Shown here in pieces: positions 1-59,154 of a stretch of DNA of 59,154 bases. The stretch covers positions 1 through 59,154 of the forward strand of contig JAAEZA010000023.1 of the NCBI GenBank assembly GCA_018223125.1, in the 5' to 3' direction. The position numbers were made by a program, and so were the translations under genes. Source of the DNA: Paracoccaceae bacterium. Its GTDB lineage: Bacteria; Pseudomonadota; Alphaproteobacteria; Rhodobacterales; Rhodobacteraceae. The notes below the pieces were generated by a model, which was not told the origin of the DNA, did not search any database, and saw only the letters and a list, made by a program, of their open reading frames with translations. Position 1 is the first letter of the stretch; each line of letters starts with the position of its first letter.

Positions 1-412
1 TCAGCATCCCGCGCCCCCCCGGCCAGCCGACCAAGCCCTGCATCGCTACAAACAGCAGCAGCAGTGACAGGCCGATGATCACTTCGGGCATCACCAGCGG
101 CGCGGTGATCATCATGCTCAGCAAGCCTTTGGAGCGGAACTTTTTGAAGCGGATCAGCACAAAGGAGCCGATCGTCCCGATAATAATGGCCAGAGTCGCA
201 CTGATCAGCGCAATCTTGATGCTGACCCATGCTGCTTCAAGGATTTGGGGATCGCGGAACAGTTCTGCATACCATCTGGTTGAAAACCCGCCCCAAACCG
301 TCACCAGCTTGCTTTCGTTGAAGCTGAAGATCACCAACGACACGATAGGCGCATAAAGGAAGAAAAAGCCGAATAATGCGACGATCTTCAGAAATCCGGA
401 CTGTCGGCCCAT
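1..412 (-). CDS. potI: Polyamine ABC transporter permease PotI/PotC-type (partial, 3' end beyond window)
   Basis: This is the second inner-membrane permease of a putrescine/spermidine-type ABC importer. The reading frame opens with ATG at 412 (MGRQSGFLKIVALFG) and runs off the left edge, leaving about 137 residues. It shows an N-terminal membrane helix (ALFGFFFLYAPIVSLVIFSF), the family's FNESK..TVWGGFSTRWY segment, and two further hydrophobic stretches leading toward the EAA region. Its start overlaps the stop of the upstream permease (ATGA), so the two are translationally coupled. It is the last visible gene of the operon puuA-puuB-potD-potA-potH-potI. The family call is secure; the choice of putrescine over spermidine as substrate is inferred from the puu neighbours. 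Confidence 0.9.
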   Translation of the reverse strand, partial: MGRQSGFLKIVALFGFFFLYAPIVSLVIFSFNESKLVTVWGGFSTRWYAELFRDPQILEAAWVSIKIALISATLAIIIGTIGSFVLIRFKKFRSKGLLSMMITAPLVMPEVIIGLSLLLLFVAMQGLVGWPGGRGML

Positions 413-1362
413 CACTGCACCTCTGCTTCGGCAGCCTGCGCCCTGCGCAGCAACATGATCGGAATAACCAGCACCACCAGCATGACAATCGCCACAGCCG
501 AGGCAATCGGCCAGTCACGGTTGGAAAAGAACTCGTTCCACAAAACCCGACCGATCATCAGCGTATCCGGTCCGCCCAGAAGGGCCGGAATAACGAATTC
601 TCCGACGGCAGGAATAAACACCAGCATACATCCGGCAATGATCCCGCTTGCAGACAGGGGCAGGGTCACGGTGAAGAATGTCGTCACCGGACGCGCCCCC
701 AGATCGGCAGAGGCTTCCAGATAGGATTGGTCCAGTTTGACCAGATTGGCAAACAGCGGCAGGATCATGAACGGCAGGTAGGTGTAAACGATACCGATAT
801 AGACCGCAAAATCGGTTTGCAGCATGACCAGAGGCTCGTTGATCAGACCGATCTTCATCAGGATGTTGTTGATAATCCCGTTGCCCTTCAGAAAGCCGAT
901 CCACGCATAAACGCGCAGCAGGAAAGAGGTCCAGAACGGCAGGATCACCAGCATCAGAAGGATGTTTCGGGTGTCCGGCGCAGAGCGGGCGATCAGATAG
1001 GCCATCGGGTAGCCGACCAGCAGGGTGATCACCGTCGACACGGCCGCAATCTTCACCGACTCTATATAAGCGGACAGGTACAGCGGATCGTCAAACAGGA
1101 ACAGGTAGTTGCCAAAGTTCAGCGTGATGTTCAGATATCCGTCATCCCAGTTCCACAGCGGCAGATAGGGGGGACGGGCAATGGCGGCTTCGGACAGGGA
1201 AATCTTCGCGACCACCAGAAACGGCAGAAGAAAGAACAAAAACAGCCACAGGACCGGAATGGCAATCACCAGCCCGCGGCCGCGCAGCCCGATCCGGTGT
1301 AACGCACGGCCCAGAAAGGCGCCACCGGGCAGTTTTCCGTTCAGGGTTTCCCGCTGGCTCAT
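412..1362 (-). CDS. potH: Polyamine ABC transporter permease PotH/PotB-type
   Basis: First permease subunit of the polyamine importer, 316 residues, the normal family length. About six membrane helices are visible, beginning near residue 30 (GLVIAIPVLWLFLFFLLPFL). The cytoplasmic EAA loop that contacts the ATPase lies near residues 210-230 (LEASADLGARPVTTFFTVTLP). The start at 1362 overlaps the potA stop (ATGA), and its own stop overlaps the potI start, so potA-potH-potI is a tightly coupled set. Binding partners would be PotA at the cytoplasmic face and PotD in the periplasm. Substrate is inferred from the neighbouring gamma-glutamylputrescine genes. Confidence 0.92.
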   Translation of the reverse strand: MSQRETLNGKLPGGAFLGRALHRIGLRGRGLVIAIPVLWLFLFFLLPFLVVAKISLSEAAIARPPYLPLWNWDDGYLNITLNFGNYLFLFDDPLYLSAYIESVKIAAVSTVITLLVGYPMAYLIARSAPDTRNILLMLVILPFWTSFLLRVYAWIGFLKGNGIINNILMKIGLINEPLVMLQTDFAVYIGIVYTYLPFMILPLFANLVKLDQSYLEASADLGARPVTTFFTVTLPLSASGIIAGCMLVFIPAVGEFVIPALLGGPDTLMIGRVLWNEFFSNRDWPIASAVAIVMLVVLVIPIMLLRRAQAAEAEVQ

Positions 1363-2498
1363 GCCGTCACCACAACACCGGCGCGGCCCGCCCAGCCCAG
1401 ATTGACCCTGTCGCCATAGGTTGGCGCATCATCGTTAAAGCGGCTGCGGTTCGACTGGCTGATACGGACACGTTTTCCGCTGTCCAGCAGCACATGATAG
1501 ACGGACACATTTCCCATATAGGCGATTTCATCCACCGTGCCGCTGGTCCGGTTGCGCATGTCGCCCAGATCGGCCTTGCTGATCTCCATCTTTTCGGGGC
1601 GCACGGCGATGGCGATCTGCTGACCTTCGACGCCGCTGATGGCATAGGGCACATAAATGTCGGTGCCCGCTTCCGGCGAAGCGATCACCACATGGTTTTT
1701 ACCGTCTTCTTTGATACGTCCTTCAAACAGGTTTACCGAGCCGATGAAATCCGCCACGAAACGGTTGCGGGGAAATTCATAGATTTCATGGGGGGTGCCG
1801 ACCTGTACGATCTCGCCCTTGTTCATCACCCCGATCCGGCTGGACAGGGTCATCGCCTCTTCCTGATCATGCGTGACCACAACAAAGGTCACGCCAAGGC
1901 TTTCCTGAATTTTTATCAGCTCGAACTGGGTTTCCTCGCGCAGCTTCTTGTCAAGCGCGCCCAGAGGTTCGTCCAGCATCAGAAGTTTGGGCTTTTTCAC
2001 CAGCGAACGGGCCAGCGCAACCCGCTGGCGTTGCCCGCCTGAAAGCTGGTGGGGCTTGCGGTTCGCAAAACCGTCCATCTGCACCAGCGACAGCATATCG
2101 CTCACACGGGTTGCAATTTCCTTCCTCGGCAAACCGTCCCGTTTCAGCCCGTAGGCAATATTCTTTTCCACGGTCATATGCGGGAACAGCGCATAGGACT
2201 GGAACATCATGTTGGTCTGGCGGTCATAGGGGGCAACGCCGGCCTGATCCTCTCCGTCGATGATGATCTGGCCCGAGGTGGGAACCTCAAACCCCGAAAG
2301 CATCCGCAACAGGGTGGATTTGCCACAACCGGACCCGCCCAGCAGGCAGAAAATCTCGCCCTTGTAGACATCCAGAGACACATTCTCAACAGCCACAACA
2401 GACCCGAATTTCTTGGTGACATTCTTGATCTGCATGAACGGTACCGCATCCGGCGTGTCCCACGGTTTCACAGCGGTCGATGGTTGACTGGTGGTCAT
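1359..2498 (-). CDS. potA: Polyamine ABC transporter ATP-binding protein PotA
   Basis: ATPase of the importer, 379 residues from the ATG at 2498. Visible motifs: Walker A GGSGCGKST, Q-loop MFQSYALFPHM, signature LSGGQRQRVALARSL, Walker B LLMLDEPLGALD and the switch His in VVTHDQEEA. A C-terminal TOBE-type domain follows (from about residue 270), as in PotA/MalK-like ATPases. The ATG at 2498 is preferred over the in-frame TTG 15 bases upstream because GAGGGACA sits at ribosome-binding distance before it. It follows potD after a short gap that holds a strong hairpin, and it overlaps potH by four bases. Confidence 0.93.
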   Translation of the reverse strand: MTTSQPSTAVKPWDTPDAVPFMQIKNVTKKFGSVVAVENVSLDVYKGEIFCLLGGSGCGKSTLLRMLSGFEVPTSGQIIIDGEDQAGVAPYDRQTNMMFQSYALFPHMTVEKNIAYGLKRDGLPRKEIATRVSDMLSLVQMDGFANRKPHQLSGGQRQRVALARSLVKKPKLLMLDEPLGALDKKLREETQFELIKIQESLGVTFVVVTHDQEEAMTLSSRIGVMNKGEIVQVGTPHEIYEFPRNRFVADFIGSVNLFEGRIKEDGKNHVVIASPEAGTDIYVPYAISGVEGQQIAIAVRPEKMEISKADLGDMRNRTSGTVDEIAYMGNVSVYHVLLDSGKRVRISQSNRSRFNDDAPTYGDRVNLGWAGRAGVVVTA

Positions 2499-2520
2499 TG
2501 AACTGTCCCTCAAATGGTCA

Positions 2521-2555
2521 GGCCGGGCGTCGGACCGACAGGATGACGCCCGGCC
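2521..2555 (-). other. Intercistronic hairpin between potD and potA
   Basis: A perfect 11-bp inverted repeat (GGCCGGGCGTC at 2521-2531, GACGCCCGGCC at 2545-2555) with a 13-base loop lies in the 63-base gap between the potD stop and the potA start. There is no T-run after it on the minus strand, so it is not a textbook terminator. Such intercistronic stem-loops commonly stabilise the upstream message, which would fit more binding protein (PotD) than ATPase. That role is inference. Confidence 0.6.
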
Positions 2556-2561
2556 AAAATC

Positions 2562-3644
2562 TTACTGGCCTGTCTTGATTGTGGTCCACGCGCGTGTGAG
2601 GGACCGGTCATAACGGGGCGTGTGGGGCCGCAGGGAGAACAGATTGGCCTGAACATCCTTGGACGGATAGATACCCGGATCATTGCGCACTTCATCGTCC
2701 ACGAATTCGGTCGCAGCCGTGTTCGGGTTGGCATAATAGACGTAGTTGGTCACTGCTGCTGCCACTTCCGGCCGAAGAATATAGTCGATGAACTTCAGCG
2801 CATTTGCAGCGTTTGGCGCATCGTCAGGGATAGCAAGCATGTCAAAACCGACCTGTCCGCCCTCATTCGGAATCGCATAGGCCACTTTGACACCCTGACT
2901 TGCCTCTGCAGCGCGGTCACGGGCCTGCAGGACATCACCGGAATACCCGACAGCAACACAGATATCACCATTGGCCAGATCGTTGATGTACTGGGACGAA
3001 TGGAAATAGCGGACGTGCGGGCGCACGGACAGCAGCAGGTCTGTAGCCTTCTCAAGGTCGGCCTTGTCTTCGGAATACGGGTCCAGCCCGAGATAGTTCA
3101 ACGCAGGCGCCATGATTTCGGACGGGCTGTCCAGCACCGCAATCCCGCAATCCGCCAGTTTCGCGGCAGTTTCAGGATCGAACACCATATCCCAACTGCC
3201 GATCTTCCCCGCGTCGATCCGCGCGGATACGGCTTTGACGTTATAGCCCAGTCCGGTGGTGAACATCATATAGGGAACGCCGTATGTATTGTCCGGATCG
3301 TTCACCGACAGGATTTCAAGGATCTTCGGATCAAGGTTGCCATAGTTTGACAGGGCTTCCTTGTCGATCTTTGCAAAGACACCGGCCTGCGCCTGACGGG
3401 CCATAAACTCGATAGAAGGCACCACAACGTCATACCCGCTGGAGCCTGTCAGCATCTTGGCTTCCAGAACCTCGTTGCTGTCAAACACATCGTAATTCAC
3501 CTTGATGCCGGTCTCGGCTTCAAAATTTGCGATGGTGTCTTCGGCAATGTAATCCGACCAGTTGTAAACGTTCAGTTCCCCCTCGGCCAGTGCGCCCCCC
3601 GCGCCCAGCGCCAGAGCGGCGCATGTGGTTAATACTGTCTTCAT
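2562..3644 (-). CDS. potD: Polyamine ABC transporter periplasmic binding protein PotD/PotF-like
   Basis: Solute-binding protein, 360 residues, that captures polyamine in the periplasm for the PotAHI complex. The start at 3644 gives a clear signal peptide (MKTVLTTCAALALGAGGALA, then EGELNVYNWSDYI) and has AGGGAGA just upstream; the open frame continues further 5' but that extension lacks a signal peptide. The NVYNWSDYI opening and the IEFMARQ and TAAKLADCGIAVLDSP segments are typical of the PotD/PotF family. It lies 32 bases after puuB in the same orientation. Whether it prefers putrescine or spermidine cannot be read from the sequence. Confidence 0.92.
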   Translation of the reverse strand: MKTVLTTCAALALGAGGALAEGELNVYNWSDYIAEDTIANFEAETGIKVNYDVFDSNEVLEAKMLTGSSGYDVVVPSIEFMARQAQAGVFAKIDKEALSNYGNLDPKILEILSVNDPDNTYGVPYMMFTTGLGYNVKAVSARIDAGKIGSWDMVFDPETAAKLADCGIAVLDSPSEIMAPALNYLGLDPYSEDKADLEKATDLLLSVRPHVRYFHSSQYINDLANGDICVAVGYSGDVLQARDRAAEASQGVKVAYAIPNEGGQVGFDMLAIPDDAPNAANALKFIDYILRPEVAAAVTNYVYYANPNTAATEFVDDEVRNDPGIYPSKDVQANLFSLRPHTPRYDRSLTRAWTTIKTGQ

Positions 3645-3676
3645 TTCATTCTCCCTGAATTGATTGAAGGTTTTGT

Positions 3677-4987
3677 TTAAATTCCGAGCCGGTCCCGCAG
3701 CCCGTACCACCACGATCCGGCGACCGAGTAAGGCACACGGAACAGACGACCGCCCGGAAATGGATACCAAGGCACGTTTTCGAACACGTCAAAGCGGGAC
3801 ACGTCCCCGTCGATAGCTTCGGACAGAATGCGCCCGAACGTGTGCGAACCGGTGACGCCATGACCGGAGTAACCATGTGCAAAATAGGTGTTTTTACCGA
3901 TGCGGCCCATCTGGGGCACCCGGCTGAAGGACAGCGCGAAATTACCGCTCCACGCGTAATCCACCTTTACCTTCTTTAGTTGCGGGAACACTTTTTCCAT
4001 GTTGCCCCGCAGCTTTGCTTCGATGTCGCGCGGATCGGCGCCACCGTAAACCGTGCCACCGCCAAACAGCATGCGCTTGTCGCCGGACAGACGGTAATAA
4101 TCCAGAATGTACCGGATATCCTCGACACAGGCATCCTGGGGCAGCAGCGAATGGGCCAGTTCCTCGCCCAGCGGCTCTGTCGCCATAACCTGCGTGGACA
4201 CAGGCATCACGCGGGATGTCAGTGTCGGCACCACATGCCCCAGATAGGCATTGCCGCACAGCACCAGCGTCTTGCAGGTCAGTTTGCCTTGTGTAGTGGT
4301 CACAACAGGACGCACCGCATCCGTATCCACCGCTGTCACCATCGACATTTCGTAGATCGTACCGCCCAGCATCTCGAACGCGGCCGCTTCCCCCAGCGCG
4401 AGGTTGAGCGGATGCATATGGCCGCCGGAGTGATCGATCAGCCCGCCTTCATAAAGGTCGGAATTGATATGTTCGCGCAGTTGCGCCTTATCCAGCATCT
4501 CCTGATTTTTGATGCCGTAGCTTTCCCAAAGCGCCTTGCGCTCCTCCAGCTCTTTCATATGGGCCTTGGTCAGCCCTGTGAAAATGTTCTTGTCCTTCAG
4601 ATCGCACTGGATGTTATAGGTCTTGATCCGCTCGCGGATGATCTCGCCGCCTTCCTGCACCAGACCGGCCACAAAGGTTGCCGTGTCCTGCCCGTAGCGT
4701 TTCTTGATTGTCTGCAGGCTGGCATTCAGACCGTTGACAATCTGCCCGCCATTGCGCCCGGATGCGCCCCAGCCAACCCGCGCGCCTTCGACGATCGCAA
4801 CGTTATAGCCTTTTTCGACAAGGTGCAGGCCCGTGGACAGACCGGAATAACCGGCCCCGACGACACAGACATCCACCTCTTGCGCACCAACCAGTGGCGG
4901 GCGTTCCGGTGAAGGGTTGGCGGAAGCGGCGTAGTAGCTCTTGGTGTGGCTGCCATCACCGGCATAGTGTTTCGGCTTGGTCCCCAT
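3677..4987 (-). CDS. puuB: Gamma-glutamylputrescine oxidoreductase-like FAD enzyme PuuB
   Basis: FAD-dependent amine oxidoreductase of the DAO family, 436 residues. In the Puu pathway it oxidises gamma-glutamylputrescine to gamma-glutamyl-aminobutyraldehyde with H2O2 and ammonia as by-products. The dinucleotide-binding GAGYSG motif lies at residues 44-49, followed by an acidic strand end (VAIVEG) and the conserved GWGASGRNGGQ segment. The C-terminal FAD-contacting stretch (YFAHGYSGHGVTGSHTFG) is intact. ATG at 4987 overlaps the puuA stop (TGATG), showing translational coupling; the frame also allows a TTG one codon earlier. Other family members act on related N-acyl amines, so the substrate call rests on the neighbours puuA, puuC and pot. 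Confidence 0.9.
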   Translation of the reverse strand: MGTKPKHYAGDGSHTKSYYAASANPSPERPPLVGAQEVDVCVVGAGYSGLSTGLHLVEKGYNVAIVEGARVGWGASGRNGGQIVNGLNASLQTIKKRYGQDTATFVAGLVQEGGEIIRERIKTYNIQCDLKDKNIFTGLTKAHMKELEERKALWESYGIKNQEMLDKAQLREHINSDLYEGGLIDHSGGHMHPLNLALGEAAAFEMLGGTIYEMSMVTAVDTDAVRPVVTTTQGKLTCKTLVLCGNAYLGHVVPTLTSRVMPVSTQVMATEPLGEELAHSLLPQDACVEDIRYILDYYRLSGDKRMLFGGGTVYGGADPRDIEAKLRGNMEKVFPQLKKVKVDYAWSGNFALSFSRVPQMGRIGKNTYFAHGYSGHGVTGSHTFGRILSEAIDGDVSRFDVFENVPWYPFPGGRLFRVPYSVAGSWWYGLRDRLGI

Positions 4988-6336
4988 CAAACGATCTCCA
5001 GATAGGAATGGTATTCAAAATCAGTGACATGGCGCGAAAAACGCTTGAGCTCCTGCGCCTTGCATTCCACCAGAAGGGTTTGCAGTTGTTCCGAGAAAAT
5101 CTCGGGCACATGCGTACCTTCTGCGAAAGCTTCAATCGCGCTGGCCCAGTCGAGCGGCAGATGCGTCAGCTTCTGGCGATAGGCGTCCCCCGTAATCGGC
5201 GCGGGCGGTTGCATCTTGTTTTCAATGCCGTGCAAGGCCCCCCCGAGAATACTGGTCAGCACCAGATAGGGGTTGGCGTCCGCACCGGCGACACGGTGTT
5301 CGATACGCCGCGCCTTGTGGTTGCCCCCCGGAATACGGATTGCGGCCGTGCGGTTTTCATAGCCCCACGCCACACCTGTCGGCGCATGGGCGCCGGGCAT
5401 CAAACGGCGGTAGGAGTTTTCGTGGGGTGCAAAGGTCAGGCTGTTCTGTTGCATGGTCGCCAGCAGGCCAGCCACCGCGCTTAACATGGTGTCCGACCCT
5501 TCCTCGCCACCATTGTCAAAAACATTGTCACCGTTTCCGTCCAGCAAAGAGAAATGGACATGGAAACCGCTGCCGGCCCGCGCACCGAAGGGCTTTGCCA
5601 TAAAGGTCGCCGCGAATCCGTGCTTACGAGCCACACCGCGCACCAGCCGCTTGAACAAAACCGCATCGTCTGCCGCTTTCAGCGGATCGTTTACATGCAG
5701 AAGGTTGATTTCAAACTGTCCCGCCCCGTTTTCGGAAATCGCGGCATCCGCCGGAATATCCTGCTCGGCGCAGGCGGCGTACACGTCATTCAGAAACGCA
5801 TCGAAATGCTGCAACTCGTCCAACGAAAGAACCCCGTCGGAATCCAGCCTCTTGCCGGAAACCGGCGAATGGGGCGCGCGGGGCTGATCGCCTGACGGAT
5901 CAACCAGATAGAACTCCAGTTCGGTCGCCACCACAGGTGTCAGGCCCAGTGCGGCGTAGCGTTGCACAACAGCGTCCAGCGCACGACGCGGATCCGCCAC
6001 GAAGGGCGTGCCGTCTTCCTTGTGCATCCACAACATCGCCATCGCAGACGGGCGCGCTGTCCAGTTTATCGGCAGAAGATCACGTCCGGTAAATTCGCAG
6101 ACACCGTCGGAATCGCCGGTTTCAAAAACAAGGGCGCTGTTCTCGATATCCTCCCCCCAGATATCCACGCTCACCGCGGAGAGCGGCATCCTTATTCCGC
6201 CGACAATGGCTTTCTCAGCCTGTTCTACGGGGATGCGTTTACCACGCAGCGTCCCGTTCAGATCGCACACGCAGGCGAAAACCGTTTCAACTTCGGGGTG
6301 GTCTTCAAACCAGTTCTTTACATCTTGAGCCAGCAT
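4987..6336 (-). CDS. puuA: Gamma-glutamylputrescine synthetase-like glutamine synthetase PuuA
   Basis: Glutamine-synthetase-family ligase, 449 residues, expected to join glutamate to putrescine using ATP as the first step of the gamma-glutamylated putrescine pathway. Visible family motifs are ENGAGQFEINL (metal and glutamate binding), the HVHFSL segment, NSYRRLMPGAHAP and ENRTAAIRIPG. The ATG at 6336 is chosen because AGGAGG lies six bases upstream; an upstream extension in the same frame has no such site. It is first gene of the operon puuA-puuB-potD-potA-potH-potI and is divergent from a GntR regulator. The intergenic region carries candidate operators for that regulator. Related enzymes glutamylate other amines, so the exact substrate is inferred. 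Confidence 0.9.
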   Translation of the reverse strand: MLAQDVKNWFEDHPEVETVFACVCDLNGTLRGKRIPVEQAEKAIVGGIRMPLSAVSVDIWGEDIENSALVFETGDSDGVCEFTGRDLLPINWTARPSAMAMLWMHKEDGTPFVADPRRALDAVVQRYAALGLTPVVATELEFYLVDPSGDQPRAPHSPVSGKRLDSDGVLSLDELQHFDAFLNDVYAACAEQDIPADAAISENGAGQFEINLLHVNDPLKAADDAVLFKRLVRGVARKHGFAATFMAKPFGARAGSGFHVHFSLLDGNGDNVFDNGGEEGSDTMLSAVAGLLATMQQNSLTFAPHENSYRRLMPGAHAPTGVAWGYENRTAAIRIPGGNHKARRIEHRVAGADANPYLVLTSILGGALHGIENKMQPPAPITGDAYRQKLTHLPLDWASAIEAFAEGTHVPEIFSEQLQTLLVECKAQELKRFSRHVTDFEYHSYLEIV

Positions 6337-6347
6337 AGCGCCTCCTT

Positions 6348-6386
6348 TGTGATAGCGATCTAACATATGTGATACCATTTGTGAAC
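6348..6386. promoter_or_regulatory. Candidate GntR/FCD operator cluster upstream of puuA
   Basis: TGTGATACCATT at 6368-6379 recurs exactly at 7258-7269 in front of puuC. Its core TGATACCA is an imperfect palindrome (6 of 8 positions), as expected for a FadR/FCD-type GntR operator. A degenerate copy, TGTGATAGCGAT, begins at 6348, exactly 20 bp (about two helical turns) away, and TTTGTGAAC follows at 6378-6386. The cluster lies 12-50 bp upstream of the puuA start. The repetition is seen directly; the regulator assignment is inference. Confidence 0.7.
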
Positions 6387-6464
6387 TTGCTATTTTCTTT
6401 TTTACTTGGGATCAGGATTTCCGTAGTGTAGGCGCAGAGACTGTCCCGTTGGGGACGTGCCGAA

Positions 6465-7157
6465 ATGACCGGAAAAACAATAGTGAACATCCCAGAACTC
6501 CCCGCTGACGAAGATACGACAGGCCAGGAATCGGTATATGCACGGCTACGCCATGCCATCATGATCGGCACAATCGAACCGGGAACGAATCTGACAATGC
6601 GCGGTCTTGCGGATGCAATGGGGCTAAGCCCGACCCCCGTGCGCGAAGCTGTCAGGCGTCTCAATTCCGAAAACGCCATTGAAATCCTGCCCAACCGCCG
6701 TATGGCAATTCCGGAAATGACCTTGGGACGGTTTGAGGAGCTTGTGGCGCTGAGGGTGACACTGGAAGTGCACGCAGCCGAACGCGCCCTGCCCTATATA
6801 TCTGATATTGTTATCGAAAAATTGCAATCTCTGGATGATCGCATGGATGAGGCGCTCCGCGACGAGAACCTCGACAAACTTACGGTGCTGAACCAGAGAT
6901 TTCACCGTATGCTTTACTGCGTAAATCCACATCAGGTCTCCATGCCGGCAATTGAAAGCGTGTGGCTGCAACTTGGACCGTTCCAGCGGCAGGTGGTCAA
7001 ACGGGTAAAGGAATTCTACAAGGTCGACCGGCACAAAGAAATCCTGAGCGCCCTTAAAGCGCGTGACGTCGCTGCCCTGATGATCGCCACCGAAAGCGAC
7101 ATCCGCGAAGGCATCAGCCGCAGCGGCAGGCGGGTGCTGACCGACGGCAGAGGCTGA
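6465..7157 (+). CDS. GntR-family transcriptional regulator (FadR/FCD subfamily)
   Basis: DNA-binding regulator, 230 residues. The N-terminal winged helix (about residues 20-85) contains SVYARLRHAIMIGTIEPG and the typical LADAMGLSPTPVREAVRRL recognition segment. The C-terminal helical ligand-binding FCD domain (about 95-220) shows the metal/ligand-type positions in ELVALRVTLEVHAAERA, NQRFHRMLY and RHKEILSAL. It is divergent from puuA and upstream of puuC, and both neighbouring promoters share a TGTGATACCATT box. It is therefore most likely the local repressor of the polyamine genes, with a pathway intermediate as inducer. The ligand is unknown. Confidence 0.9.
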   Translation: MTGKTIVNIPELPADEDTTGQESVYARLRHAIMIGTIEPGTNLTMRGLADAMGLSPTPVREAVRRLNSENAIEILPNRRMAIPEMTLGRFEELVALRVTLEVHAAERALPYISDIVIEKLQSLDDRMDEALRDENLDKLTVLNQRFHRMLYCVNPHQVSMPAIESVWLQLGPFQRQVVKRVKEFYKVDRHKEILSALKARDVAALMIATESDIREGISRSGRRVLTDGRG

Positions 7158-7240
7158 GCGCCTGCCTTCACCCCCGTGACCAGCCCTGCCACCAGAGCCT
7201 GTATTTGCCCTCGGTGCGTCGAATCGATTTCGCCAATCTT

Positions 7241-7270
7241 GTTCACAAACGCAATTTTGTGATACCATTG
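7241..7270. promoter_or_regulatory. Candidate GntR/FCD operator upstream of puuC
   Basis: TGTGATACCATT at 7258-7269 is an exact copy of the box in the puuA-gntR intergenic region. GTTCACAAA at 7241-7249 is the exact reverse complement of TTTGTGAAC at 6378-6386. Both elements are therefore shared between the two promoters but in a different relative arrangement. They lie 34-63 bp upstream of the puuC start. Confidence 0.7.
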
Positions 7271-7303
7271 TAGATAACGGCATCACAATAGAGGCGATAC
7301 AAT

Positions 7304-8809
7304 ATGACCCGACACTCAAAACAGACCTGGCAGGCAAAAGCAGAGGCCATTCGAATCAGTGACAAGATGGTGATTGATGGCGAAACAGTGGATGCCGCAT
7401 CCGGCGAAACCTTCCTCTCGATCAGCCCGATTGACGGCCGCACGCTGGCGCAGGTTGCCTGTGGCGGATCAGAGGATGTGAACCGCGCGGTTTCGGCCGC
7501 CCGCCGTGCATTTGAAGACGGGCGCTGGGCGGCCCGTCCTCCCGCAGAACGTAAACTGGTGCTGCGACGGTTTGCCGATCTCATCCGCGCCCACCGCGAC
7601 GAACTTGCGCTTCTGGAAACGCTCGACATGGGTAAACCCATCTCGGACAGCACCTCTATTGATGTGCGCGCGGTCTCCAACTGTTTTGACTGGTACGGTG
7701 AGGCTATCGACAAAATCTATGACGAAATCGCCCCCACTGCGGCCAGTGCCGTCGCGATGGTGACGAAAGAACCGCTGGGTGTGGTGGCTGCTGTCGTGCC
7801 ATGGAATTTCCCGATGCTGATGGCCGCTTGGAAGGTCGCGCCCGCGCTTGCCACGGGCAACTCGGTTATTCTGAAACCTGCCGAACAATCGCCCCTGTCC
7901 GCAATCCGTCTGGCCGAACTGGCACTGGAAGCCGGTATTCCCGAAGGTGTCTTCAATGTCGTCACCGGCAACGGGCCGGAGGTGGGCCGCGCCTTGGGGC
8001 TGCATATGGATGTGGACGGCCTGTTCTTAACCGGCTCCACGCAGGTTGGAAAGTATTTTATGGAGTATTCCGCACAATCCAATCTGAAACGGCTCGGGCT
8101 GGAACTGGGTGGAAAAAGCCCCAACATCATCCTGTCGAGCTATCGCGATACCGGACATGCGGCCAGCACCTCGGCCCATTCGGCTTTCTTCAACCAAGGC
8201 GAAATGTGTACCTGTCCCAGCCGCCTGATCGTTGAACGCTCCATTCAGGACGAGGTCGTCGAAACCCTATTGAATGTCAGCCGCGAATATCTGCCCGCTG
8301 ATCCGCTGGATCCGGCGACCCGTATGGGGGCGATGGTGGACGCAGGCCACGCGGCCCGCGTGCTGGAGTTCGCCGACCACGCCAGATCCGATGGCGCAGA
8401 GGTCATCACAGGGGGAAAACGGGCGCTGGAAGAAACCGGCGGCAGCTATATCGAACCGACAATCTTCAACAACGCCACAAATGACATGCGGATCGCGCAG
8501 GAAGAAATCTTCGGCCCGATGTTAACCGTGATCCCCGTAGATACCCTGGAAGAGGCGATCACGGCAGCGAATGACAGTTGTTACGGTCTGGCATCGGCGG
8601 TCTGGACCGATGATCTGGCAACGGCCCATCAGGTTTCCAAAAGCATCCGCGCCGGTCTGGTCTATGTGAACTGTTATGATTGCGATGACATGACGACACC
8701 CTTCGGCGGCTTCAAGGAATCCGGTATCGGGCGGGACAAGTCATTGCATGCGCTTGACAAATATGTCGAACTGAAGACCACCTGGATCAACATCTCTGGC
8801 AGGCCCTAA
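7304..8809 (+). CDS. puuC: Aldehyde dehydrogenase PuuC-like (gamma-glutamyl-aminobutyraldehyde dehydrogenase)
   Basis: NAD(P)+-dependent aldehyde dehydrogenase, 501 residues, full family length. It would oxidise gamma-glutamyl-aminobutyraldehyde, the PuuB product, to gamma-glutamyl-GABA in the cytosol. Visible residues: PWNFP around 166-170, cofactor loop GSTQVG at 244-249, general base Glu267 in LELGG, and catalytic Cys302 in FNQGEMCTC. EIFGP and PFGGFKESGIGRD are also intact. The Gln usually preceding the active-site Cys segment (NQGQxC) is Glu here. It is separated from the puuAB-pot operon by the regulator but shares its operator box. A PuuD hydrolase, needed to release GABA, is not in the window. 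Confidence 0.88.
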   Translation: MTRHSKQTWQAKAEAIRISDKMVIDGETVDAASGETFLSISPIDGRTLAQVACGGSEDVNRAVSAARRAFEDGRWAARPPAERKLVLRRFADLIRAHRDELALLETLDMGKPISDSTSIDVRAVSNCFDWYGEAIDKIYDEIAPTAASAVAMVTKEPLGVVAAVVPWNFPMLMAAWKVAPALATGNSVILKPAEQSPLSAIRLAELALEAGIPEGVFNVVTGNGPEVGRALGLHMDVDGLFLTGSTQVGKYFMEYSAQSNLKRLGLELGGKSPNIILSSYRDTGHAASTSAHSAFFNQGEMCTCPSRLIVERSIQDEVVETLLNVSREYLPADPLDPATRMGAMVDAGHAARVLEFADHARSDGAEVITGGKRALEETGGSYIEPTIFNNATNDMRIAQEEIFGPMLTVIPVDTLEEAITAANDSCYGLASAVWTDDLATAHQVSKSIRAGLVYVNCYDCDDMTTPFGGFKESGIGRDKSLHALDKYVELKTTWINISGRP

Positions 8810-9705
8810 CCGGCAGCCGCGGTGCGGTGCAACCAGTCTGCAAAACTGTCTATCGTCGGACTGTCAATGCGGGCGGCGGGACGGATCAGCGCATAAGGTG
8901 TTGCCCCGTCCAGCCCCTGCGGATGAACCTGCCGCAGGGACCCCGCCGCCAGCGCGGATTGCACGAAGATATCGGGCAAAAGCGCAATCCCCAGCCCCGC
9001 CTGTGCTGCGGAAATCACCATATCGAAATGCTGCACACGCGGGCCCTGAAGCCGCTCCTGTGGCCGCACGCCAAGTTGAAAAAACCAGTCATTCCAAAGC
9101 TCCGGACGTGTGGCAAGCTGGATCAACGGAAAGGCAGCCAGTTGTTCGGGTGACAGCTCTGCCGCCCCGTCCAGCAGCTCCGGCGCGGCCACTGTTATCA
9201 GGGTTTCATTCAAAAGATGCCGCACATCCGTACCCTTGCGCGCCAGAACGGCCCTTTGTATCGCAGCGTCAAACGGGCTTTCGTCAAAATCCACCGGATG
9301 CAGGGCAGAAGTCAGATCGATGGAGACATCGGGACAGGCTTTGAGAAACTCCGGCAGCCGCGGGATGAGCCAAGTGGAAGCCAGCGTCGGCAACACCGCC
9401 AGCCGCAACACATCCCCCCCTTTGCCAAAGGCCATTGTCATACGCGCCGAACGGTCCAGCGCCGCCAGTATTTCGCGGGATTCATGCACCATGGCCCGTC
9501 CAGCATCTGACAGATGCAGACGCTTGCGCACCCTGTGGAACAATTGCACGCCAAGCCGTTCCTCCAGCGATCGGATGGAACGGCTGACTGCACTTTGCGT
9601 CAGGTTCAACGCATCCGCCGCACGGGAAACAGACCCGAGATCGCCACAAAACACCAAGGCACGCAGCTCCGGTATACTGGGGGTATAGTTAGGACGCAGC
9701 ACCAT
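8806..9705 (-). CDS. LysR-family transcriptional regulator, divergent from gcdH
   Basis: LysR-type regulator of 299 residues from the ATG at 9705; another in-frame ATG lies at 9723. The N-terminal helix-turn-helix is clear (FCGDLGSVSRAADALNLTQ, then AVSRSIRSLEERLGVQLFHR), followed by a periplasmic-binding-like effector domain from about residue 85. It is divergent from gcdH with about 90 bp between starts, the classical arrangement for control of the adjacent catabolic gene. By position it resembles GcdR regulators of glutarate/glutaryl-CoA metabolism, which is inference. Its 3' end overlaps the puuC stop by four bases. Confidence 0.85.
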   Translation of the reverse strand: MVLRPNYTPSIPELRALVFCGDLGSVSRAADALNLTQSAVSRSIRSLEERLGVQLFHRVRKRLHLSDAGRAMVHESREILAALDRSARMTMAFGKGGDVLRLAVLPTLASTWLIPRLPEFLKACPDVSIDLTSALHPVDFDESPFDAAIQRAVLARKGTDVRHLLNETLITVAAPELLDGAAELSPEQLAAFPLIQLATRPELWNDWFFQLGVRPQERLQGPRVQHFDMVISAAQAGLGIALLPDIFVQSALAAGSLRQVHPQGLDGATPYALIRPAARIDSPTIDSFADWLHRTAAAG

Positions 9706-9797
9706 AATATTACAAAAACTCATCAACTGTGGATTTTCTATCGTTATTAAACTTTGGCCGGCTTTGCTAGTCAGACGCAAACAAAAGGAACACCTTC

Positions 9798-11006
9798 ATG
9801 ACCCTGAAAGCCAAAGACGCCCCCGATTTGAACCGTTTCAACTGGGAAGACCCTTTCGCACTGGAAACCCAGTTGAGCGAAGAAGAACGGATGCTGCGCG
9901 ACGCGGCCAAAGCCTATGCGCAGGACAAACTGCAACCCCGTGTCATTGCCGCCTTCCGCGACGAGCAAACAGACCCGTCCATTTTCCGCGAAATGGGGGA
10001 CATGGGGCTTCTGGGCGTGACAATTCCGGAAGAATACGGCGGGCTTGGTGCGTCCTATGTGGCCTACGGTCTTGTCGCGCGCGAAGTAGAACGGGTGGAT
10101 TCGGGCTATCGTTCGATGATGTCGGTGCAGTCTTCGCTGGTGATGTATCCGATCTATGCCTACGGGTCCGAAGAACAGCGCAAGAAATACCTGCCCAAAC
10201 TCGCCAGCGGTGAATTCATCGGGTGTTTCGGGCTGACAGAACCGGATGCGGGTTCCGATCCGGGCGGCATGAAAACCACGGCGAAAAAGACAGCCGACGG
10301 CTATGTCATTTCCGGCAGCAAGATGTGGATTTCCAACAGCCCGATTGCGGATGTTTTTGTTGTCTGGGCCAAATCCGAAGCCCATGGCGGCAAGATACGC
10401 GGCTTTGTTCTTGAAAAAGGCATGAAAGGTCTGTCTGCCCCGAAAATCGGCGGCAAACTGTCCCTGCGGGCCAGCATCACCGGCGAAATTGTGATGGACA
10501 ATGTTGCGGTTGGTGAAGACGCCCTGCTGCCGAATGTGGAAGGTTTGAAAGGCCCGTTCGGCTGTCTCAACCGCGCCCGCTACGGCATCAGCTGGGGCGC
10601 GCTCGGCGCGGCGGAATTCTGCATGGAAGCGGCCCGCCAGTACGGACTTGACCGCAAACAGTTCGGCAAACCGCTGGCCCAAACCCAGCTGCACCAGTTG
10701 AAACTGGCCAATATGCTGACCGATATCAGCCTTGGCCTGCAAGCCAGCCTGCGGGTCGGCCGGTTGCTCGACTCGGCCGATGCGGCCCCTGAAATGATCT
10801 CTGTCATCAAACGCAACAACTGCGGCAAGGCGCTGGAGATTGCACGGGTGGCACGGGACATGCACGGCGGCAACGGGATTTCGGAAGAGTTCCAGATCAT
10901 GCGCCATATGGTGAACCTTGAAACGGTTAACACTTATGAAGGCACCCATGATGTGCACGCGCTGATCCTCGGGCGGGCGATCACCGGCCTGCAAGCCTTC
11001 GCCTGA
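9798..11006 (+). CDS. gcdH: Glutaryl-CoA dehydrogenase
   Basis: Acyl-CoA dehydrogenase family flavoenzyme, 402 residues, close in pattern to GcdH, which oxidatively decarboxylates glutaryl-CoA to crotonyl-CoA. Visible: [12 protein letters not shown] (FAD/substrate loop, about 144-155), [16 protein letters not shown], and the catalytic base Glu381 in [20 protein letters not shown]. The N-terminal [15 protein letters not shown] is characteristic of GcdH rather than straight-chain dehydrogenases. Unusually, buk and ptb follow downstream rather than the acyl-CoA transferase gene often seen near gcdH. A GC-rich hairpin lies in the gap to buk. Confidence 0.93.
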
Positions 11007-11021
11007 ATGCACAAAACCAAT

Positions 11022-11044
11022 GCGCGCCGCACTGTCCGGCGCGC
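11022..11044 (+). other. Intercistronic hairpin gcdH-buk
   Basis: GCGCGCCG (11022-11029) and CGGCGCGC (11037-11044) form an 8-bp stem with a 7-base loop in the 67-base gap between gcdH and buk. There is no T-run after it, so it may be an mRNA-stability or attenuating structure rather than a full terminator. Confidence 0.45.
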
Positions 11045-11073
11045 ACGCAACCTTCCTGTGACAGGAATGCTTC

Positions 11074-12186
11074 ATGTCAAACAATCACCTGATCCTCACC
11101 ATCAATCCGGGCACAACAACCACACGGCTGGGGCTTTACCGCCCTGAAGGCGGGGCGGTTTTTCCGGTGCAGGACGCCACCATCGAACACGACGAAACCC
11201 GCATGGCCGGATTTGCCACGGTTTCGGACCAACTGGAGTTCCGCGCCCGCGCGATCGCAGATTTCCTGCGCGACCGGCTTGATGATCTTCGTCTGGCAGC
11301 CGTTGTAGGGCGCGGCGGTATGCTCAGCCCCGTTCCTGCCGGCGTGATCGAAGTGAACGAGGCGCTGGTTGATTTTGCACTGCATCGCCCGCTTTACGCC
11401 CATGCCTCCAATCTCGGGGCGCCGCTGGCCAACGCAATCGCGGCGGAGCACGGGGTGCGCGCCTTTATTGTCGATCCGGTCTCCGTGGACCAACTGCCCG
11501 AGGTGGCCCGGATCTCCGGCTTTCCGGACATCCCGCGCTTTTCTTTTGTACACGCGCTGAACATTCGTGCCTGCGGACGCAGGTTCGCGGCGGAACTGGA
11601 TAAACCCTTCAAACGTCTGAATGCCATTGTGGCCCATATGGGGGCGGGTATTTCCGTTGCCGCCCTGAAGCAGGGGCGGATCACAGAGAGCACGAACCGA
11701 ATGGAAAACGCCCCGTTTTCGCCGGAGCGCGCAGGTGGCCTGCCGGTGATGCCCCTGATCGACCTGTGCTATTCCGGCAAATACAGCCAGAGCGAACTGA
11801 AGCGCAAACTCTACGGCAACGGCGGCGTTTTTGCCTATCTCGGCACCAAGGACATGCGTCAGGTGGAGGCCATGATCGAAAGCGGTGACAGACAGGCCGC
11901 GCTGGTGTTCGAGGCGATGCTCTACCAGATCCGCAAAGCCATAGGCGCAATGGCGGCCGTTCTGGATTTCGCACCGGACGGCATTATCCTGACCGGCGGC
12001 ATGGCCCATTCAAACCGGATCACCGGATATCTGAGCCGCGGATGCGATGCCATTGCTCCGGTCCGTATTTACGCAGGCAGCCACGAAAGCGAAGCACTGG
12101 CCGCAGGGGCTGCGCGTGTTCTGGCGGGGCAGGAAACAGCCATGCACTGGCCCGTTGGACCGGACACGCGCGGATGTGCGGCATGA
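11074..12186 (+). CDS. buk: Butyrate kinase
   Basis: ASKHA-fold acyl kinase, 370 residues, that interconverts butyryl-phosphate plus ADP with butyrate plus ATP. The opening LTINPGTTTTRLGLY is the family phosphate-binding loop. VGRGGMLSPVPAGV, VDPVSVDQL, IVAHMGAGISVAAL and IILTGGMAHS are the expected butyrate/acetate-kinase signatures. Its stop overlaps the ptb start (ATGA). Buk-Ptb pairs are best known from anaerobic butyrate producers. In this setting the pair may use other short acyl groups and run in the uptake direction or salvage ATP from acyl-CoA; that is inference. Confidence 0.92.
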   Translation: MSNNHLILTINPGTTTTRLGLYRPEGGAVFPVQDATIEHDETRMAGFATVSDQLEFRARAIADFLRDRLDDLRLAAVVGRGGMLSPVPAGVIEVNEALVDFALHRPLYAHASNLGAPLANAIAAEHGVRAFIVDPVSVDQLPEVARISGFPDIPRFSFVHALNIRACGRRFAAELDKPFKRLNAIVAHMGAGISVAALKQGRITESTNRMENAPFSPERAGGLPVMPLIDLCYSGKYSQSELKRKLYGNGGVFAYLGTKDMRQVEAMIESGDRQAALVFEAMLYQIRKAIGAMAAVLDFAPDGIILTGGMAHSNRITGYLSRGCDAIAPVRIYAGSHESEALAAGAARVLAGQETAMHWPVGPDTRGCAA

Positions 12187-13103
12187 TCCGCAGTTTTGAT
12201 ACGCTGGAAACAGAGTTGTCCCGCCTTCCCCCCCTGCGCGTAGTCGTTGCGGGCGCAGATGACGGGGTTGTCCTTCAGGCCATGAAAGCCGCCGCCGAAA
12301 CCGGCCAGATCAGCACTGCCATTCTGGTAGGCGCGGCAGAGGAAATAGGGCGACAAATTCCACCGGCCCTCGGCGCGATTGCACAAATCATCGACGCCCC
12401 ACAGGCTGGCAGTTGCGCCGCAACAGCCGTCGCAGCCATTCAGAACGGCGCAGGCGATGTGCTGGTCAAGGGGAGTGTGAACAGCGCCGATTATCTGCGT
12501 GCTGTTGTGGACAGGACAAGCGGCCTGCGCCGCTCGGAGGTTTTGTCGAACCTGACACTGGCAGAGATGCCTTCGCTCGACCGTCTGGTTGGCGCAACCG
12601 ACAACGGGATCATTCCGGCCCCGACGCTGGCCCAGAAGCGGGCCATCCTGCAAAACGCCCTGCCCCTGTTCGCAGGGCTTGGCATCCCCTGCCCCCGCGT
12701 GGCTGCCATTGCCGCGTCGGAAAAAGTGACCTCCCGCCAGCCCGCAACGACAGATGCCGCGCAGCTTGCGGCTGAATCCCGTGCCGGGGAGCTTGGCGAC
12801 ATCCGCGTTGACGGCCCGTTCGGCTATGATGTTGCCCTGTCACCTGCGGCTGCGCATCGCAAGGGCTTGCAGGACTCTGCGGTTGCGGGACGGGCGGATC
12901 TGATCCTGTTTCCCACGATCGAGTCCGGTAACGCGACAGTAAAAGCATGGAAGCTGCACGGAGCGGCCCGCACCGCCAGCATCGTTCTGGGCGCATCCGT
13001 GCCGGTACTGCTGAATTCCCGCTCTGACGGGATCGAGCAACGCCGTCTCGGGCTGGTGCTGGCACAGGCTGTCCGCAAGGGGCAGACCCTACCGCGCCAG
13101 TGA
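12183..13103 (+). CDS. ptb: Phosphate butyryltransferase
   Basis: Phosphate acyl/butyryltransferase family, 306 residues. It exchanges CoA of butyryl-CoA (or related acyl-CoA) for phosphate. The start ATG at 12183 overlaps the buk stop (ATGA); another in-frame ATG nine bases upstream is possible. Typical segments are VLVKGSVNSADYLRAVVD, DNGIIPAPTL, the region around EKVTSRQPATTDAAQLA, and VDGPFGYDVALSPAAAHRKG near the C terminus. Together with Buk it links acyl-CoA pools to substrate-level phosphorylation. A perfect hairpin terminator follows, shared with the convergent RTX gene. Confidence 0.92.
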   Translation: MIRSFDTLETELSRLPPLRVVVAGADDGVVLQAMKAAAETGQISTAILVGAAEEIGRQIPPALGAIAQIIDAPQAGSCAATAVAAIQNGAGDVLVKGSVNSADYLRAVVDRTSGLRRSEVLSNLTLAEMPSLDRLVGATDNGIIPAPTLAQKRAILQNALPLFAGLGIPCPRVAAIAASEKVTSRQPATTDAAQLAAESRAGELGDIRVDGPFGYDVALSPAAAHRKGLQDSAVAGRADLILFPTIESGNATVKAWKLHGAARTASIVLGASVPVLLNSRSDGIEQRRLGLVLAQAVRKGQTLPRQ

Positions 13104-13127
13104 TACGCCTGTCCGCTTGGAAATGAA

Positions 13128-13156
13128 GGTCCGGCGCAGCAAACCTGCGCCGGACC
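13128..13156. terminator. Bidirectional terminator between ptb and the RTX gene
   Basis: A perfect 12-bp stem, GGTCCGGCGCAG with CTGCGCCGGACC, encloses the loop CAAAC. It lies between two convergent genes and is followed on the plus strand by CGTTTTCA, so it can serve ptb and the RTX gene. Confidence 0.8.
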
Positions 13157-13164
13157 CGTTTTCA

Positions 13165-16100
13165 TCAGACGAATTCGATTGAAAGTTCGTCTTCGGCAAA
13201 ACTCTTTTTTTGAAGAAGGATGTCACCACCCTCAAAATCGATCTTGGTGCCTGCGCGTGAGTTGGAAATGCTTACCTCGGTGATACCGAAGAACTTCAGC
13301 GTATCAGCCTCGGCGTCAAAGCCCTTGATCTTGTCGCTGCCGGTTTTGCCGCCTTCTCTGAGATCGAAGATAAAGACATCCTGTCCGCCGCCGCCTTTCA
13401 TGACGTCGTCACCCAAGCCGCCTTCGATGATGTCCTTGCCACCACCGCCGATCAGCTTGTCGTTGTTAATGCCACCGTCCATCCGGTCGGCACCACCGCC
13501 GCCTTTCAGGGTATCATTGCCGGCATCCCCGACGAGCTTGTCATTGCCGCCGCCGCCTTTCAGCAGATCGTCACCGCCACCACCGGAGAGATTGTCGTCC
13601 CCGCTGCCGCCGATCAACTTGTCGTTGCCGCTCCCACCAACCAGCTTGTCATCACCGGCCTTGCCAACCAGCTTGTCGTGTCCGCCGCCACCTTTCAGCA
13701 CATCTTCGTGGACATGCCCGACATGGACATCGTCTTTCTTCTTGCCCCCAAGGGTAATGCCGAAGACATCGAAAGAGCCTTCCGTCATGGCTGTGCCCGC
13801 ATGGTATTCGAAAATATCCTCGAACAGATCGGCTGTCAGGGCATCAATATTGCCTTCCATACGGACGATCGGACCAAGCTGAAGCTCCAGATCAAAGCTC
13901 GGGTCGATCCCCAGCAGGGACAGTCCCGGAATTTTATCCAGAGGCAGATCCAGCCCCAGCTTCGCATGCGCCTTGATAAAGTCGATCACATAACCAAGTT
14001 TCAGTGCCAGTTCGGTGTCGTTGAACAGGCGCGCATCCGGTGTAATGGTGATTTGATAGTCAATTTTACCATCACCATTTGCGTCCTTGAAATCCGATCC
14101 GTGTACGCTGAGTTTATTCTCGCTCGCCTTGAACGCCAATGCTGTCTTGTTGCCTTCAAGCTTCACGTTGAACTGCATGTCGTCAATCGAAAGGGCGAAT
14201 TTCTGCTCAATTCCGAGATCGGCATAAATGTCGAAATCTGCCATCTCGAAACCCAGATCAACTGTCAGCGGAGCGTCCTCATCCTCCACTTCCGGCTCTT
14301 CTTCTCCGTCCGGCGTGTCATCGGTTTCACCCGTTGTATCTGTTTTCGTGGTGTCTTTCTTATCCTTGTGGTCACCGATGATGTCGTTCAGATCGAAACT
14401 CAGATCCAGCGGATTGATAACCTCCAGCGGAACGCCGCCTTCCGCAATTGCGGCAACCGCCGTGGCGATGAGCTGGTCAATATCAACGTTCACATGCACA
14501 ACCGGTTCGGATTTTCCGGTGCTCATGTAGAAACCGAGTTTGCCCACCTTCGAAAGATCAAACCCTTCGTCGTCGATAACGTCCTCGAAGGTATTGATAT
14601 GGATAACCGGATCGCTCAGCGCGTCATCGTCACCTTCTTTGGTTAACATGAAGATCGGGATTACCCCGTCTTCGTTCAGATCGTACTTGGGATCGCCTGC
14701 TTTTGTCAGCAGATCGAAGGCAGACCCCAGAATGACCTTCAGGGTTTCAATGAAGTCACCCTCGGTAGCGTCGATCTTACCCTCATGATCGGCCATGAAG
14801 GCCTTGAATTCCTTGCTGATATGCGGGTCGAATTCCAACAATCCCAAAAGCTGGTCTGCAAGCTTGTCCAGAGAGAAAGCATCCGGATCCTTGAAGATCG
14901 CTTCCTCAACTTTCGCCTCATACCCTTTGGTTGCAATATTGGGAAACGCCAGCTCGATGGAAAGAATGTCTCCAAGGAAGCCTGGCACCGGAACTTCAAA
15001 ATCCAAGGGGTCTTCGGTGCTGTCGAAACTGACAATGTCGATCCAGCCGGACATACCGATATCTTTTTCCCAGAGGATCGGCTCGTCCCCCGGAACGTCG
15101 AGCAGGGTAACACCCGCAATTTTTGCAAGCATGTCGAACGTGGTTTTGATGCTTGCACCGACCTCATAGACGATACCTGCATAAAACTTCAGATAGGGGC
15201 TCTGGGTCTGGAAGGCCACGGCATCGCCGGTGGTCTCATTGGACAGCAAAAGTTTCAGATCTATGGAATCGCTTTTGTCGCGGTGGATCTGTTCGGTTGT
15301 GAGGGCGTAGTCGATTTCACTGCTGACCTCGCCGCCGCTCAGGACAAAATCAATCTGCAAGCCGGCCTGCGCATGGGCTTCAACGTCAACTTTGCCGGTA
15401 ACCTTAAGATCGCTTCCTTCCAGACCGGAACTGATAATCTCGATCGCGCGATCCTTGGCGTAACCCACTTCATCAGCCATGATCTGTAGCGCGTTTTTGT
15501 TAACTGTCGCGGTGCCGATGTCTGTTTCAAGATCGGAAATGAAGCCTTGGATGTCGTCCAGAGACGGCAGAAATGTGTACTCGCCGGAATCCACTTGCGC
15601 TTGCAGACCTGCGATTTTCTCTTTCAGATGGGATTGGCGGTATTCATTCGCAAGCAGTTTGTTGCGGGTCTCCGCTTCACCAAAGCTCATGGTCCAGAAA
15701 TTGAAATGGTGATACCCGTCATCTGCCAGTTGGTCTTCAAGATGTTTGTGTTCTTCGACCAGCGCGTCCAGTTCGGTTTGCAAATTGACAATCTGGTTTC
15801 CGACAAATTCTTCCTGAATTGACTCGAGTTCTGTCAGAATTGCGGTTTCATAGGCATGCAGTTGGGCTGTCAGGGCTTCAAGCTGTTCTTCGCCTTCATG
15901 CTCCAGCGCTTTTTCCACTTCGAGTGTCAGCTTCGCAACCTGCGCGGTAAGTGCTGCCGCATGATCCACAGCCGCATCGAAACTCCGCTCCGCAGCATGA
16001 AGTTCGTTACGTGCATGGGACAGCGCGGTTTTGGCGTCGTTCAAAAGTCCGAACTTTATCTCCACCTGTTCTTTTTCTTCCTCTCCGGAAATTTTTCCCC

Positions 16101-16968
16101 AGAAACTTTTGAAGAAACCGCCCACTGCGCTTAGCGCACTCTGGGCGGCGGACAGGGCACTATCCGCAACGGACAATCCGTCATCAGCCGCCTCAAATGC
16201 AACATGCGCGGCGTCTTTCACCTCGCGCGCCGCCACTACCGCCAGATCCGCAGCCTTCTGGTCCAGCTTGAGCTGTTCCAGATGGTCCTGAAGATATTTC
16301 AGCTTTTCCTCTGCCGTCTCGGCAACCTCTATGGCGCCTTCCGTCAGCAACAGCTTACCGGCCAGAACAGCCGCATTTTTAAGATGAACGATTTCGTCAT
16401 GCAGGTGGTTCAGTTGAACCTCGGCTGCATGTAACATCGAATTCTTGTGTGCCGCCTTTTCTTCAAAGGTGGATTCATGCTCTTTCAGAAACGCGCGCAG
16501 TTCACCGATCAGATCCCAGTTGATATCTACCGGTGTAATGGAAAAGAATTCATGGGGGTTTACCATGATGTCCTTCGCCGTCACCGCCGCAAAGGAAAAC
16601 TTGTCGCCTTTCACGTCCCACGCATCGGGCACCGTAAAGCTTGGCCCGTCGACAGTCCCCTTCACCTCGATCGTTGCAGTCCGTGAAATCGTCTCAAGAC
16701 CGGGTGCCGTCAGATCGTAGGCCACAACGATTTTCTTGGTGGTCCCCACCGCCAGGTCATCATACCGCCCGCGGGAGTCATAGCTGATCCGGTCGCCATC
16801 CGCGCTGATACTGCCCATTCCGGACGTGAGTGTTTCATTCTCGATTTTCCAGTTGGCCCGTTCGCCGCCAATGATTGGAAAATACTTGTGCCATTCCAGC
16901 TTCGATGCGTCGCCGGTGCTCCACATGCTTTGGTCTACAGACTCGAACTTGATTGTTTCAGTCGTCAC
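13165..16968 (-). CDS. Large RTX-type calcium-binding protein with coiled-coil region
   Basis: A 1267-residue acidic protein with no N-terminal signal peptide. The C-terminal part (about residues 1090-1190, coded near 13380-13700) has about 12 glycine-rich nonapeptide units of the GGxGxDxL type, the calcium beta-roll of proteins secreted by type I systems. It ends in a repeat-free tail (DELSIEFV), as type I secretion signals do. Residues of about 160-480 are Ala/Glu/Lys-rich and predicted coiled coil. Two isolated EF-hand-like loops (DLNEDG and DANGDGKID) lie further on, and a Thr/Glu/Asp-rich linker sits near residue 880. The GTG start at 16968 is supported by GGGGGAA upstream. No HlyB/HlyD/TolC genes are visible nearby. 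Function is unknown; adhesin-like or surface protein is possible, and there is no recognisable enzyme domain. Confidence 0.85.
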   Translation of the reverse strand: MTTETIKFESVDQSMWSTGDASKLEWHKYFPIIGGERANWKIENETLTSGMGSISADGDRISYDSRGRYDDLAVGTTKKIVVAYDLTAPGLETISRTATIEVKGTVDGPSFTVPDAWDVKGDKFSFAAVTAKDIMVNPHEFFSITPVDINWDLIGELRAFLKEHESTFEEKAAHKNSMLHAAEVQLNHLHDEIVHLKNAAVLAGKLLLTEGAIEVAETAEEKLKYLQDHLEQLKLDQKAADLAVVAAREVKDAAHVAFEAADDGLSVADSALSAAQSALSAVGGFFKSFWGKISGEEEKEQVEIKFGLLNDAKTALSHARNELHAAERSFDAAVDHAAALTAQVAKLTLEVEKALEHEGEEQLEALTAQLHAYETAILTELESIQEEFVGNQIVNLQTELDALVEEHKHLEDQLADDGYHHFNFWTMSFGEAETRNKLLANEYRQSHLKEKIAGLQAQVDSGEYTFLPSLDDIQGFISDLETDIGTATVNKNALQIMADEVGYAKDRAIEIISSGLEGSDLKVTGKVDVEAHAQAGLQIDFVLSGGEVSSEIDYALTTEQIHRDKSDSIDLKLLLSNETTGDAVAFQTQSPYLKFYAGIVYEVGASIKTTFDMLAKIAGVTLLDVPGDEPILWEKDIGMSGWIDIVSFDSTEDPLDFEVPVPGFLGDILSIELAFPNIATKGYEAKVEEAIFKDPDAFSLDKLADQLLGLLEFDPHISKEFKAFMADHEGKIDATEGDFIETLKVILGSAFDLLTKAGDPKYDLNEDGVIPIFMLTKEGDDDALSDPVIHINTFEDVIDDEGFDLSKVGKLGFYMSTGKSEPVVHVNVDIDQLIATAVAAIAEGGVPLEVINPLDLSFDLNDIIGDHKDKKDTTKTDTTGETDDTPDGEEEPEVEDEDAPLTVDLGFEMADFDIYADLGIEQKFALSIDDMQFNVKLEGNKTALAFKASENKLSVHGSDFKDANGDGKIDYQITITPDARLFNDTELALKLGYVIDFIKAHAKLGLDLPLDKIPGLSLLGIDPSFDLELQLGPIVRMEGNIDALTADLFEDIFEYHAGTAMTEGSFDVFGITLGGKKKDDVHVGHVHEDVLKGGGGHDKLVGKAGDDKLVGGSGNDKLIGGSGDDNLSGGGGDDLLKGGGGNDKLVGDAGNDTLKGGGGADRMDGGINNDKLIGGGGKDIIEGGLGDDVMKGGGGQDVFIFDLREGGKTGSDKIKGFDAEADTLKFFGITEVSISNSRAGTKIDFEGGDILLQKKSFAEDELSIEFV

Positions 16969-17310
16969 GATAATTCCCCCTACGAGACGTTTTGATGCGC
17001 CAATTCACTGACGTCCCCGTCGTCTTACGGAATCATCCCAGAATAGCTGCACGGTAGGTTGTCACAGGAATGTGAACGCATCAATAAAAATGCTGCGAAC
17101 CTTCCCGTGGCTAGAGGCTTGATAAATACTGATAATTTTAATCGACTTGCGAAATTACCTTATGTTTTAAGAGCTTGCACGAATCACATACCGTTTAGTG
17201 CCAAAACGCCCTTTTTCAAGTTTTTTGGCGTCAATGAACCTTTCTTACCCGACTGCGTTGAGCCGTCATGGAACATGACAACCTGAACAGTCAAAAAAGG
17301 GAGCTGTGAC
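16969..17310. other. Intergenic region between the RTX gene and the beta-lactamase-fold gene
   Basis: This 342-bp AT-rich gap separates two divergent genes and must hold both promoters. I see the GGGGGAA ribosome site of the RTX gene at its left edge and a GGGAG site before 17311. I see no convincing -35/-10 pair, palindrome or small gene. Confidence 0.5.
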
Positions 17311-18231
17311 ATGACCGGACAATCGGATTTTGACAAACGCATAACACGGCACTCCGCCTCCTCCGGCGAAGGCAGCCCTGATGTCTGGGGTATTTACGAA
17401 CCGGACACAGGATCCATCCAGTATCTTTGCGCGGATCCGGAGACCAAAAAAGCGGCAGTTATTGACGTCGTACAGGACTTTGATCCCAAGAGTTTCAAGC
17501 TGTCGACAGAGAGTATGGATCACCTGCTGGATTTTGCAAAAGAGCAGGGATTGACCGTTGATCGCGTTCTGGATACCCACCCCCATGCGGATCACGTTAT
17601 GGCGTCGGCTCGTCTGAAAGAGTTGACAGGTGCACGCAATGGCATTGGCGGGAAAGTTAAGGACATCGCAGAGCTCTGGCGGGGGTATTACAACATGCCT
17701 GACGCCTTTAACCCCGAACGGGATTTTGACGATCTGTTCAAGGACGGGGACAGATTCAAAATCGGCAATCTGGATATGCGGGTGATGCTGACCACCGGCC
17801 ACACGATGGGATCGGTCACCTACATCTGCGGCGATGCCGCCTTTGTGCACGACACATTCATGCAACCCGACAGCGGCACCGCGCGGGCCGATTTCCCCGG
17901 GGGCAGCACCGAAGAACTGTGGAACTCGCTTCAGGCAATCCTTGACCTGCCCGACAACACCCGCCTGTTCATCGGCCATGATTACGGCACCGACGAGCGG
18001 GACACACCGGAATGGGAAGCAACAGTCGCCACCCATAAGACCGAGAATATCCATCTCAAGGACGGCACCACGAAAGAGGAATATATCCGCCTTCGTGACA
18101 AGAAGGACAAAACCTTGGACCTGCCCGACAGGATGCTGGCCGCATTACAACTGAACCTGCGGGCCGGAAAACTGCCTGAGGCGGAATCCGACGGTCATCA
18201 CTACCTCAAACTACCTGTAAACAAATTCTAA
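17311..18231 (+). CDS. MBL-fold metallohydrolase, persulfide-dioxygenase-like (Blh/ETHE1 type)
   Basis: Metallo-beta-lactamase-fold protein of 306 residues. The metal-binding motif THPHADH is at residues 89-95, a further metal His lies in LTTGHTMGS, and the C-terminal FIGHDYG supplies another. The loop YEPDTGSIQYLCAD and the VTYICGDAAFVHDTFM block match the ETHE1/Blh group, which oxidises glutathione persulfide in sulfide detoxification. A rhodanese gene follows 12 bases downstream, as is common for such persulfide dioxygenases. The enzyme class is firm; the sulfur substrate is inferred. Confidence 0.83.
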   Translation: MTGQSDFDKRITRHSASSGEGSPDVWGIYEPDTGSIQYLCADPETKKAAVIDVVQDFDPKSFKLSTESMDHLLDFAKEQGLTVDRVLDTHPHADHVMASARLKELTGARNGIGGKVKDIAELWRGYYNMPDAFNPERDFDDLFKDGDRFKIGNLDMRVMLTTGHTMGSVTYICGDAAFVHDTFMQPDSGTARADFPGGSTEELWNSLQAILDLPDNTRLFIGHDYGTDERDTPEWEATVATHKTENIHLKDGTTKEEYIRLRDKKDKTLDLPDRMLAALQLNLRAGKLPEAESDGHHYLKLPVNKF

Positions 18232-18243
18232 AGGAGACCTGTT

Positions 18244-18633
18244 ATGCCTAAATCCATGAAAGACTTCGTCGCGGACGCCAAGGGCCGCGTGGACACCGTT
18301 AGCCCGGGAACTGCCCTACAGGCCAGCACCGCCAGCGGCGACCTGATCCTTGATGTGCGGGAAGCCTCGGAACTGGACAGCGACGGCAGCATCGAAGGCG
18401 CGCTGCATATCCCGCGCGGTCTGCTTGAAGCGAACGCTGATCCTGATACCGGAAAAGGTAATGATCGCCTGCTAAACCAGCGCGGAGCGGATAGCAGGGT
18501 TCATGTGCTCTGCGCTTCCGGCGCGCGGGCCACACTGGCGGCAGACTGTCTTGGACAGATGGGATACAACGCCACCGTGATCGAAGGGGGATTGGAAAAC
18601 TGGAAGAAAGAAGACCTACCGGTTCAGTCCTGA
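18244..18633 (+). CDS. Rhodanese-like sulfurtransferase
   Basis: Single rhodanese domain, 129 residues, cytosolic (no signal peptide). The strand LILDVREASELDSDGSIEGA and the active-site loop with Cys90 (CASGARA) are intact, as is the C-terminal VIEGGLENWKK. It would carry persulfide sulfur on Cys90. It follows the persulfide-dioxygenase-like gene after 12 bases and an AGGAGA site, so the two are co-transcribed and probably act together on sulfane sulfur. A hairpin terminator follows. Confidence 0.88.
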   Translation: MPKSMKDFVADAKGRVDTVSPGTALQASTASGDLILDVREASELDSDGSIEGALHIPRGLLEANADPDTGKGNDRLLNQRGADSRVHVLCASGARATLAADCLGQMGYNATVIEGGLENWKKEDLPVQS

Positions 18634-18959
18634 TCCGGTTATCTGCATTCCGGCTCCGGCGGGCGAAACTGTCACGCCGGAGTTTCGTTTTGTCCGGTCA
18701 ATGCTGCCTAAAAAATGGGCTTCAAACATTCCTGACCCCGTGTCTTTTTGTTCGAAAGAGGCGGTTACAGGCACTTATTCCACTTGGAATTGCAGCTCCC
18801 TAAAGTGATTTACTTACGAAATTGTTAGCATTTTGATTAAAACTGGTCCTACACTCGGCTGTGAGGGGCTCAAAAATCAACCTGAAGTACCCAAATCGCC
18901 CTTCGTTTTTCCGGATGCCTTTATTTCAGGCAAGTGCTTCGGGACAACAGGAGAACGAA
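18634..18959. other. Intergenic region rhodanese-uspA
   Basis: This 326-bp gap holds the terminator described separately and then an AT-rich stretch before uspA that must carry the uspA promoter. I see the CAGGAGAAC ribosome site of uspA at the right end. No second gene and no clear operator palindrome are visible. Confidence 0.5.
18654..18690 (+). terminator. Rho-independent terminator after the rhodanese gene
   Basis: CTCCGGCG (18654-18661) pairs with CGCCGGAG (18675-18682) around a 13-base loop and is followed by TTTCGTTTTG. It ends the hydrolase-rhodanese unit. Confidence 0.8.
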
Positions 18960-19397
18960 ATGCCGACAAAATTATTGATTGGGTTGGACGGGGAAAGCTC
19001 CGGTGTGCGGGCGCTGAACCACGCCAAACGACTGGCAGGGCTGATCGGCGATTGTGAAATCGTGGTGGCCTATGTGATTGAATGGTCTCCCTTCACTTTC
19101 CAGACAGCCGAAGAGAACGCCAAACGGCACCAGCGGCGCGAGGAGGAACTGAACCTTGCCAGAACCCGCGTTGTCGATCCCGCTGTCAAACAACTGGTTG
19201 ACGAAGGCTATGTGGCCAGCGGTGTGGTGAAACACGGCGATGTGGCCGAAACGCTCAACAAGATTGCAGTCAAATGCGGCGCAGAGCAGATCGTCGTCGG
19301 GCGCAGTTCCGAAGGTGGCTTCACCCAGCGGCTGTTCGGCAGTTCAACCGGTAATCTTGTCATGCACGCCAGCATGCCAGTCACTGTTGTCGGATAA
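18960..19397 (+). CDS. Universal stress protein UspA family
   Basis: Single-domain USP of 145 residues from the ATG at 18960, supported by CAGGAGAAC upstream; the open frame extends further 5' without a start of similar quality. It shows the N-terminal ATP-site Asp (LLIGLDGESSGVRAL) and the C-terminal glycine motif running through VVGRSSEGG to LFGSSTGN, the pattern of ATP-binding USPs. It lies nine bases before an AGCS symporter gene and is likely co-transcribed with it. USP genes next to transporters are common and suggest energy- or nucleotide-dependent control of transport, which is inference. Confidence 0.9.
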   Translation: MPTKLLIGLDGESSGVRALNHAKRLAGLIGDCEIVVAYVIEWSPFTFQTAEENAKRHQRREEELNLARTRVVDPAVKQLVDEGYVASGVVKHGDVAETLNKIAVKCGAEQIVVGRSSEGGFTQRLFGSSTGNLVMHASMPVTVVG

Positions 19398-19406
19398 GGG
19401 GGCATT

Positions 19407-20960
19407 ATGAAACATCCATCAAAACTCTGGACCGGCGCTGCGCTGGCTGCGGTCGCGGCAAATCCCGCTTTCGCACAGGAAGCGTTAAGCCTTGACGAAA
19501 AGGTGAACCAGACCTTTGCAGCCTTTACCGGCCCCTTTGTCAGCCTGATCTTCGCCCCCTTCCCCGGAACCTCGTTTCCGTGGATCGTAATGTGGCTGGT
19601 CGTCGCGGCGACTGTCTTTACGCTCTATTTCGGTTTCGTGCAGTTCAGGTTCTTCAAACATGCGATCCAACTGGTGAAAGGGGATTACTCCGATCCGGAT
19701 GATGCGGGCGAGGTCAGCCATTTTCAGGCACTTGCAACCGCCTTGTCGGGCACTGTGGGCCTTGGAAATATCGCCGGTGTCGCGGTAGCTGTTGGCATCG
19801 GCGGTCCCGGGGCGACCTTCTGGATGATCCTTGCGGGTTTGTTGGGCATGGCATCCAAGTTCACGGAGTGTACGCTCGGGGTGAAATACCGGAACGAATA
19901 TCCGGATGGCACCGTATCGGGCGGACCAATGTACTACATCTCCAAAGGCTTCGGCGAATTAGGCCTGCCCGGTGGCAAGTTCCTTGCGGTGCTGTTTTCG
20001 GTCTTTTGTATTCTCGGTGCGCTTGGCGGCGGGAATATGTTTCAGGCCAATCAGGCCCATGCGCAGATCACCGGAATCGTCGGGGATTATCCCGGATGGA
20101 TTACAGGGATCATTTTCGCCGGTGTTGTGTTCGCGGTAATCGTCGGCGGGATCAAATCCATTGCCAATGTGACCGAAAAAGTGGTGCCGTTCATGGGTAT
20201 TCTCTATGTGGGCGCGGCGCTCGTTATCCTGCTGATAAACTATGACAAGATCGGCTGGGCCTTTGGCCAGATCTTTGCAGGTGCCTTTACCGGACTCGGT
20301 GTTGCTGGCGGCATGGTCGGCGCGCTGATCCAAGGCTTCAAACGGGCCGCGTTTTCGAACGAGGCCGGTGTTGGCTCTGCTGCGATTGCCCACTCTGCCG
20401 TGCGCACGAACGAGCCGATCACCGAAGGCTTCGTGTCCCTGCTGGAACCGCTGATCGATACGGTCGTGATCTGCACGATGACGGCACTTGTCATCACCAT
20501 TTCGCAACAGATGATCATTGATCCGGCAACCGGAAACTACGTTCTGAACGAAGCGGGCACGGGCGTGGCAACCGTCAACGATGTTTCAGGCGTGGCCCTG
20601 ACCTCTGCTGCCTTTGCAACAGGGCTAAGCTGGTTTCCCTACATTCTTGCGATTGCCGTGATCCTGTTTGCCTTTTCCACCATGATTTCATGGTCCTACT
20701 ACGGGCTGAAAGCATGGACCTACCTGTTTGGCGAAGGCCAGACAACGGAACTGGTGTTCAAATTGATCTTCTGCGTCTTCATTGTCATCGGTGCAGCGGC
20801 GTCCTTGGGCCCGGTCATCGACTTCTCAGATGCAGCGATCTTTGCAATGGCGGTGGTGAATATCTTCGCGCTCTACTTCCTGATGAAACTGGTCAAAACG
20901 GAACTGCACTCCTACGCAAGCAGGTTGCAGTCGGGCGAGATCAGCAAGTTTTCTGACTGA
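19407..20960 (+). CDS. Alanine/glycine:cation symporter (AGCS family)
   Basis: Inner-membrane sodium- or proton-coupled amino-acid carrier, 517 residues with about eleven membrane helices. Family signatures include SGTVGLGNIAGVAVAVGIGG and GPGATFWMILAGLLGMASKF, plus FSNEAGVGSAAIAHSAVRTN near the middle. The N terminus has a signal-like segment ending in AFAQE and a long periplasmic-side region before the first core helix. The actual substrate (alanine, glycine or another small amino acid) cannot be read from the sequence. It follows uspA after nine bases; a GC-rich hairpin follows it. Confidence 0.92.
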   Translation: MKHPSKLWTGAALAAVAANPAFAQEALSLDEKVNQTFAAFTGPFVSLIFAPFPGTSFPWIVMWLVVAATVFTLYFGFVQFRFFKHAIQLVKGDYSDPDDAGEVSHFQALATALSGTVGLGNIAGVAVAVGIGGPGATFWMILAGLLGMASKFTECTLGVKYRNEYPDGTVSGGPMYYISKGFGELGLPGGKFLAVLFSVFCILGALGGGNMFQANQAHAQITGIVGDYPGWITGIIFAGVVFAVIVGGIKSIANVTEKVVPFMGILYVGAALVILLINYDKIGWAFGQIFAGAFTGLGVAGGMVGALIQGFKRAAFSNEAGVGSAAIAHSAVRTNEPITEGFVSLLEPLIDTVVICTMTALVITISQQMIIDPATGNYVLNEAGTGVATVNDVSGVALTSAAFATGLSWFPYILAIAVILFAFSTMISWSYYGLKAWTYLFGEGQTTELVFKLIFCVFIVIGAAASLGPVIDFSDAAIFAMAVVNIFALYFLMKLVKTELHSYASRLQSGEISKFSD

Positions 20961-20976
20961 TTAGCAGCGAACCCTA

Positions 20977-21008
20977 CCACAGGCGCGGGGTTGCTATCGC
21001 GCCTGTGG
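20977..21008 (+). terminator. Hairpin after the AGCS symporter gene
   Basis: CCACAGGCGCG (20977-20987) and CGCGCCTGTGG (20998-21008) form a perfect 11-bp stem with a 10-base loop, 17 bases after the stop. The U-tract is missing, so termination may be weak or factor-dependent. Confidence 0.6.
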
Positions 21009-21037
21009 ACTGTTCGGGCCCGGCTCTCATTGGTTTG

Positions 21038-21066
21038 TTGACTTATTAAGTCAGGTAATATTATAC
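21038..21066 (+). promoter_or_regulatory. Promoter and palindromic operator of the exbB-tonB-hmu operon
   Basis: TTGACT (21038-21043), 17 bases, then TTATAC (21061-21066) forms a good sigma-70-type promoter. The 15-bp palindrome TGACTTATTAAGTCA (21039-21053), perfect apart from its central base, covers the -35 element. This is the placement of a repressor site and fits iron-responsive control of heme uptake. The protein that binds it is not known from the sequence; IscR- or RirA-type iron regulators of Rhodobacterales are the obvious candidates. Confidence 0.72.
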
Positions 21067-21123
21067 GAAACCGGACAGCCAGCGCCCTGCCAGCGAGCCT
21101 TAGCACAAACCTTGGTGATTGCG

Positions 21124-21825
21124 ATGCTGGCGACCCTACAGGCCACCTACACACAAACCTTTTCTGCTGCCGCGCAGTTCCTGCTGGACGGAGGGCCGTC
21201 GATCTGGGCAATCTTTGCGCTTTCGGTGCTGGGACTGACACTTGCCCTCTGGAAGGCTTGGCGGCTGGCCCTGGCAGGCGCGTGGAGCCAACGGGGTATC
21301 TCTGTTGCTCTTGAAGAATTGCGCAACGGCAATACCAAGGCTGCTCTCTCGGTTACAGGACGATTGCGCAGCGTGCGGGGCCGGTTCCTGTTTGACGCGA
21401 TAGAGTCCCGCCTGGCCCTTCCCGAACAGGACGCAAAAGACGAAACTACGCGGATCGCCAAACGCCACCTTGCCAGCGCGGGCGCGGGCCTGCGTTTGCT
21501 GGAACAGGTTTCAACGATTGCGCCGCTGCTGGGCCTTCTTGGCACGGTTCTCGGCATGATTGCCGCCTTTCAGGCCCTTCAGGAAAGCGGCAGCCGCGCC
21601 GATCCGGCTATTCTGGCCGGCGGTATCTGGGAGGCGCTTCTGACCACAGCCGCAGGTATGGCCGTTGCCATCCCCGCCTCTTTCGCGCTGACGTGGTTTG
21701 AAAGCGTTGTGGATTGCCTGCGCCGCGATCTCGAAGATATTGCAACGCAGGTTTTTGTTATCCAGCAGGGTTTCACGCCCGTGCCCCACCCCCGCACAAA
21801 CAGCACACAACTGGCCGCAGAGTGA
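21124..21825 (+). CDS. exbB: Biopolymer transport protein ExbB (MotA/TolQ/ExbB channel)
   Basis: Proton-channel subunit of the TonB energising complex, 233 residues from the ATG at 21124; TTG at 21112 and GTG at 21115 are alternative in-frame starts and no site has a strong ribosome-binding sequence. It has a first membrane helix near residues 20-45 (GPSIWAIFALSVLGLTLAL) and two helices in the second half. The conserved IAPLLGLLGTVLGMIAAFQAL and LLTTAAGMAVAIPA segments are present. Its stop overlaps the exbD start (TGATG). It begins the operon that ends with the heme ABC transporter. Confidence 0.9.
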   Translation: MLATLQATYTQTFSAAAQFLLDGGPSIWAIFALSVLGLTLALWKAWRLALAGAWSQRGISVALEELRNGNTKAALSVTGRLRSVRGRFLFDAIESRLALPEQDAKDETTRIAKRHLASAGAGLRLLEQVSTIAPLLGLLGTVLGMIAAFQALQESGSRADPAILAGGIWEALLTTAAGMAVAIPASFALTWFESVVDCLRRDLEDIATQVFVIQQGFTPVPHPRTNSTQLAAE

Positions 21826-22211
21826 TGCATTTCGCCGACGCCCCCTCCCCTAGACGCAAGCCGAGCCTGACGCCAATGATTGACGTGGTGTTTCTGCTGC
21901 TGGTGTTCTTTATGCTTGCCTCGCAATTCGGTCTGGATCAGGTCGTCCGCCTGCCACTGGCCGCTGCGGGAGACACGGCGCAAGCCTATTCCGGCCCGCC
22001 AAGACTGGTTTCGATAACACCCGCGGGGGTTCTGCTGAACGGGATCGAAACTCCGCTGGCGGATTTGCCCGATGCGTTGCAAGGCCTGACAGAGTCCCCG
22101 AATGATCCGGTCGTTTTGCGCGGGCAGGACGCTGCCACGTCACAGCAGGTTCTTGACGTGCTTGGCCATCTGCAAGACGCCGGCTTCACAGCCGTTGTGC
22201 TGGTAGAGTGA
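21825..22211 (+). CDS. exbD: Biopolymer transport protein ExbD (first copy)
   Basis: 128 residues. A short cytoplasmic N terminus ends in the conserved SLTPMIDVVFLLLVFFMLAS, whose Asp is the essential proton-carrying residue. A periplasmic domain follows. It overlaps exbB by one base and is followed four bases later by a second, divergent exbD, so the complex may contain a mixed ExbD pair. Confidence 0.9.
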   Translation: MHFADAPSPRRKPSLTPMIDVVFLLLVFFMLASQFGLDQVVRLPLAAAGDTAQAYSGPPRLVSITPAGVLLNGIETPLADLPDALQGLTESPNDPVVLRGQDAATSQQVLDVLGHLQDAGFTAVVLVE

Positions 22212-22215
22212 TCCT

Positions 22216-22599
22216 ATGGATTTTACCACCCCTCCGAAACGTACATCCGGCGAGTCCATCGTTCCGATGATCAACGTTGTCTTTCTGCTGCTGATCTTTT
22301 TCCTGATGACATCGGAAATCAAACCGCCGGAACCCTTTGAAATCACCCTGCCCTCTGCCGACGGGCTGGACGTGCCACAAGCCGAAGTGACCCTTCACGT
22401 TTCCAAAGAGGCCAGCGTCCGGTTTGAAGATTTCGAAGGGGAAACCGCATGGGCGCGGCTTGGCGGGCGGCTCGAACCGAAGGCCACTGTGAAACTGCAG
22501 ATTGATGCCGAACTGCCCGCAACGGATCTTGCCAGAGTTCTAAGGCGGCTCGCGACTTTCAATGCGGCTTCGGTTGAGATCGTTGCGGTGCCGCAGTGA
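22216..22599 (+). CDS. exbD: Biopolymer transport protein ExbD (second copy)
   Basis: 127 residues with the same architecture as the first copy. The membrane helix with its Asp-equivalent region reads IVPMINVVFLLLIFFLMTSE, in which the key Asp (IDVVF in most ExbD) is Asn in this copy. If the alignment is right, this paralogue cannot relay protons in the usual way and would be a structural partner. It overlaps tonB (GTG start inside its last codons). Confidence 0.88.
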   Translation: MDFTTPPKRTSGESIVPMINVVFLLLIFFLMTSEIKPPEPFEITLPSADGLDVPQAEVTLHVSKEASVRFEDFEGETAWARLGGRLEPKATVKLQIDAELPATDLARVLRRLATFNAASVEIVAVPQ

Positions 22600-23498
22600 A
22601 GGCCTATGCAGAAATACTGGTCTTCGGGGCCATCGCCGTGTCCGTCCATGCGGCAGGATTTCTGGCCGCGCCAGACAGGGGCGAAGATGGCGGCGGCCAG
22701 CAGGGCGACATGATGATGTCGCTGCACGGCGTCAGCCCGCAAATGGAAGCGATGGTCGCGGAATGGACCCGCCCGCCAGAAGTGCAGGCCGATCTGCCCG
22801 CGCCGGCACCCGCCCCTGCGCAAACGGAACAAACGGGTCAAACCGCCCCTGCGCCTGCACTGGAACTGTCCCAGTTTGCCCCCGTACAGATGCAAGCCCC
22901 CGAAACAGCGCAGGCTGTTGATCCGGCAGGCGACACGCCAACCATCGACACGCACAGCGCCCCGCCCCTGCCCAAAGCGGACCCGCCCCCGAAGGTTCGG
23001 CCCAAACCGCGGTCGGACCCGAAGCAGTTGGAAAAGCAAAAGCCGAAACCGAAGAAAGCCGCCGCCAAAGCGAAACCGGAGCAGGCCCGCAAGACTGCCC
23101 CCAAAGCGCAGAAAGCACAGGACGCACAGCAGCAACAAAAAGCAGCCGGGGCAGGCAAGACCCGCACGGCAGGCACCAGCGGCAAGGCCAAGGTAAAATC
23201 CGGCAACGCGAAATCCGCAGCGCGGGCTTTGGATGTCTGGGGCGCACAGGTCCGGCGCGCGATTGAACGCCGCAAGCGCCCTGTGCGCGGACTGAAACGC
23301 CGCGCCGCGCTGGTGATGCAGGTGACCGTCGCCGCCAACGGTCAGGTGTTAAGCTACCGGATCGTGAAATCCTCCGGCAACGGCAAGGCGGATAAGGCTG
23401 CATTGCGGGCGGTGAACGGGGTGCGCCCGCCCCGTGCGGTGCAGGGTGTGACGGTTTCGCAGCACAGTTTCCGCATTCCGATGATCTTCAACCCGTAG
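22596..23498 (+). CDS. tonB: TonB family energy transducer
   Basis: 300 residues with a GTG start at 22596 overlapping the exbD stop. An N-terminal membrane anchor (ILVFGAIAVSVHAAGFLAA) is followed by a long Pro/Ala/Lys/Gln-rich periplasm-spanning region (about residues 60-215). The C-terminal TonB domain (about 220-300) carries LVMQVTVAANGQVLSYRIVKSSG and ends in FRIPMIFNP. The TonB sits directly before the heme receptor and is presumably dedicated to it. The low-complexity Pro/Lys stretch produces many false overlapping reading frames. Confidence 0.88.
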   Translation: MKAYAEILVFGAIAVSVHAAGFLAAPDRGEDGGGQQGDMMMSLHGVSPQMEAMVAEWTRPPEVQADLPAPAPAPAQTEQTGQTAPAPALELSQFAPVQMQAPETAQAVDPAGDTPTIDTHSAPPLPKADPPPKVRPKPRSDPKQLEKQKPKPKKAAAKAKPEQARKTAPKAQKAQDAQQQQKAAGAGKTRTAGTSGKAKVKSGNAKSAARALDVWGAQVRRAIERRKRPVRGLKRRAALVMQVTVAANGQVLSYRIVKSSGNGKADKAALRAVNGVRPPRAVQGVTVSQHSFRIPMIFNP

Positions 23499-23605
23499 AA
23501 AATTCCATAATTGACAAAAACACTAAGAAATACAATACACAAGCCAAAGTAGCCACCCGACTCGCGTTAGGAAGTGAAGAACAACAACGCGAGAGGTAAT
23601 GGATT

Positions 23606-25615
23606 ATGAAATCCAACAGATTTATGCTGGCAGTCGTTGCCGCGATCACAGCACAGGGCGCACAAGCCCAGCAGTCCACCGAAGTGGATCCGATTGTCAT
23701 CAATGCCGGTCAAGACAAGGTCGCCTCTGACGTGCCTCAATCCGTAACGGTGGTTAATCAGGAACGGCTGGATGAAACACAAGCCGCGACCATCGGCGAT
23801 ATTCTGTCCCAAGTCCCCGGCGTGTCCGGTGTTGGCTCCAGCAGCCCGCTGGGCCAGTCCTTCAACATCCGCGGCGTTGGCGCTGGTCTTAACGCGGCGG
23901 AGTCCTCTATCCTGACACTCGTCGATGGTGAAGAGCTGTATTATGAAAGCTACCGTCAGGGATCGCTGTTTGTTGAACCCGAACTGCTGCAACGGGTCGA
24001 AGTCTTGCGCGGCCCCGGATCCTCCACGCTCTACGGGTCCGGTGCGATGGGCGGTGTGATCCTGATGGAAACGAAAGACGCCAGCGATTTTCTGGAAGGT
24101 GACGACAAGTTTTCTGTCCGCCAGAAGCTGACTTTTGAGTCCAACGAGGATAAATTCCAGTCCACCACGATCATGTCCTTTGCGCCGGACAACAAGTTCG
24201 ACGCTTTGCTGGCCCTGTCCTATTCCGACATCGGCCAGAGCGAGGACGGCGACGGCAACACACTGATCCGCACCAATGCCAAGATCACCAACTTCCTTGG
24301 CAAAGCGAATTACACCGAAGGCGCCCACAGCTTTGGTGCATCCTACCAGCATCTTTACAGCGACGGGGAAGATCAGGACTTTAACCAATTGGACGGCCCG
24401 CAAATCGGCCGCTTCCCCGGCTTCACAGGTTGGGGTGTCGGGGACATCACAACAGAATCCCAAGTGGCAAGGCTGGAATACGGCTTTGCACCCGAGGACA
24501 ACCCCTTCTGGGATCTGAAAGCCACCCTGTCCTACACCAATTCCTCCAAACTGGTAGAACAGGGCAGCGTCGCAGCAGAACCGATCAGCGCTACACTGCT
24601 TGGAGAACGATCATACGAGTTGTGGAAACTGAAGGTCGAAAACATGGCCGATCTGTCCACCGAACGGTTCGACCATTACCTGACCTTCGGTGTGGCAGCC
24701 TCCCGCAAGGACCGCTCTGCTGATCCGGCGTCTTCGTCCCATGCAGAGGCCATCACCAACACCTATGAAATCTACGCCCAAAGCGAACTGACGCTGAACG
24801 ACCGTTTGACCATCAACACCGGCCTGCGCATTGACCACCAGAAGATTTCCCCGAAATCCAGCTTTACAGCCGCAACAGAGTCGACCTCTGCAACCGCTGT
24901 GGAGCCGCAAATCGCTGCAATCTACCGGTTGAATGACAACTGGAACGTCTTTGGCTCCCTGTCCCGTGTGAACCGCCTGCCGACAGACGATGAAATCTAC
25001 GATGCCTTCAGCGGCGGCCTTCCCAATCTGGACCTGAAGGCCGAGAAAGGCATGAACTACGAAGTCGGGGTATCCTACAGCGGACAGGGGCTGTTCCGCG
25101 CCGATGATGCAGTCGATTTCAAACTGACCGCGTTTTACAACGACATCAAAGACAAGATCATCCGGACCGGCGGCGGAGCCGGGGTGATCGGCTTTGACAA
25201 CATCGATTCCGCGATCATCAAGGGGATAGAGGCCGAAGGCCGCTATGTTGCGGGACGTTTCTCGGCCTCTGCCGGTCTGTCGGTGCTGGATGGTGAAGGC
25301 CCGGACGGGGCCAAGCTCGATACGATTGCCAATAACACGCTGACACTCGGCTTCGGCTATCAGGTGCTGCCGGAACTGAAACTCGGCATTAACAGCGTCT
25401 TTGCTGCGGATCGCAGCCAGTCCCGTGGCGAATTCGACGGTTATACCGTGCACAACATTTACGCCACCTACCGCCCCGATCAGGGCGCTTTGGAAGGGCT
25501 CGAAGTCCGCTTCGGTGCCGATAATATCACGGATGAGACTTATCAGCCTGCGACCTATCTGTCGCAATCCGCCAAAGGGCGGAACTTCAAACTTTCCCTC
25601 GCCAAAACCTTCTGA
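23606..25615 (+). CDS. hmuR: TonB-dependent heme/hemoglobin receptor (HmuR-type)
   Basis: Outer-membrane beta-barrel receptor, 669 residues. It has a signal peptide (MKSNRFMLAVVAAITAQGAQA) and a plug domain with DVPQSVTVVNQERL, GDILSQVPGVSGVG, FNIRGVG and the VEVLRGPGSSTLYGSGAMGG block. A 22-strand barrel ends in the aromatic KLSLAKTF. A GLPNLDLKAE stretch corresponds to the NPNL region of heme receptors, near residue 475. The heme-degradation gene hmuS follows 13 bases downstream and a heme ABC transporter after that, which supports heme as ligand. A TTGACA lies at 23511-23516 in the 107-base gap before it, but the matching -10 is poor, so it may rely on the exbB promoter. Confidence 0.9.
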   Translation: MKSNRFMLAVVAAITAQGAQAQQSTEVDPIVINAGQDKVASDVPQSVTVVNQERLDETQAATIGDILSQVPGVSGVGSSSPLGQSFNIRGVGAGLNAAESSILTLVDGEELYYESYRQGSLFVEPELLQRVEVLRGPGSSTLYGSGAMGGVILMETKDASDFLEGDDKFSVRQKLTFESNEDKFQSTTIMSFAPDNKFDALLALSYSDIGQSEDGDGNTLIRTNAKITNFLGKANYTEGAHSFGASYQHLYSDGEDQDFNQLDGPQIGRFPGFTGWGVGDITTESQVARLEYGFAPEDNPFWDLKATLSYTNSSKLVEQGSVAAEPISATLLGERSYELWKLKVENMADLSTERFDHYLTFGVAASRKDRSADPASSSHAEAITNTYEIYAQSELTLNDRLTINTGLRIDHQKISPKSSFTAATESTSATAVEPQIAAIYRLNDNWNVFGSLSRVNRLPTDDEIYDAFSGGLPNLDLKAEKGMNYEVGVSYSGQGLFRADDAVDFKLTAFYNDIKDKIIRTGGGAGVIGFDNIDSAIIKGIEAEGRYVAGRFSASAGLSVLDGEGPDGAKLDTIANNTLTLGFGYQVLPELKLGINSVFAADRSQSRGEFDGYTVHNIYATYRPDQGALEGLEVRFGADNITDETYQPATYLSQSAKGRNFKLSLAKTF

Positions 25616-25628
25616 ACCGGAGACCGCC

Positions 25629-26684
25629 ATGCTGGACCAAACTGTAACTGAAACATTCCAGAGCTTTCAGAACCTCACGCAGGAAAAAGGCGCAATGCGC
25701 GCTGTAGATGCCGCGCGGGCACTGGGGATCAGCGAAGCGGAACTGGTAGAGGCCAAACAGGTCGGCGGCGCAGCAAAACGCCTGCGCCGCGACGACACCC
25801 GCGGGTTTGCCGCCCTTCTTGAAGGGATGGTCGGCCTTGGCGAAGTCATGTGCCTGACCCGCAACGCACACGCCGTACACGAACGCTACGGCGAATTCGA
25901 CAACGTCAACATCGGCAAGGTGATGGGACTGGTGCTGAGCCGGACCATTGATTTGCGGATTTTCATGAACCGCTGAGCCTTTGGCTATGTGATCGAAGAA
26001 GAAGTCAGCTCCGGCTTGCGGGTATCCTTGCAATTCTTTGATAAATCCGGCGTGGCCGTTCATAAAATCTACCCGACCGAAAACACAGACCGCGCAAAGT
26101 TCGACGCTTTGGTGGAGGGCTGGATTGATGAAACGCCCGCTAAAATCGAAACGCAACCGGCTGATCCCGACCCTGTCGACGGGCCGGACAGTGAAGTGGA
26201 TACCGCTGCCCTCCGGGCAGACTGGGACGCCATGACCGATGTACACCAGTTCTTCGGTATGCTGAAAAAACACAAGGTCGGACGGATGCAGGCGCTGCGT
26301 CTGGTGGGCGAGGATATGGCCTACCGCGTCCCCAACGAAGCCGTGACATGGGCGCTGGAGCGGGCGGCAGAAGCGAAACTGCCGGTTATGGTGTTCATCG
26401 GCAACCCGAGCTGCATCCAGATTCACACCGGCGAGATCGAGAACATCAAGGCCATGGGACCATGGATCAACGTGCTGGACCAGAAGTTTCACATGCACCT
26501 GCGGCAGGACCACGTTGCCCATACATGGATCGTGCGCAAACCTTCAAAGGACGGGATTGTTACCTCGCTGGAAGCGTTCGACGAAAACGGCCAGAGCTTC
26601 TTCCTGATGTTCGGTGAACGTGGCGAAGGCAACGCGGAACTGGAAGGGTGGCGTGCCATTCTTGACGGATTGGGGCGTGCGTAA
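25629..26684 (+). pseudogene. hmuS: Heme-degrading factor HmuS interrupted by an in-frame TGA
   Basis: The reading frame from 25629 encodes the N-terminal third of a HemS/HmuS-type hemin-degrading protein (MLDQTVTETFQSFQNLTQEK through DLRIFMNR). It then meets TGA at 25974-25976 and continues in the same frame (AFGYVIEEEVSSGLRVSLQF) to a normal end at 26684. Without the stop the protein would be 351 residues, the usual family length. The stop occupies a position where related proteins carry Trp (RIFxNxW-type context), so a single TGG to TGA change explains it. No other stop or frameshift is present in about 1 kb, which points to a very recent mutation or a sequencing error. The second half could restart at GTG 25989, but no good ribosome site precedes it. 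Confidence 0.85.
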
Positions 26685-26685
26685 C

Positions 26686-27534
26686 ATGCTGAAATCCCTG
26701 TCCCTTGCCGCTGCCTTTTGCCTGACAACCGCCGCGGCGGCCCTGTCCCAAACCTATGAACGGATCGCTGTCGCCGGTGGCGACATCACCGAAATCATTT
26801 ATGCCCTTGGGGCGGGGGACCGCATTGTCGCCGTGGACAGCACCTCCGGCTATCCGGCTGATACGGAAAACAAGGCGCAAATCGGTTATGTCCGCGCCCT
26901 GTCTGCGGAAGGTGTCCTGTCACTTTCGCCCGACCTTCTGATCGGCGCGGATGATGCCGGACCTGCCCATGTGATCGACACGCTGAAATCGGCGGGGCTG
27001 ACCGTCGCGCTCGCCCCTTCGGGACAGGGTGCCGAACAAGTGACCGCAAAAATCCGCTTTGTCGGAGAGACACTCGCTCTCGGGGATCAGGCCGATGCGC
27101 TGATTGCCCGATACACAGAGGAAATGGCATTAATAAAGACCCGCGTTGATGCGCTGGAAAGCCGCCCCAAAGTTCTGTTTATCCTGTCGGTTCGGGATGG
27201 CGCGCCGGTTGTTGGCGGCCAGGAAACTTCCGCCAATGACATTATCGAACTGGCAGGCGGCACGAATGCGGCTGACGCTTTTTCAGGGTGGAAACCGATG
27301 AACTCCGAAGCGCTCATCGCTGCCAATCCCGATTTCATCCTGATGTCCGGCGTGCATGCAGACACTATTGGCGGGGATGACAAGGTTATGGGCCGTCCCG
27401 ACGTGCAACAAACTACGGCAGGCAAAGCGGGCAAGCTGATCAAGATGGACGGGCTGAAACTGCTCGGCTTCGGGCCGCGCACCGCCGAAGCGGTTGCGGA
27501 ACTGATGGACCACCTGCACGGGAACGGGAATTAA
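26686..27534 (+). CDS. hmuT: Heme ABC transporter substrate-binding protein HmuT
   Basis: Periplasmic heme-binding protein, 282 residues from ATG 26686, two bases after the hmuS stop. Signal peptide MLKSLSLAAAFCLTTAAAALS is followed by YERIAVAGGDITEIIYALG, the conserved opening of HmuT proteins. TSGYPAD and KAQIGYVRALSAEGVLSL, then ETSANDIIELAGGTNAA, are also typical. It hands heme to HmuUV. A frame-open 5' extension into hmuS is not used because it lacks a signal peptide. Confidence 0.92.
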   Translation: MLKSLSLAAAFCLTTAAAALSQTYERIAVAGGDITEIIYALGAGDRIVAVDSTSGYPADTENKAQIGYVRALSAEGVLSLSPDLLIGADDAGPAHVIDTLKSAGLTVALAPSGQGAEQVTAKIRFVGETLALGDQADALIARYTEEMALIKTRVDALESRPKVLFILSVRDGAPVVGGQETSANDIIELAGGTNAADAFSGWKPMNSEALIAANPDFILMSGVHADTIGGDDKVMGRPDVQQTTAGKAGKLIKMDGLKLLGFGPRTAEAVAELMDHLHGNGN

Positions 27535-27537
27535 GCT

Positions 27538-28587
27538 GTGGCCCTCGCCGAATTGCCCCATCGCAAGTTCTGGACCATAGGGCGTCAACAGGCTGTGTTT
27601 ATTGGCCTGATTTGTGCGGTGGCCATCATTGCGCTCGCCGAGATCGCAATCGGGCCGGTGCGCCTGTCCCTGCCAGAGATATTTGAGACAGTCACCGGCA
27701 AGGCTGATCCGATGCCAACGGCGATCATCACCCAGATCCGTGCCCCCCGAATGGTGCTCGGCCTTGGGATCGGCCTGTCGCTGGCCATGTGCGGCGCGGT
27801 GCTACAGGGGTTGTTGCGCAATCCGCTGGCGGATCCGGGGCTGATCGGTATCTCCGGCGGTGCCTCGGCTGCGGTGGTGATCGTGATCGTGCTTGGCGAT
27901 CTGTTTATCGGTGAAATTCCGGCCACGTTCCGCCCCTACCTTTTGCCGGTTGCCGCTTTTTGCGGCGCGCTTCTGGTGACGGCCCTGATCCTTGGCCTGT
28001 CCAAAAAGGACGGTGAAATGTCTGTCGGACGGCTGATCCTTGTCGGCGTGGCGATCAATTCCATCGCGGGTGCGGGGATCGGGTTTCTGACCTATATTTC
28101 TACCGATACGCAATTGCGTGACCTGACATTCTGGTCGATGGGCAGCCTTGCCAAATCCGGCTGGCTCGCCGTGCTGGTTGCCGTCGCGATCATGGGGGCA
28201 AGCAGCCTTGCGCTGTTGCGCTTTACCCGTGCGCTGGACCTGTTCCAGCTTGGCGAAAGAGCTGCTTTTCATTCCGGGCTGGATGTGATGCGGATCAAAT
28301 TTACCGCCTGCGGTATTTGTGCACTGGCGGTGGGCGCCGGAGTGTCGATTGCCGGACCAATCGGCTTTATCGGGCTGGTTGCGCCCCATATTGCGCGGAT
28401 GCTGGTTGGCGGAGCGCACCGTGTTCTGCTACCGGCTTCGGCGTTGACGGGTGCGGTCCTGCTGCTGGGCGCGGACCTGATCGTGCGCAATGTGGCACCG
28501 CCGCAGGAATTGCCGATCGGACTGGCGACCTCGCTTATCGGCGGACCGTTCTTTTTGTACCTCTTGCTGCGGACACGAAAACTATGA
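27538..28587 (+). CDS. hmuU: Heme ABC transporter permease HmuU
   Basis: FecCD/BtuC-type permease of 349 residues with about ten membrane helices. It shows the family motifs QIRAPRMVLGLGIGLSLAMC, GAVLQGLLRNPLADPGLIGI and SIAGPIGFIGLVAPHIARML. GTG is the start at 27538, three bases after the hmuT stop, and its own stop overlaps hmuV (ATGA). Two copies would form the heme channel. Confidence 0.93.
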   Translation: MALAELPHRKFWTIGRQQAVFIGLICAVAIIALAEIAIGPVRLSLPEIFETVTGKADPMPTAIITQIRAPRMVLGLGIGLSLAMCGAVLQGLLRNPLADPGLIGISGGASAAVVIVIVLGDLFIGEIPATFRPYLLPVAAFCGALLVTALILGLSKKDGEMSVGRLILVGVAINSIAGAGIGFLTYISTDTQLRDLTFWSMGSLAKSGWLAVLVAVAIMGASSLALLRFTRALDLFQLGERAAFHSGLDVMRIKFTACGICALAVGAGVSIAGPIGFIGLVAPHIARMLVGGAHRVLLPASALTGAVLLLGADLIVRNVAPPQELPIGLATSLIGGPFFLYLLLRTRKL

Positions 28588-29369
28588 TCACAGGACGCAA
28601 CATTGATGTGGCCTTCGGGCGAAAGACCATCCTGCGCGGCGTGGACCTAGACGTTCCCTTCGGCAAGCTCGTCGCGCTGTGTGGCCCGAACGGGGCCGGT
28701 AAATCCACGCTGCTTTCAGCGCTGGTCGGAGACGTTCCCACAGCGTGCGGAGACATCCGATACGGCGGCACCGAGTTGCGCCGGATGGATGCAGCGGAAC
28801 TGTCCCGCCGCCGCGCCGTGCTGGAACAAACCCCGACCCTTTCGGCGGCCTTCAGTGTTGCCGAAGTCGTCCGCCTGTCTGTGCCGATCGAATACCCCCC
28901 CGCAGAGACAGAAGCGCTGGTCGCAAAGGTCATCGCACAACTTGGCCTGACCCCGTTTACAGACACACCGGTGCCAAACCTGTCCGGCGGGCAAAGACAT
29001 CGCGCCCATCTTGCCCGTGTGCTGGCGCAACTGACGGCGAACCGCAGCCTGTTTGGCCCCGGATACCTGTTTCTGGACGAGCCGACGGCAAGTCTTGATA
29101 TCCTGCACCAGATCGAGGTGATGAAAACCGCGCGTACAATGGCGCGCAGCGGGGCGGGCGTGCTGGTGGTGTTGCATGACCTGAACCTTGCGGCGGCTTT
29201 TGCTGATTCGATCTGCCTGATGCGCGACGGCGAAGTGGCAAGTGCAGGCACTGTTGGCGAGGTTTTCACGGCCAAAACCCTGTCCGAGGTCTATGCCACG
29301 CCTATTTCGGTACAAAAAACGAACGGTGGCCCGTTGATGATCCTGCCGGATTATCACACTGCCGCCTGA
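28584..29369 (+). CDS. hmuV: Heme ABC transporter ATP-binding protein HmuV
   Basis: ATPase of the heme importer, 261 residues from ATG 28584, overlapping hmuU. Walker A GPNGAGKST, signature LSGGQRHRAHLARVL, Walker B YLFLDEPTASLD and switch His in VLHDLNLAAAFAD are all present. The signature has RHRA in place of the usual QRxxLA pattern, as is normal for HmuV. It closes the exb-ton-hmu operon; hemP follows about 100 bases later with its own promoter-like region. Confidence 0.93.
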   Translation: MITGRNIDVAFGRKTILRGVDLDVPFGKLVALCGPNGAGKSTLLSALVGDVPTACGDIRYGGTELRRMDAAELSRRRAVLEQTPTLSAAFSVAEVVRLSVPIEYPPAETEALVAKVIAQLGLTPFTDTPVPNLSGGQRHRAHLARVLAQLTANRSLFGPGYLFLDEPTASLDILHQIEVMKTARTMARSGAGVLVVLHDLNLAAAFADSICLMRDGEVASAGTVGEVFTAKTLSEVYATPISVQKTNGGPLMILPDYHTAA

Positions 29370-29375
29370 ATAGGC

Positions 29376-29399
29376 TGACTATTTAACTCGGAATTGACA
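29376..29399 (+). promoter_or_regulatory. Candidate iron-responsive box and -35 element upstream of hemP
   Basis: TGACTATTTAACTCG (29376-29390) matches the exbB operator palindrome TGACTTATTAAGTCA at 11 of 15 positions and lies directly upstream of TTGACA (29394-29399). The matching -10 is weak (TAAGTA near 29416). The similarity suggests hemP shares the regulator of the heme operon but with lower affinity. Confidence 0.5.
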
Positions 29400-29466
29400 A
29401 AGTTGAGTCTTTTAGTAAGTAATGGGTGCAGCCTTACGACATCAATAAATTCGGACGCACTCTTAC

Positions 29467-29628
29467 ATGACCACGCCAACACCTCAGCACGAACCGGCAA
29501 CCAACAGCCTGCCGGACTTTGATGCCCGCGAAATGCTGGCGGGCAACGCAACCGCCCGCATCCGGTTGGACGACCAGACCTACATCCTGCGATTGACCCG
29601 TCAGGGAAAACTTATCCTCACCAAGTAA
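29467..29628 (+). CDS. hemP: Hemin uptake protein HemP
   Basis: Small protein of 53 residues starting MTTPTPQHEP and ending LTRQGKLILTK. The C-terminal block DAREMLAGNATARIRLDDQ followed by YILRLTRQGKLILTK matches the HemP family (LxGxxxVxIxHxGxxYxLRxTRxGKLILTK). HemP proteins sit in heme-uptake loci and in some alphaproteobacteria act as activators of heme-receptor expression. Its place just after hmuV fits. It is too short for most ORF cut-offs. Confidence 0.9.
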   Translation: MTTPTPQHEPATNSLPDFDAREMLAGNATARIRLDDQTYILRLTRQGKLILTK

Positions 29629-29680
29629 GCCAGACCGCAGCGCAAGACGCAGGCGTCCAGCCCCAGCCAGAGTGAACCAC

Positions 29681-29944
29681 ATGCCCAAAACCCCTTCCCC
29701 CTGCATCGATGTTTGCAAGTTCAAAAGAGGTGGTCATTGCATCGGATGTTCGATGACCAAAGAGCAGAAATCCATGTTCAAATCCCTGAAAAAAGAAAAA
29801 CACCAGCACGCCTTTATAGACATGCTGGTGTCCCAACAGGCGCAACTTGGCAAGTTCGGACATTGGTCCGAAGCCTATCGCGCAAAGTGCCGCAAGAAGG
29901 GCGCGCCCAACATTCTGGACGCCCTCGTCTCAGGCGAGGTGTGA
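29681..29944 (+). CDS. DUF1289 small cysteine-rich protein
   Basis: About 87 residues from ATG 29681 (GTG 29672 also possible). The N-terminal motif CIDVCKF..GHCIGC carries four cysteines in the DUF1289 pattern (CxxxC...CxGC), which suggests a metal- or Fe-S-binding site. The remainder is a basic helix-rich tail. Function of the family is not established. Its 3' end overlaps the convergent dps gene by 15 bases. Confidence 0.8.
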   Translation: MPKTPSPCIDVCKFKRGGHCIGCSMTKEQKSMFKSLKKEKHQHAFIDMLVSQQAQLGKFGHWSEAYRAKCRKKGAPNILDALVSGEV

Positions 29945-30400
29945 GCGCAGGAACCACGCGAATTTTTCGTGGGTCTGACCGCGCGCAATGCACAGATCCT
30001 CGGTCAGCGTATCACCGGCATCAGCTGCCAGCGCACCACAACCGGCCAGTGTCGCCGCCAGTGTTTCTTGTGCTTCCAGCATGGCCGCGATCATTTCCTT
30101 GTCAGACGCGGTGCCTTCGTATTCGGATACTTTGGAGCGTTTGATCATACCGGCCAGAGTTCCCTCGGCGTGGGCATTCAGCGCCTTTACACGCTCTGCC
30201 AGATCATCCTGTGCAACGAAGTGGTCTTCGTAAATCTTCTGGAACAGATCATGCAGCGGGCCAAAGGCCATTCCGGTTACATTCCAGTGGAAATTTTGCG
30301 CCAGCATGGTTGTCACAGCGGTTTCCGCAACGCTCTGGTTCAGCGCATCCGCGATGGCTTCTCTGGCGGAGGGGGTCAGGTCTGTAGCAGTCTGTGTCAT
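29930..30400 (-). CDS. dps: Dps-family ferritin-like DNA-protecting protein
   Basis: 156 residues from ATG 30400, preceded by AAGAAGGA. Ferroxidase-centre positions are visible in QNFHWNVTG (His38), GPLHDLF (His50) and DDLAER (Asp65, Glu69). The position aligned with Asp67 of the E. coli protein is Gln54, a possible departure at the di-iron site. The protein would oxidise and store iron and protect DNA during oxidative stress or starvation. The open frame continues upstream through the ribosome site and is not part of the protein. An Irr-type palindrome lies just upstream of its likely promoter, tying it to iron control together with the adjacent heme genes. Confidence 0.9.
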   Translation of the reverse strand: MTQTATDLTPSAREAIADALNQSVAETAVTTMLAQNFHWNVTGMAFGPLHDLFQKIYEDHFVAQDDLAERVKALNAHAEGTLAGMIKRSKVSEYEGTASDKEMIAAMLEAQETLAATLAGCGALAADAGDTLTEDLCIARGQTHEKFAWFLRSHLA

Positions 30401-30488
30401 GAAAATATCCTTCTTCAAGCGCGCACAAGCGGGGCATACGGGGAAAAGCAGACGGGTGGCTGGCATCAGGCTGGCTTCCCTGATCCAA

Positions 30489-30537
30489 TATAAAGCATAG
30501 TTCCCGACCGGCTGCAATAGTTTAGAATCGTTCTAAA
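30489..30537 (-). promoter_or_regulatory. dps promoter with Irr-type ICE box
   Basis: TTTAGAATCGTTCTAAA (30521-30537) is a perfect 7-3-7 palindrome matching the known iron-control element bound by Irr in alphaproteobacteria (TTTAGAA-N3-TTCTAAA). On the minus strand it is followed three bases later by TTGCAG (30517-30512), 17 bases, and TTTATA (30494-30489), a reasonable promoter for dps 89 bases downstream. The box is directly seen; Irr binding is from knowledge of the motif. Confidence 0.82.
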
Positions 30538-30553
30538 AGACTGCAGGCCTACA

Positions 30554-30991
30554 CTATAGTGTGAAACGCCCGCCAAAGCGGCCCACCGCCCCGCGAATCA
30601 GAAACCGGATAGAACGTTGCATGGTTTTGTCGATCCGGCTGCGGATCAGAAACTCTACCGAAGCCATATCCCCCCGCTCTGCCGCGTCCAGCACTTGTAA
30701 CAGCCAGCGTTCATCAAAGCTTTCTTCGACAGCCCCCACCGCATAGAATCGCGGCTTGCGCCCCAATCCCTGATGCAGGCTGCGCAGCAAGGCTTCTTCA
30801 AAGCGCAATTCGCTTTGGGCTTCGTCAACACACAACAGATTGCAGGCTTCCGAAACATCTACACGGGCGCGGGCACGGCACCGCATGGCAGACAGGCGCA
30901 ACCGGTTCAGACGGTGTGTCTGGTCACTATTGCGAAACGGCTGTGGCCGTTCGATCGGAGGTATGTCAGCTCTGGCTCTGAGTGGAATCAT
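30554..30991 (-). CDS. Conserved-looking hypothetical protein, 145 aa
   Basis: I do not recognise this protein. It is 145 residues, basic (many Arg), without a membrane segment or signal peptide. The middle (FEEALLRSLHQGLGRKPRF) and the C-terminal half (LLQVLDAAERGDMASVEFLI followed by RSRIDKTMQRSIRFLIR) look helical. Codon use is like that of its neighbours, so it is probably real. It lies upstream of dps, separated by the Irr-type box, and downstream of matR with a 98-base gap. Confidence 0.55.
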   Translation of the reverse strand: MIPLRARADIPPIERPQPFRNSDQTHRLNRLRLSAMRCRARARVDVSEACNLLCVDEAQSELRFEEALLRSLHQGLGRKPRFYAVGAVEESFDERWLLQVLDAAERGDMASVEFLIRSRIDKTMQRSIRFLIRGAVGRFGGRFTL

Positions 30992-31089
30992 CTGAAGCTC
31001 GCGTCTTGCCCGTCAAATCTCTGAGTAAAATAATCAGAAAACAAAAAACTGCAACCGTCAGATGTGCCGCACATGGCGTCACGGATGTT

Positions 31090-31743
31090 TCAGCCGTTCA
31101 GACTGGCGATGAGTTGCTGGAATTTCTCCCCCTGCACCGCAACGTGATCCCGCAATGCGCGGGCCGCGGCCTCGCCGTCACCGTTTTGCAGCGCCGCAAC
31201 GATTTGTTCATGCTCTGCCATGGATTGCGGCATCCGCCCCCGAAACCGCAACTGGGTGCGGCGGTAGGGTTTCAGACGATTCTGCAACCGCCGCGCTTCC
31301 TTCTCCAGAAAACTGTTCGCCGTCCCGCGATAGATCGTCTGGTGGAAAAACTCGTTCTCGGCGTAGTAGGTTTCACGGTCCTGTCGGGCAATCGCTTCCT
31401 GACACCGCGTGTTTGTGGCCTCCAACAGCTCCAATCCCTCGTCACTGATTCTGGATGCGGCCAGCCGCCCGCAAGCCGCTTCGATTTCGGCCATGGTTTC
31501 AAACATTTCCATCAGGTCAACAGGACCGGGCAGGCGCACGAACACCCCCCTCCGGGGGATTTGCTCGGCAAAGCCGGACAGGACCAGACGTTGCAAAGCC
31601 TCTCTGATCGGGGTGCGAGATACGGCAAAACTCTCGGCCAGTTTGATTTCATCCAAACGGTCCCCGTCTTTGTAATCTCCACTAAAAACAAGTTGTTCCA
31701 GTGTTTCAGCGATCTTCTCGCCACGGGTCAGTTCGGTTTCCAA
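31090..31743 (-). CDS. matR: GntR/FCD-family regulator of malonate utilisation (MatR-like)
   Basis: 217 residues. The N-terminal winged helix holds LAESFAVSRTPIREALQRL and RRGVFVRLP; the FCD ligand domain follows with the metal-site-like residues in EIEAACGRLAASR, NEFFHQTIYRG and MAEHEQIVAAL. It is divergent from a TRAP transporter followed by malonyl-CoA decarboxylase and malonyl-CoA synthetase. This is the gene arrangement of rhizobial MatR, the repressor responsive to malonate. The intergenic region contains a perfect TTGTATACAA palindrome, a suitable operator. The malonate ligand is inferred from context. Confidence 0.85.
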   Translation of the reverse strand: METELTRGEKIAETLEQLVFSGDYKDGDRLDEIKLAESFAVSRTPIREALQRLVLSGFAEQIPRRGVFVRLPGPVDLMEMFETMAEIEAACGRLAASRISDEGLELLEATNTRCQEAIARQDRETYYAENEFFHQTIYRGTANSFLEKEARRLQNRLKPYRRTQLRFRGRMPQSMAEHEQIVAALQNGDGEAAARALRDHVAVQGEKFQQLIASLNG

Positions 31744-31783
31744 TTCAGCGCCATCCTTAAGATTGAGTGCCAGCCTTTAATTC

Positions 31784-31793
31784 TTGTATACAA
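31784..31793. promoter_or_regulatory. Candidate MatR operator
   Basis: TTGTATACAA is a perfect 10-bp palindrome within TCTTGTATACAAAA, 41 bp before matR and 111 bp before dctP. As I recall it, the MatR site described in Rhizobium leguminosarum is of the TCTTGTA/TACA type, which this matches closely. Confidence 0.72.
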
Positions 31794-31904
31794 AAATCTT
31801 GACCCTGAATGCAATACTGTGACTAATACCCCCAGCAACGGGCAACCGTTTGCAAAGGCTTTCCGATGACTACCGGAAAGCTACACATGAAACGGGAGGA
31901 AATC

Positions 31905-32891
31905 ATGAAAGCGAAATTTTTAACGACCGCCGCTGCACTGGCAGCACTTTGCCTTGGCGGCGCAGCGCAGGCCAAAGAACTGCGCCTGTCCCATCAATGG
32001 TCCAACAAGGACGTGCGCCACAAGGTGGCCGAAATTGTTGCCAATGAAGTTGCCGCCGCAGATGTGGATCTGGACATCAAGATTTTCGGGTCCAAATCCC
32101 TGTTCAAACCGCGCGAGCAATACCGCCCGCTAAGCCGTGGCCAGCTTGATATGACGGTGCTGCCGCTCAGCTATGCGGGGGGACAACAACCGGCATTCAA
32201 CCTGACGCTGATGCCCGGTCTGGTGAAAAACCACGATCACGCCGCGCGCCTTTCCGATTCTCCGTTCATGGAGGCGTTGGAAGCAAAAATGGCGGACGAT
32301 GATGTGATGGTACTGGTGCACGGTTATCTGGCGGGCGGCTTTGTCGGCAAGGACAAATGCATCACCAAACCGTCTGACGTGGAAGGTTTGCAGACCCGCG
32401 CGGCTGGCAAGGCCTTTGAACAAATGCTGGCCGGTGCCGGCGCATCCATCGCCTCTATGGCGTCATCCGAGATTTACAACGCCATGCAAACCGGCGTGCT
32501 GAACGCGGCCAACACATCGTCTTCGTCTTTTGTATCCTACCGGATTTACGAACAGGCCAAATGCTACACTCCTGCGGGCGATGTAGCGCTGTGGTTCATG
32601 TACCAGCCGCTGCTGATGAACAAATCCGCGTTCGAGGATCTGAACGAAGAGCAACAAAAGGCCCTGCTCGACGCTTCAGCCAAAGCGGAAGCCTACTATC
32701 TGGAAGAAGCCAAGAAACAGGATGCCGCTTCGGTAAAAGTGTTTGAGGACGCAGGTGTAGAGATTGCACAGATGTCCCCCGAGGATTTCGAAGCGTGGCG
32801 CGCGATTGCGCAGGAAACGTCCTATAAAGCTTTCGTAGACGAAGTGCCTGACGGTCAGGCGCTGCTGGATATGGCTCTGGCTGTAGAGTGA
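31905..32891 (+). CDS. dctP: TRAP transporter substrate-binding protein DctP (malonate)
   Basis: Periplasmic C4-dicarboxylate-type TRAP receptor of 328 residues. ATG 31905 has GGGAGGA upstream and gives the signal peptide MKAKFLTTAAALAALCLGGAAQA. The family pattern is visible in QLDMTVLPLSYAGGQ, the domain-bridging LQTRAAGKAFEQML and SSEIYNAMQTGVLNAANT. In this class Arg (here in TRAAG) binds the substrate carboxylate. Malonate is inferred from the downstream matA and matB genes. Earlier in-frame ATGs lack a ribosome site. Confidence 0.9.
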   Translation: MKAKFLTTAAALAALCLGGAAQAKELRLSHQWSNKDVRHKVAEIVANEVAAADVDLDIKIFGSKSLFKPREQYRPLSRGQLDMTVLPLSYAGGQQPAFNLTLMPGLVKNHDHAARLSDSPFMEALEAKMADDDVMVLVHGYLAGGFVGKDKCITKPSDVEGLQTRAAGKAFEQMLAGAGASIASMASSEIYNAMQTGVLNAANTSSSSFVSYRIYEQAKCYTPAGDVALWFMYQPLLMNKSAFEDLNEEQQKALLDASAKAEAYYLEEAKKQDAASVKVFEDAGVEIAQMSPEDFEAWRAIAQETSYKAFVDEVPDGQALLDMALAVE

Positions 32892-32974
32892 TCCAAAGCA
32901 TTTCAGGCAGCGGTTCTGCTGCTGCCTGAACATCCCCCGACCACTGCCCCAACCAACCCGAGGACGCTTTTACT

Positions 32975-33526
32975 ATGGCTGGCCATACCCCTTCTGCTGC
33001 GACATCCCATGTGGGCAATAATGCCTTCCTGCGCGCTGTTGCGGCCCTTTCAACCCTGTCGGGCTGGATCTCTGCCGCGATGATTGTTGCGGCTGTCGCG
33101 ATCACCTGCCAGATGATTGTCGTGCGCTTCGTGCTGAACGGTTCAACCGTCTGGCAGACCGAAGCGGTGATTTATCTGGCGATTTCGGCAACCCTGATCG
33201 GCCTGCCCTATGTGCAACGGTTGCGCGGCCATGTGAATGTGGATCTGGTCCCGCTGGCCCTGCCGAAAAAAGCGCGGTTTGTCTTGTGTATCTGCACCCT
33301 GAGCCTGACCATTGCGATGGTCTGCGTCATGCTTTGGTACGGGTTCGAGTTCTGGCATCTGGCGTTTGAACGGAACTGGAAATCCGACACGATCTGGGGC
33401 GTGCGGCTGTGGATTCCCTATCTGGCCCTGCCTGTGGGCTTTGCCCTGTTCCTGTTGCAACTGATTGCCGATCTTGTGGCCGTCATCCTTAAAATCGATC
33501 AACCTTTCGGACTGGAGGACAGCTAA
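32975..33526 (+). CDS. dctQ: TRAP transporter small permease DctQ
   Basis: 183 residues with four predicted membrane helices, the normal topology of the small TRAP subunit. The helix pair with TVWQTEAVIYLAISATLIG and LPYVQRLRGHVNVDLVP is the conserved DctQ segment. Its stop is directly followed by the dctM ATG. It pairs with DctM to form the sodium-driven membrane part. Confidence 0.9.
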   Translation: MAGHTPSAATSHVGNNAFLRAVAALSTLSGWISAAMIVAAVAITCQMIVVRFVLNGSTVWQTEAVIYLAISATLIGLPYVQRLRGHVNVDLVPLALPKKARFVLCICTLSLTIAMVCVMLWYGFEFWHLAFERNWKSDTIWGVRLWIPYLALPVGFALFLLQLIADLVAVILKIDQPFGLEDS

Positions 33527-34843
33527 ATGGACCCTTTGATCCTTGGCGCAATTGTCGCCATTTCGACCATTCTCATACTTTTTTCCGGCGTGTCCGTTGC
33601 GATCGGCCTCTTGGTAGTATCCACCCTGTTCCTGTTGATCTTTGACGGCGTGCGTTCCCTTGAACTGCTGCCGGAAATCCTGTTTGGCAAGCTGGACAAC
33701 TTTGCACTTCTGTCGATCCCGATGTTTATCATCATGGGCTCATCCATTGCCTCTACCCGTGCAGGGGCCGACCTTTACGAAGCGCTCGAACGCTGGCTGA
33801 CCCGTTTGCCGGGCGGTCTGGTGATCTCCAACCTCGGGGCCTGTGCGCTGTTTGCTGCCATGTCCGGTTCCAGCCCTGCCACCTGCGCTGCCATCGGCAA
33901 GATGGGCATCCCTGAAATGCGCAAGCGTGGCTATCCCGACGGGGTTGCCGCCGGTTCCATCGCAGCGGGCGGCACACTGGGCATCCTGATCCCGCCCTCT
34001 GTCACCATGATCGTCTATGGCATCGCCACAGAGTCCTCTATCGGGCGGCTGTTTCTGGCCGGTGTCATTCCGGGGCTGATGCTGGTGCTGCTGTTCATGA
34101 TCTGGTCGCTCTATTCCACTTGGGCGTCGGGCAATAAATCCCTGCTCAGCACCCGCAGCTATTCGTGGAAGGAACGCTTTGAAATCCTGCCCCGCGTGCT
34201 GCCATTCCTGTTGATCATTCTGGGCGTGCTTTACGCCATGTACGGCGGTGTTGCGACGCCATCCGAAACGGCTGCGGTCGGGGCCTTGTTGTGTCTGGTC
34301 ATTGCCATGGTGATCTACAAATTGTGGAACCCCAAAGACCTGTGGGTGGTGCTGCGCGACAGCACACGGGAAAGCGTGATGATCCTGTTCATCATCGCCG
34401 CAGCCGGTGTGTTTTCCTACATGCTGTCGAGCCTGTTCATCACCCAGTCCATTGCAGAATGGATCGGCACACTGGAGGTGAACCGCTGGGTGCTGATGTT
34501 CGCGGTCAATATCTTCCTGCTGATCGCCGGTTTCTTCCTGCCCCCTGTTGCGGTGATCCTGATGGCCGCGCCGATCCTGTTGCCCATCATCACCGCTGCC
34601 GGTTTTGATCCGATCTGGTTCGCAGTGGTGCTGACCATCAATATGGAAATCGGCCTGATTTCCCCCCCTGTTGGTCTGAACCTTTATGTGATCAACGGCA
34701 TCGCGCCCGAGATTTCGCTGAAAACCATCCTTATGGGGTCTTTGCCTTTCGTAGGTTGTATGGTTCTGGCGATTATCCTGCTGTGCCTGTTTCCGGGTCT
34801 TGCCACATGGCTGCCCGACGCTGTGATGGGAGTCGCACGATGA
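33527..34843 (+). CDS. dctM: TRAP transporter large permease DctM
   Basis: 438 residues with about twelve membrane helices. The signature stretches LSIPMFIIMGSSIAS, MSGSSPATCAAIGKMGIPEM, AAGGTLGILIPPSVTMIVYG and the C-terminal EIGLISPPVGLNLYVINGI are all typical of DctM. It starts immediately after dctQ, and its stop overlaps the matA start (ATGA), which couples transport to the malonyl-CoA enzymes. Confidence 0.93.
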   Translation: MDPLILGAIVAISTILILFSGVSVAIGLLVVSTLFLLIFDGVRSLELLPEILFGKLDNFALLSIPMFIIMGSSIASTRAGADLYEALERWLTRLPGGLVISNLGACALFAAMSGSSPATCAAIGKMGIPEMRKRGYPDGVAAGSIAAGGTLGILIPPSVTMIVYGIATESSIGRLFLAGVIPGLMLVLLFMIWSLYSTWASGNKSLLSTRSYSWKERFEILPRVLPFLLIILGVLYAMYGGVATPSETAAVGALLCLVIAMVIYKLWNPKDLWVVLRDSTRESVMILFIIAAAGVFSYMLSSLFITQSIAEWIGTLEVNRWVLMFAVNIFLLIAGFFLPPVAVILMAAPILLPIITAAGFDPIWFAVVLTINMEIGLISPPVGLNLYVINGIAPEISLKTILMGSLPFVGCMVLAIILLCLFPGLATWLPDAVMGVAR

Positions 34844-36096
34844 GCTTTTTCTCCGAAATGGTCTCGACCGTGTTTGAAAGACGCTACAGACGCGGGCTTT
34901 TGAAAGAAGCAGACGGGCGGTCGCTTCAGGATTTGTCCGAAGCGCTGCTAAGCAGTCAGGGCGAGGTATCAGGCGCAACACTGGCGCGCAGCATTCTGGA
35001 CCGCTACGCCCGCCTGACAGAGGATGAAAAACACGACTTCTTCACCTTTATGGCCGAAGGTCTGGAGATAGAGGCCGATGCCGTTGTCTCCACACTCGAA
35101 GCCTATAAGGCTGCGCCCTCCAAGCAAAGCTACCGCGATTTCGCCGCCGCCTGTGAACCCCGCAGGCAGGAACTGACACGGCGGATGAATCAGGTACCAG
35201 GTGCGACGGCGCAACTGGTGGCGATGCGCAACGACCTGCTGAAACTGATGCGCAAACATCCTGCGCTGGAACCGGTGGATGTGGATTTCAAACATCTGTT
35301 TTCATCCTGGTTCAACCGCGGCTTTCTGGTGCTGCGCCCGATCAGCTGGAGCAGCCCCGCCGATATTCTGGAAAAGATCATCGCCTATGAAGCGGTTCAT
35401 GCCATTGACAGTTGGGACGACCTGCGCCGCCGCCTGAAGCCGACAGACCGGCGTTGTTTCGGCTTTTTCCACCCCGCAATGGCAGAAGAGCCGCTGATCT
35501 TTGTAGAGGTCGCCCTGACCCGTGGCATTCCCGATTCCATTCAGGAACTGCTGGCCGACGGCCGCGAAACCATCGAGGCAGAGGACGCGGATACCGCCGT
35601 TTTCTATTCGATTTCAAATTGTCAGAGCGGACTTGCAGGCATTTCCTTTGGCAATTCCCTGATCAAACAGGTGGTCTCGGACCTGTCACAGGAACTGCCC
35701 GGACTGACCAATTTCGTGACCCTGTCGCCCATTCCGGCACTGAACAAATGGCTTGAAAAGGAAAACGCGGATCAGGCTTTCGCGAAAGAAAATCCGGCGG
35801 CGACTGCGGCCCATTATCTGCTGGACGCCAAACGGGCGGACGGGATGCCCTTTGATCCGGTGGCCCGCTTCCATCTGGGCAATGGTGCGATGGTGCATAA
35901 GGTCCATGCAGGGGCCGATACCTCTGACAACGGGGTGAAGCAATCGGGCGGAACAATGGTGAATTACCTTTACGATGTTCAGAAAATCTCGCAAAACCAC
36001 GAACAATTCGTCGGACAGAAAACAGTTGTCGCCTCTGGCGAGGTGCGCCAGCTGGCTGCCGCCGGAGCCGCGATCAGGACAGGAGACCCATCATGA
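34840..36096 (+). CDS. matA: Malonyl-CoA decarboxylase
   Basis: 418 residues from ATG 34840, overlapping the dctM stop. It converts malonyl-CoA to acetyl-CoA and CO2. The N-terminal helical region is followed by the catalytic domain with RPISWSSPADILEKIIAYEA, RCFGFFHPAMAEEPLIFVEV, ALTRGIP and the invariant YSISNCQSGLAGISFGN; SPIPALNKWL and HYLLDAK follow. A late HLGNGAMVHKV segment is also conserved. It and matB form the two-step route from malonate to acetyl-CoA. Confidence 0.93.
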   Translation: MSFFSEMVSTVFERRYRRGLLKEADGRSLQDLSEALLSSQGEVSGATLARSILDRYARLTEDEKHDFFTFMAEGLEIEADAVVSTLEAYKAAPSKQSYRDFAAACEPRRQELTRRMNQVPGATAQLVAMRNDLLKLMRKHPALEPVDVDFKHLFSSWFNRGFLVLRPISWSSPADILEKIIAYEAVHAIDSWDDLRRRLKPTDRRCFGFFHPAMAEEPLIFVEVALTRGIPDSIQELLADGRETIEAEDADTAVFYSISNCQSGLAGISFGNSLIKQVVSDLSQELPGLTNFVTLSPIPALNKWLEKENADQAFAKENPAATAAHYLLDAKRADGMPFDPVARFHLGNGAMVHKVHAGADTSDNGVKQSGGTMVNYLYDVQKISQNHEQFVGQKTVVASGEVRQLAAAGAAIRTGDPS

Positions 36097-37610
36097 CCAA
36101 CCCGCTTTATGACACGCTTTTCGGGAAGCATCAGGGAAAGACCACGCCGTTCCTGCGTCTAGTCGATGGCACCGTGATTACCCATGACGGCTTCCTGCAA
36201 ACGGCAGCGCAATACGCCCATCAGTTCAGCGCACTTGGCGTGTCTGCGGGGGACCGGATTGCGGTGCAGATCGCGAAGTCACCGGAATCCCTTGCCGTTT
36301 ATTGTGCCTGTGTGCAGGCGGGTATCATCTTTCTGCCGCTCAACACCGCCTATACCGCTGATGAAGTGTCTTACTTCGTTGAAAACAGCGGTGCCCGTGT
36401 TTTGCTTTGTGATGAAAGCCGCGCCACCGACCTGGCCCCTGTGACCGAAAGGGCAGGTGCCCTGCTGGAAACCCTGAACGGGGATGGGAGCGGGTCTTTC
36501 ACCGCCAAAGCGGTGGCCCATCCTGTAACCTTTGATACGGTGACACGGGACGCGGATGATCTGGCAGCTTTCCTTTACACCTCTGGCACGACGGGACGGT
36601 CCAAAGGCGCGATGCTGACGCAAGCGAACCTTTTGTCCAACGCAAAAACACTGGCCGAGGAATGGCGTTTTACCGATCAGGATGTGCTGCTGCACGCCTT
36701 GCCGATCTTTCACACCCACGGGCTGTTTGTGGCAACCAACATCACCCTGTTCGCAGGCGGGCAGATGATCTTTATGCCAAAGTTCGATCTCGACCAGATT
36801 TTGGACAACATGCCAGCCGCGACAACCATGATGGGCGTTCCGACCTTTTACACCCGTCTGCTGGATGACGCGCGATTTACCAAGGATCTGGCCCAACATA
36901 TGCGCTTGTTCGTATCAGGCTCCGCACCGCTGCTGGCAGAAACGCACGTGTCTTTCGAAAACCGCACCGGCCACCGGATTCTGGAACGCTATGGCATGAC
37001 AGAAACCAACATGAACACGTCGAACCCTTACGACGGGGAACGTCGTGCCGGTACTGTCGGCTTCGCCCTGCCGGGTGTGGAAGTGAAAATCACCAATGCA
37101 GAGACCGGCGAAACCCTGCCCCAAGGTGAAATCGGCCAGATCGAGGTGCGCGGCCCGAATGTGTTCAAAGGCTACTGGCAGATGCCGGAAAAAACCGCCG
37201 AGGAACTGCGCGAGGACGGTTACTTCATCACCGGCGATCTGGGCCAGTTCGACGAAGACGGTTATTTGCAGATTGTCGGGCGCAACAAGGATCTGATCAT
37301 TTCCGGCGGGTATAACATTTACCCCAAAGAGATCGAGCTGCTGCTGGACGAAGAGGAAGGCGTGCTGGAAAGCGCCGTGATCGGCGTGCCCCATCCGGAT
37401 TTTGGCGAAACGGTTGTGGCCGTTCTGGTGGCGCAGGCAGGGGTGGAACTGGACCTTGCGGCAATCAAGGACAGTGTTGGTGCTTCGCTTGCGCGGTTCA
37501 AACAGCCGCAAAAACTGATCGTCCTGCCGGAATTGCCACGCAACACGATGGGCAAGGTGCAGAAGAAAACACTGCGCGAGGATTACGCGGATCTGTTTTC
37601 GGGTAAATAA
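36093..37610 (+). CDS. matB: Malonyl-CoA synthetase
   Basis: Adenylate-forming acyl-CoA synthetase of 505 residues, overlapping the matA stop (ATGA). It activates malonate to malonyl-CoA with ATP. The P-loop AAFLYTSGTTGRSKGAM, the ERYGMTET core, YFITGDLG and the C-terminal catalytic Lys region PRNTMGKVQKK are visible. The malonate-binding assignment follows MatB-type context (PIFHTHGLFVATNI) and gene order. A rho-independent terminator follows the gene. Confidence 0.93.
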   Translation: MTNPLYDTLFGKHQGKTTPFLRLVDGTVITHDGFLQTAAQYAHQFSALGVSAGDRIAVQIAKSPESLAVYCACVQAGIIFLPLNTAYTADEVSYFVENSGARVLLCDESRATDLAPVTERAGALLETLNGDGSGSFTAKAVAHPVTFDTVTRDADDLAAFLYTSGTTGRSKGAMLTQANLLSNAKTLAEEWRFTDQDVLLHALPIFHTHGLFVATNITLFAGGQMIFMPKFDLDQILDNMPAATTMMGVPTFYTRLLDDARFTKDLAQHMRLFVSGSAPLLAETHVSFENRTGHRILERYGMTETNMNTSNPYDGERRAGTVGFALPGVEVKITNAETGETLPQGEIGQIEVRGPNVFKGYWQMPEKTAEELREDGYFITGDLGQFDEDGYLQIVGRNKDLIISGGYNIYPKEIELLLDEEEGVLESAVIGVPHPDFGETVVAVLVAQAGVELDLAAIKDSVGASLARFKQPQKLIVLPELPRNTMGKVQKKTLREDYADLFSGK

Positions 37611-37629
37611 CTGCAGCGGCAGTGACATG

Positions 37630-37659
37630 AAAGGGGCGTCGGAAACGGCGCCCTTTTTT
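37630..37659 (+). terminator. Rho-independent terminator after matB
   Basis: AAAGGGGCG pairs with CGCCCTTT (with one G-U) around a small internal stem and is followed by TTTTTTG. It lies 20 bases after the matB stop and ends the malonate operon. Confidence 0.82.
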
Positions 37660-37718
37660 GTAGCGTGCCGATGATTGCCGCATTCATATACCTGATTTTG
37701 CAAAGAAAATACTTCTAA

Positions 37719-37782
37719 GACCCTGCAAATATGAAGCGTCATACAAGACGCCTCAAAAATGAAGCTTCATAAATGCAGGGTC
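37719..37782. repeat. Long two-tier inverted repeat
   Basis: GACCCTGCA (37719-37727) pairs with TGCAGGGTC (37774-37782). After a 3x3 mismatch, ATGAAGC (37731-37737) pairs with GCTTCAT (37764-37770). The enclosed loop also contains GCGTC...GACGC (37736-37740/37747-37751), and ATGAAGCTTCAT (37759-37770) is a palindrome on its own. The structure is only one base from the 3' end of the minus-strand kinase gene. It may be that gene's terminator, a processing signal, or a remnant of a small mobile repeat. Confidence 0.7.
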
Positions 37783-37783
37783 A

Positions 37784-38830
37784 TCAGCCCTGCGCCATTA
37801 CCAGTTCCGGCGTCACATCATGATCAGCGCAAAAGGCAAGCAATCTTTCCAGATCCGCACGTCGCCACGCTCTTTTCTGTTCGCTCGAATTATCAAACAA
37901 CACCGTCGCAACGACCGTCAGAAACAATTTTCCCAGCACTGAAAACACGTAACTTTTCTGACAGGCCGTCAGGCTGAAACCTTCCACACCATGCCCCATC
38001 AGTTCCTGATGATAATGTCGGATCAAGTCACGCTCCACCCCGCGCCGAAGCTCCGGCGTTAGCGAACTGATCAGAAAATATCCAAGATCGCTTACCCCGT
38101 TGCCACGCCCTGTAAACTGCCAGTCCAGAAAAACCGCACCTTGCGGGGTGAACAACACGTTGTCAGCCTGCACATCCCGATGGATACAGGTTTGCGGCCC
38201 CTGCCCTGAAAAATGCGCAAACAGCTCCGGCCGCGCAGCAAGATAATCGCCAAGCCTGCGGAACCGGTCCGGCAGGGCCTGATGCGGCAGTATCCGTGCC
38301 AGTTGCGCGGGGTAATCCGCCCAGCACTGCGCAAAGTCGAACTCCGGCAGCCAGCCGCGATCCGGCAGACCTGCCTGCCCAAAAGCGGCATGGATCTGCG
38401 CCAGTCCGGAGATCACGTTCTGCGCATCCCGCAGCGAACACCCCTGAACGAAATCGACCGAACGCGCCTGTGGAAAATCCTCCAACAGCACGATACTTTC
38501 GCCGGTATTCCCGTCGAAATCGGCATAATAACTCTGCGGTACAGGCAGGTCCCGCCCGCCCGTGCAAGTCTTGTAAAAGCCGACTTCCCGCCGGTTTGCC
38601 TCTGCCAGTGCCTGACGAAAGGCGGGTCGTCTGGCAGAAAGCTTTGCGATGACTGTTGCAGGGCTGTTTGCGCCGGAACTGTCCAGCTTCAAGCGGACAA
38701 GGCTGCCGCCCGTGAAGCTTTCATTCCGCCCGATCCTTTGTGCGGTACAACCGCCAACAGTCCGGCCTAGTGCTGCCGAAAGCCAGTCCGGCGTGATCTC
38801 TTCCGCGTTTCGGGGGATAGGCAGGGGCAT
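37784..38830 (-). CDS. APH/ecdysteroid-kinase-like phosphotransferase
   Basis: 348 residues from ATG 38830; the frame extends to a TTG slightly upstream, and neither start has a strong ribosome site. The fold is aminoglycoside-phosphotransferase-like: a nucleotide-binding N-lobe (TVIAKLSARRPAF; Lys in strand 3, VLLEDF hinge), the catalytic loop CIHRDVQADNVLF and the metal-binding Asp in VFLDWQFTGRG. The sequence groups with DUF1679/EcKL-like kinases. Substrates of these kinases in bacteria are mostly unknown. It lies next to ureide genes and is co-directional with uraH. Confidence 0.75.
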   Translation of the reverse strand: MPLPIPRNAEEITPDWLSAALGRTVGGCTAQRIGRNESFTGGSLVRLKLDSSGANSPATVIAKLSARRPAFRQALAEANRREVGFYKTCTGGRDLPVPQSYYADFDGNTGESIVLLEDFPQARSVDFVQGCSLRDAQNVISGLAQIHAAFGQAGLPDRGWLPEFDFAQCWADYPAQLARILPHQALPDRFRRLGDYLAARPELFAHFSGQGPQTCIHRDVQADNVLFTPQGAVFLDWQFTGRGNGVSDLGYFLISSLTPELRRGVERDLIRHYHQELMGHGVEGFSLTACQKSYVFSVLGKLFLTVVATVLFDNSSEQKRAWRRADLERLLAFCADHDVTPELVMAQG

Positions 38831-38914
38831 CGGGCAACCGTCGGGCAACAGAACATTCCGCGCAGGCTTACGCAGATTTTCCTGTCTTGACCAGCATTCC
38901 CTTGCCCGGCACCC

Positions 38915-39271
38915 CTAGCTGCCGCGATAGGTGGAATAACCGAACGGGCTTAACAACAACGGCACGTGGTAATGGGCCTCTGCGTTATCCATACCAAAAC
39001 GGATCGGAATTTGATCCAGAAACAGGATATCCCCCGCAGCCACGCCGCAATCCCGCAGGTAGTCACCGGCATAGAACACCAGTTCATAAGTGCCGGTTTG
39101 AAAACTTTCGGCAGGCAGGATCGGCGCATCCGTGCGGCCATCGTCATTGGTTGCCATCTCTACAACCAGTTCGCGGGCCTCCCCTGACAGCCGGTACAGA
39201 GCGATTTTGATACCCTCGGCGGGAACGCCCCGCGCCGTGTCCAAAACATGTGTCGATAGCCATCCAGCCAT
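38915..39271 (-). CDS. uraH: 5-hydroxyisourate hydrolase
   Basis: Transthyretin-like hydrolase of 118 residues that hydrolyses 5-hydroxyisourate to OHCU. The N-terminal [17 protein letters not shown] (catalytic His), the middle Arg segment and the C-terminal YSTYRGS are all present. The ATG at 39271 is preceded by GGGAAGGA. It is divergent from the allantoinase/OHCU decarboxylase fusion, so the two genes cover three consecutive steps of urate breakdown. Confidence 0.93.
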
Positions 39272-39446
39272 GCCGCTTCCTTCCCTTGGAAAACCTGAAA
39301 TCATTGTGCCCATTCAACCACCTTGCCGGTCTTTGCGCAAAGGCATTTCTGCCGGCAAACTGAACAGCAGTTTCAATCTTTTTTTGATAAAACAGGACAG
39401 AACTTTCGTATAGTTTGGGAATTGAACATCAACAAGAAGTCTGATC

Positions 39447-40865
39447 ATGAACCGATACCCACGCAACATGCAGGGCTATGGCCCTAATCCGCCTGCCGCG
39501 AACTGGCCGAACAACGCCAAAATCGCCGTGCAATTCGTGATGAACTACGAAGAAGGCGGCGAAAACTGCCTGCTTCACGGGGATGCCGCCTCCGAGGCGT
39601 TCCTGTCCGAAGTGGTCGGGGCGCAACCCTGGCCGGGACAGCGCCACTGGAACATGGAAAGCATGTATGAATACGGCGCACGGGCCGGTTTCTGGCGTCT
39701 TCACCGCCTGTTCACAGGGGCGGATATTCCGGTCACGGTCTACGGCGTGGCCACAGCACTCGCCCGCTCCCCCCATCAGGTGGCCGCGATGCAATCTGCC
39801 GATTGGGAAATCGCCTCCCACGGGTTGAAGTGGATCGAATACAAGGACTTTGACAAGGAAACCGAACGGGCCGATCTGGAAGAGGCCATCCGCCTGCACA
39901 CCGAAGTCACCGGAGAGCGCCCGCGCGGCTGGTACACAGGGCGCTGTTCCGCCAATACGGTTGATATCGTCTCCGAAGAAGGCGGTTTTGACTATTGTTC
40001 GGACACCTATGACGACGACCTGCCCTACTGGCGCGAACATCAGGGGCGTGACCAGCTGATCATTCCTTATACACTGGATGCCAACGACATGCGGTTTGCA
40101 TCAGCGCAGGGGTTCAATTCGGGCGATCAGTTCTTCACCTACCTGAAGGATAATTTCGACGCGCTTTATGCCGAAGGCGAAGCAGGCGCGCCCAAAATGA
40201 TGACCATCGGTCTGCACTGCCGCCTGATCGGGCGGCCCGGTCGTATCCAGTCCCTTAAACGCTTTGTGGATTATGTCAAAGCGCAACAGGATGTCTGGTT
40301 CGCCCGCCGCATCGACATCGCGCGTCACTGGCAGGAACATCACCCCCCTGTGCGCCAGGAAATTGTCCCCACCGAAATGGACAAAGACACATTCGTATCC
40401 CGATACGGCGGCATCTTTGAACATTCTCCATGGATTGCCGAAGGCGCACACGCACTGGAACTGGGCCCCGCCCATAACACCGCCATCGGATTGCATTCAG
40501 CCTTGTGTCGCGTGTTCCGCAGTGCCAGTGCAGAACAGCGCCTAGGCGTTTTGCAGGCCCACCCCGATCTGGCAGGCAAGCTGGCCGCTGCCAAAAAGCT
40601 GACAGCCGAGAGCACATCAGAGCAGGCGTCGGCCGGGTTGGACGCGCTGACAGATGCGGAACGGGAAACCTTCCAGTCGCTCAACAGCGAATACACCGGC
40701 AAATTCGGCTTTCCCTTCATCATTGCCGTGAAGGGGCTGACCAAGGATGAAATCCTGACCGCCTTCAAAACCCGCATCCACAACGACCGCGACACGGAAC
40801 TGGCAACCGCCTGCAAACAGGTGGAGCGGATTGCGTTGCTGCGGTTGACCGATATCCTGCCCTGA
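39447..40865 (+). CDS. Fused allantoinase (PuuE) and OHCU decarboxylase
   Basis: 472 residues made of two enzymes. Residues of about 1-310 form a polysaccharide-deacetylase-fold allantoinase of the PuuE type (VQFVMNYEEGGENC, EIASHGLKWIEY, FDYCSDTYDDDLPYW, GLHCRLIGRPGR). Residues of about 315-472 form OHCU decarboxylase (FVSRYGGIFEHSPW, the catalytic-His motif LQAHPDLAGKLA, NSEYTGKFGFPFIIAVKG). In order, the protein converts OHCU to S-allantoin and then allantoin to allantoate. The two domains act in the reverse order of their position in the chain. The neighbouring uraH supplies OHCU. A urate oxidase is not seen in the window. Confidence 0.92.
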   Translation: MNRYPRNMQGYGPNPPAANWPNNAKIAVQFVMNYEEGGENCLLHGDAASEAFLSEVVGAQPWPGQRHWNMESMYEYGARAGFWRLHRLFTGADIPVTVYGVATALARSPHQVAAMQSADWEIASHGLKWIEYKDFDKETERADLEEAIRLHTEVTGERPRGWYTGRCSANTVDIVSEEGGFDYCSDTYDDDLPYWREHQGRDQLIIPYTLDANDMRFASAQGFNSGDQFFTYLKDNFDALYAEGEAGAPKMMTIGLHCRLIGRPGRIQSLKRFVDYVKAQQDVWFARRIDIARHWQEHHPPVRQEIVPTEMDKDTFVSRYGGIFEHSPWIAEGAHALELGPAHNTAIGLHSALCRVFRSASAEQRLGVLQAHPDLAGKLAAAKKLTAESTSEQASAGLDALTDAERETFQSLNSEYTGKFGFPFIIAVKGLTKDEILTAFKTRIHNDRDTELATACKQVERIALLRLTDILP

Positions 40866-40877
40866 CACGGCCGAGCA

Positions 40878-40899
40878 CCGGCGGCTTCACCGCCGCCGG
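40878..40899. terminator. Hairpin between convergent genes
   Basis: CCGGCGGC (40878-40885) and GCCGCCGG (40892-40899) form a perfect 8-bp stem with a 6-base loop between the fusion gene and the convergent hypothetical gene. No T-run follows on either strand, so terminator activity is uncertain. Confidence 0.5.
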
Positions 40900-40907
40900 A
40901 ATACCGC

Positions 40908-41519
40908 TCAGCTTTGGGTTTTCAAATAGGCAGCAAGCTGCTTTTTCGCCTTCGCCCAATCCACCAGAGCCGCCTTCTTGCTTCCCTCTTTGATATGAGT
41001 ATCCGTCGGACTGGGGATGGAATGGGTGATCTTCTTCTCGCCAAGTTGCATGGAATAGATCGTACTGGTCTTGTGCTTGCCGTCGCCTTTCTTGGTGGTG
41101 ATGATATCCCCGTATCTTGTTTCCAGCGCCTTCAGCTCTTTCAGGGCTTTGGTCACAGCGGCACTGTTCGCCTTGGTTGGCGGCTCCAGCTTGGCAGAGG
41201 TCGGCGCCGCAATCAGACAGCGGGGTTTCAGGGACAGGGCGGTTCCGTCCACCTTGAACTTGATCGTGTGCTTGCCAACCACACCATTCGCCGGTTCGGC
41301 CTTCAAACCGTTTTTGATAGCGGATGTTTCTGACTTCCATTCTGCCGATTGCAAAGCATTTGCAATCGCCTTCGCCTTGGTTGACGCCACCATTGCGGAT
41401 TTGATTTCATCCAGCAAATTGACGCCGTAATTCACGCCAAACCCTTTGGGGAGGTTGTTGCTTACCTCTGGTCCGTAGAGCGGCAGTTTCTTCTCTTTCA
41501 GGCTAATCGTTATTTCCAT
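40908..41519 (-). CDS. Hypothetical protein, 203 aa, lysine-rich
   Basis: I do not recognise this protein. It starts MEITISLKEKKLPLYGPEVS at 41519 with TCGGAGAA upstream; the open frame continues 5' but without support. It is Lys/Ala/Thr-rich and lacks a signal peptide or membrane helix. The central HTIKFKVDGTALSLKPRCLI looks like beta structure, and the last part is basic and helical (KAALVDWAKAKKQLAAYLK). A palindrome GTGATGCAGATCAC of CRP/Fnr type lies about 80 bases upstream of the start. Its codon use fits the genome. Confidence 0.6.
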   Translation of the reverse strand: MEITISLKEKKLPLYGPEVSNNLPKGFGVNYGVNLLDEIKSAMVASTKAKAIANALQSAEWKSETSAIKNGLKAEPANGVVGKHTIKFKVDGTALSLKPRCLIAAPTSAKLEPPTKANSAAVTKALKELKALETRYGDIITTKKGDGKHKTSTIYSMQLGEKKITHSIPSPTDTHIKEGSKKAALVDWAKAKKQLAAYLKTQS

Positions 41520-41600
41520 AGTAAAGTTCTCCGAAATGAATTGAATGACATAAACATTCCACGACATCGCACAAAAGCAATAAAAATAAGGGGAAAAGAG

Positions 41601-41614
41601 GTGATGCAGATCAC
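41601..41614. promoter_or_regulatory. CRP/Fnr-type palindrome upstream of the lysine-rich hypothetical gene
   Basis: GTGATGCAGATCAC is a perfect palindrome apart from the middle four bases. It fits the GTGA-N6-TCAC core of CRP-family sites. It lies 82 bp upstream of the ATG at 41519. The regulator is unknown. Confidence 0.55.
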
Positions 41615-41704
41615 GCTTTTTCAAATGGATGACGTTGCCAGCAGGGGCACAGGCGTAAGGATCGGGGGCAAAACTGCCTTCAAGTCTCTGGATTAGAAAC
41701 AAGA

Positions 41705-41742
41705 AATGGCGCCGGTTTGCGCCAGCGCCATTCTTTATTCTT
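41705..41742 (-). terminator. Terminator downstream of the tad-like genes
   Basis: AATGGCGC (41705-41712) pairs with GCGCCATT (41725-41732) around a 12-base loop. On the minus strand it is followed by TCTTGTTTCT, on the plus strand by CTTTATTCTTT. It lies about 30 bases after the end of the minus-strand TadE-like gene. Confidence 0.72.
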
Positions 41743-41763
41743 TAATTCGTTAATTCTATTCGG

Positions 41764-42324
41764 TCAGCCCGAAGGATGATCCGAATTTGCCAGTTTCGAC
41801 GTGAACCGCGGGTTCATCACCAGTTTCTTCACCAGCAGACGCGCTTCGATTCCGATGTATTCCTGAAACGGAACAAAGGGGATGTGGCTTTCGATCAGGA
41901 TGGTGCTTTCGCCCACTTGCAGGGTCGGGAAAATTTCCGCCGGAATATCCCTGTTCCGCGTAAGGGCGGGATAGGTGCCCGTCCCGACGCTCCAGTCGAT
42001 GTTCAACCCGTCCTCTGTCTGTTCGATATTGGAAATCCGCATATAGGTGTCGGTCTTCTCCACCCCCATGATAGAAGCGAAGAGCGTGTTCATATCGGCG
42101 ATATAGTTGTCATCAACTTCCGTCTGGCGGGATAGAATATCAGCCACGGTGTAAGTCGCCTTCACCGAACGGGTCCATGTGCTATAGGCATCAAAGAAGG
42201 TGAAAGTACCTGCAAACCAGAAAGCGATCAGCGGCACGACGAACATGAATTCGACCAGCGTTGCACCGGATTCGTCCCGTTTCAGGGCGTTCAGGTGGTG
42301 TGTTATCCATTTCATCATACGCAT
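41764..42324 (-). CDS. TadE-like pseudopilin
   Basis: 186 residues. A basic N-terminal stretch ends in RDESGATLVEFMFVVPLIAF, the Glu-containing membrane helix of TadE-family pseudopilins (cleavage Gly-x-x-x-x-Glu type). The remainder is extracytoplasmic. Its start overlaps the stop of the upstream gene, so the two are coupled. TadE/F pseudopilins are needed for Flp/Tad pilus assembly. The tad secretion machinery itself is not in the window. Confidence 0.82.
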   Translation of the reverse strand: MRMMKWITHHLNALKRDESGATLVEFMFVVPLIAFWFAGTFTFFDAYSTWTRSVKATYTVADILSRQTEVDDNYIADMNTLFASIMGVEKTDTYMRISNIEQTEDGLNIDWSVGTGTYPALTRNRDIPAEIFPTLQVGESTILIESHIPFVPFQEYIGIEARLLVKKLVMNPRFTSKLANSDHPSG

Positions 42325-42845
42325 CAGTCAGGCTCGTTCACAAAGGCAGTGTCCGCAACAAGGGGAACACCGGTTGCAGAGGTGCCCGGGAACAGGGCGA
42401 TACCGTTTGGCATCAAGGGATCGATAATAATGCACGCACGGATATAAACGATCTCGTTGCGGGCCCCCGGAGACCAGGTGGTCACAGGCGCAATGTCGTC
42501 TTCCTTGTCGTAGCATTTGTAATTTTTGGCGTACCCGACGGACGGATCGAATTCATCCATTTCAAGGAACAGCGTGTCGGCACAATCATTGAACACCAGC
42601 GCCTTGTCGCAGATTTCTTCTTTGATGTAATCGTGTGTATACAACGGGCTGGCGTAAAGCCGCAGCTCCCGTACTGTTATGTCCAGTGCCCGTTCCAGCA
42701 TCATCTGCTTTGTCATGATCAGGCCGGTTTCGAACACCCAGAAAAATCCGGTCAGAAACGTGACAGCAACTATGACGAATTCAACGGTGGAGGATCCGCG
42801 CTCGTCATCGCGGAACCTCCTGAGTTTGTTAGTGAACGTAAACAT
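42324..42845 (-). CDS. TadE/TadF-like pseudopilin
   Basis: 173 residues with the same architecture: a charged N terminus, then RDDERGSSTVEFVIVAVTFL as the conserved Glu-bearing helix. Four cysteines follow in the extracytoplasmic part (EEICDKALVFNDCADT, KNYKCYDK, RACIIIDP). It lies 24 bases downstream of a TadG-like gene and overlaps the next pseudopilin gene. Confidence 0.82.
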   Translation of the reverse strand: MFTFTNKLRRFRDDERGSSTVEFVIVAVTFLTGFFWVFETGLIMTKQMMLERALDITVRELRLYASPLYTHDYIKEEICDKALVFNDCADTLFLEMDEFDPSVGYAKNYKCYDKEDDIAPVTTWSPGARNEIVYIRACIIIDPLMPNGIALFPGTSATGVPLVADTAFVNEPD

Positions 42846-42869
42846 GACCTGCTCGCTTTTCGCTTTTTA

Positions 42870-44531
42870 TTATTGTGTCAGTTTCAGTTTCTGGATGGAT
42901 GCCGCGATAGACGCGAACGCGGTGGTAATGTCAGTCCCGGCTGCCGGATAGAAATGGCTCTCGGTGCTGGCGCAATCCTTAAGTTTCCGGGACGTGGTTT
43001 CGTTTGTTTCGTAACCGATCGTGTAGACAACAATTCCCGAGTTTTCAGCAGCGGTACAGGCAGAGGACATAACTGTGTCGGCTTCAGCCATATTCCGGCT
43101 CGATACATTCACCAGATCGTTCAAAGCGTTTTTACTGGTGATTCTGTCGTAGTAGTCAGCCGGCATTTTACCCCAGGCTTCGTCCCACGGCAGTTGCCGG
43201 TAGGAAACAGTGCCAAGCGCGGTTTTGATCAGGTTGAACGTCGTGGTCGAAATCCAGGAGTTATCCGAAATATCAAACAGGCTGCCGGTGGACGGCTTGC
43301 GCAGGTAGAAGTTTGTCACCTCTACCGGATCGCCATAATAGCAGGTGATCCCGTATTGACCGCAGTATCGTTCATAGGCGGCACCAGTGTAGGTCCGGCC
43401 ATAGTACGTCAGATGTGTAAAGGCACCCGGCTCTTCTTCTACAACTTCCCAGAGATCGGACAGTCCGGTGCGATATTCATCCTTGAAGCGGAATTCATAC
43501 GTATTGGCACCATCGCCCATCAGAATGATCACCTTCAGGGTTTCATGATCGGTGTAATCCGCCGGAATTCCGGCCAGACCCGGATTGATTTCACCGTCAG
43601 CGATCAGGCCATCGGCAATAGACCGGAAGGAAGGATCAAGCAGGGCAAGACCCCATTTCATACCCAGATGTGCCGCAGTCCAGCCGCTGGTGCCAAGGCT
43701 GTCAATCTTTGTGTGCAGATTGGATTCGCTGCTTTCATAAGGCATGATTTCATATTTCGACTCCCCCATGCAGGTTTCATAACTGCTGTTGAAATCCTGA
43801 AAGTTGCCGTACAAAGCGGTAAACACACCCTGTTTCATGCTGGAGGCCGGATTGATCGCCACTTCGCTGAAACTGGCATCGGAGAAATCCAGACAGTTTG
43901 ACAAAGTATGCGTCACCGCAACATTCAGGCGGCTGAAGATTGAATCCGGCGGGGTAACATTGTGGTTGAATGGCACAACCGAAATCGAAACGGTGTCAGG
44001 GTCCACACCGGTCAGCATCGTGGTTACAAATTCTTTCGCAGCCGTCTTGAGGTTGGTCAGTTTGCTGCCCGCCATCGAACCGGACACGTCCAGCACCAGA
44101 GAAATTTCGAGGTTCGGAATGCGTTCCGACGCGGCGCTTTTGGCAGTGATCGGCATTTCGTCAATGCCCGCCATTGAAAGGAACCATGTGTCGAGGTTTG
44201 CCGTAGCCGTTGCAGATACAGTCCTTGCGTTGGTGGCAACGATCGATTCCACATTCACTGTAAAGGCATCAATCGTAACGACTTTGGACATGTAGTCTTG
44301 CACGACCGTATCGGGATCCTGCGTCTGCTTCAGCGAAGCCGCTGCAAGAACCGCACGGTCCAGATTGTACTGGATCGACGAACGCAGGTTTTCGTGACGG
44401 GCAAGATCGACCGCTGTCCCCCCTACGAGGAACATTGCAGAAAAGACAACGAGAACGAAGACGATGACGGAACCCGTTTCATCGTTTTTATAACCGCAAC
44501 CAACCAATTTCTTTTTCAATGACGCCAACAT
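42870..44531 (-). CDS. TadG-like protein with von Willebrand factor A domain
   Basis: 553 residues. The N terminus has the pseudopilin-like membrane helix (NDETGSVIVFVLVVFSAMFL, then VGGTAVDLARHE) of TadG proteins. From about residue 145 it carries a vWA domain with the MIDAS motif LVLDVSGSMAGSK and the later VIILMGDGANTYE. Several cysteines suggest disulfides in the extracytoplasmic part. Together with the two TadE-like genes downstream it forms the minor-pseudopilin set of a Tad system. It begins the operon; AGGGGTG precedes the ATG at 44531. Confidence 0.87.
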   Translation of the reverse strand: MLASLKKKLVGCGYKNDETGSVIVFVLVVFSAMFLVGGTAVDLARHENLRSSIQYNLDRAVLAAASLKQTQDPDTVVQDYMSKVVTIDAFTVNVESIVATNARTVSATATANLDTWFLSMAGIDEMPITAKSAASERIPNLEISLVLDVSGSMAGSKLTNLKTAAKEFVTTMLTGVDPDTVSISVVPFNHNVTPPDSIFSRLNVAVTHTLSNCLDFSDASFSEVAINPASSMKQGVFTALYGNFQDFNSSYETCMGESKYEIMPYESSESNLHTKIDSLGTSGWTAAHLGMKWGLALLDPSFRSIADGLIADGEINPGLAGIPADYTDHETLKVIILMGDGANTYEFRFKDEYRTGLSDLWEVVEEEPGAFTHLTYYGRTYTGAAYERYCGQYGITCYYGDPVEVTNFYLRKPSTGSLFDISDNSWISTTTFNLIKTALGTVSYRQLPWDEAWGKMPADYYDRITSKNALNDLVNVSSRNMAEADTVMSSACTAAENSGIVVYTIGYETNETTSRKLKDCASTESHFYPAAGTDITTAFASIAASIQKLKLTQ

Positions 44532-44986
44532 GTGACACCCCTTTCTCTGATACGCGCTCAGAACGGGCCAAGAGAATCACCCCGAGCCCTGAAAACCAAT
44601 TAAGCGTGATCAATATGCCTGAGATGCAGGGCAAAATTACGGCGGATAAACGCCGTTTCAGAAACAATGGATACAGGAACGCAAACAATTCTTCCCTTAA
44701 AACAAAGACTGTTTTTCCCGTTAGACAGGTTGCAATGCTCGGATTCTATTACCTAAATTAAAAAATCGGAATTTTTCCAAATAACACTACCTGAGAAAGA
44801 ATAGGGCAAACTTGTCAGTATTTTTGGAAACATTAGGCAGGGCCCGCGCCACATTCTGGTCGTATTTCAAATCGCTACGGGATCGCAGATTTCAGGGTGA
44901 TTCCGGCCATAAAGACAACAGAATCTTCCCGAAATAACCGCATGAGACTTGCCTCCGTCGGCCAATTATGGCTTCAAGCCAACAGC
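44532..44986. other. Intergenic region before tRNA-Arg
   Basis: This 455-bp AT-rich stretch separates the tad-like operon from the tRNA gene and should hold promoters for both. Open frames here are short and lack ribosome sites. I see no RNA gene, repeat or operator I can name. Confidence 0.5.
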
Positions 44987-45063
44987 GGCCCCGTGGCTCA
45001 ACTGGATAGAGCAGCCCCCTCCTAAGGGGCAGGTTGCAGGTTCGAATCCTGCCGGGGTCGCCA
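44987..45063 (+). tRNA. tRNA-Arg (anticodon CCT)
   Basis: A complete 77-base tRNA including an encoded CCA. The acceptor stem GGCCCCG pairs with CGGGGTC (one G-U), the D stem is GCTC/GAGC, the anticodon stem GCCCC/GGGGC holds the loop CTCCTAA with anticodon CCT, and the T arm is GCAGG-TTCGAAT-CCTGC. It reads the rare AGG codon. Its 3' 47 bases are duplicated at 59106-59152, so the gene is the integration site of a mobile element, whose left end supplies the present 3' part. Confidence 0.96.
45017..45063 (+). repeat. attL: 47-bp core repeat
   Basis: Begins CCCTCCTAAGG in the anticodon loop and ends with the CCA of tRNA-Arg. It is identical to 59106-59152. The left copy completes the functional tRNA gene. 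Confidence 0.95.
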
Positions 45064-45139
45064 AAACTGCCTGAAAAATATAGCTTATTTACAGGACGTT
45101 GTGCGGAAGCGTGCAAAAAGTCCCGTGAGCTTTCAGCCC

Positions 45140-45164
45140 GAAATCGGCTGAAACGGCCGATTTC
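45140..45164. other. 9-bp perfect inverted repeat, possible oriT or regulatory hairpin
   Basis: GAAATCGGC (45140-45148) and GCCGATTTC (45156-45164) flank a 7-base loop, about 55 bp upstream of the first gene of the rep-mobC-mobA operon. Inverted repeats beside mob genes often belong to oriT, but no known nick-site consensus is recognisable. It could equally be a transcriptional hairpin. Confidence 0.5.
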
Positions 45165-45166
45165 TC

Positions 45167-45185
45167 GTACAAAACCTGTACAAAA
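45167..45185. repeat. Left-end GTACAAAA pair, candidate integrase arm sites
   Basis: GTACAAAA occurs at 45167-45174 and 45178-45185, an 11-bp spacing. Similar GTACAAAC/GTACAGG copies with the same 11-bp spacing lie near the right end (59027, 59038) plus one at 59053. This is the pattern of arm-type sites for lambda-like integrases. Confidence 0.55.
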
Positions 45186-45218
45186 TTCGCACGTTTGTGC
45201 GTATTTCGAGGGTCAATC

Positions 45219-46076
45219 ATGAGCCGCCATAGCTTTGATCCCGAAATCGCTGGACGTGTGGGTCTCAATGCAGCGGTGATTTTTCAGAACATCACCTTCT
45301 GGATCGAGAAGAACCAAGCCAACCGTCGTAACCTTCGCGACGGGCGGTATTGGACCTACAATTCCATCTCGGCCTTTGGCGAGTTGTTCCCCTATCTGAG
45401 CGAAAAGCAGATCCGAACAGCGCTCGAAAAGCTGGTCAGCGCAGAGCTGATCATCAAGGGCAATTTCAGCGATGATCGCTATGACCGGACCTGTTGGTAT
45501 GCCTTGGGCAACTCCATTTGCCCAAATGGGCAAATCGATCCGACCGAAAGGGAAAATGATGCATTTGCCCCTGCGGGCAAGCCATCTGCCCCAGAGGGCA
45601 AATCCTATAAGAACAGATATAAACCATATCAAAAACCAAATCCTTCGCACGCGAAGGCGGCGGTGGAGGATGAGATTTCAGAAAAGATTTTGTCCGCCTA
45701 TCCGGAGGATCGCATTCGCGGCAAGGCGGTTTGTATCTCGCAAATCCGCCAAGCGCTGGCCGACGGAGTGGATGCCAAAGACCTTGAGGAAGCCGTGCGG
45801 GCCTATGCATCCGAAAGTGAAGGCTTCACCCGCTCCAAGGTGTGCTTCTCCGACAATTGGTTCACCTCTGGTCGTTGGCTGAAATACCTTCACGACGTTG
45901 AGGAGGCACGAGAAGCAGGCAAAGCCAAAGAGGCCGAATTGCTGAAAGGTTTGGCCGACTGGGTCACGGACAAGCACCCCCTTTGCCGCCACATAACACC
46001 CGGCCAAGTGACCGCGTTGCTGGCCGCAAACCTGGTCAGCCCTGCTGAAATCGAAGCGGCGGGGCTCAGAGCATGA
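45219..46076 (+). CDS. Replication-protein-like winged-helix protein
   Basis: 285 residues from ATG 45219. The N-terminal part (FQNITFWIEKNQANRRNLRD, YWTYNSISAFGELFPYLSEK, IRTALEKLVSAELIIKGNF) is a winged-helix domain like those in phage and plasmid replication proteins. A linker rich in Pro/Lys/Gly follows, and the C-terminal half is helical. A role in replication of the excised circle is likely but not shown. It leads the operon; its stop overlaps the mobC start (ATGA). It could instead be a regulator of the mob genes. Confidence 0.65.
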   Translation: MSRHSFDPEIAGRVGLNAAVIFQNITFWIEKNQANRRNLRDGRYWTYNSISAFGELFPYLSEKQIRTALEKLVSAELIIKGNFSDDRYDRTCWYALGNSICPNGQIDPTERENDAFAPAGKPSAPEGKSYKNRYKPYQKPNPSHAKAAVEDEISEKILSAYPEDRIRGKAVCISQIRQALADGVDAKDLEEAVRAYASESEGFTRSKVCFSDNWFTSGRWLKYLHDVEEAREAGKAKEAELLKGLADWVTDKHPLCRHITPGQVTALLAANLVSPAEIEAAGLRA

Positions 46077-46543
46077 GTGCGACAGCCCCCCACAAAGAGC
46101 AGAGAGCAAGGTTACCCACCGATTACATCGGCGGGACTTGTGAGGGGCGGCAAGCCTCCCCTTCAAACCCCAACCAGACGCGCGCAAGCGGCGTCAAAGA
46201 GGGCCTTTCCGAGAGTGTGATCTTTCGATGCACACCGTCGGAAAAGGCTGCGCTTGTGGCCAAGGCACACGCCGCTGGCCTGCCCAACGCCACGTTGATG
46301 CGCGAGGCCTTGGGGCTGACCGAGGCACGTCGGCGCAAGCCCGTCCCGCGTGTTGATCCGAAGCTGACCTTTGCGATTGCCCGTGTCGGCGGTAACCTCA
46401 ATCAGCTGTCACGCTGGATCAACGGCGCGGTCAAATCCGGCCGTGCGAGCCAGATCGATGCGCTCAAGGTCGCTGCTCAGCTGGTGATCATCGAACGGCA
46501 GATGGCGCAGATCGTGGCGGTACACACAGGCGGTGGCGAATGA
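46073..46543 (+). CDS. mobC: Mobilization accessory protein MobC/MbeC-like
   Basis: 156 residues. After a charged N terminus it shows a ribbon-helix-helix-like segment (VIFRCTPSEKAALVAKAHAAG) and the hallmark of MobC proteins, FAIARVGGNLNQLSRWINGAV. MobC proteins bind oriT and help the relaxase open the strands. Its stop overlaps the relaxase start (ATGA). Confidence 0.88.
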   Translation: MSATAPHKEQRARLPTDYIGGTCEGRQASPSNPNQTRASGVKEGLSESVIFRCTPSEKAALVAKAHAAGLPNATLMREALGLTEARRRKPVPRVDPKLTFAIARVGGNLNQLSRWINGAVKSGRASQIDALKVAAQLVIIERQMAQIVAVHTGGGE

Positions 46544-48096
46544 TCATCTCGTTATTTTCCACCGGCGCAGGCGGCGGTGCTGCACCCGTCGACTACCTGA
46601 TCGCGCGCGAAGTTCTGGCCTATGATGAGAACCGCAATCTGATCCGCGATGACAACGGTCAGCCGCAGACCAAGATCCGCGACCCGCTGCCAGAGGTGCT
46701 GCATGGCAATCCAGACCAGACCCGTGACCTGATCGATGCGAGCCCCAACAAATGGAGCTACACGGCAGGCGTGATCAGCTTTGCCGAGAGCGACGATCCC
46801 AGTCCCGCCGCCCAGCAAGAGGCCATTGAGCTATTTGAGGCTCTGGCCTTTGCCGGGCTGGACAGGGATCAATACGACTGCCTTTGGGTGCGCCACTCGC
46901 ATGAGGGCAACGTCGAGCTGCACTTCTGCACGCCACGCCTTGAGCTCAGCACCGGCAAGGCGCTGAACATCGCACCGCCAAGGCATGAGAACGCCTTTGC
47001 GAGCCTGCGCGATCTGTTGAACCAAACGCACGGTTGGGCAGACCCTTTGGACCCAGAACGCGCCCGTGAAGTGAGGGCAACGATTGAAGCGCAGACGCGC
47101 GCGCAAGGTCGCGAAGCGCTGCACGATTGGATCCTCGATCAGATCAGCGTCGGCAGCATCACCGACCGCGCCAGCATGATCGACGTTTTGGCCGATGCGG
47201 GCTTCGAGATCCCCCGAGCCAGCAAAAATTACATCACCGCCCAAGACCCGGACACCGGCGAGCGCTGGCGTTTGAAAGGAGAGATTTTCCATGACGACTG
47301 GCAAGCCGAACCGCCTCGCCGAGAAATTGAACGCGGACTTGGAGGCGATCCGCAGCGACCACGCCGCCTTGATGGCATCTCAGCTGGAGAGCTTCAGGAG
47401 CGATTTCAGCAGCATTGCGACCAGCGCGCTGCATACAATCGAGACCGATATCAGGTTCTTTCTCAGCGACAGCAAGAGCGAGTTGGAGAGGCGGAGCGAG
47501 ACGATCCGCCGCTGGCTGACGATCTCTCCTTGGATGATCGTGGCGATGGTCTCATCCTGGATCGTGACGGTGCTGATCGCGAGTTGGGTTTGGACAGGTT
47601 TGATCACGCGTTCGGAGATGGCGAGTCTGGGCCTGACACGGATCGAACAGTCCGGGCAGACATGGGTGACGCTGGACCCCGACCGGACCGAATTGAAGAC
47701 CTGCACCATGGCCGGGACGCCGGTCATCTGTATCGAGATCAAGGAGCCTTAGATGACACATATCCTGACAGCATTGGAACGCGAATTGCTCGCATCCGTC
47801 GAGCGGTTGGTGACGGCCTGCGAGAGCTCAGCCAAGGAATTGCACGCCTTGGAGAAACGCTCGACCGGCAGGATCGAAAGCAAGGTGAATGGCTTGGCGC
47901 ATTGCGTGGCGCTATTGATGAAATCACATCTCACGTCCGTCACCACATTGGCCGACTTGCTGCGCGAGGAGCAGAATTACGAGACGCTTCAGGCGAGATT
48001 GGAGACCAGTTGGAAGTTAGCGAAAGACGCCGAGAGGCGGCTGAACGAGAGTTAGCTGAGCGGGAGGTCGAAATGGACCAAGGTATGACGCACTAG
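46540..48096 (+). CDS. mobA: Relaxase MobA/MbeA-like (MOB-HEN type)
   Basis: 518 residues. Nicks oriT to start conjugal transfer. The N-terminal relaxase domain (about 1-230) has the opening MIISLFSTGAGGGAAPVDYL with a Tyr at residue 19, and the metal-site-like WVRHSHEGNVELHFCTPRLE (residues about 116-135), which follows the H-E-N style of ColE1-type MOBP relaxases rather than the HxH triad. The C-terminal half is Asp/Arg/Glu-rich and coiled-coil-like. That unusual composition is explained by two other genes that overlap it in another frame. It overlaps mobC by four bases. Confidence 0.88.
   Translation: MIISLFSTGAGGGAAPVDYLIAREVLAYDENRNLIRDDNGQPQTKIRDPLPEVLHGNPDQTRDLIDASPNKWSYTAGVISFAESDDPSPAAQQEAIELFEALAFAGLDRDQYDCLWVRHSHEGNVELHFCTPRLELSTGKALNIAPPRHENAFASLRDLLNQTHGWADPLDPERAREVRATIEAQTRAQGREALHDWILDQISVGSITDRASMIDVLADAGFEIPRASKNYITAQDPDTGERWRLKGEIFHDDWQAEPPRREIERGLGGDPQRPRRLDGISAGELQERFQQHCDQRAAYNRDRYQVLSQRQQERVGEAERDDPPLADDLSLDDRGDGLILDRDGADRELGLDRFDHAFGDGESGPDTDRTVRADMGDAGPRPDRIEDLHHGRDAGHLYRDQGALDDTYPDSIGTRIARIRRAVGDGLRELSQGIARLGETLDRQDRKQGEWLGALRGAIDEITSHVRHHIGRLAARGAELRDASGEIGDQLEVSERRREAAERELAEREVEMDQGMTH
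47291..47752 (+). CDS. mobB: MbeB/MobB-like membrane protein nested inside the relaxase gene
   Basis: 153 residues in the +1 frame relative to mobA and wholly inside it. A strong Shine-Dalgarno (AAAGGAGAG) lies just upstream of ATG 47291. The N-terminal half is helical/coiled coil (MTTGKPNRLAEKLNADLEAI), and one membrane helix follows at about 78-105 (WMIVAMVSSWIVTVLIASWV). ColE1 encodes MbeB and MbeD nested in mbeA in the same way. MbeB proteins help anchor the relaxosome. Confidence 0.8.
   Translation: MTTGKPNRLAEKLNADLEAIRSDHAALMASQLESFRSDFSSIATSALHTIETDIRFFLSDSKSELERRSETIRRWLTISPWMIVAMVSSWIVTVLIASWVWTGLITRSEMASLGLTRIEQSGQTWVTLDPDRTELKTCTMAGTPVICIEIKEP
47753..48055 (+). CDS. mobD: MbeD/MobD-like coiled-coil protein nested inside the relaxase gene
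   Basis: 100 residues starting directly after the mobB stop (TAG-ATG) in the same frame, with AAGGAG before it. The sequence (MTHILTALERELLASVERLV...) is a long amphipathic helix like ColE1 MbeD, a DNA-entry exclusion/mobilization factor. It lies entirely inside mobA, whose last 41 bases run beyond it. Function is by analogy of position and architecture. Confidence 0.72.
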   Translation: MTHILTALERELLASVERLVTACESSAKELHALEKRSTGRIESKVNGLAHCVALLMKSHLTSVTTLADLLREEQNYETLQARLETSWKLAKDAERRLNES

Positions 48097-48189
48097 AGTG
48101 CCTACACGCTTTAATTAAATCTAAAGCTTTATCCTGTAGTTGACCCGGCGAACAGGACCTGGTAACGCTTGGATCAAAAGGAGAACATT

Positions 48190-49455
48190 ATGCTTGACCG
48201 GATGTTGGATAGTGGAGCCTGGGTTCAGGCAAAGCGCGAAGGTTTAGGGCTGACACAAAAGGCTTTTGCGGAACTCCTAGGGATGCCCGAAACTGGCGAA
48301 CGTACTGTGCGTGGTTGGGAGCTGGGAGAACACTTCCCAACACCGGCAAAGAGGGCGCAGATCGAGAATTTGCCAGATACGGCGCTCTTGCGTAGCCCTT
48401 ACGCAAGCAATCCCGAACTGGCAGAGTTTTCTTTCATCGATTTGTTCGCAGGCATTGGCGGGATCCGCTATCCCTTTCAAAAGATTGGCGGACACTGCGT
48501 TTTCACATCCGAGTGGGACAAGTTCTCCAAGAAAACATATGCCGCCAATTTTGGCGAAGTGCCCCATGGCGATATCACGAAAATTGCAGCTCATGATATC
48601 CCCAAACATGATGTCCTGTTGGCAGGCTTTCCTTGCCAAGCGTTTTCACAGGCCGGGTTGAAGCAGGGTTTCAACGATACACGGGGGACAATGTTCTTCG
48701 AGATCCAGCGGATCCTTGCCCATCATCGACCAAAGGCGTTTCTGCTGGAAAATGTGAAGCAGCTTAAAGGGCACGACAAAGGGCGAACGCTAGAAACCAT
48801 TCTGGCAATCCTCGAGGGGCGCAAGGTTCCAGATATTCCGGTTTCTGTTCCAATGTCCGAGGAGGCTCGGGCATCTCTTGGTGCCAAGTTGAATTATCGG
48901 GTCGGGTTCCGCGTTCTAAAAGCAGCGAATTTTGGTGTCCCGCAGAATCGGGAGCGTGTTTATATCATCGGGTTTGACCGTGATCAGGTCCGCGCCGCTG
49001 ACGATGCTGATATCTGTTCAATGATCCTTGATCGCTTGAGCGAAAGAAAAGCAACAACACGTGTTGGCGATATTCTCGAAGACAACGCTCGGGTCGATCC
49101 AAAGTATACGATCTCGGACAAGTTGTTGGCGGGGCATGTAAGGCGGCTTGCAGGCCACAAACAGAAGGGCAACGGCTTTGGTTTCAGCGTGTTTACGCCT
49201 GACAGCCCGTACACAAACACAATAAGTGCGCGCTATTACAAGGATGGTAGCGAAATACTCATTGACCAGAGCGACATAGGTGAGAATCCACGTAAACTCA
49301 CCCCTAAGGAATGCGCGCGTCTTCAAGGCTTCCCGGACGAGTTCAACGTCGATGCGGTTTCCGATTGCCAAAACTACCGGCAGTTCGGAAATTCGGTCTC
49401 TGTACCCGTGATCGAGGCTATCGCAGCCGAGATGAAACCCTACATATCAGGCTAG
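48190..49455 (+). CDS. C5-cytosine DNA methyltransferase with N-terminal helix-turn-helix
   Basis: 421 residues. ATG 48190 has AAAGGAGAAC upstream. Motif I FIDLFAGIGG is at about 82-91, motif IV GFPCQAFS with the catalytic Cys149, motif VI LLENV at 185-189, motif VIII PQNRERVYIIG and motif X FGNSVSVPVIEAI follow. The first 65 residues form a predicted HTH (LTQKAFAELLGMPETGERTV), as in methylases that repress their own promoter. It protects the host against the downstream McrB/LlaJI nuclease and is followed three bases later by vsr. Confidence 0.93.
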   Translation: MLDRMLDSGAWVQAKREGLGLTQKAFAELLGMPETGERTVRGWELGEHFPTPAKRAQIENLPDTALLRSPYASNPELAEFSFIDLFAGIGGIRYPFQKIGGHCVFTSEWDKFSKKTYAANFGEVPHGDITKIAAHDIPKHDVLLAGFPCQAFSQAGLKQGFNDTRGTMFFEIQRILAHHRPKAFLLENVKQLKGHDKGRTLETILAILEGRKVPDIPVSVPMSEEARASLGAKLNYRVGFRVLKAANFGVPQNRERVYIIGFDRDQVRAADDADICSMILDRLSERKATTRVGDILEDNARVDPKYTISDKLLAGHVRRLAGHKQKGNGFGFSVFTPDSPYTNTISARYYKDGSEILIDQSDIGENPRKLTPKECARLQGFPDEFNVDAVSDCQNYRQFGNSVSVPVIEAIAAEMKPYISG

Positions 49456-49458
49456 TCC

Positions 49459-49932
49459 ATGGCGGACATCGTTCCCCCGGAAAAGCGCAGTTCCATGATG
49501 TCGGGTATTCGGGGGAAAGACACCAAGCCGGAGATCATCGTGCGTCGCCTGCTTCACCGGCTTGGCTACCGGTTCCGCCTTCATCGAAAAGACCTGCCAG
49601 GGCGTCCGGATATCGTGCTGCCAAAGTGGCGCACTGTGATCTTCGTGAACGGCTGCTATTGGCACGGCCATGAAGACTGTCATCTGTTCCGTCCGCCCAA
49701 AACTCGGACCGAATTCTGGAAAAACAAGATCGAAGGCAATCAGGTCCGTGACCGGCGCAACTACGCCGCGCTGGAGAATGCCGGATGGAAGGTCTTGGTC
49801 ATCTGATGGAAGGTCTTGGTCATCTGGGAGTGTGCGGTATCCAAAAAGTTGAGCCTAACCGACGAGCAGCTGGAAGTCGCTATTGCTGCTGCGTTGGCGT
49901 CATCAGAAAGCCTAATTGATATCAGGGGGTAA
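49459..49932 (+). pseudogene. vsr: Very-short-patch repair endonuclease Vsr, disrupted by a 21-bp tandem duplication
   Basis: The gene codes for Vsr, which nicks beside T:G mismatches arising by deamination of 5-methylcytosine. The intact portion shows the expected PEKRSSMMSGIRGKDTKPE, the PGRPDIVLPKWRTVIFVNGC active-site stretch (catalytic Asp) and WHGHEDC. At 49785-49826 a 21-bp unit is present twice in tandem. The junction makes the codon that should be Trp (IWEC in the family) into TGA at 49804-49806, so translation ends after 115 residues. The frame after the second copy continues in phase (WECAVSKKLSLTDEQLEVAI) to TAA at 49932. Removing one unit would restore a normal protein of about 150 residues. 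The truncated protein lacks the C-terminal strand and helix and may be inactive. Confidence 0.92.
49785..49826 (+). repeat. 21-bp tandem duplication inside vsr
   Basis: Copies at 49785-49805 and 49806-49826 are identical (ATGGAAGGTC...). The length is a multiple of three, yet the junction creates TGA. It looks like a slippage event of recent date, since the two units have not diverged. Confidence 0.97.
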
Positions 49933-49998
49933 TTGCCGGTTGGTGAAAGGCAGTTCCAAACTGTAAGTTGTTGATGATTCTTACTTTAAGGGTGTTCA

Positions 49999-52056
49999 AT
50001 GGCCGATCCTCTATTTCCGACCGATTCCAAAGCTGCGTTATACACCGTTTGTTTTTTTCTCGCGCAGTCAGGCGAACCCCACACTGATCTCGGGTACGAA
50101 ACCCAAACTGCTGCGTTTGATGCCGTTGGCGCAAAGTTCGGCGTGCCAAGAAATACCGTGAAGAACGAGCGGGATGCCTTTGATAAGTTTACCGATAGTG
50201 ACCGAAGCGGCTGGAACAAAGAGCTAGCCCCACGGCTCAAGCCAACTTTCGATATATATGCCAGTACTTCTAGGGAAGATTTGCGCGAGTTGTCCTTGGC
50301 GATCATGAGTTCGAATTGGGAAAAACTCGACAAAGAAGCGGACGGCGAAATGGATGGAAAATCTGGAAGCGTAGGAACTGGTTCGAGCGCGCCAGCACCG
50401 CAGATATTGCCAGATCTTAAAGAATGCCAGCGATTAAGCAAAGAACGCGCTGCCAAAATCAAGATTGATCAGCTTTATGCTCCTTCGCCTGAAGTTTGGA
50501 AGCAGATTCTGTCGCTATACAGGGCTGAAATGGCTACCGACAACGCCATAGTCGTTGGCACGTCTTCAATGACTATTGAGACCGATAAAGGAAAAGTACT
50601 TACAATCAGCTCTCAAGAATTTCCCAGATGTTGGGCCGTAAGGCCCTACGTCGTGGGCATTTTGTTGTATGAAGAAAAAGTCAATGAACTAGCTAAGGAA
50701 TTGGGCTTTGCAACTCGTAGTTCTGGTCGCGGCAAGGAAGAAATTTTTAAGAGGCTACCGGCATCGAATGCTCCAAAGCCTAAGGGAGGCGCAAAGCTAG
50801 AAGTTGCACCTGCAGACATGGCCAACATAATCGACGCCGTAGAAAACAAACTTAACCTAGACAAAGAGAGCCAAGCTAGGTTCATCGAGTTTCTAACAGA
50901 TGGTGAATGGGGGGGCATATCAAAAACCCTTGAACGCACTGATTGGACTACATCTGCGATCGTCGGTGTCGGCGGCTGGCTGGCAAACGCATCAACTAGA
51001 CGCGGCGAGCTTTCAATTGCATTGGCGAAGTCTGACGCCTTCGAAGAACTCACGCTAATCTCTGGATCGAATGGTCAATCGCCAACGCCACACGCGAGTG
51101 CTGTTTCCCTTGCTGCGCTCAAGGGCGGCGAGAACGTGATCTTCTATGGCGCGCCAGGAACGGGAAAGTCCGACCGCGTTGAGAAAAAAATCAAGGCAGC
51201 AGGCAAGAGACCTTTCAGGACAGTCTTTCACCCTGATCTCCAGAACAGCGATTTTTTTGGATGCCTCAAGCCGCAAATGGATGGCAAGAAGGTTCGGTAC
51301 GGATTTTCACCGGGACCATTCATGAAAGCGCTTGCCGAGGCCTACAAGGAACCCGCCGAGCCGGTCTTCCTCGTGATCGAGGAGCTGAACCGTGCGGCTG
51401 CAGCTGCGGTCTTTGGCGATCTGTTTCTCCTGCTCGACCGCGACGAAGACGGGAGGGGCGAATACGATGTTAGCTTTCCTTCACCCGAAAGCGAACAGTG
51501 GTTTGAGAAAGAGACGGGAGCGCCCTACAAAGCCCTGCAGTTGCCATCCAACTTGTCTATCTACGCCACGATGAACAGCGCGGATCAGGGCGTGTATCCA
51601 ATAGACACAGCCTTCAGGAGGCGGTGGCGGCAGGAATACCTACCGCTCGACTATAAATCAGGCCCCGACGGCGACGTTGCTTATGTCGACGCTACAGGAA
51701 AAACACACTCGCTTGCATGGCGCGAATTCGTCAAGTTGTTGAACGGCCACCTCACCAGCAGCCAGACAATGGAGATAGCCGAAGACCGTCTTCTGGGGCA
51801 GTGGTTCGTCAAGAAGAATGAGCTGGACGGCAATAGAATCCCCGAGAAGGTACTGCTCTATCTTTGGGACGATTTGTTGCGGCATGAAGGGCGTGATTTG
51901 ATCTTCGATACAAGCCGCATCAAGACTTACGGCAGCCTTGCACTCGAAACGGAAAAAACAGGCAGGATATTGTCGGATGCTTTTCTTGCGGTACTGAACG
52001 CGGCCTCGGAGATCGAAACTGCGCAGCCGGAAGAGTCTGCCGAAGATGAGAACTAA
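49999..52056 (+). CDS. McrB-like AAA+ restriction motor (LlaJI R1-like)
   Basis: 685 residues. The AAA+ domain carries Walker A GAPGTGKS at 384-391, Walker B FLVIEELNRA at 457-466 and the McrB hallmark TMNSADQGVYPIDTAFRRRW around 524-543. McrB-type proteins use GTP to power DNA translocation for a partner nuclease. The N-terminal 370 residues are unfamiliar and presumably recognise DNA; they include an HTH-like start (TQTAAFDAVGAKFGVPRNTV). It overlaps the next gene by 11 bases. Together with the upstream methyltransferase this resembles the type II LlaJI systems, which use McrBC-like subunits. Confidence 0.85.
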   Translation: MADPLFPTDSKAALYTVCFFLAQSGEPHTDLGYETQTAAFDAVGAKFGVPRNTVKNERDAFDKFTDSDRSGWNKELAPRLKPTFDIYASTSREDLRELSLAIMSSNWEKLDKEADGEMDGKSGSVGTGSSAPAPQILPDLKECQRLSKERAAKIKIDQLYAPSPEVWKQILSLYRAEMATDNAIVVGTSSMTIETDKGKVLTISSQEFPRCWAVRPYVVGILLYEEKVNELAKELGFATRSSGRGKEEIFKRLPASNAPKPKGGAKLEVAPADMANIIDAVENKLNLDKESQARFIEFLTDGEWGGISKTLERTDWTTSAIVGVGGWLANASTRRGELSIALAKSDAFEELTLISGSNGQSPTPHASAVSLAALKGGENVIFYGAPGTGKSDRVEKKIKAAGKRPFRTVFHPDLQNSDFFGCLKPQMDGKKVRYGFSPGPFMKALAEAYKEPAEPVFLVIEELNRAAAAAVFGDLFLLLDRDEDGRGEYDVSFPSPESEQWFEKETGAPYKALQLPSNLSIYATMNSADQGVYPIDTAFRRRWRQEYLPLDYKSGPDGDVAYVDATGKTHSLAWREFVKLLNGHLTSSQTMEIAEDRLLGQWFVKKNELDGNRIPEKVLLYLWDDLLRHEGRDLIFDTSRIKTYGSLALETEKTGRILSDAFLAVLNAASEIETAQPEESAEDEN

Positions 52057-53353
52057 CCTACCAATATTTTTTTCTGATCGGGACCCCGTTTCCCATCTCG
52101 ATCGGCACGCTGATGATGTTGTTCAGGCAATGCGAAAATGGGGTATCGGTCGAGTTGACGAGCGCGATCGAGTAAATTTTTGCGGCCTTATTCATCACCC
52201 TGAAGAGGGAGCTGTTGTGTTTCTCCCGAGAGAAGCAAAAACCGGCGACCCGACCTTTGATCTGCAAACCGCATCCTTGGCTATGAAAGCGTTGGCAAGG
52301 TTTGGCGCAGAAACGTCCAAGCGGAACTTCGTGAACGACGGAGAATCTGGAAATCCGGGTGTTCTATCGGTTATCAAACGGCTTTCCGACGACTTCAGAG
52401 ACCGTGGTCTTTTCTCAGAGCGTGTCCGGCATCGAACCCGGAACTCTGGAAAGCCGCACTGGACAAGGACGGTTACCCGCGAGATCGCAATGCCGGGCTA
52501 CAAAGGGCAGCCCGTTTTCACTGATATCCGCACCAGTCGTACTGCGAGTAGTTCTGACGCTCTCCTAGCCCAAATCCAGGCTGCTGTTATTCGTGAAATC
52601 CATGGTGCCCATGCGTGGTGGCTTTCTGGTACGTCAAGCAGGCGCCAAGAGCTGCTTTCCTGCTTGCGCCCGCCGTTTTCCCGTACAACGTGGGCCAGCA
52701 AACTTGATGCACTATTGCCTTCATTGTACTCGGCAAGATCGGTGTTCCTTGCTGAGTATCTCAGATACTACCTCAGAGACACGCGCAAGTCGTCGGATGG
52801 TGCCTTTGTTTTCGGGGTCGAGGACTTTCACACGGTCTGGGAGACAATTCTGCGTGAAACCATCAAACGTTCCCCATGCGACACCATGCGGAACTGGAAC
52901 AGTGAACTGCCAAGGCCCTTCTATTTGCACCAAGGCACGCTAATCCAAGAATCACGCAACAGGGGAATGCAAACGGACATCATTCTGGAACACGCGACAT
53001 CATTTACCATCGTTGACGCCAAATACTACGCTGCCAAGAATGCAGGGTCGGCTCCTGGATGGCCTGACATTGCCAAGCAGATTTTTTATGAAAAAGCCTT
53101 GAGAGAAATTGTAGACCAAAACTCTGAATTGCCCGCTGTGATCCACAACGTATTCGCGTTCCCGGCGGCGACCAATCGCGGCCCTCTTACGAAAGTGGAA
53201 ATCCGGCATACGAACGGCAAACCAGTGAGCTCGGCCTTTCCGCCAATCGTTTGTTCGTACGTTTCAGTTCGCGAAGCGCTGTACCACTATGTGTCGCGCT
53301 CCCAAGGGATTGATCTGGAACACAACGATCCCGCAGGTGCTCTAAGTGGGTAG
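52046..53353 (+). CDS. LlaJI/McrC-like restriction endonuclease
   Basis: 435 residues. The nuclease domain lies in the C-terminal half, with FGVEDFHTVWE (about 256-266), the metal-binding Asp311 in MQTDIIL and the DAK (324-326) of a PD-(D/E)xK core. This is the pattern of LlaJI-type/McrC-like nucleases that work with an McrB motor. It overlaps the motor gene by 11 bases and ends against a convergent receiver gene, with a 12-base overlap of the 3' ends. Target sequence is unknown. Confidence 0.82.
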   Translation: MRTNLPIFFSDRDPVSHLDRHADDVVQAMRKWGIGRVDERDRVNFCGLIHHPEEGAVVFLPREAKTGDPTFDLQTASLAMKALARFGAETSKRNFVNDGESGNPGVLSVIKRLSDDFRDRGLFSERVRHRTRNSGKPHWTRTVTREIAMPGYKGQPVFTDIRTSRTASSSDALLAQIQAAVIREIHGAHAWWLSGTSSRRQELLSCLRPPFSRTTWASKLDALLPSLYSARSVFLAEYLRYYLRDTRKSSDGAFVFGVEDFHTVWETILRETIKRSPCDTMRNWNSELPRPFYLHQGTLIQESRNRGMQTDIILEHATSFTIVDAKYYAAKNAGSAPGWPDIAKQIFYEKALREIVDQNSELPAVIHNVFAFPAATNRGPLTKVEIRHTNGKPVSSAFPPIVCSYVSVREALYHYVSRSQGIDLEHNDPAGALSG

Positions 53354-54709
53354 CGTCACGATTCCAGGGCGAGAGATATACCGGGCATATTCTTGTGTAA
53401 GTTCAGATATCAGCTCTTCTCTAAAACGATAGGCGACTTTCCAATCCTTAGTGCTTGGCCTCGGGACACTGATTGAGAGGTTCCTGAAAACGCTCACCTT
53501 ACCAGCATTCTTGTCAGCCGAAAATTTAAGGACTGGGCTCCTCCATTCCATGCCCGACTTTACCTTTCGGTTTTTGTGTAATTGCGGTCTGCCATTGACG
53601 TTTGATCCGTCAGGCAAGCCGAAAGGCCATTCCACAGCTAGAAGATATAGCAATGGTCCAGGGTTGGGTTGCGCGTTGTCGCAACTCGCGCCTATCTGCA
53701 CAAGGCGAAGTTCGCAATCCGCCCATTCAGCCTCACTTACTTGAAAAATTTCGTCCCTGAGTTGGGATACGGTCACGCCCCATTTTTCATTGAGTACCGC
53801 ATCACTTATTTCGAAAGGGAATTCGACAACCGCACCCAGTTCTGTTGGCGCGATAGGTGTGCTCCGTGCAGTTCGGGCGAAGGATAAATGGATCGCGCTG
53901 TTTACGCTCGCTTGGACCTCCACTGTTGGGGCTGCTTGCGGATCTACAAGCGACGTTTTCCAGTCAAATGTATCACCGCTATCAGGATCATGTTCAGCAA
54001 TGCGGTCAGAAAGGATTGGGACCAAGACGCGGTTAATGGATTCCCTCGGGTTTTCTGTTGCACGATCCTTACCCGCACCGGCTTGGGACAACTTGTATAG
54101 TACTTTACCAAGCTCATCACTGAACTCGTCTGAGGCTCTATTCTCTAGTGGAACTAGGTCAATCATGGAGCGGAGGACTGCATCTGCGGCTGCCGCAACA
54201 TCCGCTTCCCATGTGAGCAATGCCCTTAATTGCGGGTTTTCGGATACTTTCTCAAGTATATCAGTTCGTAGCTTTTCAGGGTCTAGAACATCGCCATTGG
54301 CAATGTTTATGTAATCGCCTTTTCTGAGCTCAGTAAAAAAAACAGGAAGATGCTTGGCATCTTCTCCAGTCAGGCGATCAAATAAATACTTCTTTAGCTC
54401 ATCGACCTCCGGATCATCAGCCCAAAGTACCAAACCGTAAGGGCCGCTGTCGGGACAAATCAGCTTTTGGATGATTTCCAGCAGGACATTGAAAGCTACT
54501 TTGTTGTCAGTCGCCATTGTCGCGCCAGTAGCAAGGTTCTTATCAAGAAACAGAATCCTAGTGCCAGGTAGTGGCCCCCAGTTTGCAACTTCCTCGTCAG
54601 TATAAAGCTTCGAGTGACAATCCAAACGTAGAAAGTCCAAACTCTCTTTGATACCTAAAAGGTGCTGAGGTTTATCATCAACAATAACAAAACGGGAATT
54701 TATTAGCAT
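53342..54709 (-). CDS. Receiver-like protein with large C-terminal domain of unknown function
   Basis: 455 residues. The N-terminal 130 residues resemble a response-regulator receiver: the acidic pair in FVIVDDK (Asp11, Asp12), the phosphoacceptor-like Asp56 in ILFLDKNLA and a Lys at 130. The switch Ser/Thr of typical receivers seems to be Trp-Ala in VLWADDP, so signalling may be atypical. The remaining 320 residues (including LTWEADVAAAADAVLRSMID and a beta-rich end) match no domain I know. It starts two bases after the stop of the double-GHKL kinase and is the last gene of the xre operon. It could be the effector or a phosphorelay partner. Confidence 0.65.
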   Translation of the reverse strand: MLINSRFVIVDDKPQHLLGIKESLDFLRLDCHSKLYTDEEVANWGPLPGTRILFLDKNLATGATMATDNKVAFNVLLEIIQKLICPDSGPYGLVLWADDPEVDELKKYLFDRLTGEDAKHLPVFFTELRKGDYINIANGDVLDPEKLRTDILEKVSENPQLRALLTWEADVAAAADAVLRSMIDLVPLENRASDEFSDELGKVLYKLSQAGAGKDRATENPRESINRVLVPILSDRIAEHDPDSGDTFDWKTSLVDPQAAPTVEVQASVNSAIHLSFARTARSTPIAPTELGAVVEFPFEISDAVLNEKWGVTVSQLRDEIFQVSEAEWADCELRLVQIGASCDNAQPNPGPLLYLLAVEWPFGLPDGSNVNGRPQLHKNRKVKSGMEWRSPVLKFSADKNAGKVSVFRNLSISVPRPSTKDWKVAYRFREELISELTQEYARYISRPGIVTLPT

Positions 54710-54711
54710 CC

Positions 54712-56868
54712 TTAGCCCTCTAAACTGGCAAACCGCAAAGCTATAACCGCACCATCATATTGAGTCGGCACATCGGTCTCCGACACATCTGGAAAGGTCA
54801 GCTCGCCATCGTTGAGCTCCATAACCATATTTGCGTAGTACAATCCCATGCCCATTCCGTCAGGCCGCCTTGTGTAGAATGGACGGACTAGATCCATAGG
54901 TGAATCCTCAAAGCCCGGTCCGGTGTCAGCGATGACAATTGCAGGGCCACCCTCAAAATCAGGTTCAATATTCAGATAAAGCGCCCGCCCGGATCCATCT
55001 TCTTCATCGGGCCAACGTGTCCTCATCCAGAAGATTGCGTTGTCGATAACATTGGTGATGGCCCCTAGCGTGAGTCCAAACGAACAGGAGACACGCACAC
55101 TCGGCGCGTCATCTTCAACCGCCGGGCATTCAAGGCGTACTTTGTGGTGCCTGAAGCGAATACGGTTTAGATCGCGCGCTCGCCTGACAACAGATTTGAG
55201 ATCAACGAGTGATCTATCTTTTTTTCTCAAGAGATCCGAGAAACCGTCTAGGAGGCGCATCATTTCGTTGACTTGGTCTGCTACGTCCTCAACTTCAGGC
55301 TTGCCTTCAAGGTTCCGATAGAGAGACCGCACGCCTTGTTCTATTTCATGAAATACTACGGCGAGACTTGTTCCTGAGATGCCGGTCGAAAGAAGCCGCT
55401 CCTTCATAGAAGTGTATTCATGTTCGATGCGATCCAATAATGGATCGATCTGGCCAGAGAGATTATTTTTTTGACCAATCAGCCTTAGCTTTCCAACAGG
55501 TTCCAGAATGCTTTTGGTCTCTGGATCTTGAACGTCTCCCAAAAGTTCACCGATTGCCTTACGGTCAACCTCACGCTCTCGTTGCAACGGTTCGATAGCC
55601 CCAATGACCAGTCTCTGAAGCCGTCCATAGGCTGCATTTTCTATGAAACCTTCACGGTTGGATTTTTCGACCAGTGCATGGCTTTCATCCTGCCCTAGTG
55701 AAACATGTCCTACGACAATGTTTCGGCTGAGGCCTTTGGCTGGATTGTTGACACGCTTGAGATCGAGGCCCAGCCAATCATTGTTTCGCTCACCATAGTC
55801 ATAGACCCTGATGCCATCGCGGTAGACACGGATACCTCCGTTCTCATCAAGAAATCCTTTGACCAGCTGTGCTTCACCCATCTTTTTGGCGAGCTTCGGA
55901 GTAAGGTTGTAGACAAAAAGTGTTCCCGAAATCGGACCAATACCCTCCAACATTTCGGCATCGGCGATCACTTTTCGTAATGTGCCGGTCTGTGCCTTTC
56001 CGCTGAAAAGCGGGTCATCATCATCGACCTCTGCCGGCGGTACAAGAAGCCGTGCGTTCTCTTCGACAACAGTTCTCTTTTCCCGCGAAACGCCAGGTAT
56101 CCCTCTGAATTCATAAGTGTAACTGAAAACTTTACCATCAAACTGAAAGCTATACTTCCAAGGTGCTCTCTTTAATAGTTCAGCTGGATCAGGCAGGTTT
56201 TCAATCCATTGGGGGAAGTCTGGGACTTCTAGAACAGCTTCAAAGTCATCCCTCGTTTTTGACCCAAACGGAGAAGAAATCGAAGTGATCTGACGATATA
56301 GGCGGCGAATTTCGCCACGAGTCCAATGCAGATCACGCAGCTCCTCAATACTGATACTTGTTCCGGTGGATCCGTCAGAAAACACCACTGGATCGCGCAC
56401 TTCGACATCAACATTCGCTTCGTTAAGAAACTCATGCTTGATCATGGCATTCCAATCAATACTGACAACTACCTCTTGCTCACCTGCAGCTCTTGTAACC
56501 ATGGTGATTTTGTTGCCGAGTTTATGGACGGAAAGCCGCCCAAGCCCCTTGGACCCGAGCGGAAGGCGTCCTTTGCCTGTACGTTGTTTTTTCTGAAGCT
56601 GCTTTTCCTTGTGATCATGGGCTATAACCAACCATATTTTTCGGACGGTTTCCGGCGACATCCCAACACCGTCATCTCTTATTGAGATGCTCGGCGATTT
56701 GGACCCAATACCCTCGATCGCGACCCTCACGCATGAGGCATCAGCGTCATAGCCGTTTTTTACTAATTCAAAAACAGCAAGTCTGGGCGTGCCAATCAAT
56801 TGATCGCCTAAATGCTGCAACAAACGTGCTCGCGGTTTGAATACCTCTTTGCTGTCTATGCTATTCAA
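54712..56868 (-). CDS. Histidine-kinase-like protein with two GHKL ATPase modules
   Basis: 718 residues. The N-terminal module is Hsp90/MutL/MORC-like: E34LVKN38GYDAD, DDGVGM at 65-70 and the GSKGLGRLS loop at 105-113. A long middle region follows. From about 500 there is a histidine-kinase core: FHEIEQG with His507 as candidate phosphoacceptor, N-box TNVIDNAIFW (Asn610), G1 ADTGPGFED and G2 GMGMGLYYAN. Having both an Hsp90-type and a kinase-type ATPase in one chain is unusual. No membrane segment is seen, so it would be a cytosolic sensor. It lies between a small membrane protein and a receiver protein in one operon. Confidence 0.8.
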   Translation of the reverse strand: MNSIDSKEVFKPRARLLQHLGDQLIGTPRLAVFELVKNGYDADASCVRVAIEGIGSKSPSISIRDDGVGMSPETVRKIWLVIAHDHKEKQLQKKQRTGKGRLPLGSKGLGRLSVHKLGNKITMVTRAAGEQEVVVSIDWNAMIKHEFLNEANVDVEVRDPVVFSDGSTGTSISIEELRDLHWTRGEIRRLYRQITSISSPFGSKTRDDFEAVLEVPDFPQWIENLPDPAELLKRAPWKYSFQFDGKVFSYTYEFRGIPGVSREKRTVVEENARLLVPPAEVDDDDPLFSGKAQTGTLRKVIADAEMLEGIGPISGTLFVYNLTPKLAKKMGEAQLVKGFLDENGGIRVYRDGIRVYDYGERNNDWLGLDLKRVNNPAKGLSRNIVVGHVSLGQDESHALVEKSNREGFIENAAYGRLQRLVIGAIEPLQREREVDRKAIGELLGDVQDPETKSILEPVGKLRLIGQKNNLSGQIDPLLDRIEHEYTSMKERLLSTGISGTSLAVVFHEIEQGVRSLYRNLEGKPEVEDVADQVNEMMRLLDGFSDLLRKKDRSLVDLKSVVRRARDLNRIRFRHHKVRLECPAVEDDAPSVRVSCSFGLTLGAITNVIDNAIFWMRTRWPDEEDGSGRALYLNIEPDFEGGPAIVIADTGPGFEDSPMDLVRPFYTRRPDGMGMGLYYANMVMELNDGELTFPDVSETDVPTQYDGAVIALRFASLEG

Positions 56869-56908
56869 AGGCCTTGCCCCACGTTAGAATAAAACTCTGT
56901 AGAAGTGA

Positions 56909-57205
56909 TCATTCACGAACCAGCCGATCAAGTCTCCGAATTGAAAAATAGAGCATCAAAACTGCCCCAGTGAGAAACGGAATAAAGATACCAGTAGTTA
57001 CAATTGCTATAATCTGAAGTGCCGTGGCCCAACTGAAATCAGTTGGATAATCAAAAAAGCTAAACCTTACAAAACCAGCTAGATAGCAGGCGCATACGAA
57101 AACATAGATAGTAAACAATGGTTCAAGAGGTTGGAAGACGGTACGCCTAGTCCTTTCCAAAACAGCTTGTCGCATCTGTTGCCATTTTTTTCCAGATTCT
57201 AGCAT
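56909..57205 (-). CDS. Small membrane protein, two helices
   Basis: 98 residues. A basic amphipathic N terminus (KWQQMRQAVLERTRRTVF) is followed by helices around 28-48 (PLFTIYVFVCACYLAGFVRF) and 60-88 (LQIIAIVTTGIFIPFLTGAV). I do not recognise a family. It starts three bases after the xre stop and precedes the kinase by 40 bases, so it is co-transcribed with them. In a defence context such a protein could be the membrane-acting effector or the anchor; that is speculation. Confidence 0.65.
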   Translation of the reverse strand: MLESGKKWQQMRQAVLERTRRTVFQPLEPLFTIYVFVCACYLAGFVRFSFFDYPTDFSWATALQIIAIVTTGIFIPFLTGAVLMLYFSIRRLDRLVRE

Positions 57206-57208
57206 GAT

Positions 57209-57631
57209 TTACTCCCTGACCAATTCAATCCACGTGTGCACATCGTCGTCACTGACTTCACGGCCTTCGACGTGTGACTGATACCAGCGAGCCACGATTG
57301 CTCCGCGTTTCTCGCTCTTAATTTTGATTTTTTCCTCAGTGAGGTGTTGATCGAGCGAAATCTCGATCCTCTTTAGCGCCTCGAAGTCATGCGCCGCTCT
57401 GACAGACTTTGTGCCCAACAGGATCCATGCAGCGTCTACATCGAATTTGTCGGCAATCGCGACCAAGGCTTCAACGGGAAGGCCACGCTGGCCTTTTTCG
57501 TAGCTGTGATAGGCGCGGTGTGAGACGCCGATCGCGTCCGCCATAGCGGTTTGCGTCAAGCCGACTTCGTTGCGCGCGATCGCAAGACGCGCACCCATTG
57601 CCGAGAAGACAGCCTTCAAATCCCGCGCCAT
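57209..57631 (-). CDS. Xre-family transcriptional regulator
   Basis: 140 residues with a Cro/C1-type helix-turn-helix near residues 10-70 (ARLAIARNEVGLTQTAMADA, IGVSHRAYHSYEKGQRGLPV). The C-terminal part is helical. It is divergent from the excisionase/integrase genes and heads the operon with the membrane protein, the kinase and the receiver protein. Two TGAC-based inverted repeats in the divergent region are likely operators. It probably controls both the operon and the recombination genes. Confidence 0.85.
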   Translation of the reverse strand: MARDLKAVFSAMGARLAIARNEVGLTQTAMADAIGVSHRAYHSYEKGQRGLPVEALVAIADKFDVDAAWILLGTKSVRAAHDFEALKRIEISLDQHLTEEKIKIKSEKRGAIVARWYQSHVEGREVSDDDVHTWIELVRE

Positions 57632-57643
57632 GCAAGGTTCCCA

Positions 57644-57719
57644 TTGACGTGACGGTCAAATTGCGCGAAACTGCACAAAATGACATAAAATTCCAATTAA
57701 TCCCATCTGACCACGTCAG
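57644..57719. promoter_or_regulatory. Two TGAC-based inverted repeats in the xre-xis divergent region
   Basis: TTGAC-N6-GTCAA (57644-57659) and CTGAC-N3-GTCAG (57707-57719) lie in the 153-base region between the divergent xre and excisionase genes. The first is 13 bases from the xre start. They are plausible Xre operators placed to control both directions. Confidence 0.55.
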
Positions 57720-57784
57720 AAGGTGCAGAACAAGCGATTCCATGCGTGTCGCCGATTACACTTAAGCGGACAAGGACGACTGAA

Positions 57785-58132
57785 ATGGCAGAGACCAACT
57801 ATTCAGACAGCTCTCAGATCCTGGGACTTGGGAAAACGCCCGCCCAATGGGTCGAAGTTATGGCCGGGATGGGGATCGATATTTCGGAACGCACCTTGCG
57901 CGAACGCGCCAATGAAACGGGTGCATTTTATAGGCTTGGGCGAACCATGCTGATCACACCCGCGCAGATTGATACGATTTTTGAAGGAGGCCAGTCATGC
58001 CGCTCCAAATTTACAAGAGGGGCCGTGTCTACTGGGCCAAGGGGTGGATTGAATACAACGGCAGGCCAATCGCCGGCCCATACCGGCGAAGCACTAAGGC
58101 ATCTTCAGAAGAGGGCGCACGGGACTGGATAA
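57785..58132 (+). CDS. Excisionase-like DNA-binding protein
   Basis: 115 residues from ATG 57785. The first 70 residues form a winged-helix/excisionase-like domain (LGKTPAQWVEVMAGMGIDIS, ERTLRERANETGAFYRLGRT, MLITPAQIDTIFEGG). The last 46 residues overlap the start of the integrase gene in another frame (136 bases). Integrases of this type commonly follow such a small protein, which directs excision. Its position beside int supports the call. Confidence 0.72.
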   Translation: MAETNYSDSSQILGLGKTPAQWVEVMAGMGIDISERTLRERANETGAFYRLGRTMLITPAQIDTIFEGGQSCRSKFTRGAVSTGPRGGLNTTAGQSPAHTGEALRHLQKRAHGTG

Positions 58133-59079
58133 ACCATGAGACCGAACGTCAGATCCGTCGCTATGTCGTGGGCGATGAACCGAGCAAGACGTTCTCTGAT
58201 GCAATCATGCTCTACAATGCGTCCCCGAAGGCGGCGAAGCAGTTGATCCCTATTGTCGAGGCAATCGGCGATCTATCGCTCAGCGCGATTTCTGGTGCGC
58301 TACTGAAGAGCCTTGGGCCGAAGCTGAAGCCCAAAGCATCAACCGACACCTGGTGGCGTGAAATCGTGACGCCCGCGAGTGCGGTGATCAACAACGCGCA
58401 CGAGCTGGAAGGCACGCCGCTCATCCGCGTGAAGCCCTACGACAAGTTCGAGCGGATCGCGCAGGACAAGCGGCGCGGGAAGCTCAGCCGCGTCGAGCGC
58501 ACGCCCGCTGACAAGGAATGGATCGAGGCATTTTGCCGTGCTGCCGATCCATACAATGCCGCGCTGGTTCGTTTCATGTTCGAGACGGCAGCGCGAATTG
58601 ATCAGGCCGTATCATTGGAGCCGGATGACCTTCGGCCGCACGAGAACAAAGTCCGCGTGAAAGCGCAGAAGGGACATCCGGAAAGTTGGATCACTGTCTC
58701 ACCTCAGATGATGGACGAGCTTCTCGCGTTGCCGCCCAAACGCCCCAAGAACCGCAAGACCGGCAAGCTGATGAAAGCACGCATCTTCGGCTATGGCAGC
58801 TCAACAGGTTACAACACGCGTTGGAAGACGATCTGCAAGCGCGCGGGCATCCCGTATCTGTCAGCGCATCCAGCTGGACGGCATGGGTTTTTCACTGAGT
58901 TAGTCGTCCGTCAGGGCGTCGATCCCGTCACGGCAGCCAAGGCTGGACGCTGGTCAGACCCCAATTTGCCCATGCGCATCTATGCCCACGCAGAGACCGA
59001 TGAGGCCGACATCAGGGCCCGTTTTCGTACAAACCACGTACAGGAAGACGCTGTACAAACAACCAACAGTAAGAAATAA
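57997..59079 (+). CDS. int: Tyrosine recombinase (integrase) of the element
   Basis: 360 residues; ATG 57997 follows a GGAGG site. An N-terminal arm/core-binding part (about 1-165) precedes the catalytic domain. Catalytic residues: Arg200 in FETAARIDQ, the HxxR box H291PAGR295, Trp319 in GRWSD and the nucleophile Tyr329 in MRIYAHAE. It would integrate the circle into the tRNA-Arg 3' end and, with the excisionase, release it. It lies 26 bases from attR. On circularisation its transcription would run across attP into the rep-mob operon. Confidence 0.93.
   Translation: MPLQIYKRGRVYWAKGWIEYNGRPIAGPYRRSTKASSEEGARDWINHETERQIRRYVVGDEPSKTFSDAIMLYNASPKAAKQLIPIVEAIGDLSLSAISGALLKSLGPKLKPKASTDTWWREIVTPASAVINNAHELEGTPLIRVKPYDKFERIAQDKRRGKLSRVERTPADKEWIEAFCRAADPYNAALVRFMFETAARIDQAVSLEPDDLRPHENKVRVKAQKGHPESWITVSPQMMDELLALPPKRPKNRKTGKLMKARIFGYGSSTGYNTRWKTICKRAGIPYLSAHPAGRHGFFTELVVRQGVDPVTAAKAGRWSDPNLPMRIYAHAETDEADIRARFRTNHVQEDAVQTTNSKK
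59027..59060. repeat. Right-end GTACAAAC repeats, candidate integrase arm sites
   Basis: GTACAAAC at 59027-59034 and 59053-59060, with GTACAGGA at 59038, overlap the integrase 3' end. The 11-bp spacing between 59027 and 59038 equals that of the two left-end copies. Confidence 0.55.
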
Positions 59080-59095
59080 CAAAAGGAATAGCGCC

Positions 59096-59154
59096 ATGAA
59101 CGCATCCCTCCTAAGGGGCAGGTTGCAGGTTCGAATCCTGCCGGGGTCGCCATG
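59096..59154 (+). other. Ribosome site and ATG reading through attR (ORF completed only in the circle)
   Basis: ATG 59096 is preceded by AAAAGGAATAGCGCC. The frame (MNASLLRGRLQVRILPGSP) passes through the 47-bp core without a stop. In the integrated form it runs into chromosomal DNA beyond the window. In the excised circle, 59152 joins 45064 and the frame continues to TGA at 45220-45222, giving 71 residues and an ATGA overlap with the rep-like gene. It may be a leader peptide rather than a functional protein. Confidence 0.5.
59106..59152 (+). repeat. attR: 47-bp core repeat
   Basis: Identical to 45017-45063, the 3' part of tRNA-Arg(CCT) including CCA. It lacks the 5' half of the tRNA and is the right boundary of the element. 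Confidence 0.95.

Follow-up and report, generated by a model that had tools for sequence, protein, structure and literature searches.

Which genes of this locus belong together, and what might they do for the cell? The window, i.e., the whole analyzed stretch of 59,154 nucleotides from a Paracoccaceae bacterium, holds four minus-strand open reading frames (ORFs) separated by gaps of 3, 40, and 2 bases. A preliminary description had proposed them as a new four-gene system of an Xre-family regulator, a small two-helix membrane protein, a kinase, and a receiver protein, with an outcome directed at the membrane. The coordinates bear out the four tightly spaced genes, and a hydropathy scan places two hydrophobic segments in the small protein between regulator and kinase. 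The genes, domains, and residues of the operon are located as follows:

57209-57631, minus strand: Xre-family regulator, 140 aa (PF01381, 1.4e-12)
56909-57205, minus strand: 98-aa protein with two hydrophobic segments (hydropathy scan)
54712-56868, minus strand: kinase, 718 aa, TTG start
within 54712-56868, minus strand: N-terminal MORC/MutL-like GHKL ATPase of the kinase, HATPase_c_3 (PF13589, 3.9e-19)
within 54712-56868, minus strand: C-terminal HATPase_c of the kinase (PF02518, 1.6e-14)
55348-55350, minus strand: His507 of the kinase in the histidine-phosphotransfer motif VFHE, after the middle region and before the C-terminal HATPase_c
53342-54709, minus strand: receiver protein, 455 aa
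54542-54544, minus strand: Asp56 of the receiver domain, which also holds Asp11, Asp12, and Lys130
54419-54421, minus strand: Ala97 at the switch position of the receiver (residue count)
53678-53683, minus strand: Cys343-Asp344 of the output domain, invariant in 77 of 77 receivers

For comparison, genomes (one per species) were scanned with an alignment of six kinases, giving 352 relatives; the analysis was based on the best 80 of these 352. The locus set comprises 88 members (the window plus L010-L096) and includes the near-duplicates L011/L012, L061/L062, and L017/window. The Xre regulator and the 98-aa protein each find a tblastn match at one of the 87 other loci, in both cases L017 (89% and 76% identity, respectively), which is a near-identical element to that of the window and in which the two genes are likewise tightly spaced. 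This spacing at both loci speaks for a four-gene Xre/membrane/kinase/receiver system acting toward the membrane and suggests that the Xre and membrane genes may be co-transcribed with the kinase/receiver pair. However, with one matching locus out of 87, both proteins are ruled out as core parts and the four-gene reading is hardly credible. The two genes look like accessories of the window's element, placed outside the conserved unit, and because they match only L017, the membrane-directed outcome is left without comparative support.

As described before, the operon sits in a mobile element and next to a restriction module:

48169-49455, plus strand: C5-cytosine DNA methyltransferase (PF00145, 1.4e-94; weak HTH_3 match below cut-off)
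49459-49806, plus strand: Vsr endonuclease ORF, 115 aa (PF03852, 1.4e-30)
49999-52056, plus strand: McrB-like AAA protein, restriction subunit (PF07728 AAA_5, 7.9e-12; PADLOC REase_II, 2.3e-44)
52046-53353, plus strand: LlaJI-type restriction subunit (PF09563, 1.9e-23)
45017-59152, no strand assigned: integrative element carrying the four-gene operon and the restriction-modification (R-M) module, with a 47-nt exact direct repeat at both ends
57997-59079, no strand assigned: integrase-like ORF, named by inspection
46540-48096, no strand assigned: relaxase-like ORF, named by inspection

The repeat copies lie at 45017-45063 and 59106-59152, the left one being the 3' part of tRNA-Arg(CCT). The 3' end of the Vsr ORF falls within a 21-nt tandem duplication, and the genes of the LlaJI-type subunit and the receiver are convergent with an overlap of 12 bases. 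Mobile-element genes, namely integrases, TniQ, TrwC, and conjugation genes, are companions of the pair in its relatives as well. By tblastn, the receiver was found on seven plasmids, on one phage-labelled contig, and in two of 292 genomes of the order, including the window's own; five of the seven plasmid loci were inspected, and all five have an annotated C5-methyltransferase and Vsr nearby. In viral contigs, the same pair is present at 11 of 26 loci (L110-L120), 10 of these 11 with a methyltransferase, L113 being a real exception that has none in the DNA covered.

Throughout the 88 loci, the kept part is the pair itself. The receiver lies directly downstream of the kinase in 87 of them, the exception being L058 (a kinase without receiver), and the recurrence of the pair elsewhere, which the preliminary description had put forward as a check, is thereby established. 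A C5-methyltransferase is present in 80 of the 88 loci and a Vsr in 57, both counted with search profiles seeded from these loci themselves (five loci for the methyltransferase, four for Vsr); no Vsr was found in the other 31, some of which are short. The methyltransferase count is not built into the set, because the loci were picked by kinase similarity. Of the eight loci with no methyltransferase in the DNA covered, three (L010, L038, L072) are short and three more (L027, L052, L096) stop no more than ~1 kb past the receiver; the flanks of L058 and L066 are longer, which makes these two real exceptions. As a yardstick, PF00145 was searched in 39 host genomes (40 loci named), same-frame pieces being merged by hand, which resulted in 83 methyltransferase genes in ~182 Mb, or ~0.01 expected per 22 kb. 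A methyltransferase is present at 38 of the 39 loci with a searched host genome (exception L027), and in 14 of the 39 host genomes the single C5-methyltransferase found is located at the pair's locus. Instead of a new four-gene system, the conserved unit consists only of kinase and receiver, and its near-constant third partner is a C5-cytosine methyltransferase, absent from the earlier model.

The three genes are not tied equally. Distance correlations reached 0.94 for kinase versus receiver and 0.32 for kinase versus methyltransferase in 77 loci (after dropping the eight methyltransferase-less loci, the duplicate L012, and the broken L045 and L050), and 0.47 for kinase versus Vsr in 55 loci; none of these values was reached in 2000 shuffles, which ignore shared ancestry. 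At L028 and L036, the kinases are 83% identical and the adjoining methyltransferases 22%. On these values, the kinase/receiver pair is a locked unit, travelling with some C5-methyltransferase of changing sequence type. A partner that is a C5-methyltransferase whatever its sequence type, as at L028/L036, would also suit a role in 5-methylcytosine upkeep, in which the MutL-like kinase reports 5mC-derived mismatches or lesions (through deamination, or through cleavage once methylation is lost) and the receiver, acting alongside Vsr, steers repair or restraint. Vsr repairs 5mC deamination and occurs in 57 of the loci, and MutL is among the PDB matches of the kinase. Yet no Vsr was found in the remaining 31 loci (some short), and the receiver protein has no repair domain, leaving this explanation improbable.

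Restriction enzymes are the exchangeable part of these loci. A typed restriction partner is present in at least 28 of the 88 loci and a few loci have no restriction enzyme that could be typed, while the commonest companion family occurs in only nine, which rules out a fixed restriction partner: the enzymes are swapped. Typed partners at so many loci, and a pair that is kept while the enzymes change, fit a control module, in which the phosphorelay regulates how neighboring R-M genes are expressed or act, through the level of the methyltransferase or by licensing the restriction enzyme, and has no attack of its own. Phosphorelays are usually regulators, which counts for the same view. Against it stand the output domain, in which no DNA-binding family was found (Pfam, NCBIfam, PDB profile), and cases like L077 (Salinivibrio siamensis), in which the search near the pair revealed no restriction enzyme. 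There, kinase, receiver, and methyltransferase are the only ORFs of at least 110 aa between YicC and a LacI-family gene; the methyltransferases at L077 and L061/L062 are 514-647 aa long and could carry an extra domain. We regard the control module as possible, if rather unlikely.

Turning to the proteins, the kinase indeed joins a MORC-type ATPase (PF13589, N-terminal) and a histidine-kinase core (PF02518, C-terminal) in one chain, as had been proposed. Both Pfam domains, HATPase_c_3 and HATPase_c, were matched in all 62 kinases compared (the window and a chosen subset of 61 of the 80), His507 is present in 62 and Glu508 in 61, and no variation was seen at the ATP-site residues checked in either GHKL domain. 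The nearest NCBIfam entry for the N-terminus is the BbrUII/HgiDII restriction ATPase (NF050001, 1.8e-24; 86 bits versus a cut-off of 550), and the C-terminus matched histidine kinases in NCBIfam. In the PDB, the kinase profile matched histidine kinases (best 2.6e-7) and MutL (7.7e-4).

For the receiver protein, 77 sequences were compared (the window and 76 of the 80; L045, L050, and L072 are partial and L058 has none). Asp56 and Asp11 are found in all 77, Asp12 and Lys130 in 76 each. Position 97 is occupied by Thr in 54, Ser in 14, and Ala in nine receivers. The altered switch residue reported earlier is thus real (Ala97) and limited to these nine, i.e., the window, L017-L023, and L025, the latter eight being the window's nearest relatives. 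In the output domain, Cys343-Asp344 is conserved in 77, Arg447 in 76, and Gly449 in 75 receivers. The receiver protein, including its C-terminal ~300 residues, matched no family in Pfam, PADLOC, NCBIfam, or PHROGs, in line with the large domain of no known fold noted before, and a profile of the C-terminal output domain (51 of the 77 receivers) gave no PDB match at E values up to 10. The receiver profile matched eight PDB chains up to E = 1 (best 0.042); these are response regulators and kinase chains, and the alignments cover query positions 1-67. Sequence searches revealed no known catalytic motif, typed relative, or repair domain in the output domain.

With the phospho-accepting His, the receiver Asp, and the surrounding residues intact, the pair has the predicted make-up of a two-component system. 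Complete kinase and receiver residues would likewise be expected if the pair were an ordinary two-component system regulating host genes and hitch-hiking on defense islands. This explanation is very improbable: no membrane sensor was found for the pair and no known DNA-binding output, the occurrence is sporadic (two of the 292 genomes of the order), and the tie to a C5-methyltransferase (80 of 88 loci) lies far above the yardstick of ~0.01 per 22 kb. The same sporadic occurrence speaks against a housekeeping two-component system, the case which the preliminary description had named as fatal to its proposal.

Among known systems, Detocs resembles the window's pair in using a histidine kinase and a receiver in phage defense; it has another type of sensor, adds a third receiver protein, and ends in a nucleosidase effector, and the window shows none of these. 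The PADLOC matches of the window include no Detocs-named model, although PADLOC may hold none.

The closest counterpart is a two-component system predicted in 2021 beside R-M genes, HEF_HK (PF19191)/Response_reg_2 (PF19192), for which no function was given and whose phosphorelay was suggested to control the adjoining R-M genes (PMC8011034); a new kind of system, as claimed for the window, is therefore not at hand. The two families share the adjoining arrangement of a receiver protein and a kinase composed of HATPase_c_3, histidine-phosphotransfer region, and HATPase_c, the position beside type II R-M genes, C5-methyltransferase, and Vsr, as well as a C-terminally located Cys-Asp pair of the receiver protein, which is invariant in Response_reg_2, too. 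The Vsr list of that paper names Azotobacter, Chlorobium, Rhizobium, and Agrobacterium, and the present family occurs in Azotobacter, Rhizobium, Agrobacterium, and Chlorobiaceae; the orthologue group described in 2021 may already include members of it. The HEF_HK frames are longer, with 980-1185 codons versus 718 for the window's kinase. At E up to 0.1, PF19192 matched none of the 77 receivers and PF19191 none of the 62 kinases. Weak models as the mere cause of these misses are countered by positive controls, both models working in their own family: 12 of 12 Response_reg_2 proteins matched, and HEF_HK was found in 13 of 13 Response_reg_2 genomes compared with none of six genomes of the window's family (its own and five others). 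Response_reg_2 was detected in three of the 190 genomes searched in the class and in 10 of the 398 searched in the phylum; the same search in the 39 host genomes gave no match, with its controls silent as well. In profile comparison with 12 of the 13 Response_reg_2 proteins (L105 left out), the window's receivers aligned over 81 receiver-domain columns (probability 93.7, E 2e-7), whereas the C-terminal parts matched weakly (probability 37 and 48, E 4e-4 and 2e-4) and global C-terminal runs aligned nothing useful. Because the Pfam controls work and the receiver-domain kinship is distant, we consider the window's family a variant of this kind: it is distinct by Pfam models, with distantly related receiver domains, and of a kind known since 2021. 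More distant double-GHKL proteins in viral contigs precede other receiver-like ORFs, with a similar CD motif in L133 alone among the 13 inspected, so that these families may all belong to one larger group.

Further relatives share the N-terminal GHKL ATPase. The paraMORC ATPases of R-M systems (PMC2292703) are characterized by an S5 domain behind the N-terminal GHKL ATPase; together with the BbrUII/HgiDII ATPase, they resemble the window's kinase in this domain and in a neighborhood of cytosine methylase/Vsr R-M genes, but have a nuclease or TIR domain in the C-terminal part in place of the histidine-kinase core. Likewise, the anti-phage protein GHKL-Shedu VcSduA (PMC12137116) has the N-terminal GHKL ATPase fused to a PD-(D/E)xK nuclease, in contrast to the kinase core and separate receiver of the window. 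One legend of PMC13092281 (DefensePredictor) on predicted, unvalidated systems lists HATPase + REC, which may or may not be the window's family. Neither a phage-defense test of this family nor a kinase-to-receiver phosphotransfer experiment was found in the literature searched.

We tentatively favor, at somewhat less than an even chance, the reading that the mobile cytosolic phosphorelay and the C5-cytosine methyltransferase form a DNA-defense unit. The N-terminal MORC/MutL-like ATPase would read foreign, unmethylated, or damaged DNA, and ATP-driven dimer closure would turn on the histidine-kinase core. His507 would be phosphorylated and the phosphate would move to Asp56 of the receiver, freeing the Cys-Asp output domain to act on DNA or the cell. 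The methyltransferase would mark self DNA and so keep the sensor off, and the restriction enzyme, where present, would serve as a second, exchangeable arm. The locked pair, the intact phosphotransfer residues, the near-constant C5-methyltransferase, and the exchanged restriction enzymes come from the sequences themselves. Sensing, dimer closure, phosphotransfer, and output release are drawn from the domain order and the known behavior of GHKL clamps and histidine kinases. The signal, the phosphotransfer itself, an activity of the output domain, and a role in phage or DNA defense are inferred; methylation as a self mark would follow from the linkage to the C5-methyltransferase. Counting against a defense unit are the kinase without receiver at L058, the missing methyltransferase at L058, L066, and L113, the loose co-diversification of methyltransferase and pair (0.32), the replacement of the window's switch residue by Ala97, and an output domain with no known catalytic motif or typed relative. 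Moreover, an attack function of its own is not needed at the at least 28 loci of 88, because a typed restriction partner is present there. A bolder version, which we consider doubtful, takes C5-methyltransferase, MORC-kinase, and receiver as a complete restriction system with no classical restriction enzyme, in which the MORC-like ATPase would tell self from non-self DNA and the phosphorelay would trigger attack by a putative Cys-Asp effector domain. If the presence of 5mC were read, and not one particular sequence, this would explain the very different C5-methyltransferases beside closely related pairs.

The composition of the putative system is corrected from Xre/membrane/kinase/receiver to kinase/receiver/C5-methyltransferase. 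This narrows the link of 2021 between such pairs and R-M genes: what accompanies the pair is a C5-methyltransferase whose type varies, not one particular R-M system. At L077, if not elsewhere, the three genes stand with no restriction enzyme found alongside. Should an attack on DNA be gated by the phosphorelay, bacteria would use signalling to read DNA methylation, the sensor being a MORC-like ATPase, and this could form a bridge to the MORC proteins of eukaryotes. With three-gene loci this small, the reading can be tested directly.

The kinase-receiver pair lies within an integrative element delimited by a direct repeat.

45017-59152: integrative element (approximately 14.1 kb); each end carries one copy of an exact 47-nt direct repeat

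On the left, the repeat is formed by the 3′ portion of tRNA-Arg(CCT), and the right copy stops 2 bases short of the contig end. Compared with the near-identical element L017, kinase and receiver are 95-96% identical; of the McrB-like protein, only residues 372-685 were matched (L017:14825-15766). Its N-terminal part (window 49999-51111), probably the one providing specificity, has been swapped. The Vsr ORF runs into a 21-nt perfect tandem duplication (49784-49825) at its 3′ end and stops within the second copy after 115 aa, compared with an open frame of 151 aa in the L017 relative. By eye, a TTGAC-N6-GTCAA inverted repeat (57644-57659) was recognized 12 bases upstream of the Xre start, with a similar one at the equivalent position in L017; it is possibly the Xre operator.

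Receivers diverged faster than their kinases in the locus pairs L070/L078 and L079/L081, where the kinases are 88-89% identical vs. 49-58% for the receivers. One of the loci encodes a further protein with two GHKL domains on its opposite strand.

L046:3430-5565, minus strand: second, diverged double-GHKL protein

On viral contigs (L121-L134, with 13 loci inspected), more distant double-GHKL proteins are followed by other receiver-like ORFs, several of just ~220-240 aa and devoid of the Cys-Asp motif, pointing to a larger and seemingly unsorted set of kinase-receiver pairs.

The smallest locus among those seen is that of Salinivibrio siamensis.

L077:8784-17828: kinase, receiver, and C5-MTase alone, flanked by YicC and LacI-family/6PGD genes

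This locus is well suited as a test construct.
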